Shown piece after piece: positions 1 to 64,000 of a DNA stretch of 64,000 nt. The notes beneath the pieces are model-generated. The model did not search any database. It was not told where the DNA came from and was given only the letters and a program-made list of their open reading frames with translations. Numbering within the stretch: position 1 is the first letter of the stretch; each line of letters starts with the position of its first letter. The translations under genes were made by a program, and so were the position numbers. The stretch covers positions 1-64,000 of the forward strand of contig JAJECH010000059.1 in NCBI GenBank assembly GCA_022822135.1. The letters run 5' to 3'. The DNA is from Pseudomonadales bacterium (GTDB taxonomy: Bacteria > Pseudomonadota > Gammaproteobacteria > Pseudomonadales > Azotimanducaceae).

Positions 1-1
1 G

Positions 2-313
2 CTCCTTGATCAAGTTCGAGCGTTCGTAGGTACAGGCTCTTTGATCCCAGCCGAACTGCTATACAAACACCAACGAAAACGGTACGACCACGCCACTCTC
101 CGTGCGGGATTGCACAATCTACATGGTCTTCGCCACGGGTACGCGCAACGTCGCTACGTCAAACTTACGGGTTGGTACCCTCCTTCAGGAGGTGGTCCAA
201 AATTCAAGGACCTCACGAAGATTGAGCAGCAGATCGATCAGGAAGTACGACTAAAGATCAGTCGCGAGCTAGGTCACAACCGAATCGAAATAACGCACGT
301 GTATTTAGGCTAG
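2..313 (+). CDS. tyrosine recombinase (phage-type integrase), C-terminal part, cut by the window edge
   Basis: The frame is open from the first bases of the window, so this is the 3' end of a longer gene. The residues that survive fit the catalytic C-terminus of tyrosine recombinases: an H-x-x-R pair in HGLRHGYA, then LGHNRIEITHVYLG, which carries the LGH motif and a Tyr in the nucleophile position. Such enzymes cut and rejoin DNA at attachment sites and usually lie at one end of an integrated element. The stop is followed by a hairpin at 323-347. No attachment site can be placed because the rest of the element lies outside the window. A TTG at 41 is an internal codon rather than a convincing start. 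Confidence 0.7.
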   Translation, partial: LLDQVRAFVGTGSLIPAELLYKHQRKRYDHATLRAGLHNLHGLRHGYAQRRYVKLTGWYPPSGGGPKFKDLTKIEQQIDQEVRLKISRELGHNRIEITHVYLG

Positions 314-322
314 AACGAAACT

Positions 323-347
323 GGCTGACGCGCATATGACGTCAGCC
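323..347 (+). terminator. hairpin after the integrase gene
   Basis: GGCTGACG (323-330) pairs with CGTCAGCC (340-347) around a 9-base loop, ten bases after the integrase stop. No U-run follows, so it is only a possible terminator, lying between two converging genes. Confidence 0.35.
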
Positions 348-399
348 AACCGACAAATTCGTAGTGAAAAGTGAACGCGCCCCGAAAATCGGGAGCGTC

Positions 400-612
400 T
401 TATGAGGAGACCGGGAGTCCAGGCGGCGCTTGCGGCGGCTTTCTTGAGATTACGATGTGTTTGCTGCGGTTCTTCTCGTCCTGACCAGTTGCACCCGGTT
501 GAACTTTCTCGATTTTCTTTCCGGATTGAAGATACAGCTTGAGCTTGTCCTCAATTACATCCGCAGTCAATATCGTGTTGGTAATGGCTCGTGGGTTAGG
601 CCGTCGTGCCAT
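400..612 (-). CDS. small unknown protein, 70 aa
   Basis: I do not recognise this protein. It is basic at the N-terminus (MARRPNPRA), has a short predicted-helical middle (DVIEDKLKLYLQSGKK) and a Pro-rich tail, with no membrane segment and no signal peptide. It is kept as a gene because a near-ideal ribosome-binding site, TTTTTGGAGG, lies six bases before its ATG. It converges on the integrase at the left edge and may belong to the same element. The DNA-binding look of the N-terminus is only an impression. Confidence 0.5.
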   Translation of the reverse strand: MARRPNPRAITNTILTADVIEDKLKLYLQSGKKIEKVQPGATGQDEKNRSKHIVISRKPPQAPPGLPVSS

Positions 613-684
613 GAATTGCCTCCAAAAAGCGAGGAGATATTTTAAGGAATCTGTAGTCCAGCTGCTAACAATTAAGAAGCGAGC

Positions 685-719
685 AAGGCAAGCGACGGTC
701 CATAGCCGTCGCTTGCCTT
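685..719 (-). terminator. long perfect hairpin, terminator of the TonB receptor gene
   Basis: AAGGCAAGCGACGG (685-698) and its exact complement (706-719) form a 14-bp stem with a 7-base loop, 35 bp past the receptor stop. The U-tract is weak on both strands. Confidence 0.6.
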
Positions 720-753
720 CTCGTTCATCCGTTACGGTGTACTGTTCAGTCGA

Positions 754-3700
754 CTAGAAGTCGAATCGAATCCCAAGACGCATTTGGTATACGGACCGCG
801 TAGCGCTACTGAAACTTGCGTTATCAGCGTCGAAGTCTCGGAAACGATACACGCAAGATTCTGCGGTTACGCAGGCCGTCCGTGGCGCATCACCCTGCAA
901 CGCGGATGCACCGTCGACTCCATTCTCTGCAACGTCTGCCCTGGTCACCAAATCTGCTTGAATGATGTTAACCGCTCGGAATCGCGGACCGGTGTGAAAT
1001 ACGCCCCACTCGCTGTTCAAGAGGTTCAGCACATTCTCGATATCGAACACAATCTTCGCGCGACCATCATCCAAAAACCCTAAACCAGGTACTGGCGGTA
1101 GCTCCCATTGCAGTCTTAGGTCGATGATCGTTGATGGATCAGCATCGAAGCCGAAGGGGGCTTGGATACCCGACTTAATTCCGTTTTCTTCAACGTAGTT
1201 AAAGAAACCCGCAACATCGACTGACGATGCAAATACGACGAGTGGATCGTCTGCAGAGGTTGGAACGTAAAGCGGATCGTTGTCGTACGGTCCTTCACCT
1301 AAACCAGCGCGACCAAACAACGGATTACGCCAATGCACATCGAATACATAAGTGTATCGACTGCCAGTCGAACGTTGGGCGAATAGATCTAGGCGAGCCG
1401 TCGAACCACCGATTTCTCTTTCGTAGCCAAAACTGGCTTTGAGAGCCGATGTAATTTCGTATGGCGACTTGCGCGGTGATGGGTTATTGCGATCCAGCGC
1501 TTGAATATTGCGCCAGTTTGAGATCCCACGAGACGAAACGCCTTCGATCACGGTGTCGATATCCTGACGAGCATAGCTCAAATATGCATCAATGCCGTTG
1601 TCCCACGTCTTATTCCAGGCAACCGTGAGGATGTGACTCGAACCACCATCGTAGTTCGTCAATTGCGTCAAGTTACCGATATCTAGTGCATCGAGATCCG
1701 CGTATATCCGACGACCGTCAGGTGCTACGCCAAACGGTTTCGTTTCGGGGATTTCTGTGTGAGCAAGATTACGCCATCCGAAACCATATTTTGGCCGAGT
1801 ACCGAGATATTGAGCGGTTAGCACGCTGCCATCAAGAAAGTTTGACGATTGATATTCATACTCAGCACGCAGTGAAGCCTTCCAATCCGAAGGAACTCTG
1901 AAATCCGGGTCCAGTACATCGATTGGCGTGCCCTGAGAATTCGCAACTCGGTCCAATAACTCTTGAGGAATCTCCGTTGGATTAACGTTAGTCGCACGAC
2001 TTAGACGAGTGAAGGTGGTCGGTACTTGAAACACGTTCGAAGTCCATACCTTCGGGTCGCCACCGGAGAACAGACCGTAGCCGCCGCTGAACACCCATTG
2101 GTCTAGCGCGGTCGTACGGAAACTCAAGCGTGGCATGAACAACCGTTTACCGTCGATATTCCAGTCAGTGCGTTCGCCAAACCTACCGAATACTTCATTG
2201 CTAAACGCAGGATGGTCCGATTGCTGAAATTGTTCCAAGCGAGCGCCAAAAGTAACTTCGACCACGTCGTGAACCTGCCAAGTGTCCTGTACGAAGACGG
2301 TGTTTTTCGTGTATGCCCAAGCAGCGGCGCCATCAGCGGCCACATTACTTGGTACATTCACGTAGTCAAGACGTGCCATGCGATTAACAATCGCGTCGTA
2401 ACCGTTGAATACAAACCTGCCTGCTGATGCAGGGACAAACAGATTGAATAGATCAAAACGTTCGTGTTCGAACCCTACTTTGAGGATATGTCGATCGAGC
2501 AGATAGTCGCCGCTGAGGAAGAACTGACTTCGTGTGTCACTGTAGTCGTTAGCATGTCGAAAGCGATCACAACCTGCTAAGAGATCGACCTCATCGGTAA
2601 TCAAGCCAGCTAACGGCGTACCGACAACATCTTCCGCACTTATGTTGTTCAATTCAAGATGACCGACCCCAGGTCCGGCGCGGCAATTTTGACCGCGCGC
2701 AAAATCCTTGACGTTCAGGCGTGCGGTCGTCGAGAATCGATCATTCCAATCCGAAAAGACCTGCGCCGTAACCGACGTCAATTCAACTGGAAAATCGATC
2801 CAAGCGGACTCGAAGTCGTCTGCACCTGAGCTGGTGTTCCCTTCTTCGGTTCGCTGATACGTCAACGAGAGTCTCTGCGTATCGGTTACATTCCAGTCTA
2901 ACTTTGTCAGCAGGCGTTCGGTCGTTACTGGGGTAGCAGCTATTGAAGGTCGACTACCCGGGTCGAAGCCGTACGTATCCATGATGACTTCTCGAAGCGC
3001 ATCGAAGAAACCTGGTTGAATACCTGCGTTCTGGTCAAAATTGCTGAAGTCAACCGTCCGTGTCGACTCGTATTTATCGAGCGATAGGAGAACGAAGACC
3101 TCGTCTTCTACGATCGGTCCGCTGATCGTACCGCCGAATTCGTTCTCATCGAAGTCGCCAGGATTAAAACTTCGGTCGCCGTCATACTCGTCGCCAATAA
3201 GACCATCGTTCTTCATGTAACTGAAGACCGAACCGCTCCAGTCGTTGTCTCCAGATCGCGTCGTGATATTGACCAACCCCCCTGTGTAACCCGCGCCTTC
3301 AACCGAGTATTCGGACGCGACCAGGGAAATCGACTCAATGACATCAACGTTGATGGGCGAGCGATTAGTGGCATACGTGTTATCACTCAAGCCAAAGTCG
3401 TCCTGTTGCAACGAACCATCAATTGCTAATCCGTTGAACCGAGGATTGATTCCCGCAACGTTCAGTTGCCCCGTACCATCGGAATGAGCTAACGGGTCTT
3501 TTAGTAAGGTGCGCAGCGCATCACGTGTTACCGACGGTTGATTCGAAATATCCGAGGAGGTGTAAACCGAACCTACGCCATTGTTTAGATCTCGTTCTGA
3601 GATCACCCGAGAAGCAGTGACGACAACCTCTTCAACGTCAGCCGGCTGCAATTGGAGTACCAACGGTACTTGTGCACCAGCTGAAAAGTGCAAATCGCTT

Positions 3701-3987
3701 AGCTCAACTTTTCTGTATGCTGCCGATTCAACCGTAACGGTGTAAGGTCCACCTACGCGTAGCCCGCTTTGGTAGAACACGCCGTTTGCGTTCGTTGTTG
3801 CCACGGCAGTAGTGCCAGACGGCACGTGTCGAATCGTGATGGTTGCGTTAGCGACTGGGTTGTTTTCACCCGATTCGATTCGTCCGTTAATGCTCGAAGA
3901 CGTGCTCGACGCAACAACAGACATACTTGATAGGACGAGAACAGTAGTAATCGCCACGACCAGTCGAGAGAAGAAACTGGTTTTCAT
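754..3987 (-). CDS. TonB-dependent outer membrane receptor, Oar-like, with N-terminal carboxypeptidase-regulatory-like domain
   Basis: The protein has about 1077 residues when started at MKTSFFSRLVV, which gives a clean Sec signal peptide; an upstream ATG at 4029 would add 14 unlikely residues. After the signal comes a CarboxypepD_reg-like beta-sandwich (about residues 30-115, INGRIESGENNPVANATITI), then a TonB-box-like EEVVVTASR, a plug domain and a long beta-barrel ending in the aromatic C-terminus RLGIRFDF. This order is that of Oar-type receptors, which import or bind large substrates using energy from TonB-ExbBD. The substrate cannot be read from sequence. It is the last gene of a leftward block and ends in a strong hairpin. 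Confidence 0.9.
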   Translation of the reverse strand: MKTSFFSRLVVAITTVLVLSSMSVVASSTSSSINGRIESGENNPVANATITIRHVPSGTTAVATTNANGVFYQSGLRVGGPYTVTVESAAYRKVELSDLHFSAGAQVPLVLQLQPADVEEVVVTASRVISERDLNNGVGSVYTSSDISNQPSVTRDALRTLLKDPLAHSDGTGQLNVAGINPRFNGLAIDGSLQQDDFGLSDNTYATNRSPINVDVIESISLVASEYSVEGAGYTGGLVNITTRSGDNDWSGSVFSYMKNDGLIGDEYDGDRSFNPGDFDENEFGGTISGPIVEDEVFVLLSLDKYESTRTVDFSNFDQNAGIQPGFFDALREVIMDTYGFDPGSRPSIAATPVTTERLLTKLDWNVTDTQRLSLTYQRTEEGNTSSGADDFESAWIDFPVELTSVTAQVFSDWNDRFSTTARLNVKDFARGQNCRAGPGVGHLELNNISAEDVVGTPLAGLITDEVDLLAGCDRFRHANDYSDTRSQFFLSGDYLLDRHILKVGFEHERFDLFNLFVPASAGRFVFNGYDAIVNRMARLDYVNVPSNVAADGAAAWAYTKNTVFVQDTWQVHDVVEVTFGARLEQFQQSDHPAFSNEVFGRFGERTDWNIDGKRLFMPRLSFRTTALDQWVFSGGYGLFSGGDPKVWTSNVFQVPTTFTRLSRATNVNPTEIPQELLDRVANSQGTPIDVLDPDFRVPSDWKASLRAEYEYQSSNFLDGSVLTAQYLGTRPKYGFGWRNLAHTEIPETKPFGVAPDGRRIYADLDALDIGNLTQLTNYDGGSSHILTVAWNKTWDNGIDAYLSYARQDIDTVIEGVSSRGISNWRNIQALDRNNPSPRKSPYEITSALKASFGYEREIGGSTARLDLFAQRSTGSRYTYVFDVHWRNPLFGRAGLGEGPYDNDPLYVPTSADDPLVVFASSVDVAGFFNYVEENGIKSGIQAPFGFDADPSTIIDLRLQWELPPVPGLGFLDDGRAKIVFDIENVLNLLNSEWGVFHTGPRFRAVNIIQADLVTRADVAENGVDGASALQGDAPRTACVTAESCVYRFRDFDADNASFSSATRSVYQMRLGIRFDF

Positions 3988-4091
3988 CGGTTCGCTATGA
4001 CCCCCGCGTTGAAATGCCACACAGTACATTGTGTGGCGGAGTGTGAACTTCGTGTGACGAAGGGTTATCCGTCATTCGAAGCATTTCAGGT

Positions 4092-4412
4092 TCAGTCGGC
4101 CTCAAAAATCCTATCGGTCATGCGTGCCATATTGACATCATTGCGTGTGATGCCACCGGCCGAATGTGACCACCAATCAACTCTCGCTTCACCCCAAGTC
4201 AAGCTGATAAGTGGGTGGTGGTCTGCTGCCTCCGCAGCTTCACCGACTCTATTGGTGAAAGCTAATGCCTCCGCGAAATTTCCAAAAGAAAATTTCCGGG
4301 TGAGCCTCGATGCGTCACCAGTCGCATCAACCTCCCACTGTGGCAAATCCGCTTGGAGTTGCTCCAGTTCACTGGGAGAAAGTTGTTGGGCGTTCGGATC
4401 TGCTTTATCCAT
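4092..4412 (-). CDS. phhB: 4a-hydroxytetrahydrobiopterin dehydratase (pterin-4-alpha-carbinolamine dehydratase)
   Basis: The 106-residue length and the segment EAADHHPLISLTWGEARVDW, followed by THRNDV-like ITRNDVNMA, are characteristic of the PCD/DCoH family. The HH pair and the downstream conserved H of SHSAGGIT are the active-site histidines. The enzyme dehydrates 4a-hydroxy-tetrahydropterin so that the pterin cofactor of aromatic amino acid hydroxylases can be recycled. No phenylalanine hydroxylase is in the window. The gene overlaps the symporter gene upstream by 8 bp and has GGAAG before its ATG, so it is probably co-transcribed with it. Confidence 0.92.
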   Translation of the reverse strand: MDKADPNAQQLSPSELEQLQADLPQWEVDATGDASRLTRKFSFGNFAEALAFTNRVGEAAEAADHHPLISLTWGEARVDWWSHSAGGITRNDVNMARMTDRIFEAD

Positions 4413-6174
4413 GACTCACTTCCGGTCGAACGACACGTGGTGTTCGCAGGTTGTGTACCAAGTCGACAACCTCTTGTCGTGGCGCTTTCGTGCAGTAGCT
4501 AACTACCAGCGTTACTGCGAAGTTTAACAAGGCGCCCAACACACCGATGCCTTCGGGCGAGATTCCGAATAACCAGTTCTCGGAAACGTTCTCAAACATT
4601 GGCGAAAACAACATACCTTTAAATGCATTAATGTAAAGCGTCGTGAATACCAAACCACTCAACATGCCACAAATCGCGCCGATCCCGTTGACACGAACAC
4701 TGAAAATACCAAGCAATATGACTGGGAACAGACTCGCGGCAGCGATCCCAAACGCGAATGCAACGACCTCAGCAACGAATGCTGGCAGGTCGAATCCCAA
4801 GTAACCAGCAAAGCAGATCGCGACAGCTGCACAGATACGTCCGACAATCAACTCATTGCGATCGGACATGTTGCGATTGAACACGCTCTTGACCAAGTCA
4901 TGCGAAACGGCCGCAGAGATCACTAATAACAATCCCGCTGCTGTCGACAATGCGGCGGCGATGGCACCCGCCGCAATGAACGCCACAACCCAGTCAGGCA
5001 ATCCGGCGATCTCCGGATTCGCAAGCACCAAGATGTCACGATCAATTGTTAGCTCGTTGCCTTCCCAACCATACGATTCGGCAACCGATGCAAATTGTTC
5101 ATTGGAATCGTTGTAGTACTGAATGCGTCCGTCCTGGTTTTTATCGTCGAACTTGATGAGACCAGTTTCTTCCCACGTTTTGAACCACTGTGGCCGTTCG
5201 TCATACTGTAGATTCGCGGTCGGCGCACCGACTTCGCCCGTCTGAATCGTCGCAGTTAGATTCCATCTAGCGAGTGATCCGACGGCAGGTGCGGTCGTGT
5301 ATAGGATCGCGATAAACAGCAAAGCGTAGCCTGCCGAAATACGGGCGTCTCGTACACGTGGCACCGTGAAGAAACGAACAATGACATGAGGTAATCCGGC
5401 AGTCCCAATCATCAGTGCCATTGTGATGAAGAAGACGTCGGTCATGCTCTTCGAGCCGTCGGTATACGACGCGAAACCTAGTTCGGTGACGACCTGATCC
5501 AAACGAGTCAGTAAATAGCCTGACCCATCTGCTAACTCGCTTCCAAATCCAAGTTGTGGAATCGGAATGTTGGTGACCTGAAAGGTGATAAAGACTGCCG
5601 GTAAGGTATAGGCAAAAATCATCACACAGTATTGAGCAACCTGTGTGTAGGTGATGCCTTTCATTCCGCCGAATACGGCATACACGAACACAATCCCCAT
5701 ACCTGTCAATAACCCGACGGTTACGTCGACGTTTAGGAAACGAGCAAACACGATGCCGACGCCGCGCATTTGCCCAGCGACATACGTGAACGAAATCACG
5801 ATCAGACAGACTACAGCTACCGTTCGTGCGATCTGCGAGTCGTAGCGATCGCCAATAAACTCTGGTACCGTGTACTTTCCAAATTTCCGTAGATAAGGGG
5901 CAAGCAGCAGCGCAAGAATGACGTAGCCGCCAGTCCATCCCATTAAGTAGACCGAACCGTCGTAACCTAGAAACGCAATCAAGCCAGCCATCGATATGAA
6001 CGATGCGGCGGACATCCAATCCGCAGCCGTTGCCATACCGTTCGCTACTGGCGAAACGTGTTTACCGGCTACATAGAAGTCACTCGTGGAATTAGCCTTC
6101 GAATAAATCGCGAGACCGATGTAGAGAAGAAAGCTACCGCCAACTACAAAATAAATCAGTAACTGTTGACTCAT
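4405..6174 (-). CDS. sodium:solute symporter, large subunit of the two-component type
   Basis: A 589-residue polytopic membrane protein of the SSS family, resembling the acetate/ActP branch (TAADWMSAASFISMAGLIAF, GYDGSVYLMGWTGGY, GTAGLPHVIVRFFTVP). A hydrophilic insertion of about 80 residues, around residues 305-385, includes a DDKNQDGRIQYYND stretch that looks like a calcium-binding EF-hand loop (D-x-N-x-D-G-x-I). The partner gene upstream encodes the DUF4212 small subunit, with which members of this branch occur as a pair. The likely substrate is a small organic acid imported with Na+, but the sequence does not prove it. It overlaps both neighbours, which indicates one operon. Confidence 0.9.
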   Translation of the reverse strand: MSQQLLIYFVVGGSFLLYIGLAIYSKANSTSDFYVAGKHVSPVANGMATAADWMSAASFISMAGLIAFLGYDGSVYLMGWTGGYVILALLLAPYLRKFGKYTVPEFIGDRYDSQIARTVAVVCLIVISFTYVAGQMRGVGIVFARFLNVDVTVGLLTGMGIVFVYAVFGGMKGITYTQVAQYCVMIFAYTLPAVFITFQVTNIPIPQLGFGSELADGSGYLLTRLDQVVTELGFASYTDGSKSMTDVFFITMALMIGTAGLPHVIVRFFTVPRVRDARISAGYALLFIAILYTTAPAVGSLARWNLTATIQTGEVGAPTANLQYDERPQWFKTWEETGLIKFDDKNQDGRIQYYNDSNEQFASVAESYGWEGNELTIDRDILVLANPEIAGLPDWVVAFIAAGAIAAALSTAAGLLLVISAAVSHDLVKSVFNRNMSDRNELIVGRICAAVAICFAGYLGFDLPAFVAEVVAFAFGIAAASLFPVILLGIFSVRVNGIGAICGMLSGLVFTTLYINAFKGMLFSPMFENVSENWLFGISPEGIGVLGALLNFAVTLVVSYCTKAPRQEVVDLVHNLRTPRVVRPEVSHG

Positions 6175-6422
6175 TCTTCTTCGTCGACGTCGTGAGTGCG
6201 GTCAAGTCGATTCGCGAGTACCGCATAAACGAAGATCAGCACAACAAAGACAACGATGCTTCCCTGTTGCGCAAACCAGAAACCGAGTTTGAACCCACCA
6301 ATCTGAATCTGATTGAGGACATCGACAAACAGTATGCCGCACCCGAAAGACACGATAAACCAAATACTCAGGAGGATACCAACCAAGCGCAAATTCGCGA
6401 GCCAGTACTGGCGATGTTTCAT
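6171..6422 (-). CDS. DUF4212 small subunit of sodium/solute symporter
   Basis: An 83-residue protein with two hydrophobic segments (about residues 10-35 and 48-70) separated by the short GGFKLGFWFAQQGS loop typical of DUF4212. These proteins are found directly before SSS-type symporter genes and are regarded as their accessory subunit. The stop overlaps the symporter start by 4 bp, and the gene begins 1 bp after the end of the MsrQ-like gene, so all three should be translated from one message. Confidence 0.9.
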   Translation of the reverse strand: MKHRQYWLANLRLVGILLSIWFIVSFGCGILFVDVLNQIQIGGFKLGFWFAQQGSIVVFVVLIFVYAVLANRLDRTHDVDEEE

Positions 6423-6423
6423 C

Positions 6424-7059
6424 CTATGTCACTGCCTTGGCGGTCTGCTTTCGCTTGCGAGTTCGCATTGTATGAACGATTCGCTCTATGAAGAGTAGGA
6501 TGAGGATTGCTCCATAGATCGCGGATTCCTCGAAGGTTGCCCTTTCAAGCCAAAATAGATGAATCCATGCTGCGATCGCTGCAACGTAAACGAGTCGATG
6601 TAATCGATTCCAATTCTGGCGCAATCTGCGACGCCAACCTCGGGTTGAGGTGATCGCCAGAGGGATCAACGAAGACAAAGCACTCAGTCCCGCGATGATG
6701 TAGGGACGCTCAACAAAATCGTCCAAGATCACCATCAAATCAACTCGCGCTAGCAGTAGAACGTAACTGGTCACGTGCAGGCAGACCATCGCAAACGTCC
6801 ACAGTCCGGCCATCCGCCGGAATTGGATCAGGATAGGTTGACGCGTAAGTCGTGCGATAGACGATATAAAGAGCGTAAACCAGAGAAGCCGTATCGACCA
6901 AATCCCGAGATGATCGACGATCGCGTCCTCTGGGTCAGCACCGAGCCCTAGCGTCGGAGTCGCTAATTCGATGCGGATGTCATTGATCAGAAGCGCAAGT
7001 GGAATTGCGAGAACACACCAGAACACGACCTTGGTAAGTCTGAATCTAGGGAGTTTCAC
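6424..7059 (-). CDS. msrQ: MsrQ-like heme-binding membrane protein (YedZ / ferric reductase-like transmembrane family)
   Basis: A 211-residue protein with about six membrane segments. It shows family marks of MsrQ: GADPEDAI near the N-terminus, RRMAGLWTFAMVCLHVTSY with a heme-ligand His, RPYIIAGLSAL, and TSTRGWRRRLRQNWNRLHRLVY with a further His. MsrQ passes electrons from the quinone pool or flavin reductase to the periplasmic methionine sulfoxide reductase MsrP. No msrP gene lies beside it here. Instead it is followed 1 bp later by the DUF4212/symporter pair. The family call is good; the partner is unknown. Confidence 0.8.
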   Translation of the reverse strand: MKLPRFRLTKVVFWCVLAIPLALLINDIRIELATPTLGLGADPEDAIVDHLGIWSIRLLWFTLFISSIARLTRQPILIQFRRMAGLWTFAMVCLHVTSYVLLLARVDLMVILDDFVERPYIIAGLSALSSLIPLAITSTRGWRRRLRQNWNRLHRLVYVAAIAAWIHLFWLERATFEESAIYGAILILLFIERIVHTMRTRKRKQTAKAVT

Positions 7060-7127
7060 TCGACGATGCTGCTCATCCTCTGCAACTCGGCGCGTGTTGT
7101 TCGAGAATACAACGATTCTCTCGGGCG

Positions 7128-8252
7128 CTAGGCTGCGAGTTTCGGCTCGATAACCCCAAGTTCGATTGAAGTTTCCACCACGGCACGAATCGTGTCATCA
7201 ACGGGACGTATGGTCGCACCGAGAATTTCTTTAGCCTTCTTGCAATCGTTCACCGCAGTGGGTACAGCAGGTTTACCGTCTGAATCCGGGTCGTCTTCAC
7301 GACTTGGTACGGGTTGCGGACGCGCTAATTGAAACGACGGAAAGTACTCGTGAATGATCCCACGGACTTCCTCACTGAATAACAGAGTCGAGCGACCGCC
7401 GGACCCATGCATTAGATAACGAGGTCCGCCTTTGGTCGTCGAGTGGTCAATCTCGATTTCCGCTGCCAGTCGATGCGCTTTGACGAGATCTCGAACATCG
7501 ATGATGTTGTAGTACATGTCATATGGAGACGGCCAATTTGGACCTTCATTGTTCGCCATCCGCCCAATCTGTTCGATCCACTGCCCGACTTGCGCCTTAA
7601 ACAAAACCGGTCCGCAGATCATCGCTGGACACATGGTCACGGCATCCCAACGCCCACCACTATCTACTCCAGCTTGAGTGATGAGCTGCTCGGTTTCAAC
7701 TTTGCTGCGTGCATATGAGTTTGCCGGATGCTGCCAACGTTGTTCATCGACGCCGTCTGACGCCCAATCGTCCTCTGTCCATTCATAGCCAGGTGTTACC
7801 GTCGTGGCTCGACGACCCGCTACTGCCGCCATCGAGCTTGTATACACCAATCGTCGAACTGATGTCGTGCGATTAATCGAATCGATGACGTTTTGCGTGC
7901 CTTTCAAGCCACCATCGTAAATGTCGGTCGGCACATCACCAGAGCCCAGCGGTTGGGACTTGCCGTCTGCGGAATTACCAAGAACCGCGGCGACGTGAAA
8001 TACGGCACTACAGCCAGCAAACGCGTCGTCGTAAGAACCTTCGATGAATAAGTCGCAGCCGTCAATGATTTCAACGTTACGTAACGAAGATAGGTAACTC
8101 ACCGCATCTTGACCGCGCCAGCTGTTTGCATCGCGGATACACGCACGAACTTGATAGCCATGCAGAGCTAACTCGCGAACCATGTGGCCACCGGTAAAGC
8201 CCGAACAGCCAGTAACAGCTACGGGTCCTAATGATTGACTAATTGCTGGCAT
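7128..8252 (-). CDS. NAD-dependent epimerase/dehydratase (extended SDR, dihydroflavonol-reductase-like)
   Basis: The 374-residue protein opens with VAVTGCSGFTGGHMVREL, the T-G-x-x-G-x-x-G nucleotide-binding turn of extended short-chain dehydrogenases. A Tyr-x3-Lys pair follows in NSYARSKVETEQL, and YTSSMAAV supplies the catalytic Ser region. The C-terminal part (PRYLMHGSGGRSTLLFSEEV) is like that of dihydroflavonol/cinnamoyl-CoA reductase relatives. The substrate is probably a ketone or sugar derivative and cannot be named. AAGGA lies six bases before the ATG. It follows two PhyH dioxygenase genes on the same strand with a 67-bp gap. Confidence 0.85.
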   Translation of the reverse strand: MPAISQSLGPVAVTGCSGFTGGHMVRELALHGYQVRACIRDANSWRGQDAVSYLSSLRNVEIIDGCDLFIEGSYDDAFAGCSAVFHVAAVLGNSADGKSQPLGSGDVPTDIYDGGLKGTQNVIDSINRTTSVRRLVYTSSMAAVAGRRATTVTPGYEWTEDDWASDGVDEQRWQHPANSYARSKVETEQLITQAGVDSGGRWDAVTMCPAMICGPVLFKAQVGQWIEQIGRMANNEGPNWPSPYDMYYNIIDVRDLVKAHRLAAEIEIDHSTTKGGPRYLMHGSGGRSTLLFSEEVRGIIHEYFPSFQLARPQPVPSREDDPDSDGKPAVPTAVNDCKKAKEILGATIRPVDDTIRAVVETSIELGVIEPKLAA

Positions 8253-8319
8253 AGCATTCCTTAGAGCTCAGAGTTCAGATTGATGTGTGGTTTAGGAGAA
8301 TCGAATTTTGGATTCGGTA

Positions 8320-9201
8320 TTACGTGTCGGCAGATTGTTCAGCTTCGTTTCTGTAGTCAGCGTACCAGTCTTCTGCAAGCTTTGCCGATTCGTGAACATA
8401 GACGTCGTCGTTAATCACGTCAATCGGATCGCGACCGTCGACACCTAAACCAAACCGGTGATAACCTAACAACCGCTGCAATTTCTCGGGCATTTTGCGT
8501 ACTTCTTCACGCGGAACAGACACCAATTGGATTTCTTGAGGTCGAAGATACGCGACTTGATGACTCATGAAAAAGCCGAGTCGCTCCCGATCTTTCGATA
8601 CGTTGGCACCACCGCCATGCCACAACGCGCCTTCCCACATCAACATCGTGCCGGATTTCATTTCAACTTGCAACGTGTCAATCGATTGATCCGGACGTCT
8701 GTCATACCACCGGTGGCTGTAAGGCACGATGTGCGTAGCACCGTTCTCAATTTCAAAATCGTCCAATGCGATCAGTGCATTGCATACGAAACTTGGATGC
8801 GGTCTCGGAATCGGCCACAAACCATCATCCTGATGAAGGTACTGTCTAGTTTCACCGGGCAGAACATTAAATAAAGTCGTGACGTTGATCTGTGTTCTGG
8901 GTCCTAGTACACCTTCAACGAGTGCTCGTACTCGCTTGTCGAGAAACAGATAGTCAACTGCTCGTGTCTTAGCAAGGAGATTGTGCGCACGCCAGGTCCT
9001 GCCTGTTTGGGTACCAATAGCACGCATTTCGGTGATATGGACCTCGGACATGAACGCTTCGCGAATCTTCTCGACTTCCGCGGACGAGATGAAATCTTCA
9101 ACGATCGTGTAACCCTGATCCATAATCTGATCAACGCGCTCCGGAATGTTGAGACCAGCGATGATCTGTGGTCCTTCACGTTCTTGCTCAGGTTGTTTCA
9201 T
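8320..9201 (-). CDS. phytanoyl-CoA dioxygenase (PhyH) family protein
   Basis: A 293-residue non-heme Fe(II)/2-oxoglutarate oxygenase. The metal triad is visible as HQD (in YLHQDDGLWPI) and the distal His in LWHGGGAN. An Arg for 2-oxoglutarate binding follows in DRERLGFF. The family hydroxylates lipids, halogenated or small natural products; the substrate here is not known. The ATG overlaps the stop of the upstream PhyH gene by 4 bp (ATGA), so the pair is translationally coupled and may act in one pathway with the epimerase downstream. Confidence 0.9.
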   Translation of the reverse strand: MKQPEQEREGPQIIAGLNIPERVDQIMDQGYTIVEDFISSAEVEKIREAFMSEVHITEMRAIGTQTGRTWRAHNLLAKTRAVDYLFLDKRVRALVEGVLGPRTQINVTTLFNVLPGETRQYLHQDDGLWPIPRPHPSFVCNALIALDDFEIENGATHIVPYSHRWYDRRPDQSIDTLQVEMKSGTMLMWEGALWHGGGANVSKDRERLGFFMSHQVAYLRPQEIQLVSVPREEVRKMPEKLQRLLGYHRFGLGVDGRDPIDVINDDVYVHESAKLAEDWYADYRNEAEQSADT

Positions 9202-10262
9202 TTCGCGGTCGCCGTTTCTTTTACCGGTTCCGTACGTTCTTTCTCTTCCGCCGCTTTCTGTTCGCGACGGATTCGACTAGCGTTCCGTTGTGACGTCATC
9301 ACGCCATCATGCTGCATGTAGTCGTATTTCGGACGGAGCGTCGTTTTACCGTTTGCAGGTTCCGTGTCAAAGAGACTTCGATACGATTCCAGATTCTGGC
9401 CACTCTTCGCGCCCGCCTCAGCTTTGGAGACGCGTTCGATATCCCAATCGCTAGCACCGAATGGGAATAGACTGTAGACATCCATGAGTCCTGCGAATCG
9501 GACCGGATTGCGATCGAGTGCTTCCTGCGTCACGGTTTCGCGATACGCTTCTTCTGCCTGCCGCCGCCGTCGCATGTATTCGCATTGCAGCGTCATTCTC
9601 AATCCGGGTGTTTTCTTGGGATATGACCCATGCCACGTGTGATTACCCCAAATCACCATTGACCCTTGTGGTGCCTCTACCGCCACTGCACGGTCCGCCC
9701 AATACTTGGCATCATCCGGTGTCACCTGACGTCGCCACTTGTGACTACCAGGTACGAAGGAAATCGATCCGTCGTCCTTTGTATAGTCCGTTAACATGAA
9801 ATGCATATTGCAGTTATTGACTTGCTCAGGCTGCGCCTGTAGTGCTGGATCTAGATAGTCGCCGTGAATACCCGTACGAACCTCGCCTGGACCTTTGACC
9901 CATGCGGCACATAGACTGAGAATGCAATCGGTTCCTAGTAACCATTGCGCGAGTCCTAGACCAGCGGGGTTGTACGTTAGTTTCTCGAAAATCTGGTCTT
10001 CCCACAGCATGAACCGTTGAATGTCGTTAACGTTGGACCAACGCTCGACGGACATGCCATCGTCGCCATATCGTCGTAACATCGTACGTTCAAGGGCGGC
10101 TCTGACCTCTTCACAGAAATCTGGTGGTCCAACTTTCTCAGGTGGTACAACTGTGAAACCGAACGCTTCTAGTTCCGTGATGTTGCTCAACAAATCCAGC
10201 TGAGCGAGTTCCTTGTAAAGCGGTGCGACCGAACCTGTTGATTTCCAATCGCCGATCTCCAA
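9198..10262 (-). CDS. phytanoyl-CoA dioxygenase (PhyH) family protein
   Basis: A 354-residue relative of the next gene. The H-x-D pair is HGD in RTGIHGDYLD, the distal His is in NHTWHGSYPKK, and RMTLQCEYMR gives the 2-oxoglutarate Arg. The C-terminus is long and charged (KAAEEKERTEPVKE). The start is a TTG preceded by GGGGGATAG at suitable spacing. It heads the leftward group PhyH, PhyH, epimerase and diverges from the sulfite reductase gene across 375 bp. Metal site present; substrate unknown. Confidence 0.88.
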   Translation of the reverse strand: MEIGDWKSTGSVAPLYKELAQLDLLSNITELEAFGFTVVPPEKVGPPDFCEEVRAALERTMLRRYGDDGMSVERWSNVNDIQRFMLWEDQIFEKLTYNPAGLGLAQWLLGTDCILSLCAAWVKGPGEVRTGIHGDYLDPALQAQPEQVNNCNMHFMLTDYTKDDGSISFVPGSHKWRRQVTPDDAKYWADRAVAVEAPQGSMVIWGNHTWHGSYPKKTPGLRMTLQCEYMRRRRQAEEAYRETVTQEALDRNPVRFAGLMDVYSLFPFGASDWDIERVSKAEAGAKSGQNLESYRSLFDTEPANGKTTLRPKYDYMQHDGVMTSQRNASRIRREQKAAEEKERTEPVKETATAK

Positions 10263-10637
10263 AACGCTATCCCCCGGACTTAGTTGTTACGAAGACGAAG
10301 CGCCAAGCACGAGATCAAAGTCAAGCGAAAATCAGCAATCACCCTTAGGGCAATAAGTGGCGACATTTGCAGCGCGAAATCGCTTAAATCGACACATGCG
10401 TGAATGGCCTGGATAACCACATCATTCTTAGAGACACGCAACGGAAGTTATGTGGATGCGGTTAACTCACAAATTATCGCATAGGGGTACGGGGATTCAC
10501 CCTCTAATTTGTATAAGCCCATCGCGTTCATATAAGCTTATCGCATAATTCCCCCTTCCCGAATACTCTTGTGCTGGCGCTTGCGCCTCCACTAGAAGCC
10601 GATACACGGTTGATTGAGGTCAACCGTAGGCGTGACG
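10263..10637. promoter_or_regulatory. divergent intergenic region with tandem repeats
   Basis: There is no gene here. The region holds two direct copies of TTATCGCATA (10474-10483 and 10538-10547). It also holds two 19-bp-phased copies of TATAAGCnnATCGC (10512-10523 and 10531-10542), the second containing the palindrome ATAAGCTTAT. This could be the operator of the sulfite reductase operon; the regulator is not identified. Confidence 0.4.
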
Positions 10638-12323
10638 ATGTACCAATACGACAAATTTGACCATAAGTTCCTAAAGGAACGAGTTGCGCAATACCGCGAC
10701 CAAACCGACCGTTTTCTCGCCGGTGAAATCCCAGACGATGTGTTCCAACAACTGCGCTTGCGTAACGGCCTCTACATCCAACGACTCGCGCCGATGTTGC
10801 GAATCGCGGTGCCGTACGGAACACTGAATGCGACGCAGTTGCGCAAGCTCGCGTCGATTTCGCGGGATTATGACAAAGGCTATGGTCACCTCAGCACGCG
10901 TCAGAACATGCAATTGAACTGGCCTGAGCTTGCAGAAGTACCGGACATTCTCGCAGAACTCGCCGACGTCAGTATGCACGCGATTCAGACCAGTGGTAGC
11001 TGTGTACGCAACGTTACGACCGACCAATTCGCAGGCGTTGCGGCTGATGAGCAAATCGATGCGAGACCGTATGCAGAGATGCTGCGGCAATGGTCGACAT
11101 ATCACCCTGAATTTGAGTGGCTTCCTCGAAAATTCAAGATCGCTTTGAACGGTGCGGATAGTGATCGAGCAGCGATCGCGGTTCACGACATCGGCATTCA
11201 ATTACGCGTTGACGAGAGTGGACATACGACATTCGATGTCTACGTCGGCGGTGGACTTGGCCGAACTCCTGCGATTGGTGCATTAATTCGTGAAAACTTG
11301 CCTGAGAAACACCTGCTTACTTACGTCGAAGCGATTTTGCGTGTCTATAACCGATATGGACGTCGTGACAATAAGTACAAGGCACGCATAAAGATCCTTG
11401 TGAAAGCGATGTCGCCAGAAGTCTTCGGCGAGAAAGTGGACGCTGAATGGGAACTGATTAAAGGTAATCCACAAGAACTAACACAGGATGAAATCGAGCG
11501 AATCGTTGGGTGTTTTGACCCGCCTGATTACCCGGCCGTACCAGACGCTTCTTCGACCTTAGCTTCTCAGCGTCTTGAGGATCCAACGTTCAATCAGTGG
11601 ATTCAACAAAACGTCGCTGAACACAAACAACCAAATTACACGATCGTCACGCTCTCAACCAAAGCTACTGGAATCCCGCCGGGAGACGTAACCGATGTTC
11701 AAATGGACGCCGTCGCGGATTGGTCAGAAACCTTTGGATTCGGCGAGATTCGCATCAGTCACGAGCAGAATTTCGTCCTGCCGGATGTACCTCAACATCA
11801 ATTGTTCGAGCTATACCAACTTGCACGCGCAGAAGGTCTAGCGTCTGCCAATCAAGGATTATTAACTGATGTGATCTGCTGCCCGGGTGGCGATTACTGC
11901 TCATTGGCAAATGCGAAGTCAATACCTGTTGCGGAAGAAATACTGCAACGATTTGACGATTACGACTACTTGCACGATTTAGGTCCTCTTGACCTGAACA
12001 TTTCAGGCTGCATGAACGCTTGTGGGCATCACCACGTAGGCCATATTGGCATCTTAGGCGTCGATAAACGAGGTGATGAGTTCTATCAAATCTCGTTAGG
12101 CGGTAATGCAACGAACAGTGCATCACTTGGTAAGATCATTGGACCGTCATTCTCACGGAGCGAAGTGGTCGGTGTCATCGAACGATTGCTTGACGTATAT
12201 GTCGATTACCGAGCTGAAGGTGAAACGTTCTTGAGCTGTTATCGTCGTGTTGGCATGGATCCGTTCAAAGACCGCGTCTATATACAAGAATCTGAGAGTC
12301 AGACATATGCCCGTGCTGGTTAA
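10638..12323 (+). CDS. cysI: assimilatory sulfite/nitrite reductase hemoprotein (siroheme and 4Fe-4S)
   Basis: About 561 residues starting at MYQYDKFDHKF; an in-frame GTG/ATG region further upstream would add only a few residues. The siroheme/4Fe-4S cysteines are present near residues 415-465: C-x5-C in CCPGGDYCSLANAKS and C-x3-C in GCMNACGHHH. The N-terminal repeat has LRNGLYIQR and GHLSTRQNMQLNW, typical of ferredoxin- or NADPH-dependent sulfite reductases. The enzyme reduces sulfite to sulfide (or nitrite to ammonia) with six electrons. No flavoprotein subunit gene is adjacent. The next gene, DUF934, is the usual companion of this subtype and overlaps it by 17 bp. Confidence 0.9.
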   Translation: MYQYDKFDHKFLKERVAQYRDQTDRFLAGEIPDDVFQQLRLRNGLYIQRLAPMLRIAVPYGTLNATQLRKLASISRDYDKGYGHLSTRQNMQLNWPELAEVPDILAELADVSMHAIQTSGSCVRNVTTDQFAGVAADEQIDARPYAEMLRQWSTYHPEFEWLPRKFKIALNGADSDRAAIAVHDIGIQLRVDESGHTTFDVYVGGGLGRTPAIGALIRENLPEKHLLTYVEAILRVYNRYGRRDNKYKARIKILVKAMSPEVFGEKVDAEWELIKGNPQELTQDEIERIVGCFDPPDYPAVPDASSTLASQRLEDPTFNQWIQQNVAEHKQPNYTIVTLSTKATGIPPGDVTDVQMDAVADWSETFGFGEIRISHEQNFVLPDVPQHQLFELYQLARAEGLASANQGLLTDVICCPGGDYCSLANAKSIPVAEEILQRFDDYDYLHDLGPLDLNISGCMNACGHHHVGHIGILGVDKRGDEFYQISLGGNATNSASLGKIIGPSFSRSEVVGVIERLLDVYVDYRAEGETFLSCYRRVGMDPFKDRVYIQESESQTYARAG

Positions 12324-12774
12324 GGACCAGCAGATCGTCGCCGATACATGGCAGCTTATCGAGACGATTCCGGACTACGTACCTGCCAATGCGATCGTAC
12401 CGATCCATCAATTGACAAATACCAACGCGAACGGAGCTTGGGTCGACGGTGATATTGAAGTTGATGATTTTGGTGACAGGTTAGCTGGTCTAGATCTCGT
12501 AGCCGTCCACTTTCCCATGTTTGCAGACGGGCGTGGTTTATCGCTTGGGACGCTCTTGCGCAATCGCTTTGGCTTTAAAGGTGAGTTGCGGGCAATTGGC
12601 GAGGTTCAGCCGGACCTGACACCGTTCATGCGTCGGTGCGGGTTCGATGCATTCGTACTTGAGAATGAACTGGCTGCTAATACAGCCATTCAATGCATGG
12701 CGAGTATGAGCGATTTCTACCAAGGTTCCGTCATTCAACCGGAACCGGCATATCGCCGAAAACAGGGCGGCTAA
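12307..12774 (+). CDS. DUF934 protein, companion of sulfite reductase
   Basis: 155 residues from the ATG at 12307, which overlaps the end of the reductase gene by 17 bp and has GAGAG about 11 bases upstream. The family signature is in VHFPMFADGRGLSLGTLLRNR followed by LRAIGEVQPDLTPFMRRCGFDAF. DUF934 genes nearly always follow a cysI-type reductase and are thought to help sulfite reduction, but no biochemical activity is established. The 20 extra upstream residues of the longer frame lie inside the reductase and are not supported. Confidence 0.88.
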   Translation: MPVLVKDQQIVADTWQLIETIPDYVPANAIVPIHQLTNTNANGAWVDGDIEVDDFGDRLAGLDLVAVHFPMFADGRGLSLGTLLRNRFGFKGELRAIGEVQPDLTPFMRRCGFDAFVLENELAANTAIQCMASMSDFYQGSVIQPEPAYRRKQGG

Positions 12775-12811
12775 ACACTGTTATTGAATTCCATCGTACG
12801 AGATAGCGACG

Positions 12812-13963
12812 ATGATCGATAGCTTCATTCTTATCTTCGTTGGTGCGGCCATCCTCGCGTCACTGGCGATGTTTATACGTCAGCCGTTGATCATCGTTTA
12901 CGTGTTCCTCGGCATTGCCTTCGGACCGTCTGCATTGGGTTGGATAAGCGATACGACACTTGTCAGTGAGGTATCGGAAATCGGCATTCTGTTCCTGCTC
13001 TTCATCGTAGGACTTGAACTTCCGCCGAGCAAACTCATTGGGATGTTCAGCACCTCACTGGTCGCTGCGCTACTTAGCTCCATGTTGTTTTTCGTGGTGG
13101 GTCTCGGCGCAGGTCAAGTGTTTGGTTTCACCTGGATTGAAAGCGTTGTACTCGGTGTTGCGCTCATGTTCTCAAGTACCGTCTTGGGAATAAAGTTGCT
13201 TCCACGCACGATTCTGCATCACAGGAAGATCGGCGAAATCGTTATTGGCATTTTGCTGTTACAAGACCTACTCGCCGTTATCGCCTTAGTCTCACTCTAC
13301 CTATTCGCGCAAGTTGGTTCACAAGGCAATATTGATCTCGGGCTACTGTTAGCGTCCGGACCTCTTCTTGTCATCGTGGCATATATCGGTCCGAAGTTTC
13401 TTATCTGGCCACTCATGCAACGGTTCGATGTATTCACGGAGTACATGTTCCTCCTCTATATTGGCTGGTGTCTTGCACTTGCTGGCATCGCACACGCATG
13501 CGGACTGGGATTCGAACTCGGCGCATTCATCGCCGGTGTGTCGCTCGCAAACTCACCTGTTTCTCAGAGCGTAGCGGAGACACTTGAACCTTTACGAGAC
13601 TTCTTTCTGATACTGTTTTTCTTTACGGTTGGCGCTCGGGTCGACATCATGCTCGTGCCGGATGCAATCTGGCAAGCCGCGTTGCTTGCAGCAGTTCTCC
13701 TCGCATTGAAACCGGTCGCATTCCGCTACCTACTTGCACTTAGACGCGTGAGAAGTCCGATCGGTTGGGAGGTGGGTGTTCGTTTAGGTCAATGCAGTGA
13801 ATTCTCCCTGCTGGTTCTATTTGTGGCCTCTCCGTTATTGAGTAAACAAACCGATCACGTCATTCTGCTGGCGACGATCTTGACGATGTTGGTTTCGACC
13901 TACATGGTCGTCCTCAACTATCGCAATCCGTTAGCGCTTTCTGATCGCTTGCGCGTCGCTTGA
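12812..13963 (+). CDS. Kef-type cation/proton antiporter, membrane domain only
   Basis: A 383-residue protein made almost wholly of membrane helices, from the CPA2 family: ILFLLFIVGLELPPSKL, SSTVLGIKLLPRTILHHR, ILLLQDLLAVIAL (the conserved QD/LQD helix) and LGAFIAGVSLANSP. It lacks the cytoplasmic RCK/TrkA-N domain of KefB/KefC, so it is the short form. It should exchange K+ or Na+ for H+ across the inner membrane. It lies 37 bp after DUF934 on the same strand, and transposase debris begins 16 bp downstream. Confidence 0.88.
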   Translation: MIDSFILIFVGAAILASLAMFIRQPLIIVYVFLGIAFGPSALGWISDTTLVSEVSEIGILFLLFIVGLELPPSKLIGMFSTSLVAALLSSMLFFVVGLGAGQVFGFTWIESVVLGVALMFSSTVLGIKLLPRTILHHRKIGEIVIGILLLQDLLAVIALVSLYLFAQVGSQGNIDLGLLLASGPLLVIVAYIGPKFLIWPLMQRFDVFTEYMFLLYIGWCLALAGIAHACGLGFELGAFIAGVSLANSPVSQSVAETLEPLRDFFLILFFFTVGARVDIMLVPDAIWQAALLAAVLLALKPVAFRYLLALRRVRSPIGWEVGVRLGQCSEFSLLVLFVASPLLSKQTDHVILLATILTMLVSTYMVVLNYRNPLALSDRLRVA

Positions 13964-13979
13964 GCAAACTATTCACGTA

Positions 13980-14411
13980 TTAGTGAGTCGGTCTATCTAG
14001 CTTGGCAGATCTATGCGCTTCAGCGACGATTTCCAAGAAAAGGGTATCCTGAGCGTTAGCTTTTATTCGTCTACGAAACCGACCCAGCGTTGACCGATGA
14101 AGAGACGGACGCTGTGTGATGTCCCAAGCACAGAACGCTTCAACAAGACGGTTCTCCACCATGTCATCGATTGCCTGCTGATCACTCAATGAGCAACTCA
14201 ATTGATACACATGCAACCGAATCATGCTTTCGAGTGGAATGGGATTGCGCCCTCTCTCACCCGTCGGGTAGATCGGTTTCAAGTTTCGAATCAACCTGCG
14301 CCAAGGAATCGCCGCATCAAGCGCATCAAGATAACGGTGTCGTTTGGTGTTAAGGTCCCGAATCCAAAGGTGTTCCGAGAAGATCGACGGCGTTTCCGAC
14401 ACTGAGGACAT
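13980..14411 (-). pseudogene. IS5-family transposase, N-terminal fragment
   Basis: The 143-residue frame matches the DUF772-like N-terminal region of IS5-family transposases (HVYQLSCSLSDQQAIDDMVE, RLVEAFCAWD, STLGRFRRRI). The catalytic DDE half is missing: the frame stops at 13980, just behind the Kef-type gene. No ribosome-binding site precedes the ATG. The element therefore cannot move itself. No clear terminal repeats were found. Confidence 0.75.
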
Positions 14412-14754
14412 TGGAAGTATCGAGCCATATGCTCAAAGCAGAGCGTATTAATCTACCAGAAGTTGAGTAAAAACGAAATTTCAAATCATTTCTAATTATC
14501 GATTAGATTTGAGATTTGGCGTTCTGCGATTCGCGAACTGAACACTAATGAACCGTTCCATGTGAAGTCACACGAAACGTCAAAATCGGTGCATCCTGGT
14601 GAACTCGAGAGTCCTGGGAACGCGAAAAGATATGTCGGGATTGAGAAGATAGGTACCTCCACATTGAAGTAGAGCCATCAAATGACATATTCATGATGCG
14701 CTGGTAGTCACCCTACAATTACAAATAGTCGCAAATGCGTCAGTTCAACCACCA
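14412..14754. other. non-coding stretch between transposase debris and nucleotidyltransferase
   Basis: There is no convincing gene. An interrupted palindrome CTAATtatcgATTAG with A/T-rich arms lies near 14491-14505 and may belong to the end of the dead IS5 element. Otherwise I see nothing. Confidence 0.4.
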
Positions 14755-15177
14755 ATGTCACGTAACGGATCTACTCTCAAAATAGAAGTACCCTACAACG
14801 AAATACGGACGTTTTGCGAGAAGTGGGGACTCACAAGATTGGAGGTCTTCGGATCTGCCATCCGAGATGACTTTGATCCTGAAACCAGCGATGTAGACCT
14901 CATGGTAAGTCGACCATCGCCTCCAACGGTGCGTATATCACTCTTCGACGAGTTTAGGATGGTGGAGCAACTCGAAGACATATTCGGACGAAAGGTCGAT
15001 TTAGTTTGGCGAAAGTCTATCGAAACACATTACAACGAATACAGAAAACGATCAATTTTGGAGAGCACAGAGATCATCTATGTCGCGCCGAACACTTATA
15101 CGAGCGAGGATGATGAGCTCAAGTCGATAAAAAGAATTCGTTCTCGGTACTGCTACTTTCTCAGTCCTCGCAGTTGA
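14755..15177 (+). CDS. MNT-type minimal nucleotidyltransferase, probable orphan antitoxin-like protein
   Basis: The first 100 residues match the MntA-like nucleotidyltransferase fold. EVFGSAIRDDFDPETSDVDL carries the G-S and D-x-D catalytic motif, and RKVDLVWRKSIE supplies the third acidic strand. Such proteins are antitoxins of HEPN toxins, which they AMPylate, and are usually followed by a DUF86/HEPN gene. No HEPN gene follows here. The last 40 residues (TYTSEDDELKSIKRIRSRYC) do not match the family. They run into a frame change, beyond which a membrane-protein reading frame continues (15131-15352). The orphan state may be real or the result of decay in this island. Confidence 0.7.
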   Translation: MSRNGSTLKIEVPYNEIRTFCEKWGLTRLEVFGSAIRDDFDPETSDVDLMVSRPSPPTVRISLFDEFRMVEQLEDIFGRKVDLVWRKSIETHYNEYRKRSILESTEIIYVAPNTYTSEDDELKSIKRIRSRYCYFLSPRS

Positions 15178-15352
15178 AACGCTTCTAGTCTTTAACAAAC
15201 TCCTCGGTCTATTACTCTTTCAAGTCATCGGTGTCGAACCAGGTTCGGTTGGATTCCGCACAATGTTGATTTCCACAACCGCGCTCCTCTTAGTCCTCAC
15301 GATCGCGTTGTCCGCGATCGCGACTTATGTCGTCCTGAGGAAGTGCAGCTAG
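15131..15352 (+). pseudogene. open frame for a two-helix membrane tail without a start codon
   Basis: A 73-codon frame overlaps the end of the nucleotidyltransferase in another phase. Its translation has two clear hydrophobic helices (TFSVLAVETLLVFNKLLGLL and TALLLVLTIALSAIATYVVL) and ends in a basic, cytosol-like tail RKCS. It is closed upstream by a TAA at 15128-15130 and has no ATG, GTG or TTG before the second helix. It therefore looks like the 3' end of a gene joined to the nucleotidyltransferase frame by a frameshift near 15130-15145. The family is not recognised. Confidence 0.4.
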
Positions 15353-15477
15353 CCTAAGAAGTCAGATCTCACTGGTTTGTCCATATCGAATTTGCTTTAC
15401 CAATCAGTAAATCCTGCTGATTTCGCAGTACCAGGACATTCGTAAAAGGGAAGTCAATTCGAGTGTATAGGTAGTCC

Positions 15478-15681
15478 GTGCCTAACCATCTCGCCCGACA
15501 AGATGCGGTCATTCGCATCCGACAAAGTACCAAGCGTTAAGGGGGCAACGAAAACTCCCAGCTTGTCGATCTTCCAATCCGATGCCAGCTTTGACCAAAT
15601 GACATTCTTCTGATCAAGCGGTAATTCAACCGAGTCGATTCCTCCAAGTTTGACATGACGCAAAATGAACGGCAACATGAA
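15478..15681 (-). pseudogene. decayed duplicate of the 3' end of acuI
   Basis: This stretch aligns along about 200 bp with 21116-21318 of the intact acuI-like gene on the same strand, including 35 identical consecutive bases (15593-15627 against 21231-21265). The encoded peptide (DSVELPLDQKNVIWSKLAS, then WKIDKLGVFVAPLTLGTLSD) follows the C-terminus of the intact protein, with substitutions. The N-terminal two thirds are absent. The small frame around it (15454-15714) is thus a pseudogene fragment and not a gene. Confidence 0.85.
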
Positions 15682-15714
15682 GCATGAAGTGCCTAAATTA
15701 CATCGCGACTCCAA

Positions 15715-16218
15715 TAAACTAAAGAGAGCTCGAGTTTAGATGCTCGAAGGCGGTTCATCATGCTCGCGCAGCTCATAAATCTGCATGGTTCGTCAAGTGC
15801 GGCGTCGTGGTGAATGCCTTAACGTGGTGCTACAACGAAGCTCCGAAAACGTTGCCTTGAGCGACGTTGAGGGCGTGCGGAGGCTCGTTGTGATGATGTC
15901 ATCATAGATGTATGCAGCTACAGGGTCTGTCTGACCGTTGAGATGTGTAGCCAACCCCAAATGTATCACCATCAAATTCAATGTTTGTAGCGTATATATG
16001 ACATATTCGTTTTACAGCGTAATCATGGGCTTTATTGAGCGTTTGTATTCCGCATAAACTTGACTATATTTCGGCATGACACAAAAGTAGCACGATATAA
16101 ACATGACAATACTGGGTTTCTTAGCAACATCGACAGAACCGCTTGATCTCGGTGAAACGTCACCTATGATTTCCTCGAATCGACCCCCCCGGCGTTTGGG
16201 ACTGGGTTGGTGCGAATC
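15715..16218. other. non-coding island stretch
   Basis: About 500 bp, A/T-richer than its surroundings after 15980. A 62-codon frame on the minus strand (15793-15981) has no ribosome-binding site and no recognisable content. I see no RNA gene or repeat with clear edges. Confidence 0.4.
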
Positions 16219-17955
16219 ATGAGACGTTTCAACTTGCCTTCAGCACTTGCCCTCGTCGCATTCACTTTCGTACTACTTGCGCCTGTTGTTGGTGCGCAGA
16301 CCTCGGTGAATGTAAGCAACCTGTCGCAAACAAAGGCTTTCGACAGTGCAAGTCTTACCTTCTTCAGTACGCGCCATGCCACTGCATTCACCACCGGCGG
16401 CACCCGCTCTGACAGCTACACGCTGAACAGCGTCATCGTTGATATCGTAAGTGGTGGAATCGGACAGATAATCGTTTCGATCCACAGTCCTAACGGCATC
16501 AATCCCGGGACCCAAGTTGGCAGCAACTTGACAGGTACCATCGACTCTGACGCTGGAGCGACAACCTACACCGCGAGCGGCATCACGCTCACCGGAGGCA
16601 CAACATATTTCGTCCAGCTCAGAGCGGCGAGCGCAGCGACCCGCATTGTTGCAGAGATGACCGCAAGCGATGCGCAGACTGGCACGTCCGGGTGGTCCAT
16701 CGCGGACGGATCGCGTTATTCGAATAATTCCGGGAGTAGCTGGGGAATCGTCTTTGGTGGTAATAACAGCCTTCTCATGGCCGTCAATGCGACCGCTATC
16801 ACCAGGTCCGATCCCGGCGACGGCGACGGCAGCGCTCCTGGCCGAGGCAGCGGCACCACTCGCGACACCGGCGAGAGTGCCCCCGTGATTTGCGAACAGC
16901 AGCTCGCTGGCGACGGCACGGTGTACGGAACCTGGAACCGAGAGTGCCCCTCCTTGGCACGCAGCAACACCTACGCCCACTACTACGCGTTCACGCTGGA
17001 AAGCCAGTCGAATGTCACGATTTCGCTGGAATCTGCCGCCGACACCTATGTGTACCTCCGCAGTGGTGACCGATCCGGTCCTCAAATTGCCGACGACGAC
17101 GACGGCGGTAACGGCTACAACTCCCTGCTCAGGACGACGCTGGCAGCGGGGACCTACGCGATCGAAGCCACCACTTTTCGAGACGAAACCACCGGGACTT
17201 ACGCCCTGCGCGTCGCCGGCCTCGGTCGCCGTGCCCCGACCGACCAGCCTTTCGAGTGCGGTGAGCGGCTGGCCGGAGACGGCGCGGTGTTAGGCATCTG
17301 GACCGCCGACTGCGCCTCCGTCGCCCGCGACGGCAGCTACGCCCGCTACTACGTATTTGCCTTAGACGAACGGTCGCCGACGACGATCACGCTGTCGTCC
17401 TCCGTCGATGCCTTCCTGTACCTGCGCAAAGGCGGGGCGAAGGAAAGTCCGGTTCTCGCCTCCGACGACGATGGAGGAGGTGGCTCCAACGCGCGCATCT
17501 CGCAAACGCTAGACCCCGGAACTTACGTGATCGAGGCTACGACCTACTACTGGGGGCAGACCGGGAGCTTTACCTTGAGCCTAGCCGACACCGGCGATGC
17601 CGCCGACCCTGAAGGAGGCGCAGACGGTAGCAGCGGCGTCGATGGCACCGCTGACGATGGGCGACCGCCGGACGCGCCGATCGCGTTCGCCACGCCGGAG
17701 GACTGGGGCATCACGCTCTTCTGGCACGCAGTCACCGGCGCGACGGGCTACGAGTACCAGTATGTCTACGCCGACGATGACTGGGACAGCGATTGGGTAC
17801 AGCAGCGGTCGGTCGGCGCGGACATCCTCTCCGTGGCGCTACGCGACGAGATCGGTGCCGACCCCTACAACTTGCGCGTGCGCGCCGTGAAGGTTACCGG
17901 CGGCGAACGATTGGTGTCCGATTGGTCGGAGACGGTGACGGCGGAGTCGAACTAG
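16219..17955 (+). CDS. secreted protein with choice-of-anchor-like domain, two pre-peptidase C-terminal-like domains and a C-terminal fibronectin-III-like domain
   Basis: Started at MRRFNLPSALALVAF, the protein has a Sec signal ending at VVGAQ and about 578 residues. Residues about 25-195 form a beta-rich domain (AFTTGGTRSDSYTLNSVIVD) like the choice-of-anchor R type. Two PPC-like repeats follow (about residues 220-335 and 345-455), each with a Cys pair, an ARYYVFAL or AHYYAFTL strand and a D-rich DDDDGG loop. A fibronectin-III-like end follows (about residues 490-578). No catalytic domain is seen, so adhesion or binding is likelier than hydrolysis. Base composition is much richer in G+C than the neighbours from about 16800 on, which suggests transfer. 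Confidence 0.75.
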   Translation: MRRFNLPSALALVAFTFVLLAPVVGAQTSVNVSNLSQTKAFDSASLTFFSTRHATAFTTGGTRSDSYTLNSVIVDIVSGGIGQIIVSIHSPNGINPGTQVGSNLTGTIDSDAGATTYTASGITLTGGTTYFVQLRAASAATRIVAEMTASDAQTGTSGWSIADGSRYSNNSGSSWGIVFGGNNSLLMAVNATAITRSDPGDGDGSAPGRGSGTTRDTGESAPVICEQQLAGDGTVYGTWNRECPSLARSNTYAHYYAFTLESQSNVTISLESAADTYVYLRSGDRSGPQIADDDDGGNGYNSLLRTTLAAGTYAIEATTFRDETTGTYALRVAGLGRRAPTDQPFECGERLAGDGAVLGIWTADCASVARDGSYARYYVFALDERSPTTITLSSSVDAFLYLRKGGAKESPVLASDDDGGGGSNARISQTLDPGTYVIEATTYYWGQTGSFTLSLADTGDAADPEGGADGSSGVDGTADDGRPPDAPIAFATPEDWGITLFWHAVTGATGYEYQYVYADDDWDSDWVQQRSVGADILSVALRDEIGADPYNLRVRAVKVTGGERLVSDWSETVTAESN

Positions 17956-18017
17956 GAACTTGCGTCACACGGCTTCGAAGCCGCCCGTTCCAGTAACAGG
18001 AAATTAACGCATCTAGA

Positions 18018-18063
18018 GCGGTGAAAAGTGCGGCGGGCGTAACCCGACCGGCTTTTTCACCGC
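18018..18063 (+). terminator. hairpin terminator after the secreted protein gene
   Basis: GCGGTGAAAA (18018-18027) pairs with TTTTCACCGC (18054-18063) as a 10-bp stem enclosing a smaller GC-rich stem, 63 bp after the stop. Confidence 0.5.
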
Positions 18064-18159
18064 GGTCTGCAGATCGTTTGATCATGATGTTGTACCGTCC
18101 TTTCCGTTGAGCTCGCACGAGTCGACCTAATTGGCTCGACGGTAGATGCTGAACGTCGT

Positions 18160-18267
18160 AGCGGTTGTTTGAGATTAACGATCCATCCTATCAAACCGTC
18201 AAATATTGCGGTTCGATAGGATATATTCGTTAAGTCCAGATGGTTCGATTTTGATCTAACAACCGCT
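18160..18267. repeat. nested palindrome of about 108 bp, MITE-like
   Basis: Outer arms AGCGGTTGTT (18160-18169) and AACAACCGCT (18258-18267) are exact complements, and the next 15-20 bases inside remain loosely complementary. An inner hairpin pairs ATCCTATCAAACCG (18185-18198) with 18209-18222 at 13 of 14 positions. The form recalls a small non-autonomous element or a palindromic repeat. No target duplication is visible at its edges. Confidence 0.45.
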
Positions 18268-18401
18268 CACCGTTAGATTGCATTACGAACACGTTCTCCT
18301 GGCGTCGGATATTGGTGATACGTAGCCACTCGACGTGACAAGCGATTGAAGCTCGATCTCCCATGTGGATAAGCCATGTCCGCGAACCGGCATGGCGAAG
18401 G

Positions 18402-19358
18402 TCACGCGGTGGCGGCGTTCTCTACCAAGTCTGCCCACGACAACTCCACCTTCGAAAAGCGCATGGCAATCTGGGACATCTGCGCGACCGTGTGGAGTTC
18501 ACGCAGGTTGCGACGTTCGGCGTACTCTTTCACGTAGCGATCCAGGTGCTTCTGCGAGAACTTGTGGTAGATCCCGACGTACCGGCGTTTCAGCATCGAC
18601 CGGAACGACTCGATCCCGTTCGTATGGGCCTGGTCGCGGACATATTCGCCGCTGCCGTGCTGAACCGCTTCGTGGGGCTTTGGCAAGTCGGCGTAAGTCG
18701 CTAATTCGTCGGAATACACGGTCGCAACCGATCAGACGTTCTCTGCCAGATAACCCTGTACTTCGTCCTTCTTGGTATCGTCAACCGCTTCCGCGTGCAC
18801 ATGTCCGGTCGCACGATCCCGAATCCCGACGACGGGCCACTTGTCGTCCACGCCCCGCTTGCCATCGCGTTGGGAGGCATGTCGACTCTTGGCTTTACCG
18901 CCGATGTAGGTCTCGTCGATCTCGACCGGTCCCATCAATAAGCGGTCGTCGCCGACGGCGAACGCCGCACGGATGCGATGACCTAAGTGCCAGGCGGATT
19001 TCTGCGTGATGCCGAGATCGCGCGCCAGTTTCGTACTGGCCACGCCCTTCAAGCTCGTCAGAATCTGATAGATGGCGGCCGCCCAGATGCGGCAACCGAG
19101 TGGGGAGCGATGCATGACGGAGTTGGTCTTTACGTAAAAGTAGCGACGGCAGTCACGACACCAGTAAGGCATCGGTCGACGATTTGCGCGTTCAGCGACA
19201 CGGGCCGAGTCACAATGCGCGCTCCGTACGCCATCCGACCAGCAACGTGCCACAAACCAGGCTTCCGCCGCGGCTTCGTCCGGCGCAAATTCATCCATGA
19301 ACTGTGCAAGTGACATCACTTCGCGTGAACGTCGTGCGTCGCGTAAGCGGACTTTCAT
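18402..19358 (-). pseudogene. IS1595-family (ISXO2-like) transposase interrupted by one in-frame TGA
   Basis: The reading frame gives a full-length ISXO2-type transposase of about 318 codons with a single stop, TGA at 18732-18734 (minus strand), between LAENV and SVATVYSDELATY. Both sides are in the same frame, so one base change explains the break. Visible parts are a zinc-ribbon-like N-terminus with CRDCRRYF, a helix-turn-helix region, VEIDETYIGGK (first catalytic D), VYSDE (second) and HTNGIESFRSMLKRRYVGIYHK (the N/E region of the family). The element is inactive unless TGA is read through. I could not find its terminal repeats. Confidence 0.85.
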
Positions 19359-19809
19359 GATCGATATTTAAGGTCGGTAGGAGAATAAAGTTCTCCTAAT
19401 TTACGCGACAACCTGTGTTGCGTATTGGGGTTCTGTAGTTAAAGCAGTAATCCCCAAATAAGATTGCGTGTTGACTTTGGCATCAGCCCCATTCGATCAG
19501 GACAAAGACAACGAAATAAGATTGACGAAGTGATCTCTCCGTTGACCGAAACTCTACTCGTCGAATTACGGTTTTCATTAAACTGTATGAGCGTCGAAAT
19601 GTATTTGTGAGCAAACGCACCAGATTAGGAACGATAAAAAGTTGCCAGCACGTTTGGTCGAGCACTAAGGTAATCTTCCGAGAGACAGGAGGGGTAATCT
19701 AGTGTTCGGATTGCTAAGTTGACCTGTACGAACCTTGTCTCGTCACATACAGCGCGACAACTATCGGTTTTCACAAGAAGACATGGAAGGTGTTAAGCGA
19801 AGTTCATAC
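19359..19809. other. non-coding stretch between the IS remnant and the metalloprotease gene
   Basis: It contains the perfect palindrome TAGGAGAAtaaagTTCTCCTA at 19377-19397 and two copies of AAATAAGATTG (near 19457 and 19513). No gene is seen. Part of it probably belongs to the end of the IS1595-type element. Confidence 0.4.
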
Positions 19810-20865
19810 ATGTCTAGGAACTCCCTCATATTGCTAGTGCTAGTCATTACTGTGCTAGCCCCTTTCTCCAGTAGCGACGACCATTCGTGTCCCGACGACC
19901 GACCTTATCCTCGAGGTCGATCTGCTTGCGATAGCTGTCCGTGGCAAGAAACCTTGGATAAATATCAAGCCGGCGAACTATCCACCATTCGGAAATCCGA
20001 GGTCTTCGATCATTCGATAAGTGTTAGCGTCGTGTGCGACGAAAACAGGACAGTAGATGTTGATGATGTCTTTGAAAAATTAGATGAGACAGAACGTCTT
20101 TTTTACGACATTTTCAAATCTGCGATTGGTCTCGATGATGGGAACGATTCGACTTTGGAAGTCATTACGGGAATCTGTGACGTTAGTGGCGCGGTCGACG
20201 ATTGCGTCATGTATACGGTGTGTCAAGAGACCGAGATTGGCAGTACTTGTGATGTTAGTAGCGGCTTGTCATTCGCTAATTCCGACGGCGTTGCGACTCA
20301 TACAACGTATGTACCGTACTTACCGGAAGGAGCTTTTTGGTGGATTGAAGGCAATCGGTACGGAAATCTGCAGCACGAATTTACGCACCTACTGGACTAT
20401 ACCTATCTACGTGTCGACACACAACGCGGAACTGATCTCGATTGGTGGGTTGAAGGCTTGCCTCAATTTATCCAATGGAAGATACTGAACGATCGCCTAT
20501 CTTGGGACCGAGGTAACGATAGTGCACGCTTACTCGAGATTTTCACCCATCGTTGGAATACAAACGATTACTATGACGGCATGAGAGTCTTCGCGTACCT
20601 TCATTCGTACGCGCCTTATTGGTTAGATGTATTGGCTGGAGATGTAAAGGCGGGTATATACAGTGATGCCAATTCGCACTTGGCTTGGCACTACGTGCTT
20701 GGCTTTATCTCGTCACGTCATGAGAGTTCATATCGAGAATTTATCGAGTTAACTAACGCATCCCTCGACACTCCCAGCCGTACACGAGAGGATATATTCG
20801 GTATGGTAGAAGGTGTCGGAGAACCGGAGTACGTTAAGCCAGAAGACGGGCTTACGGCAGACTAA
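19810..20865 (+). CDS. secreted zinc metallopeptidase, M9 (collagenase)-like
   Basis: About 351 residues from MSRNSLILLVLVITVLAP, which makes a signal peptide; an ATG at 19783 is an alternative start. The zinc motif is HEFTH in NLQHEFTHLLDYTYL. It is followed 20-25 residues later by WWVEGLPQFIQW, which supplies the glutamate ligand and the WxxEGLA/P box of gluzincins of the collagenase type. Several Cys pairs in the N-terminal half suggest disulfides and an extracytoplasmic site. It is shorter than true collagenases and has no PKD or collagen-binding domains. It stands alone in the accessory island with weak translation signals. Confidence 0.75.
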   Translation: MSRNSLILLVLVITVLAPFSSSDDHSCPDDRPYPRGRSACDSCPWQETLDKYQAGELSTIRKSEVFDHSISVSVVCDENRTVDVDDVFEKLDETERLFYDIFKSAIGLDDGNDSTLEVITGICDVSGAVDDCVMYTVCQETEIGSTCDVSSGLSFANSDGVATHTTYVPYLPEGAFWWIEGNRYGNLQHEFTHLLDYTYLRVDTQRGTDLDWWVEGLPQFIQWKILNDRLSWDRGNDSARLLEIFTHRWNTNDYYDGMRVFAYLHSYAPYWLDVLAGDVKAGIYSDANSHLAWHYVLGFISSRHESSYREFIELTNASLDTPSRTREDIFGMVEGVGEPEYVKPEDGLTAD

Positions 20866-21091
20866 TCATCGCCTCGTTCGACCAGGCGCGTCGTTCTCTC
20901 GCGACAATCCGAACTAACGTAATGACATCAGCAGACAGTCTTGTGTACCCATTTCACTGCGTAGCCTACAAATGTGTTAGGTATTCATCCAACGTGCTTC
21001 TTGCCTCAACGGTTCATGAAGTGAGAGAAGTTCCGTAAACACTGCTATTAGTTAGTCCCTCGGCGACTATGGGTTACGGTGGAGAACCCAA

Positions 21092-22087
21092 TTAACTCGC
21101 GTGCTCGATCAGCCCTCGCCCAACCATCTCACCGGCGAGGATTCGGTCAATCGCATCCGACAGAGTATCAAGTGTTAACGGTGCAACGAAGTCCTCAAGG
21201 TTGTCGATCTTCCACTCGGATGCCAACTTCGACCAAATGACATTCTTCTGATCAAGCGGTAATTCGACAGAGTCGATTCCGAGAAGATTGACATGACGCA
21301 AAATGAACGGAAATACTGATGCGGGGATCATTGGCGAACTCACGAGACCGCACGCGGCTGCACTCTGCCCATACTTCAGCGCTTTGATACAGTTGAAGAG
21401 GATTGCTCCACCCACCGTATCTACAACCCCGCCCCACGTTTCGCGAAGTAGCGGCCGTGAAGATTCATCCTCGAACTCACTTCTATCAAGGATTTCCGCG
21501 GCGCCTAGGCTGCGCAAAAAATCGTGCTCACTCGCCTTTCCTGTCACGGCATGGGTTTCGTAGCCTGCTTGGCTTAGAAGCCGAACGGCAACGCTCCCAA
21601 CGCCTCCAGTTGCACCGGTAACTAGAACGGGACCACCACTAGGGGACATACCCGCATCCTCTAGTTTGTGGACACACAAAGCCGCAGTGAATCCTGCTGT
21701 ACCGAGAATCATTGCTTCGCGCACACTCAATCCCGATGGTAACGGCGTGACCCAACCTGCCGGAACGGAGATGTATTCGCCGAAACCGCCGGCCGTGTTC
21801 ATGCCTAAATCAAAGCCAATTACGATCACTTCAGTGCCTTCTGCGATCGACGCATCGTTGGAAGCTGCAACAACGCCAGCGGCGTCAATCCCCGGAGTGT
21901 GCGGGTAATTGCGTGTGACTCCTGGATTACCGGTCGCGGATAACGCGTCTTTGTAGTTCAACGAGGAATAGGCGACACGAACCAACACATCGCCTTCAGG
22001 TAGATCGCTCGTATCCTTTTCAACGATCGCGCGAGTGAACGAACCGTCTTCCTCTTTCGTTACTTCAAATGCTTTGTATTGCGTCAA
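21092..22087 (-). CDS. acuI: acrylyl-CoA reductase / YhdH-type quinone oxidoreductase
   Basis: A 331-residue medium-chain dehydrogenase of the AcuI/YhdH group. NYKDALSATGNPGVTRNYPH and PGIDAAGVV lie in the N-terminal GroES-like domain. VLVTGATGGVGSVAVRLL is the NADPH Rossmann turn, and the C-terminus holds LRHVNLLGIDSVELP. AcuI reduces acryloyl-CoA to propionyl-CoA with NADPH and in marine bacteria removes the toxic product of DMSP breakdown; no dmd or ddd genes are seen here. A decayed copy of its 3' end lies at 15478-15681. It appears to be monocistronic. Confidence 0.88.
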   Translation of the reverse strand: MTQYKAFEVTKEEDGSFTRAIVEKDTSDLPEGDVLVRVAYSSLNYKDALSATGNPGVTRNYPHTPGIDAAGVVAASNDASIAEGTEVIVIGFDLGMNTAGGFGEYISVPAGWVTPLPSGLSVREAMILGTAGFTAALCVHKLEDAGMSPSGGPVLVTGATGGVGSVAVRLLSQAGYETHAVTGKASEHDFLRSLGAAEILDRSEFEDESSRPLLRETWGGVVDTVGGAILFNCIKALKYGQSAAACGLVSSPMIPASVFPFILRHVNLLGIDSVELPLDQKNVIWSKLASEWKIDNLEDFVAPLTLDTLSDAIDRILAGEMVGRGLIEHAS

Positions 22088-22151
22088 CGTGTCACTCCTA
22101 TCCTAAGGACGTTCTCATTTCCTATCTGCCTGATATCTACCAAGCGGGTTA

Positions 22152-23243
22152 TCAAAACGATCGGATGCCGTTTTTCAGCCAACTCGTAAGCGCAGTTACT
22201 GATGCCGCCAATCTCGCTGCCAGCTGGTTTAGTGGTTTTACGGGCATGATCCACTGCACTTCATAAACCTCGGAGTCATTGCATGCGCTCTGAATGTACT
22301 GATCGCTTGTTTGAATCGAATCGACCAGATTGAGTTCCAGCGCTTTTGACCCGTACCAAGTCTCACCTGTCGCGGTGGAATCTACATCAACGCTCTCTCG
22401 GTATTTTGATACGAACTCCTGGAAGAGTTCATGGGTTTCTTCCATTTCCTCAAGGAATTTCGCGCGATGTTCGTCCGTGTTTTCGCCAAAAATCGTCAAC
22501 GTTCGCTTGTGCTTGCCTGCGGTCAGAACTTCATAATCAATGTCGTATTTCTTGAGAAACCGATGAAGATTCGGTAACTCCGCCGCCACCCCAATCGAAC
22601 CCACGACCGCGAAAGGCGCTGCGATTATTTGGTCAGCAACCACTGCCATCATGTAACCACCACTTGCAGCAATTTGATCTACAGCAACCGTGAGCTTGAT
22701 TCCGGCGTCGCGAATTCGTAGCAGTTGCGATGCCGCAAAGCCGTAACTATGGACATACCCGCCAGCACTCTTTAAGCGCACGACAACCTCGCTTGGTTGT
22801 TTGGTCCTTACCAATACAGCGGTGATCTCCTTGCGGAGAAACTCCGATTTCGCAGCTTCTATATCCTCGCCATTGAAGTCCAAAACGAATACGTGATTTT
22901 TATCGTCCTGCTTCGAAGTGTCTTTTTCTCCTTCGGCCTTAACTTTCGCAGCCGCCTTGACTTCCCGTTGACGTTCCTTCGCTTCCGCTTGGCGCTGCTT
23001 TCGCTCTAACTTTCGCGCACGCTGTGCAGATTTAGGATCGAACGCTTCCATGTCAATGCCACGCTGCAAATCGCGGTACATTTCATTAACATGCCGTACA
23101 ACAAGATGACCTTCCGGTATGTCTGGATGATGTCGCCGTTTCGGAAGAATCGAAGCAAGCGCAATCAGTACAAACACGATGCAAATGACAACCCAGAAGC
23201 TCTTCGCAATGAATAATCCGAGCTCAAAGAGAAATTCCATCAA
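22152..23243 (-). CDS. sohB: SohB-type S49 peptidase, inner membrane
   Basis: 363 residues. An N-terminal membrane helix (about residues 5-32) is followed by a charged coiled-coil-like stretch rich in K, E, R and Q (about 70-115), then the S49 domain. VVVRLKSAGGYVHSYGFAA and AVDQIAASGGYMMAVVAD contain the catalytic Ser within the ASGGYM motif, and the fold supplies the Lys downstream. SohB is a periplasm-facing serine protease with a Ser-Lys dyad, related to signal peptide peptidase SppA. Length and order fit E. coli SohB. The gene is single, with short gaps on both sides. Confidence 0.93.
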   Translation of the reverse strand: MMEFLFELGLFIAKSFWVVICIVFVLIALASILPKRRHHPDIPEGHLVVRHVNEMYRDLQRGIDMEAFDPKSAQRARKLERKQRQAEAKERQREVKAAAKVKAEGEKDTSKQDDKNHVFVLDFNGEDIEAAKSEFLRKEITAVLVRTKQPSEVVVRLKSAGGYVHSYGFAASQLLRIRDAGIKLTVAVDQIAASGGYMMAVVADQIIAAPFAVVGSIGVAAELPNLHRFLKKYDIDYEVLTAGKHKRTLTIFGENTDEHRAKFLEEMEETHELFQEFVSKYRESVDVDSTATGETWYGSKALELNLVDSIQTSDQYIQSACNDSEVYEVQWIMPVKPLNQLAARLAASVTALTSWLKNGIRSF

Positions 23244-23326
23244 GTATTTACCGGTTTAGCAGGTGAAGCAAAGAGTGGGTCGCTAGTCGCGACGCAAAAT
23301 GAGGGTATGCCAAAGGCGAAAAAGAC

Positions 23327-23665
23327 ATGACCGAAACCGAGTTCATTCGCTTACTTAAAACGAAAACGCGACTCGAAGTGGCGCAAGAATTCGCGTCGCC
23401 AATTCTATTCAGGGTCGATTCAGTCGTACTTCAGTTTACACCCGCTGAGAACGTCATCACGGAATGTGATGCCGAACCGGACGAACCCGACATGTTGACG
23501 ATCCATTGTGTAAGTTGGAGTCGTCTTTACGAGATTCTCGTCGGTGAGTACGACCTGATGACTGCGTTCCTTGATCGCGAAATCTGGACCAACGGTTATC
23601 TACCACTGGTATTTCGGTTATTCGCCGTATTTCAACCCGCGCTTACGACCCGAATTCCTGAGTAG
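23327..23665 (+). CDS. unknown small protein, distantly SCP2-like
   Basis: 112 residues without signal or membrane segment. The second half (LTIHCVSWSRLYEILVGEYD, then LMTAFLDREIWTNGYLPLVF) resembles the strand-helix pattern of SCP2 sterol-carrier domains, where a similar GE-x-D-x-x-x-A-F step precedes the C-terminal helix. The resemblance is weak and is my own reading. It is transcribed away from sohB and towards the SDR gene. Its codon use looks like that of its neighbours. Confidence 0.55.
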   Translation: MTETEFIRLLKTKTRLEVAQEFASPILFRVDSVVLQFTPAENVITECDAEPDEPDMLTIHCVSWSRLYEILVGEYDLMTAFLDREIWTNGYLPLVFRLFAVFQPALTTRIPE

Positions 23666-23715
23666 ACGTTTCACTAACTATTCGTGACTCGATCACCCAG
23701 ACCTTTCCCATACAC

Positions 23716-24684
23716 TCAATCCTCGTCCTCTGACATACTCCCGAGTAGTCGTCGACGTTGAGTAAAGTCAGGCTCGTAAGCCTCTTCGGGTGCCTCACGT
23801 ACCGCTTCGTCTAGGCGATGTGCATCGTCGCCAACGAGAATTCGCCATCGCTCTTCACGCACGCCATTCAAGATGATCGTAGCCGCTTGGTCTGCGGTTG
23901 TTGGCGCTCTGTCGCGGAAATCGTTGCGACGTTCGCGCAACCGTTCTCGGATTTGATCCGGGGTGAAGTTGTGAACTGGTAAACCCTGGTCGATCCAAGT
24001 CTGCTTGATCCGTTCGAGATCAGCGTCACTTAACGTCGGTTCCATGTCATTGCCGAGGATGCGAGCGCTATTGATCGCAATCGAAGTACCGATATGTCCC
24101 GGCATGACAACACTCACTTTTACGTGAGGCGCATTGAGACGCAAATCCGTAATCAGTGATTCGCTGAATCCTTTAACCGCGAATTTCGCTGCGGAATACG
24201 CCGTGTGAGAGATACCGCCACCAAGGCTTGCCCAGAATCCGTTGACGCTGCTCGTGTTAATCATGTGCCCTTCTTCACTTGCGACGAGCATCGGCATGAA
24301 TTCGCGCGCAGACCAATAAACTCCGTACCAACAAACGGCAAACGTGCGTTCCCATTGATCTCGCGGACCATTAACGAATCCACCACCGCCGCCAATACCT
24401 GCGTTGTTAAAAAGTAGATTTATGTGGTCAGTCTCGTGTTGTTCTCGAACTTCCTCCGCGAAACGCTTGATGTCTTCTTCGATTCCAACATCGCAAGTAT
24501 GTGCAGTGACTTTTACGTCTGGGTCAACCTCGTTGGCTAATCGTAGGGTTTCGTTCAGGTTATCCATCAACACATCGCATGTAGCAACGTGACATCCCGC
24601 TTGAACAAGCTGAAGCACGAGCCCTCGTCCCATTCCAGTCCCACCGCCTGTTACGACCGCGATCTTGTCCTTGAAATCCTTCAT
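23716..24684 (-). CDS. short-chain dehydrogenase/reductase
   Basis: A 322-residue classical SDR. AVVTGGGTGMGRGLVLQL is the cofactor-binding T-G-x3-G-x-G, NNAGIGGGGG the NAG motif, NTSSVNGF the catalytic Ser, and YSAAKFAVKGF the Tyr-x3-Lys. It is longer than typical SDRs by a C-terminal tail of about 50 residues. Its start overlaps the stop of the ferredoxin gene by 4 bp, so the two are translationally coupled, which suggests a shared oxidation pathway. The substrate is probably a hydroxylated lipid or steroid-like alcohol, an inference from context only. Confidence 0.9.
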   Translation of the reverse strand: MKDFKDKIAVVTGGGTGMGRGLVLQLVQAGCHVATCDVLMDNLNETLRLANEVDPDVKVTAHTCDVGIEEDIKRFAEEVREQHETDHINLLFNNAGIGGGGGFVNGPRDQWERTFAVCWYGVYWSAREFMPMLVASEEGHMINTSSVNGFWASLGGGISHTAYSAAKFAVKGFSESLITDLRLNAPHVKVSVVMPGHIGTSIAINSARILGNDMEPTLSDADLERIKQTWIDQGLPVHNFTPDQIRERLRERRNDFRDRAPTTADQAATIILNGVREERWRILVGDDAHRLDEAVREAPEEAYEPDFTQRRRLLGSMSEDED

Positions 24685-24965
24685 GATGTACTTCCTGCTT
24701 CTGATTCAATATGGATGGTCAACCCATCTAATATAGGTGTGACAATGACCTGACATGCCAGACGACTCGTCGTGCGGCGTTCAGGTACGAACTCAAGCAT
24801 TTCCTTCTCGTCATACGAGACTGGTCCAATGCGATCGAACCAGCTCTCCTCGATATAACAATGACACATGGTGCAGATGCATGCACCGCCGCATTGCGAA
24901 AGGATGCCTGCAATTCCGTGGTCTACTGCGAAATCCATAACCGAACGCCCTACTCGATCCGTCAC
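24681..24965 (-). CDS. 2Fe-2S ferredoxin, start codon uncertain
   Basis: The cluster cysteines are clear in CGGACICTMCH (C-x5-C-x2-C) and the later SRLACQVIV. This is the adrenodoxin/putidaredoxin-type pattern, used to feed electrons to P450s or other monooxygenases. The GTG at 24965 gives 94 residues but lacks the first beta-strand. The missing strand is encoded just upstream in the same frame (KEATVHFIQPDGKSIPV), yet no ATG, GTG or TTG precedes it before the TGA at 25053-25055. Either an unusual start codon is used, the gene is damaged at its 5' end, or there is a sequence error. Confidence 0.8.
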   Translation of the reverse strand: MTDRVGRSVMDFAVDHGIAGILSQCGGACICTMCHCYIEESWFDRIGPVSYDEKEMLEFVPERRTTSRLACQVIVTPILDGLTIHIESEAGSTS

Positions 24966-25200
24966 GGGTATCGACTTGCCGTCCGGCTGTATGAAATGAA
25001 CCGTCGCTTCTTTAGGATTAGTGGTTAAGGGAGCGATGGTCGCCGATTGGGTTCAGCATGGAACTTTTATTTTAGTGGCGGGCGTTTCACACCGTAGTGC
25101 ACTACGTCGTGCCGAACAAGGGCGTTCATTTCCTCGAGTATCTGTAGTTGCAGATTCCTCATGTATCTATCATTCTCCACCCGTATTTTGAGAGCGCACC

Positions 25201-25809
25201 TTGACCGTCATCGGTTTAACCGGCGGAATCGCATCCGGAAAATCCACGTTGAGTACGTATGCGCAGGAACGTGGTGCGTACGTGATCGACGCCGACCTGC
25301 TAGGGCATCGGGCATACGAACCAGGCACCGCTTGTTTTGACTCTGTCGTCACCGAGTTCGGTCAAGATGTCGTAGCGGAGGACGGTTCAATCGATCGAAA
25401 GGTCCTCGGTTCGAAGGTCTTTGCAGAGGGGTCATCTCTCAAGCGTTTGACCGACATCGTTTGGCCGGCCATCAAAGAAATGGCGCGAGCGGAAATCGAG
25501 AACGTCAAACGACGAGAACCTAATCGAACCATCGTACTCGAAGCGGCGGTGTTACTCGAAGCAGGCTGGCACGACTTCGTTGACGAGGTATGGGTCGCAG
25601 TTGTCGATGTTGAAACCGCTATTGCGCGTACGATGAAGCGGGACGGCGTCGATCGCTCGGCCGTGCAGAGCCGAATTGACGCGCAGCTTTCAAACGAAGC
25701 ACGAATCGCCGCAGCAGATGTCGTGTTCGACAATTCAGGAACGGTAGACGATCTTTTGGCGGAGCTTGACCGCAAATTCAAAGAACTTGATACCCGGAGC
25801 GCAGCATAG
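25201..25809 (+). CDS. coaE: dephospho-CoA kinase
   Basis: 202 residues starting at a TTG. IGLTGGIASGKSTLS is the P-loop. VIDADLLGHRAYEPG matches the D-A-D motif of CoaE, and the C-terminal part has DVVFDNSGTVDDL, the usual V-I-x-N-x-G box. The enzyme phosphorylates dephospho-CoA at the 3' position in the last step of coenzyme A synthesis. It abuts the PHP gene with no gap (stop at 25807-25809, ATG at 25810), so the two form one transcription unit. The pilD or yacG neighbours often found with coaE are absent. Confidence 0.92.
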   Translation: MTVIGLTGGIASGKSTLSTYAQERGAYVIDADLLGHRAYEPGTACFDSVVTEFGQDVVAEDGSIDRKVLGSKVFAEGSSLKRLTDIVWPAIKEMARAEIENVKRREPNRTIVLEAAVLLEAGWHDFVDEVWVAVVDVETAIARTMKRDGVDRSAVQSRIDAQLSNEARIAAADVVFDNSGTVDDLLAELDRKFKELDTRSAA

Positions 25810-26436
25810 ATGATCATCGATCTCCACGCCCACTCCATTAAGTCGGACGATGGTCGCGCTAAAGTCGAGAACTACTGCAAGTGGATTCGAACTCGAGAGC
25901 TACCGCTGGACGGATTTGTCCTCACGGAGCACCGTCAATTTGATGACGAATCCGACTACTCAACACTCGGCGAAGAATATGGTTTGCTCATACTCAAAGG
26001 AAGCGAAGTCGAGACCGAATATGGCCATGTCCTCGTTTTTGGCGTAACACCTGATCTCGTCAATGCATTTGACTTCGCCAGTATCAGCTTGCCGCTCGCG
26101 AAGGTCATTGAGGAGTGTGAAAAACACCACGCTGTTCCCGTCCCTTGCCATCCTGGTCGACCTCGCGTAGGTATGGCCGCACATCTTGAGGAGTACGGAA
26201 TACCTGAAGGTGTAAAGATCGTTGAAATCTACAACGGTGGCAGTCGAAATAACGAAGATGAGATCGCGTGCACGCTAGCTTCTGAGCAGGGATACGCCGG
26301 TATCGCTGGGAGTGACGCTCACATTGTCAGCCACATCGGTCGGTGCGCGACTCAATTCACGGACCAAATTCGCTCGATGCAGGAGCTAGTTGAAGCGTTG
26401 CAGAACAACGCTTTTGAAGCCATCACGTATCGTTAA
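25810..26436 (+). CDS. PHP-domain metal-dependent phosphoesterase
   Basis: The 208-residue protein starts with IDLHAHSIKSDD, the first metal-binding PHP motif. TEHRQFDDE follows, then VPCHPGRPR and GSDAHIVSHIGR, which supply the remaining His and Asp ligands of a tri-metal site. The family hydrolyses phosphate esters or short nucleotides; the substrate is not known. It is translated directly after coaE. Confidence 0.87.
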   Translation: MIIDLHAHSIKSDDGRAKVENYCKWIRTRELPLDGFVLTEHRQFDDESDYSTLGEEYGLLILKGSEVETEYGHVLVFGVTPDLVNAFDFASISLPLAKVIEECEKHHAVPVPCHPGRPRVGMAAHLEEYGIPEGVKIVEIYNGGSRNNEDEIACTLASEQGYAGIAGSDAHIVSHIGRCATQFTDQIRSMQELVEALQNNAFEAITYR

Positions 26437-26470
26437 AACGTCTCGCTAACTCAACTCTTTCAGTCGCAAA

Positions 26471-26692
26471 ATGCTTGAGAAAATTGTTCTCGCATTCGGC
26501 AAGGTGTATCCGTATATCTGGCCGATTGCATTCATCGTGATGGGTGTCATCGCGTTAAACGAACCACATATTCACGTTAATCTTTTTGGCGTTAATCTCA
26601 CCGCGCACAACTTAATGTGGTTCATGATGGGATTGGCGCACGCGGATATTTTTTGGCGTGGCTGGTGCGCTCGCCACGGCTCGACTAGCTAG
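26471..26692 (+). CDS. small membrane protein, unknown
   Basis: 73 residues with two hydrophobic segments (VYPYIWPIAFIVMGVIAL and NLMWFMMGLAHADIFW). I do not recognise the family. It lies 34 bp behind the PHP gene on the same strand and overlaps the end of the convergent copZ by 4 bp. Confidence 0.55.
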   Translation: MLEKIVLAFGKVYPYIWPIAFIVMGVIALNEPHIHVNLFGVNLTAHNLMWFMMGLAHADIFWRGWCARHGSTS

Positions 26693-26904
26693 GCAAGCGC
26701 GACGTCGAAACCCGCGTCCTCAATCGCCTCGTTGAGATCAGCAATCGAGACGCACTCGTCGTCGTAAGTGATGGTGGCTAATGCGTTATCCAGATCAACG
26801 CTTACGCTTTCGACGCCCGACAGTCTTCCAACGACGCTCTCGACGCTTTGTACACATGCATCGCAGTGCATACCGTCCACGCCAATATCAATGACTTGAT
26901 TCAT
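26689..26904 (-). CDS. copZ: CopZ-like copper chaperone (HMA domain)
   Basis: 71 residues from MNQVIDIGVDGMHCDACVQS, which has GAGGCAGG before the ATG. A longer frame starting at 26955 lies inside copA and is less likely. The GMHCDACV loop is the M-x-C-x2-C metal-binding motif of heavy-metal-associated domains, and the whole protein is one such domain. It should carry Cu(I) to the CopA pump encoded directly upstream, whose end it overlaps by 17 bp. Confidence 0.9.
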   Translation of the reverse strand: MNQVIDIGVDGMHCDACVQSVESVVGRLSGVESVSVDLDNALATITYDDECVSIADLNEAIEDAGFDVALA

Positions 26905-29284
26905 GACCTGCCTCAGGTTTCCACGCACGTAACCAAAGGGAATTACACACGACACTCACGCTCGACAACGCCATTGCGGCGCCGGCAATCGTCGGCGTCA
27001 GAATTCCCAGCGCTGCCAGTGGCAACATGACCACGTTGTAGATGAAAGCCCAAAATAGATTTTGCTTGATCTTGCGAAATGTGGCTCGACTAGCTTGAAT
27101 TGCAGAGCCTACCAAACTTAGGTCGTTTCGCATCAGTGTAATCGGGGCAACTTCCAACGAAACATCGGTTCCCGAACTCATTGCGATGCCAACGTTCGCG
27201 CGTGCAAGCGCGGGAGCATCGTTAATGCCGTCGCCTACCATGGCGACGACTTCATCTGCTTCGCTCATTCGTTCGACAGCGCTTACCTTGTCTTCCGGTG
27301 TTAATTCGGCAAGAAAATCAGAAATACCCAGGCGCGTTGCGACCTCTTGAGCTTTCGTAGCACTATCACCTGACAACATACAACTACGCACACCGAGGTC
27401 CCGGAGCATCTTCAACGCAGAATGTGCTTCTGGTCGTAATGTATCTTCGATTTCAAAGGTCGCGAGTAATTTCGACTCATTGAACAACAAAACTTCATCT
27501 GGAGAGTGCGACTCGAGTACAGAGACTCCCATTCTCTCAGCGAAACGAACGTTGCCTACGAAATACCGAATCCCTTCGAATCGACCTTCAACACCTTCTG
27601 CGACATGGTTTAAAAAATCTGTCGTCGCCTCCAGTTCAATGTCGCGTGATCGCGCTGCGGTTGTGAATGCATCCGCAATCGGATGTGTGCTGTTTGCCTG
27701 GATTGAAGCTGCGAGTTGAATGGCGCGCGATTCGCCTATCGAAGACAAAATGGAGACATCCCCTAGTGTCGGCGATGCAGTCGTCAGCGTACCTGTCTTA
27801 TCGAACGCGATCACCGATATGCGTTGCGCTTCTTCAACGCATTGAATGTCTTTGTACAAGATGCCAGCACGAGCCGCGGCACCCGTACCGGTGATGATTG
27901 CGGTTGGCGTTGCCAATCCCAAGGCACATGGGCAAGCGATTACAAGTACCGAAACCGCATTGATCAGCGATGTTTCAAGGTCACTACCGAAGAACCACCA
28001 TGCAGCGAACACGATAGCTGCGATACCGATCACTACCGGTACGAATATGGCAGAGACTCGGTCAACGAGTCGCTGGACCGCGATCTTGCCAGTCTGTGCG
28101 TTTTCAATGGCTTCCACGATCTGATGTAGAGTGCCGTCTTCACCTAATGCGGTCGTCTCAACTTCAACTCGGCCATCCACATTAATCGAACCTTCGAAGA
28201 CCATGTCTCCAACACTCTTCGCGACCGCAGTGCTTTCACCGGTTAACAAAGCTTCATCGATCGTGGTCGTCCCGACCAGAATGAGGCCGTCTGCTGGGAT
28301 TCGATCTCCTGGTCTTACTTCGAATACGCTGCCAAGCTCAAGAGCTCCAACTGGTTGTTCGCGCCACTGGCCGCCCTCGTCGCGTAATCTCGCAGTCCGC
28401 GGGCGCAAATCCATGAGTTCACGAACGGCGGCCATCGTCGCACGCTTCGCGCGTGACTCTAAGCGTTTGCCAAGAAGAATGAACGTCAGGATTAGAGCGG
28501 CAGCTTCGAAGTACATTTCGCCTTCAGCTGCTTCACCAAGCTGCAGCATGAGGTACCAGCTATACAGATACGCTGCCGTGGTGCCTAGGACGACAAGTAC
28601 ATCCATATTGGCACTTCCGCCACGTAACGCGTTGTAAGCCGCTCGATAGAAACGCGCACCGACAAAGATCTGCAGGATACTCGCCAGCACGACCTCAGCA
28701 GCTGGCATCATGTGGATATCGTCCCAACCAAAGAACTGTGCAAACATCTGCACCAGAAACGGAACACAAACTGCGCATGCAATGAAAAGTAATAGTCGCT
28801 CGCGGTCGTCCCTGCGTTCAGCGTCCCGCGAAGTCGATGCATTCTCGGAGGGAATCTGTAATACAAACCCCGCGTTAGAGATCGCATCAACCAGTACCGA
28901 ATCGGCTAGACTGCGTGCAACAAAAGTCACCTGCACGCGTTCTTCGGCGTAGTTCACGTCTGCCGAGAGTACTCCAGGCACGTTAAACAGTGCTGCCTCG
29001 ACGAACGACGCGTGACCTGGTTCGGTCATACCATCGATGAAGTACATCCGAGATTGAGTGCCTACGTCGAATCCGGTGCGTTCAACGATTGATCTCAAAT
29101 CATCAAACGCGATGATCGTAGGGTCGACGACTAGGGTGGCTTTCTCCAGTGGCAGATTAACGTTGGCTTTTTCAATACCATCGGCTCGGTTGAATGCACG
29201 TTCGAGACGTGCAACGCAAGCACCGCACGTCATGCCTTCAATATCTATAGAAACGCGCTTCCGCGCCGTGGCCGTGGCGACCAT
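26888..29284 (-). CDS. copA: Cu(I)-exporting P1B-type ATPase
   Basis: 798 residues. The first HMA domain has GMTCGACV. The second HMA-like domain (about residues 78-145) has GMTEPGHASF in place of the CxxC loop, so it cannot bind Cu through cysteines. The pump core shows ACPCALGLATP (the CPC ion site), AFDKTGTLT (phosphorylated Asp), a degenerate HP motif (STHPIADA) and MVGDGINDAPALA. It exports Cu(I) to the periplasm. It lies 3 bp behind a subunit III-like oxidase gene and overlaps copZ, a layout that suggests copper supply or protection linked to a copper oxidase. Confidence 0.93.
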   Translation of the reverse strand: MVATATARKRVSIDIEGMTCGACVARLERAFNRADGIEKANVNLPLEKATLVVDPTIIAFDDLRSIVERTGFDVGTQSRMYFIDGMTEPGHASFVEAALFNVPGVLSADVNYAEERVQVTFVARSLADSVLVDAISNAGFVLQIPSENASTSRDAERRDDRERLLLFIACAVCVPFLVQMFAQFFGWDDIHMMPAAEVVLASILQIFVGARFYRAAYNALRGGSANMDVLVVLGTTAAYLYSWYLMLQLGEAAEGEMYFEAAALILTFILLGKRLESRAKRATMAAVRELMDLRPRTARLRDEGGQWREQPVGALELGSVFEVRPGDRIPADGLILVGTTTIDEALLTGESTAVAKSVGDMVFEGSINVDGRVEVETTALGEDGTLHQIVEAIENAQTGKIAVQRLVDRVSAIFVPVVIGIAAIVFAAWWFFGSDLETSLINAVSVLVIACPCALGLATPTAIITGTGAAARAGILYKDIQCVEEAQRISVIAFDKTGTLTTASPTLGDVSILSSIGESRAIQLAASIQANSTHPIADAFTTAARSRDIELEATTDFLNHVAEGVEGRFEGIRYFVGNVRFAERMGVSVLESHSPDEVLLFNESKLLATFEIEDTLRPEAHSALKMLRDLGVRSCMLSGDSATKAQEVATRLGISDFLAELTPEDKVSAVERMSEADEVVAMVGDGINDAPALARANVGIAMSSGTDVSLEVAPITLMRNDLSLVGSAIQASRATFRKIKQNLFWAFIYNVVMLPLAALGILTPTIAGAAMALSSVSVVCNSLWLRAWKPEAGHESSH

Positions 29285-29287
29285 TCT

Positions 29288-29905
29288 TTAGGAGGTAATA
29301 AACAAACCTACCATCGCAACCCAAACAAATAATAGAAAGTGCCAATATAACGCGCACTGATCTATTGCATTCTTCATCCGGGTGAACGAGCTATCGACCT
29401 TTATGTATCGGATCGCTCGATACCATGCGATCAACCCACCTAGTAGATGAACTCCATGGATTCCCGTAATCGTGTAGAAGAACGCATTCGCAGGGTTGCT
29501 CTGAGCGGTATAACCGAGGTCGTAAAGTTGCTGCCAGGCAACTAACTGCAACACAAGGAATACGAAGGTAAGGATGCCTGCAGCGATGAATCGCAAACGA
29601 ACCGCTTCAATCTGCTCTTTGGGTAACGCCGCTCGTGCCCACTCGAACGCTCCGCTTACAACAAACAACACCAACGTGTTGAACCAGATTAACCAAGGTT
29701 CAGGCGTCGAAACCCAGTCCGTCGAAAACGCTTTCCGCATGTGATAGGCGGAGAACAGTAAGAAAAAGAGTACGCCAACGACGCACAGGAACAGAACTAA
29801 CGCTACTTTGCGATTCGAGGACGTGAAGTAGCTCGTGTGAAGGTCAACGACATTGCCCTCTGGCGGTAGCCAGGGCTTTTCGAGGATTTTCTTAAAGAAT
29901 CCCAT
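29288..29905 (-). CDS. heme-copper oxidase subunit III-like protein (CoxC/NorE family)
   Basis: 205 residues with five hydrophobic helices and the subunit III landmarks FEWARAAL and TGIHGVHLLGGLIAW, the latter with the conserved His pair. The C-terminus has ALYWHFLLFVWVAMVGLF. No subunit I or II gene is near, so it is an orphan. NorE-type proteins of similar length accompany nitric oxide reductases. It is co-transcribed with copA and copZ. Whether it joins an oxidase encoded elsewhere or serves NO reduction cannot be told from the window. Confidence 0.8.
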   Translation of the reverse strand: MGFFKKILEKPWLPPEGNVVDLHTSYFTSSNRKVALVLFLCVVGVLFFLLFSAYHMRKAFSTDWVSTPEPWLIWFNTLVLFVVSGAFEWARAALPKEQIEAVRLRFIAAGILTFVFLVLQLVAWQQLYDLGYTAQSNPANAFFYTITGIHGVHLLGGLIAWYRAIRYIKVDSSFTRMKNAIDQCALYWHFLLFVWVAMVGLFITS

Positions 29906-30069
29906 TTAGACCATTAACGATTAGTGATGTACATCGCGAGACATGCAGGAACATTCGTATATGTCACGACTGATGCCTAGAAAAGGAGAAAACGGTTGAT
30001 GAACCGCATGCGAAAATTATAAAAAGGAGGACGTTCTTAGCGACAACACGTAGGAAAAGCGAGCACAAA

Positions 30070-31167
30070 TTGAACGAAATATCCATACTCACGGGCAAGG
30101 CTAGCGACTTTCTAAAAATCGGCGTTGCTGCAGCCTCTCGTGGCGACCTTGACACACTTAAAAAGGTCCTCGCATTGCGACCTGATTGGCGCACGCGGAT
30201 TGGTTCGCATGGAAGAACAATGCTGTGGGAAGCATCGTATCGTGGTCGTCTGAATATCGTCTCATTCCTACTCGATACATACAACGATATCGATATCGAA
30301 GCACGCGGTTGCCACTACACGCCACTACTCGTTGAAATCAGTCCACTTTGCGCTGCGATTTTCAAGAAACGCACGGCAGTTGCGAACCGCTTGGAAGAAG
30401 CCGGGGCACAACGTGACGTGCTTACTTCCACGTTTCTAGGCGAAACTCAGGAAGTGGACCGATTAATTCGTAAAGATCCTAGTCTTGTTACACAAGAGTT
30501 CTATCAACACGACCCGCACTTTGACGCGACACTGATGCATTACGCCGTCAGCGGAGTGCATCCAGATCTTGTTGAGTTGCTCATCGAACAAGGTGCCAAG
30601 GTCAAACCGTACAGCAATCTACTCTTACGTTTCGCGATCTGGCGTAGAAACGCAGAGATCTTAGGGTTCTTATTAGAAGCTGGATTGGACGTAACTCAGA
30701 AACCTCTACTTCAAGGCGATATAGGTGACCCGCAGCTTGTTGAAATGCTCAAATCATTCGGCGCACAGGTTGAGATTGATGCTAGCGAGAATGGTTGGCC
30801 GTCCTTGGTGTATGTGTGTCGTGGTGATCGAGGTGGTAATCCCAAAGTGGTTATAGACCTGCTTGAACAGGGTGCAGACGTCAATGTCACGAACTATAAG
30901 GGACAAAGCGCGCTCCACTGTGCTGCGAAAGCGGGATTCGTTGAGCCGGTTCGAATTCTCCTAGATCACGGAGCCGACGTAAACGCTCAAGATCGTGATG
31001 GTGATACCCCACTACATACCGCGTGCCGGTCCTCGATTAAGAACCATGATCGTCTACAGCAGGTCGTAGATTTATTAACTAAAAACGGTGCAGATTTGAG
31101 TACCAAAAACAACCGTGGTCGCACGCCGAAGCAAGTACTAAGACGGTCTACGACCTTGGTGTTCTAA
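30070..31167 (+). CDS. ankyrin-repeat protein
   Basis: 365 residues, TTG start, with no signal peptide or membrane segment. About eight to nine ankyrin-like units are visible, degenerate in the N-terminal half and clear at the end: GQSALHCAAKAGFVEPVRIL, then DGDTPLHTACRSS and NNRGRTPKQVL. Ankyrin proteins mediate protein contacts; no partner is evident. It stands alone between the copper cluster and the DUF2807 gene. A second ankyrin protein of similar size and repeat spacing is at 58182-59276. Confidence 0.85.
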   Translation: MNEISILTGKASDFLKIGVAAASRGDLDTLKKVLALRPDWRTRIGSHGRTMLWEASYRGRLNIVSFLLDTYNDIDIEARGCHYTPLLVEISPLCAAIFKKRTAVANRLEEAGAQRDVLTSTFLGETQEVDRLIRKDPSLVTQEFYQHDPHFDATLMHYAVSGVHPDLVELLIEQGAKVKPYSNLLLRFAIWRRNAEILGFLLEAGLDVTQKPLLQGDIGDPQLVEMLKSFGAQVEIDASENGWPSLVYVCRGDRGGNPKVVIDLLEQGADVNVTNYKGQSALHCAAKAGFVEPVRILLDHGADVNAQDRDGDTPLHTACRSSIKNHDRLQQVVDLLTKNGADLSTKNNRGRTPKQVLRRSTTLVF

Positions 31168-31232
31168 GTGGAACTACCTTAGCTCAGATGTTCGCGGTAC
31201 AACCAAGGTACACATCAAAGCAGTGTTCTCAA

Positions 31233-32000
31233 TCAGAGGCTTGAAACGACGCCACTACCAAGAATCTTGCTAGAGACTTTGGGGGTTCCTTCGTAGGATA
31301 CATCACCAGAACCGGTTATGGCTACGTTGAGAGTTTCCGACGCGTGAACTTGCGCGTCCCCAGCGCCAGTAACCTTAATCTCGGTTACGGTCGACTGTAG
31401 CCCCTTCCCTCTAAAGTCGCCACTCCCAACCAATTTGACTTCGCTTGTTGTCGTCGTGCCGCTCTCAATGGAGATATCGCCAGAACCATTAATTGAGGCA
31501 GAGAAATCGTCGAATTCACCCTCTTTTATTGAGATATCTCCGGCACCATTTACTTTGAAGTTGATCTTCTCGGAATTAATAGCGCCTATGTCAATGTCTC
31601 CCGCACCATTGATCGCGACGTTTAACTCTGGCACCGTTAGGTCCTTCGCAGCCACTCGACCGCCACTCGACATAGCTAATCTTTCAATCGTGCGGAAGTA
31701 GATCTTTCCTTCAATTTTGGGATATGGCCGACTACATCGAACACTAAATCCACAATCTTGACTCAGCTCCAGCGTATCTCCTCGAACCCTTATCCCCAAA
31801 TCCTCTGATTTACCAGCCACGAGGTTCAGTTCAACACGGTGCTCGTCGCTCTGCACGAGCTCGATGGACCCACCGACGGATACGCTTATCTTGGTAAACT
31901 CAGCAACTTCTCGGTATAGCTCTTTTGCCGCGATCCCTCCTGAAGCGAAAACGAGAGCAACTACGATAAGCAAGCGTTTAAAGGTTGAGAAGCACAACAT
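31233..32000 (-). CDS. DUF2807 (GIN-domain) secreted beta-helix-like protein
   Basis: 255 residues with a Sec signal (KRLLIVVALVFASGGIAA). The mature part is built from repeated strands with the recurring GAGDI/GSGDI motif (INGAGDIDI, VNGAGDISI, INGSGDISI, VTGAGDAQV), the hallmark of the DUF2807 right-handed beta-helix, found in envelope proteins of unknown function. A tnpB-bearing element is inserted 63 bp before its start codon, so its original promoter, if farther than that, has been moved 1.4 kb away. Confidence 0.88.
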   Translation of the reverse strand: MLCFSTFKRLLIVVALVFASGGIAAKELYREVAEFTKISVSVGGSIELVQSDEHRVELNLVAGKSEDLGIRVRGDTLELSQDCGFSVRCSRPYPKIEGKIYFRTIERLAMSSGGRVAAKDLTVPELNVAINGAGDIDIGAINSEKINFKVNGAGDISIKEGEFDDFSASINGSGDISIESGTTTTSEVKLVGSGDFRGKGLQSTVTEIKVTGAGDAQVHASETLNVAITGSGDVSYEGTPKVSSKILGSGVVSSL

Positions 32001-32054
32001 CGGCGTAACATTGATTGGATAGATGCTAAATAGACACGACTCACACTAAATAGT

Positions 32055-32077
32055 TAGTGTTTGGCTCTTATATATTT
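32055..32077. repeat. left target-site duplication and left terminal inverted repeat
   Basis: TAGTGTTT (32055-32062) is followed by GGCTCTTATATATTT (32063-32077). The target itself lies in a small palindrome, ACACTAAatagTTAGTGT (32043-32060), upstream of the DUF2807 gene. Confidence 0.85.
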
Positions 32078-32123
32078 GGTTGTTGCTTTCAAATCGCGGT
32101 GGATTCGAAGCTGACGTAAGTCA

Positions 32124-32148
32124 TTGATTGTGCATACCTTTGGCACAA
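32124..32148 (+). other. TTGAT motif and hairpin resembling an IS200/IS605 left end
   Basis: TTGAT (32124-32128) is followed at once by TTGTGC...GCACAA (32128-32133 with 32143-32148), a 6-bp stem with a 9-base loop. TTGAT is a known target-adjacent motif of TnpB nucleases such as that of ISDra2. This could be the relic of the left end of an IS1341-like unit captured inside the larger element. It may also be chance. Confidence 0.35.
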
Positions 32149-32187
32149 CGCTAGTTGGTCGATTCCGCGACAATTCGTCATGCGCAC

Positions 32188-33420
32188 ATGCACATCTCAG
32201 CTTATGCTTGGGCGGTGAGAACGTACACCTATAAAGCCAAGCTCAACGCGCACACGCATCGGAACCTTGCCGAGTTTCTGACACAACAACGCCTTCTCTA
32301 CAACGGCGCGCTGCAGGAACGGATCGACTGTTATCAGAAAAAGGGTGAGAGCATCGGTCTCTACGACCAGCGTGGTTCCCTGACGACCCTTCGCCGTGAG
32401 GACGAGTGGTTTCGGAAGTTCGACCGGTGGTGTCAGGATTCGGCGTTGGTCCGGGTCGAACGGGCGTTCAAGCGTTTCTTCCGGCAAGGTCGCGGGTTCC
32501 CGCGGTTCAAGTCGTATAAGCGTGGGGTGCAGTCGTTTGAGACCTTGCACAAGAAACCCACCTTCAATGGCAAGTACGGGTACGTGAAGCTCAAGGGCAT
32601 TGGTCGGTTTCGGTGGCGCCAGGACCATCGGTGCGATGATCGAACCAAGGTCAAAGTCCTCCGTGTCGTGCAACGACCGACCGGCGTCTTTATCCAGTTG
32701 GTCTGTGACGACAAGCCCCAACGTCTCGGCTTGAATCAAGCCATCGGGATTGATGTCGGGGTGCACCTCCGTGCGGCCTTGTCCGATGGCACGGTGTTCC
32801 CACGTCATACGCCTGACCGCGCTGACATCCGCCGCAAGCAACGTGCCTTGAATCGCTGCGAAGCCGGTTCGAACGGTCGCAAGAAACGACGGCAGACATT
32901 AGCAAAGGCGTGTTATCGCGCACGCGTCCGTCGTCACAACGACCTGCACCGTCTCACGAGCGAGATCGTGAAGCATCATGGCAAGTGGATCGCAGTGGAA
33001 GACCTAGATATCCAGGCCATGACGGCTTCGGCCGCGGGGACGGCGGAGTCCCCAGGATGTCAGGTCAAGCAGAAGGTCGGCTTGAATCGCTCGATCCTCG
33101 AGCAGAACTGGGGCATGTTCATTTCTCAACTCGATTACAAGGCTGCAAGCGCCGGTGGTCAGTTGGTGCGCGTCGATCCTAAGCACACCACGCAACGGTG
33201 CTCGAGTTGCGGTGGTTTACCAAACAAGGCGTTGACGTTGAACGATCGTTGGTACGAATGCACGCATTGCGGGTATCGTGACGACCGCGACGTGAACGCC
33301 GCAAAGAATGTGTTGCTCAAGGGGCTTGCGCTCTTTGATGCGGGTGGCTCTCTTCCCGCAGTGTCGGCAACAGGAAGACAGAATCAGGACATGGGTCCTG
33401 ATCGACACGGAACCGTGTAA
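32188..33420 (+). CDS. tnpB: TnpB, RNA-guided nuclease family (OrfB of IS605/IS1341 type)
   Basis: About 410 residues from the ATG at 32188; an upstream TTG frame extends to 32155. The RuvC-like catalytic acids are all present: D in AIGIDVGVHLRAALSDG, E in WIAVEDLDIQAM, and D in YRDDRDVNAAKNVL. A zinc ribbon (CSSCGG ... CTHCGY) lies between the last two. The N-terminal half has the basic AFKRFFRQGRGFPRFKSYK typical of TnpB. The intact active site suggests a working nuclease guided by an RNA from its own 3' end. It is GC-richer than its neighbours. No TnpA (HUH transposase) accompanies it. It is the only gene in an element with inverted terminal repeats. Confidence 0.93.
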   Translation: MHISAYAWAVRTYTYKAKLNAHTHRNLAEFLTQQRLLYNGALQERIDCYQKKGESIGLYDQRGSLTTLRREDEWFRKFDRWCQDSALVRVERAFKRFFRQGRGFPRFKSYKRGVQSFETLHKKPTFNGKYGYVKLKGIGRFRWRQDHRCDDRTKVKVLRVVQRPTGVFIQLVCDDKPQRLGLNQAIGIDVGVHLRAALSDGTVFPRHTPDRADIRRKQRALNRCEAGSNGRKKRRQTLAKACYRARVRRHNDLHRLTSEIVKHHGKWIAVEDLDIQAMTASAAGTAESPGCQVKQKVGLNRSILEQNWGMFISQLDYKAASAGGQLVRVDPKHTTQRCSSCGGLPNKALTLNDRWYECTHCGYRDDRDVNAAKNVLLKGLALFDAGGSLPAVSATGRQNQDMGPDRHGTV

Positions 33421-33438
33421 CCAGTGTGGAAACCACAC
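33385..33438 (+). ncRNA. probable omegaRNA (reRNA) 3' scaffold with three hairpins
   Basis: Three exact hairpins follow one another across the end of tnpB: CAGGACatggGTCCTG (33385-33400), ACACGGaaCCGTGT (33405-33418, overlapping the stop) and GTGTGGaaaCCACAC (33424-33438). OmegaRNAs of TnpB systems are made from this position and place their guide just beyond the element end. The 5' extent cannot be fixed by eye; it would lie within the last 100-200 bases of tnpB. Confidence 0.55.
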
Positions 33439-33440
33439 AG

Positions 33441-33463
33441 AAATATACAAGAGCCTAGTGTTT
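33441..33463. repeat. right terminal inverted repeat and right target-site duplication
   Basis: AAATATACAAGAGCC (33441-33455) is the complement of the left end with one mismatch and is followed directly by TAGTGTTT (33456-33463), the exact copy of the left flank. Confidence 0.85.
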
Positions 33464-33628
33464 AAAGTGCTCCGAATTGAACGTAGCGACGAACCGTCTG
33501 ACCTTATATAAACGGGCAATGAAAAACAATAGTTGAAATAACTGATTGATCTAAGACGATCTTATTGTAGTTCGCTTCGTCTCAAAAACTGATCTATCGC
33601 CGGTAATCGACGCGGTATCTGGGCTTTA

Positions 33629-34273
33629 TTAGGGTTTCTTTACAGATTTTTCCCCTTTCGAAGACGCTGCGGAATAGAAGAAAGACACACCCCTACGACT
33701 CCGTTGGGTTTGATTTGGAAAGGACCAATGAATGGTCAACGCGCTATGAACCGCCGCGTCGCCTGGATTAAGTTCGACTGCGAACGCACCTTCCGTGAAT
33801 TCGTTGAAGCCTGACAGTCCAACTTTGCTTTCATACTTTTGTTTGTGAGACCCCTTTACGTAATACAGACAACCGTTGTCTTTACGCGTATCGTCCAGCG
33901 CGATCCATAGTGTCGCGCCGTTACGTCTGTGACCTAGAGCGTCAAAATGTGGCGCGATCGCGGTTTCCTCACCTGGAATCCGGTCGAAAAATGCAGCGGT
34001 GGCTGGATGCAATTCATCGTCGAGCAAATGCGACACGACTTGCGCAGGACGACCTTCTCGAAGTAACTGGTCGAACCACTCGTCGTGAACGTTCAAGTTC
34101 TTTAACGTACCCTGAAACGCTTTAGCCTTAGCAAACTTCTCTCGGTGATTCCCTCTCGCCAAGTAAGCCTCAGTACGAGCATCCAACTCTGCTAATTCAG
34201 CTCGATCCAAGAAATTCGGAATGACCACGCAGCCGTCGCGCGAGTAATCCTCCCGTAGTTCGTTCAAATCCAA
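33629..34273 (-). CDS. phytanoyl-CoA dioxygenase (PhyH) family protein
   Basis: 214 residues, shorter than the PhyH pair at 8.3-10.3 kb. The iron site is HFD (IAPHFDALGHRRNGATLW) and the distal His in HSALTIHWSFPN, with a following RSRRGVSFFY that supplies the 2-oxoglutarate Arg. The N-terminus DYSRDGCVVIPNFLDRAEL is the family's usual opening. It is a small-molecule oxygenase of unknown substrate and is not in an operon with a recognisable pathway gene. Confidence 0.88.
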   Translation of the reverse strand: MDLNELREDYSRDGCVVIPNFLDRAELAELDARTEAYLARGNHREKFAKAKAFQGTLKNLNVHDEWFDQLLREGRPAQVVSHLLDDELHPATAAFFDRIPGEETAIAPHFDALGHRRNGATLWIALDDTRKDNGCLYYVKGSHKQKYESKVGLSGFNEFTEGAFAVELNPGDAAVHSALTIHWSFPNQTQRSRRGVSFFYSAASSKGEKSVKKP

Positions 34274-34336
34274 AGGTCACTCACCTAGTCTAAAACCTCC
34301 AACACAATCGTGGACCGTGGAGACTGATGTCCAACA

Positions 34337-35056
34337 CTAAATACACGGGGTAACCGAAATGGCCGCGATTCCCATTTCGCCACCACTTTCGCTCTGTAGA
34401 CCTTCTATGCCTTGAATAAGGCACAGGTCGTAGTTGTCCGCAGCCGACCGGAACCGATAGATGTCTTTGACTTCGCAGTTTAGCCATGACATGTGTGATC
34501 CCGCGCTTCGAATCATGGAACACTTGGTACCCGTCGCGCTTGACCCATATTTCGCTCGTTCTTCTGCTACGAGTGCTTCAATCCTCGGAATCGCGCTCTC
34601 AGGTATTTGCCGAAGTAAAGCACGATACTGTTTACTAATCGCTGGATCCGTGCGCGGCTCGGCCGCGACGCCAATCCAAGTGATGCCCTTGACCGCATCG
34701 CGTTCCGTTGTCCCTAATCCGTATGCGTAAATCGCACCCAAGCGCGCTTGGCTCATTTTGAAACCCAACTGAGCGCCAATTTCGAGATAAGGTTTCGCGT
34801 CGTCATAACGACGCATCTTGTATAGCATCCCGCCTCGGGCATTCGCGTTGTAGTAGTGAATCACTTCGAATTTGTTCATGTCCTCGACATCAGGAAGTTG
34901 ACCTTCGACCACAATCTCTTCCATCGGTTGTGACGTCGGCACTTGGTAATTACCAAGTTCTTGGGAGTAGTTGGTAACACATAAAAGTGAAACCAATACG
35001 ACAACGACGGATACGAGACGACGCGGGGCTATGACACCGCGAAGGGAAATTGACAC
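34337..35056 (-). CDS. secreted Sel1-like repeat protein
   Basis: About 239 residues if started at the GTG at 35056; another GTG two codons upstream is equally possible, and the longer frame to 35173 has no support. The N-terminus (APRRLVSVVVVLVSLLCVTN) is a signal peptide or anchor. The middle has Sel1-like units (RRYDDAKPYLEIGAQLGFKM, ARLGAIYAYGLGTTERDAVK), helical repeats that bind other proteins. Two Cys pairs in the C-terminal part suggest a periplasmic site. It is transcribed away from the PspB-like pair. Confidence 0.65.
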   Translation of the reverse strand: MSISLRGVIAPRRLVSVVVVLVSLLCVTNYSQELGNYQVPTSQPMEEIVVEGQLPDVEDMNKFEVIHYYNANARGGMLYKMRRYDDAKPYLEIGAQLGFKMSQARLGAIYAYGLGTTERDAVKGITWIGVAAEPRTDPAISKQYRALLRQIPESAIPRIEALVAEERAKYGSSATGTKCSMIRSAGSHMSWLNCEVKDIYRFRSAADNYDLCLIQGIEGLQSESGGEMGIAAISVTPCI

Positions 35057-35177
35057 TATCACGATTTTGGTCTGCTCGAGTGAAGCACTCAAAAGACAAT
35101 GTTGGATTAGTGAATTAGACCACGATTTAACGCAATTTGCTAAACAAAACTGCTGAAGATGGACAAATATCAAAATA

Positions 35178-35210
35178 AATCAATCATTTAACTGTGGCAC
35201 GCATGTTGTA
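35178..35210 (+). promoter_or_regulatory. IHF-like site and sigma-54 promoter of PspB-like gene 1
   Basis: AATCAATCATTTA (35178-35190) fits the IHF consensus WATCAANNNNTTR exactly. Four bases later comes TGGCAC (35195-35200), five spacer bases and TTGTA (35206-35210), the -24/-12 pattern of sigma-54 promoters with the correct GG-to-G spacing. The promoter lies 33 bp before the GTG start. Confidence 0.75.
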
Positions 35211-35243
35211 TGCTTCTTAGTAAATCGTAGAAACGGAGTTCTC

Positions 35244-35483
35244 GTGGAAGTATTCGTACCTATTGTGCTGATCGTTTTGATCGGCTGTGCGACCGGCGTC
35301 ATCACATCGTACTTTAAGAGTAAAAAACGGATGAGTTCCCGTGACGTAAAACGCATCAATGAGCGCATTGATCGACTTGAGCAACGGATGAGTAATGACG
35401 CACTGGAGGAGCGGGTGCGGGCATTAGAGGTGATCGCCACCGATGAGAAACGCCGACTTGATCGGGAGATTCGGAGTTTATAG
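35244..35483 (+). CDS. PspB-like small envelope-stress membrane protein, copy 1
   Basis: 79 residues, GTG start with GGAG five bases upstream. One N-terminal membrane helix (VFVPIVLIVLIGCATGVITSY) is followed by a basic stretch and an amphipathic coiled coil (RINERIDRLEQRM), then ERVRALEVIATDEKRRLDRE. The last motif is typical of PspB-type proteins, which sit in the inner membrane and pass on envelope stress. No pspA, pspC or pspF is nearby. A paralogue with the same ending lies 203 bp downstream, each with its own sigma-54 promoter. Confidence 0.75.
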   Translation: MEVFVPIVLIVLIGCATGVITSYFKSKKRMSSRDVKRINERIDRLEQRMSNDALEERVRALEVIATDEKRRLDREIRSL

Positions 35484-35615
35484 TCGCGAATCGTTGAGCT
35501 CTTGAAATCGACACAGGATGACTAAGGTATCCGCCACTCGATAAGTTAGCGATATTGACTATTTTTCGATGCATAACGCCAAACCGATGGCTCTCTCAAT
35601 CGAATAACCTAATTA

Positions 35616-35648
35616 AATCAATGAGTTAAGTTTGGTACGAATGTTGCA
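35616..35648 (+). promoter_or_regulatory. IHF-like site and sigma-54 promoter of PspB-like gene 2
   Basis: AATCAATGAGTTA (35616-35628) again fits WATCAANNNNTTR. Four bases later comes TGGTAC (35633-35638), five spacer bases and TTGCA (35644-35648). Order and spacing equal those of the first promoter. Confidence 0.78.
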
Positions 35649-35685
35649 TATAATCGAACGACGGTAGTGAAATAGGACTTGAATT

Positions 35686-35919
35686 ATGGACGTATTCACG
35701 ATGGTAGCACTAATCGTGTTGATTAGTTGCGGTACAAGTGTGTTAACGACCTACTTCAAATCAAAACATAAGTATCGTTCTGACCCAGATCTCCTAGAAC
35801 GGGTGGAGAGGCTTGAGGGATTGATCGGAGATCAGTCGATAGAAGACCGAGTTCGTGCGCTTGAAACGATCGTTACAGACGAGAAACGACGGCTGGATAG
35901 AGAAATCAAGAGTCTGTAG
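35686..35919 (+). CDS. PspB-like small envelope-stress membrane protein, copy 2
   Basis: 77 residues with one membrane helix (FTMVALIVLISCGTSVLTTY), the shared YFKSKHK step and a coiled coil (LLERVERLEGLIGDQ). It ends in RVRALETIVTDEKRRLDREI, nearly identical to the end of copy 1. The middle has diverged. It is a tandem paralogue, expressed from its own sigma-54 promoter. The role is presumably sensing or buffering membrane stress, by family resemblance. Confidence 0.75.
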   Translation: MDVFTMVALIVLISCGTSVLTTYFKSKHKYRSDPDLLERVERLEGLIGDQSIEDRVRALETIVTDEKRRLDREIKSL

Positions 35920-36034
35920 CTGACTATCTACCCGGTTCTTCGACGCTAAGTCCTTGGTCCTAGTTAACCCGCATTTTCTTAGGATCGCAACACTCTTGGT
36001 ATTCTCACACCCGAAAGCGATAGACTAGTACCCT

Positions 36035-36898
36035 ATGAAAATCGATTCCATTACCGAAAACTTCGGCGCAGTCGTGACCGATGTTGCACTTAACGACCTC
36101 TCGGACGAGGATTTTCACGGGATCGAGCAAGCTTGGTTTACTTATGGCGTATTGGTATTCCCGCGACAACACTTGACGAATGAAGATCACTTCGCCTTCA
36201 GCCGTCGCTTCGGACGCCTAGAGAAAGGCCTACCTCATATCAATATGAAAATGCGTCCAAGCATCGGTAATACGGACAACGAGGGAAACGTGCTCCCGCC
36301 TAAACACGTGGGACGCGTCTTCAACATAGGTAACTCACTCTGGCACTCTGATAGCTCATATAAGCGCGTCGGTGCGAAGGCGTCATTGCTTGCCGCACAC
36401 GAAGTACCGAGCGAAGGCGGCGAAACTGAATGGGCTGACATGCGCGCTGGATATGACGCGCTATCAAGTGATGTGAAGAACTACCTCTCCGACAAGATTG
36501 CCGTACATAGCTACGCATTCAGTCACTCTTGGCATTACGGGTTACAAGTGATGCCGGAGGAAGGATTGCGCCAGCTACCGCCCGTCAAGCACCCACTTGT
36601 AAAAATTCATCCGGATTCGAAGCGACATGTCCTGTTTGTTGGACGACACGCAAGCCACATCATTGGAGAGGATTTCACTTCAAGTCGCAAGTTACTGCGC
36701 GAGTTGACATTCGAAGCAGCCCAGCCGCCTCGAACGTTTGGGCATCAATGGGATGTCGGAGATATCGTGATGTGGGACAACCGCTGTGTCCTGCACCGAG
36801 CTCGTGCCTCGCCGCCGGATCAACCGAGGAAAATGGTTCGCTCAACCGTTGCAGGAGACGTACCTGATAACGAGTGGGCCGTAATCGAAGCGGCTTAG
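36035..36898 (+). CDS. TauD/TfdA-type 2-oxoglutarate-dependent dioxygenase
   Basis: 287 residues. The iron motif H-x-D is in LWHSDSSYKRVGAKASLL and the distal His in WDNRCVLHRARA, followed by KMVRSTVAGD with the 2-oxoglutarate Arg. The opening FGAVVTDVALNDLSDEDF and the GVLVFPRQ strand are typical of the TfdA/alpha-ketoglutarate-dependent 2,4-D dioxygenase branch. It probably oxidises an aryl ether, taurine-like or small organic compound. It is a single gene, facing the end of the enoyl-CoA hydratase gene. Confidence 0.9.
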   Translation: MKIDSITENFGAVVTDVALNDLSDEDFHGIEQAWFTYGVLVFPRQHLTNEDHFAFSRRFGRLEKGLPHINMKMRPSIGNTDNEGNVLPPKHVGRVFNIGNSLWHSDSSYKRVGAKASLLAAHEVPSEGGETEWADMRAGYDALSSDVKNYLSDKIAVHSYAFSHSWHYGLQVMPEEGLRQLPPVKHPLVKIHPDSKRHVLFVGRHASHIIGEDFTSSRKLLRELTFEAAQPPRTFGHQWDVGDIVMWDNRCVLHRARASPPDQPRKMVRSTVAGDVPDNEWAVIEAA

Positions 36899-36904
36899 CG
36901 AACA

Positions 36905-37756
36905 CTAAGTACCGGTAAATACCGCTGGCTTCTTCGTAACAAACGCTAGCGCACCAGCTTTATGATCGTTCGAATCGAAGCACTTGATCATGTTGGTCGC
37001 TTCAACATCGAGCACACCCGCTAGATCGTTCGTCAAAGCACAGTTCAAATTCTGCTTCATGAGCCCAGACGAAATCGGCGGCATTGCTGCTAGCTTCTCA
37101 GCGAACGACAACGCGTCTTCCGCGAACGAGTCCGTATCGAGTACCTGATTCACAATTCCGATACGGTGTGCCTCTTCCGCACCGATGATGTCCGACGTGA
37201 GGTACAGTTCACGAGCTTTCGCTGTACCGACTAGCTGTGTGAGGAAGTACGTACCGCCATAGTCGCCAGACAAACCCAGCTTATTGAATGCTGTGGTGAA
37301 TCTGGCATCAGAAGACGCAATGCGAATATCGCAAGCCAGCGCAACCGAAAATCCGCCGCCTGCAGCCACACCAGGAATCGCTGCGATGGTCGGTTTAGGC
37401 ATCGTATGGAGTAGCTCGACTATTTCGGTACTTCGACGTAGTCCATCTGCCCGCTCCGCTTTTGTAGGTGACTGAACATTCTTACTTGTCGTATCGCCAT
37501 CGCCGTCCGACGGTCCGGCGTTTGAGGCAAATCCCTTGACGTCACCGCCAGCAGAAAATGCTCTGCCTACCCCGGTAAGCATCAGCGCGCGACAATCGCG
37601 GTCATTAGCAAGTCTTGGTAATGCCTCGTTAAATCCTGCCATCATTGTCGGACTGAACGCATTAAGCGCTTCAGGTCGGTTCATCGTCAACACGGTTAGG
37701 TGACCATGTTGCGTTTCAATTAGATGTTGCTGAGAGCTGCTTAACTCATCGCTCAT
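36905..37756 (-). CDS. enoyl-CoA hydratase/isomerase family protein
   Basis: 283 residues with the crotonase landmarks: LNAFSPTMM, AFSAGGDVKGF (oxyanion hole), AIPGVAAGGGFSVALACDIRI (second oxyanion-hole Gly) and KLGLSGDYGGTYFL. A Ser/Asp-rich insertion (about residues 78-95) follows the first oxyanion motif. It is likely to act on acyl-CoA chains. Its start overlaps the stop of the monooxygenase gene by 4 bp, so both enzymes may serve one degradation pathway. Confidence 0.9.
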   Translation of the reverse strand: MSDELSSSQQHLIETQHGHLTVLTMNRPEALNAFSPTMMAGFNEALPRLANDRDCRALMLTGVGRAFSAGGDVKGFASNAGPSDGDGDTTSKNVQSPTKAERADGLRRSTEIVELLHTMPKPTIAAIPGVAAGGGFSVALACDIRIASSDARFTTAFNKLGLSGDYGGTYFLTQLVGTAKARELYLTSDIIGAEEAHRIGIVNQVLDTDSFAEDALSFAEKLAAMPPISSGLMKQNLNCALTNDLAGVLDVEATNMIKCFDSNDHKAGALAFVTKKPAVFTGT

Positions 37757-39354
37757 GTAAGTTCAAATCCCTGATAGTTGCTATTTACTACTTCTTTGCA
37801 CCGTTGGACATAGTTGGGAAATCCGACGTGAGGCATGAACACGCGTGGTTTGCCGGGAATATTCGCGCCTAGATACCAAGAGTTGCATGTTGGATAGAGC
37901 GTCATATCAGCTATTGCATTTACGTACGCGACCCATTCTTCTTCAGCCGATAAATCGGCGTTGATGCTCTTATGATCATGTTTTTTCATAAACTCAAGGC
38001 AGGACGCAATCCACTCAACGTGTTGTTCGATCGAAACGATCATGTTCGTCAGAACGGATGGACTGCCGGGACCAGAAATCATGAACAGATTGGGAAAATT
38101 CGCGGTTGTCAATCCGAGGTACGTTTTCGGTCCTTCTGCCCACTTCTCCTGAAGTGTTTGGCCTTCTTTCCCGCGGATGTCAACGCGTAGAAGCGTCCCG
38201 GTCATGGCATCAAATCCCGTTGCAAAGATCACGACATCGAATTCGTACTCCTTCGACTTTGTTTTAACCCCTCTCTTGGTCAACCGCTCGATCGGATTTT
38301 GATTGATGTCTACTAATTTGACATGAGGTAAGTTGTACGTCTCGTAGTACTCGGTATCTAAACAGAGTCGTTTGCAGCCGATCACGTTATCTGGTGAGAG
38401 CGTATCAGCGACTTCAGGATCGTCAACGATTTCTCTAATCCTCTCACGAACAAACTCCGCCGCTATGTCATTAGCTTCTTTGTTCAGTCCTAGATCATTG
38501 AAAGCACCCATAAACGCGAATCCGCCATGCTGCCATCGTTTCTGCAGTTCCTCGTTACGTTCGTGTTCTGATGCTTCTAAGATCGATTCATTTCGTCCAG
38601 GCATGGTCCCTCGAATAGCTGCGGGAGCCAGCTTATTGAACTCTCGGAACTGCGAATAGTCGCGTTTGACGCGTTCAACCTCGTCGGGGTCTGCTTCTCG
38701 ATTTCGTGCTGGGATCGAAAAGTTCGGTGTACGCTGAAACACCACAAGTTGACCTGCCTCTTGTGCAAGGTACGGAATCGCCTGAATCGCAGACGAGCCA
38801 GTCCCGATGATGCCGACACGTTTGCCTTGCAAATTTACGTGTTCGTGCGGCCATTGTCCGGTGTGGTACGTTTCCCCTCGAAAATCAGAGATGCCTTCAA
38901 TACTCGGGAGATTTGTTGACGAGAGACAACCCGTCGCCATGATCAGATATCGCCCGATGACCGTTTCGTCTCGGTCGGTTGTTATGTGCCACGTTGCTTC
39001 TTTATCTTGGTAGTGAGCAGCGAGTACACAGGTTTCGAATTCAATATCTCGTCTCAGGTCGAATCGATCGGCGACGTGATTTGCATACCTTAGGATCTCC
39101 GGTTGGCCGGAGTAACGTTCGCTCCACTCCCAATCCTGTTGAAGTTCATTCGAAAACGAATAGGAGTATTCGAGACTCTCTACATCACAACGCGCACCAG
39201 GATAGCGGTTCCAATACCATGTCCCGCCAACGCCATCTGCACGTTCGAAAACTACTGCTCGATAACCATGTTCGCGCAGCCGATACAACATGTACATACC
39301 GGCAAATCCTGCACCGACAATCACGGCGTCAAACGTACGTACAGATTTGGTCAT
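37753..39354 (-). CDS. flavin-containing Baeyer-Villiger-type monooxygenase
   Basis: About 533 residues from MTKSVRTFDAVIVGAGFAG. FAD binds at VGAGFAGMY and NADPH at IGTGSSAIQ. The Baeyer-Villiger fingerprint F-x-G-x3-H-x3-W-P is exact in FRGETYHTGQWP. The enzyme inserts oxygen next to a ketone using NADPH, giving an ester or lactone. The closest kind is the cyclohexanone/steroid monooxygenase group. It is the middle gene of GH32, monooxygenase, enoyl-CoA hydratase. The ATG at 39375 would add seven residues and is less likely. Confidence 0.9.
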   Translation of the reverse strand: MTKSVRTFDAVIVGAGFAGMYMLYRLREHGYRAVVFERADGVGGTWYWNRYPGARCDVESLEYSYSFSNELQQDWEWSERYSGQPEILRYANHVADRFDLRRDIEFETCVLAAHYQDKEATWHITTDRDETVIGRYLIMATGCLSSTNLPSIEGISDFRGETYHTGQWPHEHVNLQGKRVGIIGTGSSAIQAIPYLAQEAGQLVVFQRTPNFSIPARNREADPDEVERVKRDYSQFREFNKLAPAAIRGTMPGRNESILEASEHERNEELQKRWQHGGFAFMGAFNDLGLNKEANDIAAEFVRERIREIVDDPEVADTLSPDNVIGCKRLCLDTEYYETYNLPHVKLVDINQNPIERLTKRGVKTKSKEYEFDVVIFATGFDAMTGTLLRVDIRGKEGQTLQEKWAEGPKTYLGLTTANFPNLFMISGPGSPSVLTNMIVSIEQHVEWIASCLEFMKKHDHKSINADLSAEEEWVAYVNAIADMTLYPTCNSWYLGANIPGKPRVFMPHVGFPNYVQRCKEVVNSNYQGFELT

Positions 39355-39379
39355 TTGAGTATCTCGGCGATGCAACGAG

Positions 39380-40948
39380 CTAATAGATCGAGCCGAGTGG
39401 CCAGAATTTTAGCTGGCTGATCTCCGTGTCTGCTCCTTGCGAACGCATGGCGATACCAACACTATCTGTTCGAGACGGATACACCCTTAACGCAACCGCC
39501 TTGCGATCATTGACGAATACTTCAACGATGCTGTGATCGACAAATACACGAAGCTGAACAGGCTCATCAGGTTCAATTCGCACTTCAAGAGTCTCAGGCG
39601 CACGACACCGCACTCCGGGATCTAGCGACGTATAACTGTTGTCGATCGTGACAAAACTCGTCCGTGTCTTACGTGTAAAAGTGGCTCGATCCGGGTAGCC
39701 TCTTTCGCGATACACCGAGATTCGCGTAAATTCCTCCCTTTGTGGCGATTGCAGAACACATAGTTCAACCATTGATGCGTCACTCGGTTGAATGTCGATC
39801 TGCAATTCGTAAGCCTTACCTTCTAATCCGTCATCGGGTGCCCCCTCGACTTCCTTCATAAGGACTTGCTGATTCGAGGGAAGTGTGAAAGACTTCATCT
39901 CGATCAGGTCGCCTCGCAAGGATTCGATATCGCCCGCTGGCTCGACGTGAACGTCGTTCCCATCTTCCGTTAGGGTCAATCGACGTGGAAGCGACATGAT
40001 CTGATCCCATCCGTCGGATTTCTTTGCGGGATTCATATTAAAGATCACGATAACCGAACCGTCGCCTAACGGGGTTGCTGAAGGCGCATGAACAGCACCT
40101 GGTCCAGGCGGTCCGAAGTTGAACTTTCCGCCGTTGGTCACGACAAACTTCTGTCGATCTTCGTCGTAGTCACCGAGTAAGTACTGGCCGCCGCTTGAGT
40201 GACTGAAGAAAAGCAGTATGTGCTTATCACCAATTGGCCAGAAATACGGACATGCCCCATCGTCGCCTACTCGCGAATACCGGTCACCTTCTATGAAGGA
40301 GTGTAGATAGGTCCAATCTTTCAGGTTCTCAGATTCGAACAGAAAATCAGCAGCGACGTGCTGACCACCCGGGCCGTCATTAGTTTGGCCCGCGGACAAT
40401 GAGTAGTACTTACCGCCAGATTTCCAGATACAAGGATCAAACACGTTGTAAGGCGCATCCTTCTCCGGCATCGGAATGACAGGACGATTGCCGACCTTCT
40501 CCCAATTCAGTAACAGAGGGTCGGACGACAACGCAATCATATTGCCTGCTCGAGTGCCGTGATACATGGCAATCACCCGATCGTCTTCAACGTAAGTTGC
40601 GCCACTGAAGCACCGATCCTCAGGATTCGGGTAGATGCAATAAGGTAAGTCTTCCCATCGAATGAGATCCCTTGAGATCGCGTGTCCCCAATGTTGCCGT
40701 GTATCCTCTGGTGGATAGGCTTGGTAGAACAAGTGCCAGTGATCTTTCCAGTAACACAATCCGTTAGGATCGTTCAGCGTGCCTTCTGGATTTACGTAGT
40801 GATATTGAGGCCTATGCGGATCCTGATAGGCTTTTCGAGACTGCTTCATGCGTTTCAGCAGCTCGTTCGATTCAAGCGCGGCACGCTGTTCAAATAGGTT
40901 CGTTGGAAACTGCGTGAACGGAACTTTCGATGTACGGTCTTCAGCCAT
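39380..40948 (-). CDS. glycoside hydrolase family 32 (beta-fructosidase / levanase / sucrose hydrolase)
   Basis: 522 residues without signal peptide. The five-bladed propeller shows GTLNDPNGLCYWKDHW (nucleophile Asp), then FDPCIWKSGGKYY (RDP-like motif with Phe for Arg) and a C-terminal beta-sandwich (LRVFVDHSIVEVFVNDRKAV), the classical GH32 end. The family cleaves fructose-containing sugars. No fructokinase, PTS or sugar transporter gene is near. It shares a strand with the monooxygenase gene, only 25 bp away, an unexpected partnership. Confidence 0.9.
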   Translation of the reverse strand: MAEDRTSKVPFTQFPTNLFEQRAALESNELLKRMKQSRKAYQDPHRPQYHYVNPEGTLNDPNGLCYWKDHWHLFYQAYPPEDTRQHWGHAISRDLIRWEDLPYCIYPNPEDRCFSGATYVEDDRVIAMYHGTRAGNMIALSSDPLLLNWEKVGNRPVIPMPEKDAPYNVFDPCIWKSGGKYYSLSAGQTNDGPGGQHVAADFLFESENLKDWTYLHSFIEGDRYSRVGDDGACPYFWPIGDKHILLFFSHSSGGQYLLGDYDEDRQKFVVTNGGKFNFGPPGPGAVHAPSATPLGDGSVIVIFNMNPAKKSDGWDQIMSLPRRLTLTEDGNDVHVEPAGDIESLRGDLIEMKSFTLPSNQQVLMKEVEGAPDDGLEGKAYELQIDIQPSDASMVELCVLQSPQREEFTRISVYRERGYPDRATFTRKTRTSFVTIDNSYTSLDPGVRCRAPETLEVRIEPDEPVQLRVFVDHSIVEVFVNDRKAVALRVYPSRTDSVGIAMRSQGADTEISQLKFWPLGSIY

Positions 40949-41107
40949 GAAATGTTTGGTCTTCTACCTAGCGCGGCGATTTTAGGACGAGTTCACTCTG
41001 CAGCATGCCCTATCGATCTTGAATCTGGTGAATGATCAGTCTGCACTCTTTTGTTCCAAACGATATTGCGAAAAGGATTCGAATATCTAAAGAACCTCAC
41101 CCCATGC

Positions 41108-42259
41108 CTACGGTAAACCGATTTCGCGGCAAAACGTCACAAACGGCAACACGCGCGTTCCGCTCTTATCAATGTAATCGCGATCGCTCAGATGCACTTG
41201 GTAGAAATTGCGAATGTCCGTGCGCATACGGAAGTACTCGATCGCACGATTCGGTGATTTGGCACCTGTCTTACATTCAACGGCAAAGAGAGGTCGATTG
41301 TCTCGTAGGACAACGAAATCAACTTCTCTTCGATCGGTGTCGCGGAGGAATCGAAGCTCCATCTTGAAACCATCAGTGTCTTCGACAAAGTGGCAGTACT
41401 TTAGGAGGTGGCTTGCAACCAAGTTCTCGAAGCGTTCGCCATCGCCAGGCACTTGTGACCAGTCCCATAGGTAGAGCTTAGATTCCTTTTTGACCGCACG
41501 AATACGCGGTGATCCGAATGGTGCAATGCGGTAGCAAACGTATAGATTTTCGAGGATATCCAACCATCGCTTGACTGTTTCGTGTGCAACTTGAAGATCC
41601 TCGGAGAGACTATTTATTGATAAAGGTGAACCAACTCGTTCAGGTAAAGACTCAATCAGCAGCTCGACTAACCCAACCTGACGTAGGTTTTCAAGATCTC
41701 TTATGTCTTCGTATACCACCCTCGATATACGTTCACGTCGCCATCTTCTCCAAAGGCGAATATCTCCAGCCAACAGTGGTTCTGGAAATCCACCAAATCG
41801 TAAGAGTGCTTCAAGATCGTCTTTGTTCGGCACCGTTGCGATCTCATTCAAAGAGATAGGATGTAAACGGTAAAAGTGATACCGACCTTGAAGCGAATCG
41901 CCCCCCTTACGATAGTGATCCAAACGGGCTGATCCAGTCACCAGAATTGAGGTTAAATCTCCCCGCGTGTCGTACAAGCCTTTCACCAGATTTCGCCAAC
42001 GAGGAAATTTGTGGAGTTCGTCGAATACCAACAACGGCTGTCCGCTAGGGAATTCCGCATCTATCAATTTCTTACGAGCATGGTCATCTTCCCAGTTCAG
42101 GTACGCAGGATGTCGCCGACTTGACGTTCCGAGTAAATCAATCGCTAACGTCGTCTTGCCTACCTGTCTTGGACCACCAACAAACACCATCTTGCTCTTA
42201 AGATCTGAGCGAATGTGGGGTTTCAAATAGCGGCTGACCACGACTGTTCTGTTTGCCAC
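41108..42259 (-). CDS. AAA ATPase with DUF4143 C-terminal domain
   Basis: 383 residues. The Walker A motif is GGPRQVGKTTLAID, and Walker B is LLVFDELHKFPRW. The C-terminal DUF4143 part has RFENLVASHLL, LRDTDRREVDFVV and FAVECKTGAKSP, a nuclease-like E-x-D...ECK arrangement. These proteins are widespread in accessory regions; their function is not established. Upstream lie three related TTTACTCA/TGAGTAAA palindromes that look like a repressor site. Confidence 0.85.
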   Translation of the reverse strand: MANRTVVVSRYLKPHIRSDLKSKMVFVGGPRQVGKTTLAIDLLGTSSRRHPAYLNWEDDHARKKLIDAEFPSGQPLLVFDELHKFPRWRNLVKGLYDTRGDLTSILVTGSARLDHYRKGGDSLQGRYHFYRLHPISLNEIATVPNKDDLEALLRFGGFPEPLLAGDIRLWRRWRRERISRVVYEDIRDLENLRQVGLVELLIESLPERVGSPLSINSLSEDLQVAHETVKRWLDILENLYVCYRIAPFGSPRIRAVKKESKLYLWDWSQVPGDGERFENLVASHLLKYCHFVEDTDGFKMELRFLRDTDRREVDFVVLRDNRPLFAVECKTGAKSPNRAIEYFRMRTDIRNFYQVHLSDRDYIDKSGTRVLPFVTFCREIGLP

Positions 42260-42943
42260 GTGACTAAGTTCCCTTCAGTATTTACTACATGAGTAAACTA
42301 AGGTAAACCTTAAATTACTCATGAGTATTTTACGATTATATAGAATTTACTCAGGCGAATTGTGAATGACCGAGAGTCGTCTTCGTGCGTTCAATTTGGT
42401 TAGTAACTTGCTTATAGTGTGCACCACTTCATCACGCGAAACATGGAGCCTGACTTTCGGTTGAACGTAAGAGAATTATCACGTAACCTATTGATTATAA
42501 ATGATAATATAATGCGTCATACGATCCTGTCGCCTTGACATCAACGACGACATAGACTAGACCGCTTCAATACCAAAGTCGAAGAGGTTCTCCAAGCACG
42601 AGAACAGACTAGCTACCGAAAATTCAATATTAGGCGAATGAGAGTTACCCTAAAGACGGGTCGAATTCAATTCTACAGGTATTCATCTGCTTCAGCTCTT
42701 GAGCGAATGAGAGGCTAAGATGTCGCATCTCTGCGCGCACGGTTCCAGCATTCAGATGTCGCATTCTTAAAACAGCGTGTCGATTAACCGATAGCACGAG
42801 TAGCGTCTCACATAGGTCTAACACTGCGTTCGCGATCCCAGAGAATCCTAAAAGCGCTTATTTCAAACTGATATTTCGATATACGTTTTCTTTCATTTTC
42901 CAACTAGAATAGCCGTGTCTAAATGCGTACGGATCGGGGGACT
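42260..42943. promoter_or_regulatory. 684-bp intergenic region with two repeat systems
   Basis: No gene was found. Near the ATPase gene there are TTTACTacatgAGTAAA (42281-42297), the 12-bp palindrome TACTCATGAGTA (42316-42327) and the half-site TTTACTCA (42346-42353). Nearer the TonB receptor gene there are two copies of GCGAATGAGAG (42634-42644, 42703-42713) and two of AGATGTCGCAT (42718-42728, 42754-42764). An AT-rich stretch lies around 42490-42520. Confidence 0.5.
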
Positions 42944-45910
42944 ATGATGCACTGGACGTTCCAACTAAGTCGCGATGATTTCGCAAACATCCTTAATCGC
43001 TTTCGAAGCGCATTTGTAGTTTTGATCGCATCGTTGCTCTTGGTCAGTGTTGCTCACGCTCAAGAGGATGCAGACGAAGATGACGACGAAGTAGAAGCAA
43101 TAGATCTCGAGGATGCACCTGTCGTTCCCGCGACGCCATTAGAGGAAGTAATCGTTACCGGAAGTCGACTTCAACAATATCCTGGCGATCAAGCGAGTCA
43201 GACCATCGTGTTGGACCAAGATACCATCCGATCAATGGGTGAAGTCACGCTTGAACGTATTCTCAGACAATTACCGCAGAATAGCAACGCGACCAGCGAA
43301 CGATACGGGTCAAGCCTGAATCAGGCAAGCAACCTTACTGGTGCTTCGACCGTGAACCTTCGAGGTCTTGGAAGCGAATCGACGCTGATTCTCGTCGACG
43401 GAAAACGCATTGGTTACAACGGTATTTTGGGTGGCGTAACTGACATATCCTCTATCCCACTCTCCATGGTTGAAAGGATCGAAGTGGTTTTGGACGGCGC
43501 ATCTGCGGTCTATGGTTCAGATGCCGTAGGCGGGGTTGTCAATGTCATCTTGCGAAAAGACTACGAAGGAGTTGAGCTAACCCTCAATTACGACCGACCG
43601 GATGCGGCTGGATACAGTGAAAGTAGAGTCGCAATCAATACATCGCAAGTTCTAGGTAACGCGCAAGTACGTGCCGGTTATCAGCGTGCTGATCATTCGG
43701 GGTTGGATGCCTCCGACCGCGAAGTCACCTTATTCCAACAATCTATTTTCTCCGGACCCCAACTAGACGTCAGATTGTGTTGCTCGGCACAAGGCGAAGC
43801 GTTTCCTATCTTGTATCGATTGGACGGTACGGTCATCACGTTTCCAGAATTTCGAGCGCTAAGTGACGATGACAAAGCGCGCGCCGAAGAAATTCGTTAC
43901 GCCGTGCTGCCTGAAGGATTCAACGAGAATTCGTCCGTTACTGAAATCACAGAATTCGGGTTGCCGAATTGGGGCGCTGAAACCCAAACGGGCTATTCCG
44001 TACTACCAGAAACAACACGAGACAGCTACAACCTTGGTATTTCCACCGATTTGACCGAATCAATGACTCTGGACGCCCAAGTTCGTGGCGAGGTACGGAA
44101 CACCATAAATCGCCGAGGATACGTGTCGTTCAACGGCGAGTCGTTAACAGGTGGGAGTCCGTTCAACCCATTCGATCGTACCGTACACGTTCGAGGACAA
44201 CGACGAGATATGCCGCAACCTTTTGTAGAGGCAGACGCGAATATCTTGGATTTCAGCGTTGACCTAACCGGCGACCTCAACGAACTCTGGACGTGGGAAA
44301 TCAGTGCCGGTTCGTCGCGTGAGGATGCGGATTCTTCGAGATTTTTCGATCTTGACCGTGCAATCCTGCGCGCCGGTATGAATTCCGACGGCGTAACGCC
44401 CATTCGAGAATTCCTATTTGGCTTGACGCCAGAGCAATGTGCTGAACAAGGTGGCCGTGTCGTTTTCGGTTTGTGCCAAGTTTCGAGGGATCCGCCAGCA
44501 GCGATCAATCCGTTCGGTGATATTTCAGACTATCTACAAGACGAGCTAATGGCGTCAAGTTTGAATACGCAAACGCGTTTTAGCGGCCTCTTGAAAGGTG
44601 ATGTTTACAACATGCCTGCTGGACCGATTCGCCTTTTAGTAGGCGCAAGTAACGAATCCACCGGTCTCGAGACTTCGTCAGAGTTTCAAGTCGCCACACT
44701 CGGCACGCCGCTAGGCGATATCACAAACTTCCATACGGAAGCTTCGCGTTCGAACTGGGCACTATTCGTCGAGGGTGCTGTCCCATTGATCTCCGACAAC
44801 AATCCGCGACCAGCGGCAAGCCGCTTGAATTTGACTTTCTCCGCAAGACGCGACTCGTATGCTAATCCTGACGTCACCTATTTCCAAGATGGCATCGGTA
44901 TGGATGCACAGGATCTTCCAGATCCGGGTGCGGAAACCACGTGGGGTGCAGGCCTTGTGTATGCGCCTGTAGAGAGTGTCAGGTTTAAATTCAGTCGCCA
45001 GACAGCATTTGTCGCACCACAGCTAAATCAGTTACTCAGAGCGGCTTCCGAAGGACCGAGTGCGCCCTTCCGCGGGATCTTCCTCGAACAACCGGATGGC
45101 AGTCTCCGACAAACACCTGTGATCGTCAGAGAAGGTGGAAATCCTGATTTGCAAGCCGAAACAGGAAATACCCTTAGTTATGGATTCGAGTTCTTTCCTA
45201 CAGCTTTACCTGCTCTTGGCTTGAAGATCACGTATAGCGATGTCTCATATGAAAATCGCATCTCGCGCCTCAGCAATTTCATCGTGGATCCTAACGACTT
45301 ACCGTCCGATACGTTTTACGACGCTGCAACTGACATGTATTTTCAAGAGCGGCGATGGATCAATGTGTCATCCATCGATCGTGATGGAATCGACTACGAG
45401 ATACTCTGGAATACGACGACGGATAGAGGGGAATTTGACCTAAGTTACAAACTAAGCAACATTCGAAATTACGAATTCGTCCTCGATCCTGCCGTGGATG
45501 ATGAATCAATCAGTGTTGTCGGTACAACGATGGGTAATACCGCCCTTGGCGTAGTACCTAAGAAAGGCAGTTCGTTCGTCAGTCGCTATTTCTACCGTGG
45601 TTTAGAAGCGGCTCTGGCAGTGTCCGGACAGTCTAAAACTACGACCATAAGTACGAACGTGGAACGTACGTATACCCCACCAAGGCTAGTTAACTTGACG
45701 CTGAGTTACCACATGCAAGCTGATTCAATTTGGGGTTCCCCCGCGTTTCTTGAAAACAGTCGCGTCTCATTGGTGATTTCAAATCTCACCGATGCTTACG
45801 GCGAAACGGAGATAAGGGGTTCCGGTGGCCAAATCCTTCCCCAATCATCGCCCGATTCGTCACCACTTTATGGTCGCGCATTCAGTATAACCATACACAC
45901 GATGTTCTGA
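42944..45910 (+). CDS. TonB-dependent outer membrane receptor
   Basis: About 988 residues, starting at one of two adjacent ATGs (42944 or 42947) behind GGGGG. The signal peptide ends at SVAHAQ. A very acidic linker (EDADEDDDEVEAIDLEDA) precedes the TonB box EEVIVTGSR, then the plug (STVNLRGLGSESTLILVDGK, GSDAVGGVVNVIL) and a barrel that ends in an aromatic residue (SITIHTMF). It is an importer of unknown substrate. It is followed after 4 bp by two thioredoxin-like lipoprotein genes, so the three should form one operon. Confidence 0.92.
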   Translation: MMHWTFQLSRDDFANILNRFRSAFVVLIASLLLVSVAHAQEDADEDDDEVEAIDLEDAPVVPATPLEEVIVTGSRLQQYPGDQASQTIVLDQDTIRSMGEVTLERILRQLPQNSNATSERYGSSLNQASNLTGASTVNLRGLGSESTLILVDGKRIGYNGILGGVTDISSIPLSMVERIEVVLDGASAVYGSDAVGGVVNVILRKDYEGVELTLNYDRPDAAGYSESRVAINTSQVLGNAQVRAGYQRADHSGLDASDREVTLFQQSIFSGPQLDVRLCCSAQGEAFPILYRLDGTVITFPEFRALSDDDKARAEEIRYAVLPEGFNENSSVTEITEFGLPNWGAETQTGYSVLPETTRDSYNLGISTDLTESMTLDAQVRGEVRNTINRRGYVSFNGESLTGGSPFNPFDRTVHVRGQRRDMPQPFVEADANILDFSVDLTGDLNELWTWEISAGSSREDADSSRFFDLDRAILRAGMNSDGVTPIREFLFGLTPEQCAEQGGRVVFGLCQVSRDPPAAINPFGDISDYLQDELMASSLNTQTRFSGLLKGDVYNMPAGPIRLLVGASNESTGLETSSEFQVATLGTPLGDITNFHTEASRSNWALFVEGAVPLISDNNPRPAASRLNLTFSARRDSYANPDVTYFQDGIGMDAQDLPDPGAETTWGAGLVYAPVESVRFKFSRQTAFVAPQLNQLLRAASEGPSAPFRGIFLEQPDGSLRQTPVIVREGGNPDLQAETGNTLSYGFEFFPTALPALGLKITYSDVSYENRISRLSNFIVDPNDLPSDTFYDAATDMYFQERRWINVSSIDRDGIDYEILWNTTTDRGEFDLSYKLSNIRNYEFVLDPAVDDESISVVGTTMGNTALGVVPKKGSSFVSRYFYRGLEAALAVSGQSKTTTISTNVERTYTPPRLVNLTLSYHMQADSIWGSPAFLENSRVSLVISNLTDAYGETEIRGSGGQILPQSSPDSSPLYGRAFSITIHTMF

Positions 45911-45914
45911 TACT

Positions 45915-47249
45915 GTGCGGACCACTTTTCTCACAATCTGCGCCGCAGCCAGCGTTTTTCTCGCTGGTTGCGGCGCGGACAATAGCAGTTCTACCACGAT
46001 GGTCCTTTCGGGTGACGTCTCCGCGGCGTATACGAACGGACTCTTTGTCGTATTCGACCCTAATAAGAAGGAGCCGGAATCCCAATCGGAAGAAATGTCG
46101 ACTTCAACGGCGGTCGTTCCAGCATCCAGTGCAACGACGACCGCGGCTCCGGCCTCCGGGGCTGTCATGACGGCGGCGACGCCCGCCAGTAACGCTTCCG
46201 ATGAGACAAGAACGCACCCAAGCGATTCACTTTACGAAAGTCTCAATATCGTCGCAGAAGCGAAAATTCGGGAGGACGGCACGTTCTCTTTGACCGCATC
46301 GGTCGACGAGCCGCAATCAGTCTACTTCTATGTCCTTTATGCAACGAGTGAATCGGGGCTTCCTATGGCACCAATGAAAGGTCAGAATTTCATCCTTGAA
46401 CCTGGCAACCTTTCATTGACCATGGACACCCGTTCAAGATTTGTAATTGACGGTGGATACTACAACGACGAAGTATTCAATACGTGGCGACGATCGCCCG
46501 AATATATCGATGCCAACGAACAGTATGGAAAACTGCTCATGTCGGTTGAGGGTGAGTCGGAGGAAGAGAGACGCAAACGCGTAGACGCATCCGTCGAAAT
46601 GATGCACCATATTCTCGACTTAGAAACAGAAGGTCGCAATCAAAATGCGACCATGCACTCAGATCAGCTAGTACGCAAACTTACGTTGCAGACGACTTGG
46701 TTGACTGGACGGTGGTATGGCGAAGCGATTAGTAACTTAGCAGAAGACATGCCAGATGATCCTTGGGTAAAGGAAGCGCTCGTACGCCACGAAGCTGCGG
46801 AGGTACGTCGCGCTCAGCAAGCACAATTCTCTGAAGGCAATCAAATCCAAGACTTCGAAGCGTACACGCTAGACGGAACTAATCACACGTTTTCCGAAGT
46901 ACGTGAAGAATCAAAACTGGTACTACTCGAGTTTTGGGCGTCGTGGTGCGGGCCATGCATTGCTGAAATTCCACACATGAAACAAGCGTACGAACGTTTT
47001 AAACCCAACGGTTTTGAAATTGTCTCGTTTACGATTGACGAGGATCGTGAAGATTGGGAGCTAGCATCCACAGAGCAGGACCTTCCTTGGATCGACTTAG
47101 GAATGGGACCCGATGCACCTGCTGCGACCGCATACGGCGTTACCAGTGTGCCGAAGAACTTTCTTGTGGACGCTGAGACCGGTGTCATCATGGCGACAGA
47201 TTTACGACAACACAAACTTGACGAAAAACTAGAAGAGGAACTACTTTGA
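45915..47249 (+). CDS. TlpA-type thioredoxin-like lipoprotein 1
   Basis: 444 residues, GTG start. The signal ends in the lipobox LAGC, so the protein is lipid-anchored. A beta-domain resembling DUF4369 (about residues 30-180) carries an Ala/Thr/Ser-rich insertion (SSATTTAAPASGAVMTAAT). A helical middle and a C-terminal redoxin domain with WASWCGPCIAEIPHMKQAY (CxxC) follow, and the cis-Pro region is GVTSVPKNF. It should reduce or exchange disulfides in the periplasm. Its stop overlaps the start of the second such gene. Confidence 0.9.
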   Translation: MRTTFLTICAAASVFLAGCGADNSSSTTMVLSGDVSAAYTNGLFVVFDPNKKEPESQSEEMSTSTAVVPASSATTTAAPASGAVMTAATPASNASDETRTHPSDSLYESLNIVAEAKIREDGTFSLTASVDEPQSVYFYVLYATSESGLPMAPMKGQNFILEPGNLSLTMDTRSRFVIDGGYYNDEVFNTWRRSPEYIDANEQYGKLLMSVEGESEEERRKRVDASVEMMHHILDLETEGRNQNATMHSDQLVRKLTLQTTWLTGRWYGEAISNLAEDMPDDPWVKEALVRHEAAEVRRAQQAQFSEGNQIQDFEAYTLDGTNHTFSEVREESKLVLLEFWASWCGPCIAEIPHMKQAYERFKPNGFEIVSFTIDEDREDWELASTEQDLPWIDLGMGPDAPAATAYGVTSVPKNFLVDAETGVIMATDLRQHKLDEKLEEELL

Positions 47250-48757
47250 CCAGATCGGTTACGTTACTAACAGCAACGTCATTACTATCCCTAGGATTCC
47301 TCGGGTGCGGTATTGACCCTGAATTTAGGTATACGGTGTCCGGTGAACTCGGCGCCACGGGGGACGGGTTAGAGAATCCGGAAATCGTCGTCCGACGTTC
47401 CTTTTATGTTGACGGAAAGACAACTCGGGAAGACATCGCATCGGCGAAAGTCATTGACGGACGAATCGAACTTGAAGGCGAAATTCACGAACCGACGGTC
47501 GTTCGTATTTACCTTCTTGACGGCGAGCAAGCCAAAGATTCGGTTCAGGCGGTCATCGAACCTCACGCGTCGATCCAACTCGTCGACCTGGGTAAGAACA
47601 AAGGCATGATTGCTGATGGCGCTGGTAAACATGGTCAGCTAGTGGCGAGCTGGATGATGAGTGACGATTTTGTCACGTCTTTAAATGCCTATGGTGATTC
47701 GCTTACTGCGTGGCAAGAGGAGGAAGAAGCCAAGAAAAAAGCAGAAGAAGAAGCATCTGCCGCTGAGACAGAAACGAACCTAGACACTAGTGATACGTCA
47801 GAGGAAGAGACCGACGCGGAGATTCAAGTCGCGGAGACAGACACTGAGTCCGCTGATGAATCCGCATTGGTTGAGGAAGCAGATAGCTCATCGGAAGATA
47901 CGACTGCACTTGCTACGACCGACGAAGATGCGCCAGCGAATGCCTGCGAAGGTGAGGTTGTGGAAGCCGCCGCTTCCGTCGAAGAAGTTGAGCAACCTGA
48001 GCGTTACGTGCTATACGATAAGGTGGTCAAGATTCAAAACGACGCATTAGACGACCTTGCGCGCAGTTCCGCAGATCCTATGGATGCGTTGCTCGCGATG
48101 GAACTTGGTGGCTTAGGACGCGTTCAGGAAGGTGTTTCACGACTTGACGAATTGGCCGGGTTACTAAGCGACGAGGTCGTGGCAAACCGTATATCGCCAC
48201 GTCGCGATGGTCTAACTTCCCACCTCAAGCGAGTCGACGCGGATAAAAGCCTTTCTCCTGGCAAGATTGCACCCGATTTCACGCTTGCTGATTTCGAAGG
48301 TGAAAACGTTTCACTCACCGACGTATTAGGGAACAACGAAGTCGTGTTAGTGGACTTCTGGGCATCCTGGTGCGGACCTTGCATCGCAACGTTCCCGGAA
48401 TTGAAACGCATGTACGGCGAGTACCGCGACGACGGTTTTGAAGTGGTTGCGATAACAATCGACAGTACGCGCGAGGACTGGGTCGAAGCGACCGAAGAGC
48501 ATGAACTACCTTGGCTAAATCTAGAAGAGTTACAACTCGAGGGTTCTCGCGGTCCCGTATACAACTCCTACGGCGTGACATTCATTCCTAAAGGCTATGT
48601 ACTGAACAAAGACGCGTGCATCGTCGGTAAAGATATGAGCACTGAAGAGCTTGATCAACTCCTATCAGCGCAATTTGCAGATTCGGGAATGCCTAGTGTC
48701 GAGCAGGAAGCTTCTTCAAGCCTCACTGAGACGTCCGATAACCAAGTCGGGAGTTAG
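47246..48757 (+). CDS. TlpA-type thioredoxin-like lipoprotein 2
   Basis: 503 residues, TTG start overlapping the previous stop by 4 bp. The lipobox is LGFLGC. It has the same order as its neighbour: a beta-domain, a helical part and a C-terminal redoxin domain (WASWCGPCIATFPELKRMY, later GVTFIPKGY). The middle carries an extremely acidic, low-complexity stretch of about 80 residues (about 155-235, with repeats of EEE, SSED and TDTES). Its last 42 bp overlap the end of the convergent DsbD-like gene. Confidence 0.9.
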   Translation: MTRSVTLLTATSLLSLGFLGCGIDPEFRYTVSGELGATGDGLENPEIVVRRSFYVDGKTTREDIASAKVIDGRIELEGEIHEPTVVRIYLLDGEQAKDSVQAVIEPHASIQLVDLGKNKGMIADGAGKHGQLVASWMMSDDFVTSLNAYGDSLTAWQEEEEAKKKAEEEASAAETETNLDTSDTSEEETDAEIQVAETDTESADESALVEEADSSSEDTTALATTDEDAPANACEGEVVEAAASVEEVEQPERYVLYDKVVKIQNDALDDLARSSADPMDALLAMELGGLGRVQEGVSRLDELAGLLSDEVVANRISPRRDGLTSHLKRVDADKSLSPGKIAPDFTLADFEGENVSLTDVLGNNEVVLVDFWASWCGPCIATFPELKRMYGEYRDDGFEVVAITIDSTREDWVEATEEHELPWLNLEELQLEGSRGPVYNSYGVTFIPKGYVLNKDACIVGKDMSTEELDQLLSAQFADSGMPSVEQEASSSLTETSDNQVGS

Positions 48758-50866
48758 GATCTCCGGCAGGATCGCTGGCGAGTCAATCGAGGCACCTACT
48801 TCGTAAAACAAGTAGAGCGGGACACCGGCACGTCCATGTTTTTCCAGTTCGGCCGTGATAGCTGGGTCTTCGGATGTCCAGTCGCCCACTAACACTTGAA
48901 CGCCTTCGCGATCGAAGAAATCAAGAACACGTTTCGAGTGTAACGCGACGCGTTCGTTGTATTTGCACGTAATACACCAGTCGGCAGTGAAATACGCAAA
49001 CACGGGTTTGTTTTCTGCCAACAGCGTTTCCACGGTCTGTACGGACCACTCCTTCTCTTGTGCGTGCTTCGCGCTCGCAGACTGCGGCAAGACTGCGAAA
49101 TCATCATCTCGTGCGACATTCGCAGCTGCCAGTAGAAGCACCAAGCCAACAGTGCCAGAAATTCGCCAACGCCATAGGTTGGTTTCGCGTGCGCGTGTGA
49201 TCGCCCACAGTACGAATGCCAGCGTAATAGCGGCAATCAGTACCATCGCGAGCGCATTAACGCCTCGCTGACCACCGAGGATCCACATTAGCCAAATAGC
49301 GGTCGCAAACATCGGAAACGCCATGATTCGCCGCATCGTCCCCATCCATGCACCTGGTTTCGGCAGGATCATCTTCATAGCTGGCACGAACGAGATGACA
49401 AGATAAGGCAATGCAAATCCCAACGCTAAGCCAAGAAAGATGCCGAGCGCCGCGATGACAGGTTGAACGAGGGCGTAACCGAGCGCTGCTCCCATGAACG
49501 GGACAGTACACGGCGATGCCACGATAACCGCAAGTACTCCGGTGAAGAACTCCTCACCTTTGCCAGCGAACGCCTTGTCAAAAACGCCAGTCAGGTTTGC
49601 GAACGAACCACGTAATTCGAACACTCCTGTGAAATTCAATCCAACTGCAACCATTAGCAACGTGAGTAAAACCAATATCGTTGGACTTTGCAGGTGAAAA
49701 GCCCACCCTACCGCTTCGCCAGCACTTCGTAGTACGAACATGGCGATCGCCAGAATGCAGAAACAAACTAGAACACCTAATGAGTAGACCAATCCCGAAA
49801 CGCGAGCAGAACGGGGACTAGAGTTGGAGAGTTCAACGACTGATAGCGCTTTTAGACTCAGGATCGGCAATACACAAGGCATCGCATTCAAGATCAAGCC
49901 GCCTAAAACAGCGAAGAGCAAATTGCGTAAGAACGCGACAACGTTAGACGTCGCGTGTATGTCTGTTCCCGCGTGTTCCACAGCTGTACCGGGGGTGCGT
50001 TCGAACGAGTTGCTGAACTCAACCGTTTCAAGTTCATTCACACGAGTGGCGTCCAACCAAAACGCCTGATCACGTCCACCTGACGCGTCTCTATCGAATA
50101 ACTTGAGAACCAGCGGGGTCTCGTCGTATCTTGAGTGTCTGGGACCCGCTAGCGTCTCGACGCGAAGAAGTCCACTCGACACCCTGAACATTTGCGGCGC
50201 GGCATGGTCGATGAATTTTTCAGCAACGGGAAAGAGCCAGATGTCGCCGTTAACGTTGAAACCTTCGGGGATTTCGAGATCGAAAAGCACCTTTTCGTCG
50301 TCGGACGTGTACGACGCTTCCCATGGGACTGAAATCGGGTGTTTCGCTCGCGCAGCAGCGAATCCACCACGCCATTCCTCGTCGACGGAACCATCGCCAC
50401 GCGGCAACGACAGCTCAACCTGGGCCCGTTCGGGGATGCATACGTTATCGTCACAAATTAACCAGTTCGCATTTGCCGCCAATCGAACCATATCGTCAAC
50501 AGTCGTCGGCGCATCGACACGTGCGATCAATAACGTCTCTTCGTCATACCCATAGGACATCAACGGTCCGAATGGGACGAAATTTGGGGATGGAAACGTA
50601 AGTTCACCAGCTTCGAATCCTTCTGGCAAATCCCATTTCAAGTTTGCTGCTTTCCCGGCATCACCCGCATTAATCCAGTAGATGTGCCAGCCAGGATCAG
50701 GTTTTAATAGAAATGCAACAGCGAACTCTTCACCTGGAACAACGGACTGTACTTCAGCTACAAGCTCAACCGTGCTGTTGTCGGTACGAACCGGGGACGC
50801 GTATATCGAAACGCCTGTGAGGCAAACAACATAGCAAATAAACCGGATAAATCGCACTTCCGTCAT
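48716..50866 (-). CDS. DsbD/ScsB-like protein-disulfide reductase
   Basis: 716 residues. After a signal come two N-terminal beta domains (PGWHIYWINAGDAGKAANLK and ICDDNVCIPERAQVELSLP). The membrane part has paired Cys-Pro motifs (NAMPCVLPILSLKALSVVEL and ASPCTVPFMGAALG), and a C-terminal thioredoxin domain has FTADWCITCKYNER. It carries electrons from cytoplasmic thioredoxin to periplasmic partners. The long N-terminal half is of the ScsB/copper-tolerance kind. It faces the two TlpA lipoproteins, its likely clients, and overlaps the last one tail to tail. Confidence 0.9.
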   Translation of the reverse strand: MTEVRFIRFICYVVCLTGVSIYASPVRTDNSTVELVAEVQSVVPGEEFAVAFLLKPDPGWHIYWINAGDAGKAANLKWDLPEGFEAGELTFPSPNFVPFGPLMSYGYDEETLLIARVDAPTTVDDMVRLAANANWLICDDNVCIPERAQVELSLPRGDGSVDEEWRGGFAAARAKHPISVPWEASYTSDDEKVLFDLEIPEGFNVNGDIWLFPVAEKFIDHAAPQMFRVSSGLLRVETLAGPRHSRYDETPLVLKLFDRDASGGRDQAFWLDATRVNELETVEFSNSFERTPGTAVEHAGTDIHATSNVVAFLRNLLFAVLGGLILNAMPCVLPILSLKALSVVELSNSSPRSARVSGLVYSLGVLVCFCILAIAMFVLRSAGEAVGWAFHLQSPTILVLLTLLMVAVGLNFTGVFELRGSFANLTGVFDKAFAGKGEEFFTGVLAVIVASPCTVPFMGAALGYALVQPVIAALGIFLGLALGFALPYLVISFVPAMKMILPKPGAWMGTMRRIMAFPMFATAIWLMWILGGQRGVNALAMVLIAAITLAFVLWAITRARETNLWRWRISGTVGLVLLLAAANVARDDDFAVLPQSASAKHAQEKEWSVQTVETLLAENKPVFAYFTADWCITCKYNERVALHSKRVLDFFDREGVQVLVGDWTSEDPAITAELEKHGRAGVPLYLFYEVGASIDSPAILPEILTPDLVIGRLSEA

Positions 50867-51014
50867 TGCTCAACTTCTCTGCACAAAATCATGCCTGACT
50901 TCCTGATGACCGTGTTGTTGGACAACTGAAAACTCGATCTGCTTCAAGAAGCATCGAAACTTCGGGCATCACTAATTCTCGAACTAATTTTGGTCGCTAG
51001 ATCGTTCGTCGTGT

Positions 51015-52154
51015 TCAGTAAATTCCCGGGATAATCCGGTACTTCACGCGTTGCTGATATTCAGCCCATTTTTCAGCGCCGTACTTCTCTTCACATAGCT
51101 TGTAGTCGAATCGTTCGCGTGGGATAAACAAGCCTACGATGAAGATGAAGTAAGTCCAAGCCCACAGATTTGTGAAATAACCGAACGAGAGCGCGACAGC
51201 AAGAGCTAACAGCATCTCACCAAAGTAGTTCATGTGCCTGGATGCACCCCAAAATCCACTACAGAGGATTTTTCGCTCGCCCGCTTCGATGTACTCCGGT
51301 TCAAAGATACCGAGGAACTTACGCTCGGGCCAACGCTTAAACGTGTATTTCTGCATGTTGGCACCTCGCGAAATGCACCAACCGGCGAGAAATAGAGCCG
51401 CAGTTCCTATCAGCCAGAAGTAGGTCCACCCTTCCGTAAAACCGGGACTCGGATACGCAGCCAAACCCCACAACGGCAAGATAAATAGCCAACCGTATAC
51501 GATCAATCCGCCCCAGAGCATCTTAAAGCCCATGCGTTCATGGATGATGTCAAAGGTATAGAGTTGAACACGCTCGAAGATGAAATAATCCAGTATGTAA
51601 AGAGTAAAGAACGCAGCGTACAGGTAGACACCGGGATTGGCATTACTCCCAAACATCTCGTAGTGGTAAGCGGCACCGGAAAGTGCGTTAAGTGAAAGCA
51701 TCGCACCACCTACAACATAGCAATACATCTTTACGTCAAAGCGCTCATTGAAGAAGGACAACTCCTGCACACGACCGTCCCAAAGTGCATACAGCGAGTT
51801 TTTTCCGTCAGTCGCTGGCTGGGTGTACACCGTTAGAAGCGATATCACGAAGGTGAGGACTGTTCCGCCGACGACGGCGTATACAGACGATCGATAGAAC
51901 CAGTCGCGCGGTAACCCGCCGAGCTCAAATGCCCACACGATCAACAGGATAACGAACACAAGCAGTCCGTTTAGTCGATAGTTTCGTGGTTCACCGGTCT
52001 CCGAATTGATTACATAGCCAGGTACTTTTTTCCCCGGTAAGATCATTTGCGCGATAAAGAACGCAAGAAAAATCGCCAACGGCGTGAAAAAACCAGCGAT
52101 CGCTTCCGTGCGCGAAAGCTCAAATAGGTGACCAATGCCAAGCCATTCAATCAC
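51015..52154 (-). CDS. ERG4/ERG24-type sterol reductase-like membrane protein
   Basis: 379 residues with about nine membrane helices. The C-terminus (CSGFWGASRHMNYFGEMLLA, RERFDYKLCEEKYG, EYQQRVKYRIIPGIY) is that of the Delta14/C24 sterol reductase family. The N-terminal YVINSETGEPRNYRLNGLLV also agrees. Such enzymes reduce sterol double bonds with NADPH. Few bacteria make sterols, so the enzyme could act on imported sterols or other polycyclic lipids. No other sterol gene is adjacent. Confidence 0.85.
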   Translation of the reverse strand: MIEWLGIGHLFELSRTEAIAGFFTPLAIFLAFFIAQMILPGKKVPGYVINSETGEPRNYRLNGLLVFVILLIVWAFELGGLPRDWFYRSSVYAVVGGTVLTFVISLLTVYTQPATDGKNSLYALWDGRVQELSFFNERFDVKMYCYVVGGAMLSLNALSGAAYHYEMFGSNANPGVYLYAAFFTLYILDYFIFERVQLYTFDIIHERMGFKMLWGGLIVYGWLFILPLWGLAAYPSPGFTEGWTYFWLIGTAALFLAGWCISRGANMQKYTFKRWPERKFLGIFEPEYIEAGERKILCSGFWGASRHMNYFGEMLLALAVALSFGYFTNLWAWTYFIFIVGLFIPRERFDYKLCEEKYGAEKWAEYQQRVKYRIIPGIY

Positions 52155-52335
52155 TTCTTGTTCCCTACTTCCGTAATCAAGCTCTTTGTCATGTTAGCGA
52201 GCTATTCCTTTTTCACAAGTGATTTGGTGCCACTTTTTTTTCGCGCATCGGAACAAGATCTGCTCATTACGCGTTGCCCAAAATTCCGACTAGTAGAAAA
52301 TTCCTTGCACTTGAGTAAGAAACCGGAGAGTCGCG

Positions 52336-52758
52336 ATGGCAACGGGCGAATTGACTTTTGACCATATTCACGTGATCGCAAAGGATCCAGAGGCAACCGC
52401 GAAGTGGTACGTGGATGTGCTTGGTGCAGAAATCAAGGCAAGCTACCAAACACGCAACGCACCCCAAATTAGCGTAAAACTTGGTGGAATGACACTACTC
52501 GTTCGCGGTCAGCGAAGCGGCGAAGTACCAGGCGAACCATCACCTATGCAAGACTACGCAGATTATTCAAGTCACAATGAATGGGGAACCGATCATTTCG
52601 GTTACACGTACCACGGCGATTTGCGCGCATATTGCGATGAACTCCGCGCACGTGGCGCTCAGTTCGCGGTTGAACCGTGGGAATTCACGCCTAATAACTG
52701 GCTTTGTTACGTTGCCGCACCTGACGGCGTAAGCATCGAAATCGTCGAAGCTAAATAG
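52336..52758 (+). CDS. VOC (glyoxalase-like) family protein
   Basis: 140 residues. Two beta-alpha-beta-beta-beta modules are visible: FDHIHVIAKDPEATAKWYVD at the start and WGTDHFGYTYHGDLRAYCDE after the middle. The closing AAPDGVSIEIVEA is typical. The His in the first strand and the terminal Glu are the common metal ligands. It could be a dioxygenase, isomerase or fosfomycin-type protein; the sequence does not decide. It ends 23 bp before a tRNA gene on the other strand. Confidence 0.85.
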   Translation: MATGELTFDHIHVIAKDPEATAKWYVDVLGAEIKASYQTRNAPQISVKLGGMTLLVRGQRSGEVPGEPSPMQDYADYSSHNEWGTDHFGYTYHGDLRAYCDELRARGAQFAVEPWEFTPNNWLCYVAAPDGVSIEIVEAK

Positions 52759-52781
52759 CTCTTGACATGATGCCAAATCGA

Positions 52782-52857
52782 TGGTGGAGCCAGGCGGGAT
52801 CGAACCGCCGACCTCAACAATGCCATTGTTGCGCTCTCCCAGCTGAGCTATGGCCCC
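52782..52857 (-). tRNA. tRNA-Ala (anticodon GGC)
   Basis: 76 nt including an encoded CCA. The acceptor stem GGGGCCA pairs with TGGCTCC (with one G-T pair). The D arm carries AGCTCAGCTGGGAGAGC. The anticodon loop ATGGCAT lies between CAACA and TGTTG. The T arm carries GGTTCGATCC. Confidence 0.97.
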
Positions 52858-52915
52858 TCCGCTTGAAACCGATTATAGAATTGAGAATTCGATCACCGAT
52901 CTAATGAGATTGAGT

Positions 52916-53854
52916 ATGGACGCACCTTCCTCTCAACAAATAGACGTTACGCAACCGCCTCTAAACACCTCGCATCTTGGCGTCATGCAATCGGCAAGTT
53001 CTTACTTCGAGCTGCCCTGGTCTACGGCCGAGCTATTTGTCGGATCAGGTCATGCGTTCGTTACGAACATACACGCTGAACTGTGTCCTAGCGGACCATA
53101 CGTCTGGGAAACCGCACCGATACTCGAACTCTTTTCGAATCTCAATCTCGACATTGAGGTGCTCGGATTCGTTTTACCACATAGTGCGACTAAGGAGCAA
53201 CGCGAGGCTTTCGATAGCTCAATCCAACAAGCCTTGATTGACGGCAAAGTATGTACTCTCGAGTGTATGGACCATCAAACAATCTACGGATTTGACGAGG
53301 AAGGATTTCTACTGACGCAACCGTGGGATCCTATGACGGACACCACTCCTCCACGGCTGAAGTACGGTTCTTGGGAAGGCTTCGACTCAGGCGTACCACT
53401 CACAGCATTCGCTGTATCGACGAATGATTCGGTCAGAGACTTCCCTCACGAAGTTCTCAAACCAGCCGTCCAGTATGCGATCAACGTCTGGGATAGCTCG
53501 CCACCTAGCAGCCACAGCGAACTTTATCGCATCGGTGCAGCCTCCTACCCTAACTGGATCAAAGCCATCGATAACGGGCATGGCAACGAGCATGGTGCGT
53601 GGTGGAATGCCGTCGTTTGGGGTGAATGCAAGGCGATGGCGGCTAGTTACTTTGACGAGCTAGCGAGCACAATGAAGGCATCAGCGGACCTTATTCAAGA
53701 CATCGCTGCCAATTACCGCGATGCGGCGGACTCAATGTTGCGAGCTTCCGATATTCAGCAAGCGAAGGAAACTCAAAAAGAAGCCGTTAGAGCTGCTGAA
53801 GAAGCGGAAACTAAAGCTGTTAACGGACTTCGCGAGCTTCTACCACTGCTCTAA
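52916..53854 (+). CDS. unknown protein, C39/BtrH-like cysteine-peptidase fold suspected
   Basis: About 312 residues from MDAPSSQQIDV; ATGs farther upstream overlap the tRNA gene or lack a binding site. The stretch IDGKVCTLECMDHQTIYGFD, followed by EEGFLLTQPWD, recalls the C39-like/BtrH N-terminal fold. The part around GHGNEHGAWWNAVVWGECKA recalls the helical C-terminus of the same proteins. The C-terminus is a long helix rich in Ala, Glu and Lys (QQAKETQKEAVRAAEEAETK). No known activity can be assigned. It has no signal peptide. Confidence 0.5.
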   Translation: MDAPSSQQIDVTQPPLNTSHLGVMQSASSYFELPWSTAELFVGSGHAFVTNIHAELCPSGPYVWETAPILELFSNLNLDIEVLGFVLPHSATKEQREAFDSSIQQALIDGKVCTLECMDHQTIYGFDEEGFLLTQPWDPMTDTTPPRLKYGSWEGFDSGVPLTAFAVSTNDSVRDFPHEVLKPAVQYAINVWDSSPPSSHSELYRIGAASYPNWIKAIDNGHGNEHGAWWNAVVWGECKAMAASYFDELASTMKASADLIQDIAANYRDAADSMLRASDIQQAKETQKEAVRAAEEAETKAVNGLRELLPLL

Positions 53855-53875
53855 CCGCAAAGTCCAAGGAAGAAG

Positions 53876-55360
53876 CTAAGCCCGGTCTAGCTTAGCCCAC
53901 TCTTTGTCTAGCTTCTTCAGCTTCTTGTTCGAGATTCCGCCGAGTATCTCAATTGCGGAGCGCAAACGGGTACGTGTGAGTTCTAAACCTAACACTTCGA
54001 TCGAGTCGAATAGAGGTAAAGCCACGCTACGACCCGATAACGCGATGAACAGAGGCGCAACAAAATCCCGCATCGGATAGCCACTCTCTTCAGCGGTTGT
54101 TCGTAACGCTTCGCCGATCTCGCCACTCGCCCACGACGACAGTTCTTCTAAAGCACGCGCCGCGAAATCCAGAATCTTCACTACTTCCTCTTCTGAAAGC
54201 GATTTATGCGAAAAAGCGTCCTTTTCGATCGGTTGACGATCACCTACGATGTAATCGACCTGCGGTAGTACCTGGTCAAATCTTTCCGTGCGCGCTTTGA
54301 GCATCGTAACGATCTTCCGGAATCGTTGCTCGTCTCCTGCCCAAGATGCGAAACGATTTTGGAACTCATCGTCAGACAAATCACGTATGTAGCATCCATT
54401 GAGCCAATCCAGCTTTTCTACATCGAATACTGGACCTCTCGGAGTGATTCGTCCAAGATCTAGGTCTTTCACGAAATCGACATAACTGAACTGCTCGCGT
54501 TCATCAGGCATCGACCACCCCATCGTCGCGAGATAGTTCAACAATGCCTCCGGTAAATAACCACGATCTCGATAGAAGTTGATCCCTGTGGGGTTCTTGC
54601 GCTTCGACATTTTCGACTGGTCTTTATTCCGCAAGAGAGGTAGATGGAACAGTTCTTGAAATTGCCAACCGAAATAGTCGTAGATCAACACATGCTTCGG
54701 GCAAGAGGATATCCACTCTTCGCCTCGTAGGATGTGCGTGATACCCATCACGTGGTCGTCGACCGTCGCGCAAAGGTGGTAAGTTGGAAAGCCATCAGAC
54801 TTCACCAGCACCTGCATATCAACCTGCTGCCAAGGAATCGAAATCTCACCGCGAATCTGGTCGGTAAAGACACAATCACCCGACTCAGGTACGCGTAGTC
54901 GGACCACGTGCGGTTCACCCGCATCGACACGACGACGGACTTCGTCGTCGCTCAATGAGAGACAGTGACCATCGTATTTTGGCGTTTCTCCACGTCGTTG
55001 TTGCTCGCGTCGAACGTCATCAAGGCGTTCAGGAGTACAGAAGCATCGAAACGCACCACCCGTTCCGATTAACTCCTCCGCGTGAGATTCGTAATTTGAT
55101 AAGCGCTCGCTGACTCGATAGGGTCCTAACGACCCGCCGATATCTGGTCCTTCATCCCAGTCTAGATTCAGCCATTTCAGCGCATCAAGAATGTCGGCTT
55201 CTGATTGCTTCGAGCTCCGCGCAGCGTCAGAGTCTTCAATACGAAGAATGAAGTCGCCGCCTTGTTGCTCTGCGAACGCTTTGTTGAACAACGCGATGTA
55301 TGCGGTGCCGAGGTGAGGCGTACCTGTTGGCGACGGCGCAACGCGCGTTCTAACGGACAT
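53876..55360 (-). CDS. gltX: glutamyl-tRNA synthetase
   Basis: 494 residues, class I. The HIGH-type box is PSPTGTPHLGTAYIALFN and the KMSKS-type box is SKMSKRKNPTG. A zinc-type insertion CFCTPERLDDV with a later YDGHC is present, and the C-terminal helical domain has the expected length. It charges tRNA-Glu with glutamate. It is a single gene on its strand, next to lptG (53-bp gap) and converging on the C39-like gene. Confidence 0.96.
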   Translation of the reverse strand: MSVRTRVAPSPTGTPHLGTAYIALFNKAFAEQQGGDFILRIEDSDAARSSKQSEADILDALKWLNLDWDEGPDIGGSLGPYRVSERLSNYESHAEELIGTGGAFRCFCTPERLDDVRREQQRRGETPKYDGHCLSLSDDEVRRRVDAGEPHVVRLRVPESGDCVFTDQIRGEISIPWQQVDMQVLVKSDGFPTYHLCATVDDHVMGITHILRGEEWISSCPKHVLIYDYFGWQFQELFHLPLLRNKDQSKMSKRKNPTGINFYRDRGYLPEALLNYLATMGWSMPDEREQFSYVDFVKDLDLGRITPRGPVFDVEKLDWLNGCYIRDLSDDEFQNRFASWAGDEQRFRKIVTMLKARTERFDQVLPQVDYIVGDRQPIEKDAFSHKSLSEEEVVKILDFAARALEELSSWASGEIGEALRTTAEESGYPMRDFVAPLFIALSGRSVALPLFDSIEVLGLELTRTRLRSAIEILGGISNKKLKKLDKEWAKLDRA

Positions 55361-55413
55361 ACGACGGGTTTAAAGGTGGCGACCGATTATAGAAAGAGAT
55401 TTGTTAGTAGGCT

Positions 55414-56460
55414 CTATCGGATTCGCCGCAGTAACACCAAACCGATTACCCATACCATGACAATGGGAACGCTGATCGCGACTGCGGGAGGTAGTGCGAA
55501 AACGACGGTTACCGGGGCCACCAATGTTTGAAAATAGTGAAACGCAAACCCTACGGCAATCCCAAACGTTAGCCTAGCTCCCATACCCATTTCACGCGTC
55601 GACCCAACGACGAATCCGATCGCGACAAGTACCAATCCCAGAACGCTTAGAGGCTTTGTGAGTTTTAACCAGAACTCGATCTGATATTCCTTCGGGTCCT
55701 CACCTGCTGCGCGGAGATCCGCAATCTGCTCGTAGAGCTGTAGAGTGGACATCTTTCGTGGCTCAGTTGTAAACGCGCTCATCAAGGAATCCGCGGAACG
55801 CGGCGTATCCCACGTTGCGGTTTGCGGTCGTGAAACTGCGACGCGATCTGCTTTGAACTCGGTATTCGTGACGTTTTCGAGGTCCCAACCTTCTTGCTGT
55901 TCTTTAGCACGAGCCGATTCTGCTTCCCGAACCGTTATCAATTGACCTGCGTCGTCAAGTTCGTATTGAGAAATCTCTTCCAGCGACTGGCTCGCATCGA
56001 TCGAACCGATACGCGTAAACGTATCGCCTTCTCTAACCCATGCACCTGCGATCTGACTGCTCCGAGTCGCCGTTCCGCGTTCATCCGCTGCGAACATCAA
56101 CGGGATTAGTGTTTGGGCGAAAACGATCATGATGACACTTGGAATACACGAGGACACAAACAAACGCGTTACCGAAACTCCCGTACTGCGCAAGACGGTC
56201 AGCTCCGAATTCGAAGATAGGTTTCCCATCCCAATGAGAACGCCTAAGAAAATAGCGAATGGCGCTAGTTCCTCGATCTTCCTCGGCATAGTCCTCATCG
56301 TTTGACCTAATGCAGCGAGAAAGCCACCTTGTTCTTCGGCATCAGGCAGAGCATCAAGCAAGGTAAACACGAACATCAATAAGCCACCGCACAATGTCAC
56401 GACGACCATCGCCAGAAACAACGTCCTGCCGATGTACCAGTCCATCAACTTGATGTTCAT
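55414..56460 (-). CDS. lptG: LPS export permease LptG
   Basis: 348 residues from MNIKLMDWYIGRTLF; the longer frame upstream lies inside lptF. The YjgP/YjgQ pattern is clear: three N-terminal helices, a periplasmic beta-jellyroll (about residues 140-250) and three C-terminal helices (GARLTFGIAVGFAFHYFQTL). With LptF and LptB it pulls lipopolysaccharide from the inner membrane. Its ATG overlaps the lptF stop by 4 bp. Confidence 0.95.
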   Translation of the reverse strand: MNIKLMDWYIGRTLFLAMVVVTLCGGLLMFVFTLLDALPDAEEQGGFLAALGQTMRTMPRKIEELAPFAIFLGVLIGMGNLSSNSELTVLRSTGVSVTRLFVSSCIPSVIMIVFAQTLIPLMFAADERGTATRSSQIAGAWVREGDTFTRIGSIDASQSLEEISQYELDDAGQLITVREAESARAKEQQEGWDLENVTNTEFKADRVAVSRPQTATWDTPRSADSLMSAFTTEPRKMSTLQLYEQIADLRAAGEDPKEYQIEFWLKLTKPLSVLGLVLVAIGFVVGSTREMGMGARLTFGIAVGFAFHYFQTLVAPVTVVFALPPAVAISVPIVMVWVIGLVLLRRIR

Positions 56461-57527
56461 ATGGGCCGCCAGTTCTTGCGCACGAAGTAAATTCCGATTA
56501 AGCCCATCAATAGATGTACATGCCAAAAGCCTATCGCAGACCATGTTGTACTGGTCTGCAGTTGATTCATCGATCCAAGGATTAACGCGTAGTACGCGAC
56601 AAAAATGAGTAATCCCGGGAGGATTTTTCCGAAACGACCTGAGCGTGGTTTGATTCGTCCAAGCCCCACTGCGATAAATGCGACAATAAATGTCATGATG
56701 GGCATCGCTAAGCGCCAATGCCACTCTAATCTTTCCGTAGGGTCATTGCGATTGAGCTCAGCCGACGGAATACGAGAAGGGTCGTCTCTTAGGCGATCGA
56801 CCGCTTCGATCTCTACGCGTTGCGTCATGCTATCGAACGTCGCGACGCTATACCCACGATCTGAATCGTTCTGCGCGTAACGATGACCTGAGAAGAGTTC
56901 AAGATATCGGACGCCCGTCTCAGGTTCTACGTAGTACTGCCCCCGATCAGCCAGCACGGTGACATCGGTAGACGGTGTCCGTTCTTGCAGAAATACGTCG
57001 TCGATCGTCATTGCTTCGCGGTCAACCTGTCCCATGTAGCTCACACTTTGTCCGTTATCAAACGTGCGAAACGTATCCGGTTTGATGACATCAAACTCGC
57101 TCACGACCTCTTGAGACGTAATCACGTCAAGAAATTTGGCGCGAGCGTCCGGGGTAACGACAAAACTGAAGTAAGCAATAAACGCGACGACCGGGAAAAC
57201 CACCCACCCGAACCACGACAGTAGGCGCAAAGGACCTACGTCGGCAATCTGGAAGATCGGCATCTCGCTATCTGCGTCTAAACGTCCAATCGTGAGCAAT
57301 ATCGATAAATACAGACTGAACGGGATGACGATTTGAAGGAAGTCTGGCATCTTGAGTGCTAGCACCAACCATAGGACCTCGGGTGCGAGTTCACCAGCCG
57401 CAGCGTCCTGTAAATAACCAGTGAAGCGACTGCCGAGGCTAATAAGCATGAGTACAAAGAACACCACAGCGAAGACAGCCAGGAGTTCACGAAGACAGTA
57501 CCGAGGTGCAATTCCGACATCAATCAT
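56457..57527 (-). CDS. lptF: LPS export permease LptF
   Basis: 356 residues with the same fold as LptG: helices at about 15-35, 60-80 and 100-125, then the periplasmic domain (EFDVIKPDTFRTF, then DVFLQERTPSTDVTVLADRG), then WRLAMPIMTFIVAFIAVGLG and two further helices. It is the partner of LptG. The divergent gene 195 bp upstream is holC. The pepA gene that often follows lptF in this arrangement is absent. Confidence 0.95.
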   Translation of the reverse strand: MIDVGIAPRYCLRELLAVFAVVFFVLMLISLGSRFTGYLQDAAAGELAPEVLWLVLALKMPDFLQIVIPFSLYLSILLTIGRLDADSEMPIFQIADVGPLRLLSWFGWVVFPVVAFIAYFSFVVTPDARAKFLDVITSQEVVSEFDVIKPDTFRTFDNGQSVSYMGQVDREAMTIDDVFLQERTPSTDVTVLADRGQYYVEPETGVRYLELFSGHRYAQNDSDRGYSVATFDSMTQRVEIEAVDRLRDDPSRIPSAELNRNDPTERLEWHWRLAMPIMTFIVAFIAVGLGRIKPRSGRFGKILPGLLIFVAYYALILGSMNQLQTSTTWSAIGFWHVHLLMGLIGIYFVRKNWRPI

Positions 57528-57722
57528 TTAGTGTCGCGAGCTCCTATGCTCGAACCCGAAGCATGTCGCTTTCTTCGCGTTTAAAACGAAGGTTGAAGAG
57601 CGACACATCTTCTTCAAAAAAACGCAGCAGAATCTGATATGGAACTCTGAATTGTGCTTGTTTCATACACAGAACAATCAGCGAAAATTGGCGCTAGCAA
57701 ATAAACAGTTTAGACACACGAA

Positions 57723-58166
57723 TTGAAGAACGATATCGAACTCGCGAGTGTGAGCTTCTACCAACTTGATCGTGTTGATGTAGACGCGAAATTCAAGACA
57801 GCATGCCGTCTCGCGTCACAAGCGTATGAAAGGGCGAAGACTGTGTTCATTTTGACGGCTAAAGAGGAGGACTCCAAGAGGATTGACGAGCTACTATGGG
57901 AATTTCCTCCCGATCGGTTTATTCCACATATACATGGCGCCGAGCGACCCGCCCATCAAAATCTCGTTCGTGTTCACAGTGAATTGCCTGACGATAGTCA
58001 TTACGTTCTAATAAACCTGACGGATCAAGCGGTTGCGATCGCCGGAAAGTTCGAGCGTATTTTCGAGATTGTCATGCCGAACGAATCGGATTCTGCACGA
58101 GCTCGCCATAATCACTATGAACAGTTGAACTGCACAGTTCAGCACCACACGATCAAGCTAGGCTAA
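57723..58166 (+). CDS. holC: DNA polymerase III chi subunit
   Basis: 147 residues, TTG start (no ATG fits). SFYQLDRVDVDAKFKTACRL at the start, RIDELLWEFPPDRFIPH in the middle and VLINLTDQAVAIAGKFERIF are all family signatures of HolC. Chi links the clamp loader to single-stranded DNA-binding protein. In many gammaproteobacteria valS follows directly; here valS begins 5.7 kb later. Confidence 0.92.
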   Translation: MKNDIELASVSFYQLDRVDVDAKFKTACRLASQAYERAKTVFILTAKEEDSKRIDELLWEFPPDRFIPHIHGAERPAHQNLVRVHSELPDDSHYVLINLTDQAVAIAGKFERIFEIVMPNESDSARARHNHYEQLNCTVQHHTIKLG

Positions 58167-58181
58167 GGATCTTTAATCGAG

Positions 58182-59276
58182 ATGCGAGTTGTCGATCCGA
58201 TCAGACGATTTCAGTCTGATTTCTTTCATCGAGATGAACCCCATCATGAGCTAAGTGAGCCGGAGCGAGGGATGATCATCGCAGCGATTGGCGTAAGTCC
58301 CGGACAGTGGCAAGGCTTCCCAAACCCACAGCGTATGAGCGAAATCCTCAGCCAACATCCTCGAGTGCTAGAGACCATTGGACCGCGTCTGCTCAACACG
58401 ATCATCGGAATGAAAGGTTGCGGTCCTGCAATCGCGTTTTTACTTGAACACAACGTGCCATTCCGCATGGCTCAAGACGTCTACAACACCATGCACGAAG
58501 CTGCCTGGGCAGATGCGGTGGACTCGTTACAAGCGCTATTCGAGGCCGGCGTCGTTGACGCTACCTGTGTTTCTGTTAAGAAACCGCACGTAGGCTGGCC
58601 GGACAACATCTCACTGATGTATTGGGCAGCTTATCGAGGATCTGTTCCATTAACGTCTCTACTCATCAAATACGGCGTTGGCAAACACCATGAATTACGA
58701 ATTAAGAGCAATGGTGAACGTGGCGAGACATCGCTCCAGGAAGCCGTGTCGCCACCGAAGCTCGGGACGCCGGAAGAACATCGAACGGTCGCTGAATTGC
58801 TAATCGCGGATGGTGCTTACTACGACATTGGTAGCGCCAGTGCGTTAGATGATGTAACTCGCGTCGAAGCGCTCCTTGCGGAAGATGCTGCATTAGCTCG
58901 CAAAGCGCTTGAGTTTGACATGACGGCGTTGCATTGGTCTGCGCGCGCAGGCGCGGCAGAGACAACCCAGTTATTACTGAGTCAGGGCGCTGATTCGAAC
59001 GCACTCAATCGCTCACACCGGACACCAGTGCAGCTTGCAGCAGAACTAAACCATGCCGATGTCATCAGTTTGCTAGCTAACGCAGGTGCTGATTTGAATA
59101 CGCAAGATAAAAAAGGTCGCACGCCGTTGCACCGCGCTACATACGAAGGTATGGTCGAAGCAGCAGAAGCATTATTGGCTAAGGGCGCTGATCCAACGAT
59201 CACGAATAAAAAAGGGAAGACCGCTTTCGAAATTGCACGCAAAGACGCGAAGATATTCAAGAATGCGACGTTGTAG
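58182..59276 (+). CDS. ankyrin-repeat protein
   Basis: 364 residues without signal. The N-terminal part is degenerate (PERGMIIAAIGVSPGQWQGF). Ankyrin units are clear from about residue 230: MTALHWSARAGAAETTQLLL, HRTPVQLAAELNHADVISLL, GRTPLHRATYEGMVEAAEAL and a final GKTAFEIARKDAK. It starts 15 bp after holC and shares its strand. Ankyrin proteins in some Pseudomonas species assist catalases; katG lies 2.2 kb away here, which is only suggestive. It resembles the protein at 30070-31167 in size and repeat spacing. Confidence 0.87.
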   Translation: MRVVDPIRRFQSDFFHRDEPHHELSEPERGMIIAAIGVSPGQWQGFPNPQRMSEILSQHPRVLETIGPRLLNTIIGMKGCGPAIAFLLEHNVPFRMAQDVYNTMHEAAWADAVDSLQALFEAGVVDATCVSVKKPHVGWPDNISLMYWAAYRGSVPLTSLLIKYGVGKHHELRIKSNGERGETSLQEAVSPPKLGTPEEHRTVAELLIADGAYYDIGSASALDDVTRVEALLAEDAALARKALEFDMTALHWSARAGAAETTQLLLSQGADSNALNRSHRTPVQLAAELNHADVISLLANAGADLNTQDKKGRTPLHRATYEGMVEAAEALLAKGADPTITNKKGKTAFEIARKDAKIFKNATL

Positions 59277-59820
59277 CCGCGTGACGAGAACCTCGCATTA
59301 GTGCACTCTTCAAGGCTGAGACCCTCGAGCTAACAGAAAGCCTACGCCAGAATTTCTCCACCCGACTCTAGCGTGTTCACTCGACGGATCGTACGAACCT
59401 TAGAAATTTAGAACTTGATATTGAACGGGAGATTCGGAGGTAATACGTTGGCCAGGAGCTTCAGCGAGAACAGGTCCTATCTTGCACCAGTCGCTACGAA
59501 ATTCGCTGTCGACGTGACGTATAGTGCCAGAAGTCAACGAACACCCTTACGCGACTACCTCCGACCAACGTTAGGTCTTGGACCGACATGAAATTTGCTG
59601 CTCAAGATAGATTCAGGGACGCCGAAGCGTCCCTGGGGTGATATTTCTCGGTCACCGTTCAGTCCCATTGGGTGGAAAACCGAGGGGTATTAATAGTTGA
59701 AAGTTTAGATGCGTGTGACAACATTGCAAAGTGACGCGCACTCAAACTCACAAAAACTCGGCAGACCGCGATTCCATTCGCTAATCCAACTCGTTTTCGA
59801 CGACTGGTATCGGTTCCGTG
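59277..59820. other. 544-bp stretch without a recognised gene
   Basis: The only structure found is a perfect hairpin, CAGGGACGCcgaaGCGTCCCTG (59614-59635), a 9-bp stem closed by a CGAA loop, without a U-run on either strand. It could be a terminator-like or RNA element. A plus-strand frame at 59709-59915 has no ribosome-binding site and no recognisable content. Confidence 0.45.
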
Positions 59821-59958
59821 CTAAGAACTCACCGGTATTTTGCCGATCAAGCGTTTCTCCCCAATTTGTGACTGCTCCTTGGTTCGAAGGACGGTTTTTA
59901 CGAAGTGTGGGATAAACTCAAGCTCTATCACATCCCGTTCTAAAGGAGACGCCTTCAC
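59821..59958 (-). CDS. very small ORF coupled to the nucleotidyltransferase, unknown
   Basis: A GTG overlaps the nucleotidyltransferase stop (GTGA) and opens a 45-codon frame, MKASPLERDVIELEFIPHFV and onward to the stop at 59821. The position is that of a HEPN-type partner, but the peptide is far too short and not recognised. It may be the remains of a lost partner or may not be translated. Confidence 0.25.
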   Translation of the reverse strand: MKASPLERDVIELEFIPHFVKTVLRTKEQSQIGEKRLIGKIPVSS

Positions 59959-60296
59959 AATGGGACCGCGTCCTCCAGAATTGACATTCGCACCATTGCC
60001 CGGGACGGCAAATCCCCGGGCTTCGGCTCTAGCTGCTCGTCGAACAACATATCGACTCTTCGCCCAGTTAGTTTTTCCACGAGCGCCGGCAGCCCAAAAA
60101 GTCCAAACCCCAGCTTCGAATTAGGAACTACCGATACTAAAAGATCGATATCGCTATGCTCGTCCGCGTCGCCACGGGCCATCGAACCGAACACCCGCAC
60201 ATTGGTTAAGTCACATCGTTTTGCCTCATCGAGAAGCTCTTCACGGTGTTCCAAGAGCACTCGCGAGTGAGGCGTCATTGGGATATGTCGATCCAT
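59955..60296 (-). CDS. MNT-type nucleotidyltransferase domain protein
   Basis: About 113 residues from MDRHIPMTPHS; further ATGs at 60278 and 60368 are possible. The catalytic part is VRVFGSMARGDADEHSDIDL (G-S, then D-x-D), with RRVDMLFDEQLE as the third acidic strand. Such minimal enzymes act as antitoxins to HEPN RNases. No HEPN gene adjoins it. It is the second orphan of this kind in the window (see 14755-15177), and the two differ greatly in sequence. Confidence 0.8.
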   Translation of the reverse strand: MDRHIPMTPHSRVLLEHREELLDEAKRCDLTNVRVFGSMARGDADEHSDIDLLVSVVPNSKLGFGLFGLPALVEKLTGRRVDMLFDEQLEPKPGDLPSRAMVRMSILEDAVPL

Positions 60297-60414
60297 AGTG
60301 GAAACGATTTTAGAAGGTTTGGAGATCTGAGGGCTCTCACGGGATTGGCACGTCAACAACTCACTCATCCAAGGTCTTTCGCCTAATCAAGCCAAGGATC
60401 CCGCAGCCATACCT

Positions 60415-61320
60415 CTAACTAAGTCGTGTGAATATTTCTCTGAAAAACCGCGTAAGTGTTTGAAAGTCCTGCGTCCGAAGCGACGACGACCGCCAAGCGA
60501 CGCCGATTTGACGAAACGCAGGCATCTTTGTGCGCGCAAGTGCGACGTTCGCTCCGTTTGTGATAGAAGCGTCGACAGCAAGCTTAGGTATGAGGGCTAC
60601 ACCGATGTCGGCTGCAACCATTTGCACGAGCGTATGCAGGCTCGTGGCTTCAAACGGGCTACTGGTTCTTAGATTACGATCGGGACAAAATTCGAGCGTT
60701 TGGTCGCGAAGGCAGTGGCCTTCTTCCAACAATATCAACTGATCGATGTCAAGCGATTCGAGATCAATGGCTTCTTTCCCCGCCAACGGGTGATTCCGCG
60801 CACACGCCAAAAGCAACTCGTCCTCGAAGAGGACTTCAACGCGAAAATCACCCGTGTCGAATGGCAGCGCGATCACGGCTAGATCGAGTTCGCCATCAGC
60901 AAGTCGAGAGAGCAGTTGAAGCGTCCGGTCTTCTCTCAAGTACAGCTTCAAACCTTGAAACCTAGCCCGAAGCGCTGGCATCACGGTCGGTAGGAAAAAA
61001 GGCCCAATCGTCGGAATGACACCTAAACGTATCTCACCGGTCATTGGTGCACGACTAGCTCGCGCAATGTCCATGACGTCCTCGGCGTCCCGCAGGAGCT
61101 CGCGTGCCTTTTCAGCAATGCGCTCACCAACGCGGGTTAGTAAAACTTGCCGATTCGTGCGTTCCGCCACCTCGACCTCTAGGACGGACTCTAAATCACG
61201 AATCCCGGCGCTAAGTGTTGACTGCGTAATAAAACAGAGTTCAGCGGCACGCCTAAAATGACGGGTTTCTGCGAGCGCAACAAGGTACTGAAGTTGCTTT
61301 AGTGTCGGTAGACGCTTCAT
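60415..61320 (-). CDS. oxyR: OxyR hydrogen-peroxide sensor, LysR family
   Basis: 301 residues. The N-terminal winged helix-turn-helix is LKQLQYLVALAETRHFRRAA, followed by LCFITQSTLSAGIRDLE. The sensing cysteines are both present in LLEEGHCLRDQTLEFCPDRN, in the spacing of E. coli OxyR (C199 and C208). The protein should switch on antioxidant genes when these form a disulfide. It is divergent from katG across 126 bp, the usual arrangement for direct control. Confidence 0.94.
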   Translation of the reverse strand: MKRLPTLKQLQYLVALAETRHFRRAAELCFITQSTLSAGIRDLESVLEVEVAERTNRQVLLTRVGERIAEKARELLRDAEDVMDIARASRAPMTGEIRLGVIPTIGPFFLPTVMPALRARFQGLKLYLREDRTLQLLSRLADGELDLAVIALPFDTGDFRVEVLFEDELLLACARNHPLAGKEAIDLESLDIDQLILLEEGHCLRDQTLEFCPDRNLRTSSPFEATSLHTLVQMVAADIGVALIPKLAVDASITNGANVALARTKMPAFRQIGVAWRSSSLRTQDFQTLTRFFREIFTRLS

Positions 61321-61378
61321 TTTTCAAGTACCTAACTATGTTCGTGTTTTACGATTGTAACAACAATTATTAATCGCT

Positions 61379-61406
61379 TTGATAGAACACGAGCTTTGGT
61401 TATGCT
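61379..61406 (+). promoter_or_regulatory. putative sigma-70 promoter of katG
   Basis: TTGATA (61379-61384) and TATGCT (61401-61406) with a 16-base spacer, about 40 bp before the katG start. OxyR contact sites would lie just upstream (61330-61378), but I cannot align the degenerate ATAG-n7 pattern with confidence. Confidence 0.4.
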
Positions 61407-61446
61407 TGCATCGTCAAGCTAATTCAGCACAAACTAGGGGGACAAT

Positions 61447-63627
61447 ATGAGTGAGGCGGAATGCCCATTCGGCGGTCAATCCACAGGCCGTCAGCATGTT
61501 TCAAATCGCGATTGGTGGCCTAATCAGCTCCGGCTAGATTTACTACACCAACACTCGTCGGCATCTGACCCGATGGACGATTCCTTTGATTACGCGAAGG
61601 AATTCGCCACACTGGATCTGCCAACAGTGAAGCAGGATGTCATTGATGCAATGACCACATCACAACCGTGGTGGCCGGCAGACTATGGTCACTACGGACC
61701 ATTGTTCATTCGCATGGCGTGGCATGGTGCCGGTACGTATCGCATCGGCGACGGACGCGGCGGCGCGCGAACTGGAACACTTCGGTTTGCACCACTGAAT
61801 AGCTGGCCGGACAACGCCAATATCGACAAAGCGCGCAGAGTTCTATGGCCAGTCAAGCAGAAGTACGGTCGAAAGCTCTCATGGTCCGATCTAATGATCC
61901 TTGCAGGTAATTGCGCCATCGAGTCGATGGGTGGTACAACGTTTGGCTTCAGCGGTGGTCGCGAAGACATTTACGAAGCAGAAGCGGACATCTACTGGGG
62001 ATCCGAGAACGAATGGCTAGGCGACGAGCGTTATAGCGGCGATCGCGACCTTGAAGTTCCACTCGGTGCGGTTCAGATGGGTCTGATTTATGTCAACCCG
62101 CAAGGTCCGAACGGAACGCCTGATCCTGTCGCTTCCGGACGTGACATACGAGAAACGTTCCGACGTATGGCGATGAACGATGAAGAAACTGTCGCGCTCG
62201 TCGCAGGTGGACACACGTTCGGAAAGTGCCACGGCGCCGGTGATGAAGGTCTGGTTGGTAGAGAACCCGAAGGAGCCGACATCGCAGAGCAAGGCTTGGG
62301 ATGGAAGAGCGCACACGGAAATGGCAACGGAAGTGATTCCATCACCAGTGGTATCGAAGGCGCATGGACACCGAATCCCGTGCAATGGGACACCGGTTAT
62401 TTCGATACGTTGTTCGGGTACGAGTGGGAGTTATCGAAGAGTCCAGCTGGTGCGCACCAATGGATTCCCAAGGACGGTGCTGGTGCTGATACGGTACCAG
62501 ATGCGCACGATCCCGACAAACGCCATGCCCCCATCATGACCACGGCCGATATGGCGATGCGAATGGATCCGATCTATGAGCCCATTTCGCGACGATTCCA
62601 CGAAAATCCTGATCAATTGCAGGATGCTTTTGCACGCGCTTGGTTCAAACTCACACACCGTGATATGGGACCTCGATCGCGCTACGTAGGCTCTGAAGTA
62701 CCTGATGAGCAGATGATTTGGCAGGATCCAATTCCAGACGTCGACCATGAGCTCGTTGATCAACAGGACATTGATTCGTTAAAGAGCAAGCTCCTCGAAT
62801 CCGGCTTGTCGATTTCCGATCTCGTCACGACCGCGTGGGCTTCTGCATGTACGTTCCGCAGTACGGACTTACGTGGCGGAGCAAACGGCGCACGGATTCG
62901 ATTAGCACCACAAAACGATTGGGAAGTTAACGAACCTGATCGTCTCGCTCGGACGTTAGACGTCATTGAAGGGATTCAAACATCATTCAATGAGTCATCC
63001 GGTGGCAACAAACGCGTATCGATAGCTGACCTGATCGTCTTAGGCGGTTGCGCGGCGATTGAAAAGGCCGCAAACAATGGTGGTCACAACGTTGTCGTAC
63101 CCTTCACGCCGGGTCGCAACGACGCATCGGCGGATCAGACGGACGAAGAATCCTTCGCGGTCCTCGAACCAATGACCGATGGATTTCGAAATTACGCTGG
63201 CCAAGCGAACGGCGCATCACCTGAGCATAGGCTGATTGGCCAGTCGCAGATCCTCGGTCTGACGGCGCCGGAAATGACGGTGCTCGTGGGTGGAATGCGT
63301 GTACTAAACGCGAATCACAAAGGTTCTGCGCAAGGGGTACTTACGAGTCGTACGGACACGCTTTCGAACGATTTCTTCACCAATCTTCTGGATATGGGGA
63401 CCCAATGGGACGCTTCTGAAGACGAAATGTCCTTCGAAGGTCGTGATCGTTCTTCGGGCGAACTCAAGTGGACCGCATCTCGTGTCGACCTGATCTTCGG
63501 TTCGAACTCGCAACTGCGAGCGCTCGCGGAGGTTTACGGCAGTGATGATGCTGGCGAACACTTTGTAAGTGACTTCGCCACTGCTTGGGCGAAGGTCATG
63601 GATCTTGACCGATTTGACGTAGCGTAA
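61447..63627 (+). CDS. katG: catalase-peroxidase
   Basis: 726 residues with a duplicated peroxidase fold. The distal site is [13 protein letters not shown] (Arg, Trp, His). The Tyr of the Met-Tyr-Trp adduct is in [13 protein letters not shown], and the proximal His is in [14 protein letters not shown]. The Ser of SDSITSG corresponds to the isoniazid-resistance position of mycobacterial KatG. The enzyme removes hydrogen peroxide and oxidises small donors. It is preceded by oxyR and followed by a strong terminator. Confidence 0.97.
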
Positions 63628-63639
63628 CGTCTTAAGAAA

Positions 63640-63674
63640 ACGGTTCGCGAGCGAACGCTCGCGGACCGTTTTTG
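63640..63674 (+). terminator. Rho-independent terminator of katG
   Basis: ACGGTTCGCGAGC (63640-63652) pairs with GCTCGCGGACCGT (63657-63669) around GAAC, 13 bp with one G-T pair, and is followed by a T-run. Confidence 0.9.
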
Positions 63675-63743
63675 TTTCGACAAACTCCCGAGATAAATTC
63701 ACGCGTAAGCGTTTCTCATTCGACTAGATAGAATAGAAACGCT

Positions 63744-63766
63744 TTGTTGACTTTCTGCGTCAACAA
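63744..63766 (+). other. hairpin in the valS leader
   Basis: TTGTTGAC (63744-63751) pairs exactly with GTCAACAA (63759-63766) around a 7-base loop, about 70 bp before valS. A smaller hairpin AGCTC...GAGCT followed by TTTCTT lies near 63791-63812. Together they could act as a leader control or as the end of an upstream transcript. Confidence 0.4.
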
Positions 63767-63838
63767 CCTTACTTAAAACGCCTCACGACCAGCTCTCAAA
63801 AGGAGCTTTCTTGTAGGCTACGACTGGTTGCACGAAAC

Positions 63839-64000
63839 ATGAGCAAACAGCCGCAGCTGGATCCTAAATACGATCCACGGCGCATCGAACAAGACATCTA
63901 CCAGAAATGGGAAGGGAACGGTTACTTCGCACCACGTGGTAACGGTAAACCGTACTCCATCGTCATCCCGCCACCAAACGTCACCGGCACGTTACATCTT
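63839..64000 (+). CDS. valS: valyl-tRNA synthetase, N-terminal part, cut by the window edge
   Basis: 54 codons from the ATG at 63839. The peptide begins [20 protein letters not shown] and reaches [15 protein letters not shown], the start of the class I HIGH region as found in ValS (the PPPNVTG motif). The remaining 900 or so codons lie beyond the window. A usual neighbour, holC, is 5.7 kb upstream, with katG, oxyR, a nucleotidyltransferase and an ankyrin gene between them. Confidence 0.93.

Follow-up and report, generated by a model that had tools for sequence, protein, structure and literature searches.

The stretch of DNA analyzed here (the window, 64,000 nucleotides) contains a tnpB gene between inverted ends and a target duplication, which raises the question of what kind of transposon carries this gene, which enzyme moves it and whether the nuclease takes part in its maintenance. 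The element is located at positions 32063-33455 of the forward strand, where direct reading of the sequence gives 1393 bp with tnpB as the sole gene and without a transposase gene. It is delimited by 15-bp inverted ends, GGCTCTTATATATTT at 32063-32077 on the forward strand and its partner GGCTCTTGTATATTT at 33441-33455 on the reverse strand, which are matched at fourteen out of fifteen positions. TAGTGTTT is present twice, as the left (32055-32062) and right (33456-33463) copies of an exact 8-bp target duplication. These features had been described in the original prediction and were confirmed both by the letters and by their recurrence in other copies. The ends of the window element alone are not beyond chance in a loose search, in which the end pattern with up to three mismatches has two matches in the window against 1.7 expected, and it is the repetition across the genome and in sister species that makes the observation real.

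The tnpB gene, which encodes a putative RNA-guided endonuclease, is located at 32215-33420 on the forward strand with 401 codons from a GTG. The open reading frame listed for it opens at TTG 32155, and comparison with the sister species points to GTG 32215 as the most likely start. The NCBIfam profile guided_TnpB files the protein as a bacterial TnpB with 220 bits (cut-off 100), and the Pfam profiles Cas12f1-like_TNB and OrfB_IS605 are both over their cut-offs. An alignment with the ISDra2 TnpB spans the zinc ribbon and the RuvC motifs, as expected of a TnpB nuclease. Comparison of the window tnpB with seven sister-species copies gave dN/dS values of 0.12-0.16 at dS 0.75-0.94, or 0.10-0.13 when the last 50 codons are left out; the copy on contig C60 of the same genome as the window, in which the start motif was not found, was excluded. 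The reading frames compared have 388-431 codons and the C-terminus is altered in three of the seven sister copies (388, 422 and 431 codons). These values indicate that tnpB is under purifying selection and that the protein is kept by it.

A total of twenty-three DNA matches to the element, the window copy included, were found in the host genome (3.75 Mb in 63 contigs, completeness 97.6%), with 81-98% identity to the window copy and with many copies truncated by contig ends. The end pattern has twenty-one exact matches in this genome, about twenty insertion sites share the ends of the window element, and further elements occur in sister species. Out of the thirty-two protein matches in the host genome, twenty (window included) are 89-100% identical and the remaining twelve are either TnpBs that are less closely related or small fragments. 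When the 8-bp flanks of thirteen left ends were compared with those of eleven right ends, six exact cross-contig matches (TAAGAGAT, TTAGTATT, TAAGACGA, TAAATCAT, TTAGGGAA and TTGCCGAA) were found among 143 combinations against 0.08 expected from position composition, so that the genome has seven exact duplications with that of the window. Elements with 81-82% identity are present in the genomes G024, G027 and G028 of the same genus, and the copies in G022 and G012 are more diverged or broken. Seven elements of the sister species have both ends.

Both ends lie on a single contig in nine elements (the window, C60 of the host genome, G028a, G028b, G024a, G024b, G024c, G027a and G027b). Five of them have an exact duplication (the window, G028b, G024b, G024c and G027a), two have one with a single mismatch (G028a and G024a) and two have no matching duplication, namely the C60 element, the left flank of which corresponds to the right flank of C8, and G027b, whose left end is decayed. 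When contig pairs that could be joined are counted along with single elements, both ends are known in fifteen cases; eleven duplications are exact, two have one mismatch and only these two elements lack one. The tnpB element is therefore a multicopy mobile family and not one coincidence. When the proteins of the whole order were searched (390 genomes, E <= 1e-50), the host genome alone was recovered; this says little because G012, G022, G024, G027 and G028 are absent from the genomes listed in it.

The insertion at the window locus can also be compared with its unoccupied counterpart. The left flank was searched in eighteen genomes of the same genus and was matched in three besides the host genome (G028, G024 and G027). 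In all three, the host genes flanking the window element adjoin each other with the element absent, and the window flanks, when joined, give a single TAGTGTTT that aligns to TAGTTTTT or TAGTTTCG in the relatives. The original prediction had called for empty sites, and an orthologous single-copy empty site was found in these three species, not a continuous flank with no empty-site counterpart. It had also looked to related genomes for the inverted ends with 8-bp duplications, and both were found there around homologous tnpB genes at other positions, in place of IS605-type ends.

These observations bear on whether the element might simply belong to IS200/IS605 or IS607 as a tnpB-only member mobilized by a TnpA, its inverted ends and duplications being fortuitous. 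Elements that carry tnpB alone are widespread (PMC9956272), and seven further TnpB loci in the host genome lack these ends: none of them scored over 14.1 in a scan in which four genuine but decayed ends scored 23.7-27.5. On the other hand, IS200/IS605 and IS607 elements are described as having neither inverted ends nor duplications (PMC3627910; for IS607 also PMC6188088), whereas the present element has both. It can thus be assigned neither to IS200/IS605 or the tnpB-only IS1341 elements nor to the serine-recombinase elements of IS607, and such an origin is already contradicted by the eleven exact and two one-mismatch duplications among fifteen and by the single-copy empty site, which leave it with hardly any probability.

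If the ends are those of a cut-and-paste transposon, they may point to its family, for which ISL3 and IS1595 had been named as candidates. The ISL3 element L091 (genome G057 of the same bacterial family) has the ends GGCTCTTCCGGGTTTTGTTTGG and GGCGCTTCGGGATTACGTGTGG with an 8-bp duplication, and these contain GGCTCTT and GGCGCTT respectively with an inner TTTGG or TGTGG motif. The tnpB elements start with GGCTCTT as in L091, and those of the sister species mostly have GGCTC on the left and GGCGC on the right, which is the polarity of L091. A TGTGG motif occurs near base 20 in the right ends and in the left ends of the sister species, and the type-A left ends of the host genome read TTGTTG there; the left and right ends of the tnpB elements differ in their inner parts. 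Among nine plasmid ISL3 elements, six have readable ends (GGGTCTTC, GGCTCTCC, GGTTCTTC and similar) together with an 8-bp duplication and three do not, in a search that itself demanded a duplication and tolerated one mismatch in it. The likeness to ISL3 elements (L091 and others) and to their non-autonomous derivatives therefore covers the outer ends, the TGTGG-type motif and the duplication length, as judged from a by-eye comparison with the ends of L091, L098 and the plasmid elements. Differences from ISL3 are the absence of an ISL3 transposase inside the element, its tnpB cargo, its oriented target (described below) and the TTGTTG of the type-A left ends of the host genome.

IS1595 has ten matches in the host genome. 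Five of these loci (L049-L053) were examined and the ends were readable at L051 only, which has GGGAAGTATGTCGATTAG, with ends of the form GGGAAGTATG[G/T]CGATTAG, and an 8-bp duplication. Judged by this single yardstick, IS1595-type ends were not found in the tnpB elements, as those of L051 are unlike GGCTCTTATATATTT, and IS1595 was set aside as the driver. The ends fit better with the ISL3 type than with the IS1595 type, so that the first of the two families suggested at the outset is the one retained.

Among the 206 genomes of the bacterial family, 118 have a match to the ISL3 transposase profile PF01610 that exceeds the cut-off, and in the host genome the profile matches only the C-terminal tail of a fatty-acid desaturase. 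The other genomes of the genus, with the exception of G012, have at most one match each, at about the same stretch of the profile as the desaturase tail. G012 is the only member of the genus with other PF01610 matches, and its copies are decayed. A PF01610 fragment near an GGGAGTTATATAC end on contig C112 of G012 looked promising, but its partner end could not be located at that place; a different G012 element owes its additional DNA to an IS110 copy; and the best ISL3 relic of G012 has no matching ends around it. A full element with the same ends and a DDE transposase, which the original prediction had proposed to look for, was thus not found in the host genome or in the genus genomes searched. 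Its proposal of a cut-and-paste transposase acting in trans gains from the ISL3-like ends, the 8-bp duplications and the empty site and loses from the failure to find the enzyme in the host genome, and as no ISL3 transposase was found there, action in trans is what we infer and not what we observe. The driver enzyme has presumably been lost, is unassembled or belongs to an undescribed type. Repeats are often lost from metagenome assemblies, and a multicopy partner may therefore simply be missing.

The driver could instead be a DDE transposase of another family, either IS1595 or an undescribed one, that also gives 8-bp duplications. The ten IS1595 matches, the duplication at L051 (one of the five loci examined) and an assembly in which the PF01610 search finds no ISL3 transposase would agree with this. 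We consider it quite unlikely, as the L051 ends differ from GGCTCTTATATATTT, although the other four loci have no readable ends, and the ISL3 yardstick shares both GGCTCTT/GGCGCTT and the left-right polarity of the sister-species elements. A further reading is that the element is extinct, with the transposase gone from these lineages and the copies only decaying, which would be compatible with an ISL3-type mechanism in the past. The missing transposase in the host genome and genus searches, the spread of identities to the window copy down to 81% and the decay of some ends speak for extinction. Against it, thirty of the thirty-two protein matches lack an internal stop (many are partial and twelve are the more distant TnpBs) and in some copies 164-226 bases match the window copy at 97-98% identity. 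Extinction is a doubtful but quite conceivable state of affairs.

We then considered the RNA that the right end might encode. No Rfam match was found within 31900-33600 at E values up to 1. The last 130 bases of twenty-four copies from six genomes share a predicted structure, in which 98.8% of the cells are paired compared with 86.8% in shuffles. In the window, this structure comprises on the forward strand a hairpin (GCGGG-loop-CCCGC, 33340-33359) within the 3' end of tnpB, and its last stem GTGTGG..CCACAC (33424-33438) shares bases with the inner TGTGG motif of the right end. The hairpin loop contains GGCTCT (33346-33351), the 5' strand of a predicted pseudoknot whose 3' strand, AGAGCC at 33450-33455, coincides with the six outermost bases of the right inverted repeat. 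The overlap of the ISDra2 guide RNA (reRNA) with the 3' end of tnpB (PMC10097598) is, together with the TnpB protein, a likeness to IS200/IS605 and IS1341 elements. Pseudoknots lie at comparable locations in two known systems: that of ISDra2 uses bases beside the guide, with positions -5 to -3 paired to -103 to -105 (PMC10097598), and that of ISXfa1 is required for activity (PMC10711439).

The pseudoknot is supported by covariation. Taken alone (24 rows, 23 distinct, drawn from few lineages), it has 96.4% of its cells paired compared with 76.3% in shuffles, 21 double-sided changes compared with 6.4, and a covariation score of 0.447 compared with 0.100, each of which was reached by none of 500 shuffles. 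UA, GC and AU pairs are all found at one position, and the pairing falls to 41-54% when the partner is shifted by one, two or three columns. Two of the five measures are not above the shuffles, namely the number of pairs with a double change (283/500) and of further pair types (445/500), and with the partner shifted by -2 both come out higher than for the structure itself, with four such pairs against three and seven further types against five.

The letters change in step between the lineages. In the host genome, the loop is GGCTCT in ten of eleven copies, paired with AGAGCC. The sister species have GGCGCT in six of seven loops (GGTTCT in the other), with the tip AGCGCC in five and TGCGCC in two, and G022 pairs GGCTCG with GGAGCC. 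The helix was predicted from eighteen rows that exclude G012, so that the G012 rows provide a fresh test, and these fit with other letters, the loop GGGAGT being paired with the tip ACTCCC in all five. A G common to the right end and the loop is missing from six of the seven sister-species left ends, which favors RNA pairing over a mere likeness of the two ends. All twenty-four aligned right ends finish in CC. The tip of the right inverted repeat thus appears to double as a strand of the predicted guide-RNA pseudoknot, placed at the 3' end of the scaffold.

The guide would be read from the right flank. From the position of the pseudoknot, the insertion sites and the ISDra2 numbering, a 16-nt guide is predicted at 33457-33472 on the forward strand, starting at the second base of the duplication. 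The one base between pseudoknot and guide under this numbering would be the first base of the duplication, which is T in all thirty insertion sites analyzed. This would parallel the IS607 element ISXfa1, in which the base directly after the right end is fixed and forms part of the scaffold (PMC10711439).

The insertion sites show an oriented pattern. The thirty sites leave out the decayed ends of C28 in the host genome, the left end of G027b, C28:132867 and C28:43087 of G024, C116 and C17 of G027, and all sites of G012, which belongs to another lineage. In 30/30 sites the duplication has A or T as its second base, and the last base is A in only 14/30 against the 30/30 T at the first (Fisher 2e-6). 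The base before the duplication is A or T in twenty of the twenty-one sites with a known left flank, and the one before that is A or G in twenty of twenty-one. The motif R-W-T across the left edge is accordingly present in 20/21 sites, the exception being C62a of the host genome, and its mirror at the right edge in 5/22. Where both flanks are known, RWT is found on the left in 13/13 and the mirror on the right in 1/13 (sign-flip p 0.0003). In the window, the motif is GTT at 32053-32055 on the forward strand, with the first T of the duplication as its last base. Occupied sites read CCT instead of RWT, since the duplicated T is preceded there by the CC of the right end.

A transposase acting in the same way on its two ends is expected to have a palindromic target preference, and an oriented motif is what a target-adjacent motif (TAM) would leave; we read RWT as the predicted TAM of TnpB. 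The elements of the more distant relative G012, where tnpB has 66-68% nucleotide identity and the end is GGGAGTTATATAC, provide a second lineage. They are of the same kind, with eighteen matches to their end pattern (nine in tnpB copies or relics) and exact 8-bp duplications, two across contigs (ATAGATAA on C174/C180 and AATAATTT on C124/C181) and one on a single contig (AAAAATTG). The first base of the duplication is A, not T, in five of six G012 sites, and RG precedes it in all four with a known left flank. The oriented motif thus differs between lineages, as that of a TAM would, although the G012 sites are few and the transposase may also have diverged.

The same asymmetry could belong to the transposase. 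TnpB would then be a mere passenger of an element moved by an ISL3-type enzyme with its own oriented target preference, which is conceivable since the TAM of IS200/IS605 elements is the target motif of their transposase (PMC11870625). The inner differences between left and right ends would allow it, and the other motif in G012, where ends and TnpB have both diverged, is compatible with either cause. Elements of the ISL3 family itself give no such pattern: in same-family controls, with flanks read by eye, the first base is T in 1/10 and RWT is present in 0/4 (Fisher 4e-8 and 4e-4), and the plasmid ISL3 sites have T in 2/6 and RWT in 1/6, three of them being palindromic. The controls come from a different subgroup, and among the four in which the two ends were both read the duplication matches in L091 alone, so that an oriented transposase keeps some room; L184, whose left end matches weakly (19/28 letters), was left out of them, and its site has neither the T nor RWT. 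The low dN/dS and the covarying pseudoknot argue that the nuclease was kept working, and we consider the passenger role unlikely.

The reading that we prefer, with a probability of roughly 0.65, is that non-autonomous DNA transposons with ISL3-type ends, moved in trans by a DDE transposase that is most likely of ISL3 type, captured a working TnpB and recruited the right inverted repeat into its guide RNA. What is read from the sequence (inverted ends, duplications, empty site, multicopy spread, purifying selection, covarying pairing and the oriented RWT) would then be accounted for as follows. The DDE enzyme would be supplied in trans to move the element. The reRNA would be made from the 3' end of tnpB, with a scaffold that stops at the right tip or one base beyond it, and the guide would be taken from the flank on the right. 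The TAM would be RWT, which the empty site possesses and the occupied one does not, so that TnpB may cut unoccupied alleles such as sister chromosomes, other plasmid copies or donor sites after their repair, into which the element would be copied as the break is repaired. By such cutting and copying, insertions beside RWT in the right orientation would persist. Cut-and-copy retention by TnpB has been reported for IS605-type elements on plasmids (PMC11870625). Cutting of the empty site, an early suggestion for this element, gains support from the oriented motif and the covarying pseudoknot, with the cutting itself still putative. The broader proposal that the nuclease has changed transposon family is supported by the ISL3-like ends, the 8-bp duplications, the multicopy spread and the empty site.

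The conformity of the sites (30/30 T and 20/21 RWT) is above what survivorship alone would easily give, and for this reason we considered that TnpB and its reRNA might help to choose the insertion sites, either because the complex marks RWT sites or because its motif is needed at DDE integration. This is improbable in our judgment; if true, it would be a bacterial DDE transposon with nuclease-dependent choice of target and orientation.

Among known systems, the nearest likeness is with the Fanzor proteins of eukaryotes. Fanzor1 and Fanzor2* are RNA-guided nucleases that are found in TIR elements with target duplications, sometimes as the sole gene (PMC10711439, PMC3627910); Fanzor2* is described as captured by cut-and-paste transposons, and the TIR and duplicated bases are predicted to be part of the reRNA scaffold (PMC10711439). 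The present case differs in its bacterial host, its bacterial TnpB, its 8-bp duplications and ISL3-like ends, and in a pseudoknot strand that coincides and covaries with the tip of the inverted repeat. A survey of bacterial TnpB elements describes the classes IS605, IS607 and IS1341 (PMC9956272), and no bacterial TnpB in a TIR/TSD element was found in the open-access literature searched, a body of work that leaves most subscription journals outside its scope. Mobile insertion cassettes and passenger-gene MITEs are similar in that their IS-type ends enclose a cargo gene and no transposase, and differ in that the cargo here would act on the insertion site itself.

Compared with the first observation at this locus, the advances are the multicopy family with an empty site, the inverted repeat as a covarying strand of the predicted reRNA pseudoknot, and the oriented target motif. 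Capture of a nuclease by a TIR transposon has already been described for the eukaryotic Fanzor. The capture step would be visible here in a small set of related bacteria, in which changes in the inverted repeat have gone along with changes in the guide-RNA pseudoknot. This opens the questions of whether a DDE transposase can support RNA-guided homing in the way that a peel-and-paste TnpA does, and of how the boundary of a guide RNA adapts when its gene switches transposon family.

A derivative of the tnpB element in which the middle is deleted and both ends are intact was found in the more distant relative G012 (contig C24, locus L154:1501-1726). This 226-bp derivative is bordered by exact target duplications (AAAAATTG); either it was mobilised already shortened, or the internal deletion arose once the element had inserted.

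The genome containing the window has a complete copy on C60 (184125-185517, locus L003) with unlike left and right 8-bp flanks, the left one agreeing with the right flank of the copy on C8; this mismatch is due to recombination between copies or to an assembly join. The tips of two further copies, located on C28 of this genome (L149) and on C51 of the sister species G027 (L065), are changed alike to TTCTCTT. Both copies adjoin a similar host sequence, GAGTCCAYACC, which is contacted by the right end in one copy and by the left end in the other.

Nested insertions were also observed. On C62 of the window's genome (8431 and 8530, locus L017), one tnpB element lies within another, 99 bases in from the latter's left end, with TTCAAGTA as the left flank. 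In G012, an IS110-type element (C124, L176:2441-4042) lies within a tnpB element, 18 bases in from the latter's left end, and a similar sequence follows the end of this type on C112 of the same genome (L160).

The window itself contains an IS1595-type transposase remnant (18402-19358) split over two reading frames. ISL3 elements on three plasmids (L134, L140 and L142), one of which is annotated as ISCfr12, are inserted at TACTGT-N8-ACAG sites, which are similar to LexA boxes. The profile of ISL3 transposases, PF01610 (DDE_Tnp_ISL3), is matched above its cut-off at C47:69647-69970 of the window's genome (L001), where a fatty-acid desaturase has its C-terminal tail. Many genomes of the bacterial family likewise have just one match, covering this part of the profile, which may therefore reflect a common pitfall of annotation or an ancient fusion.
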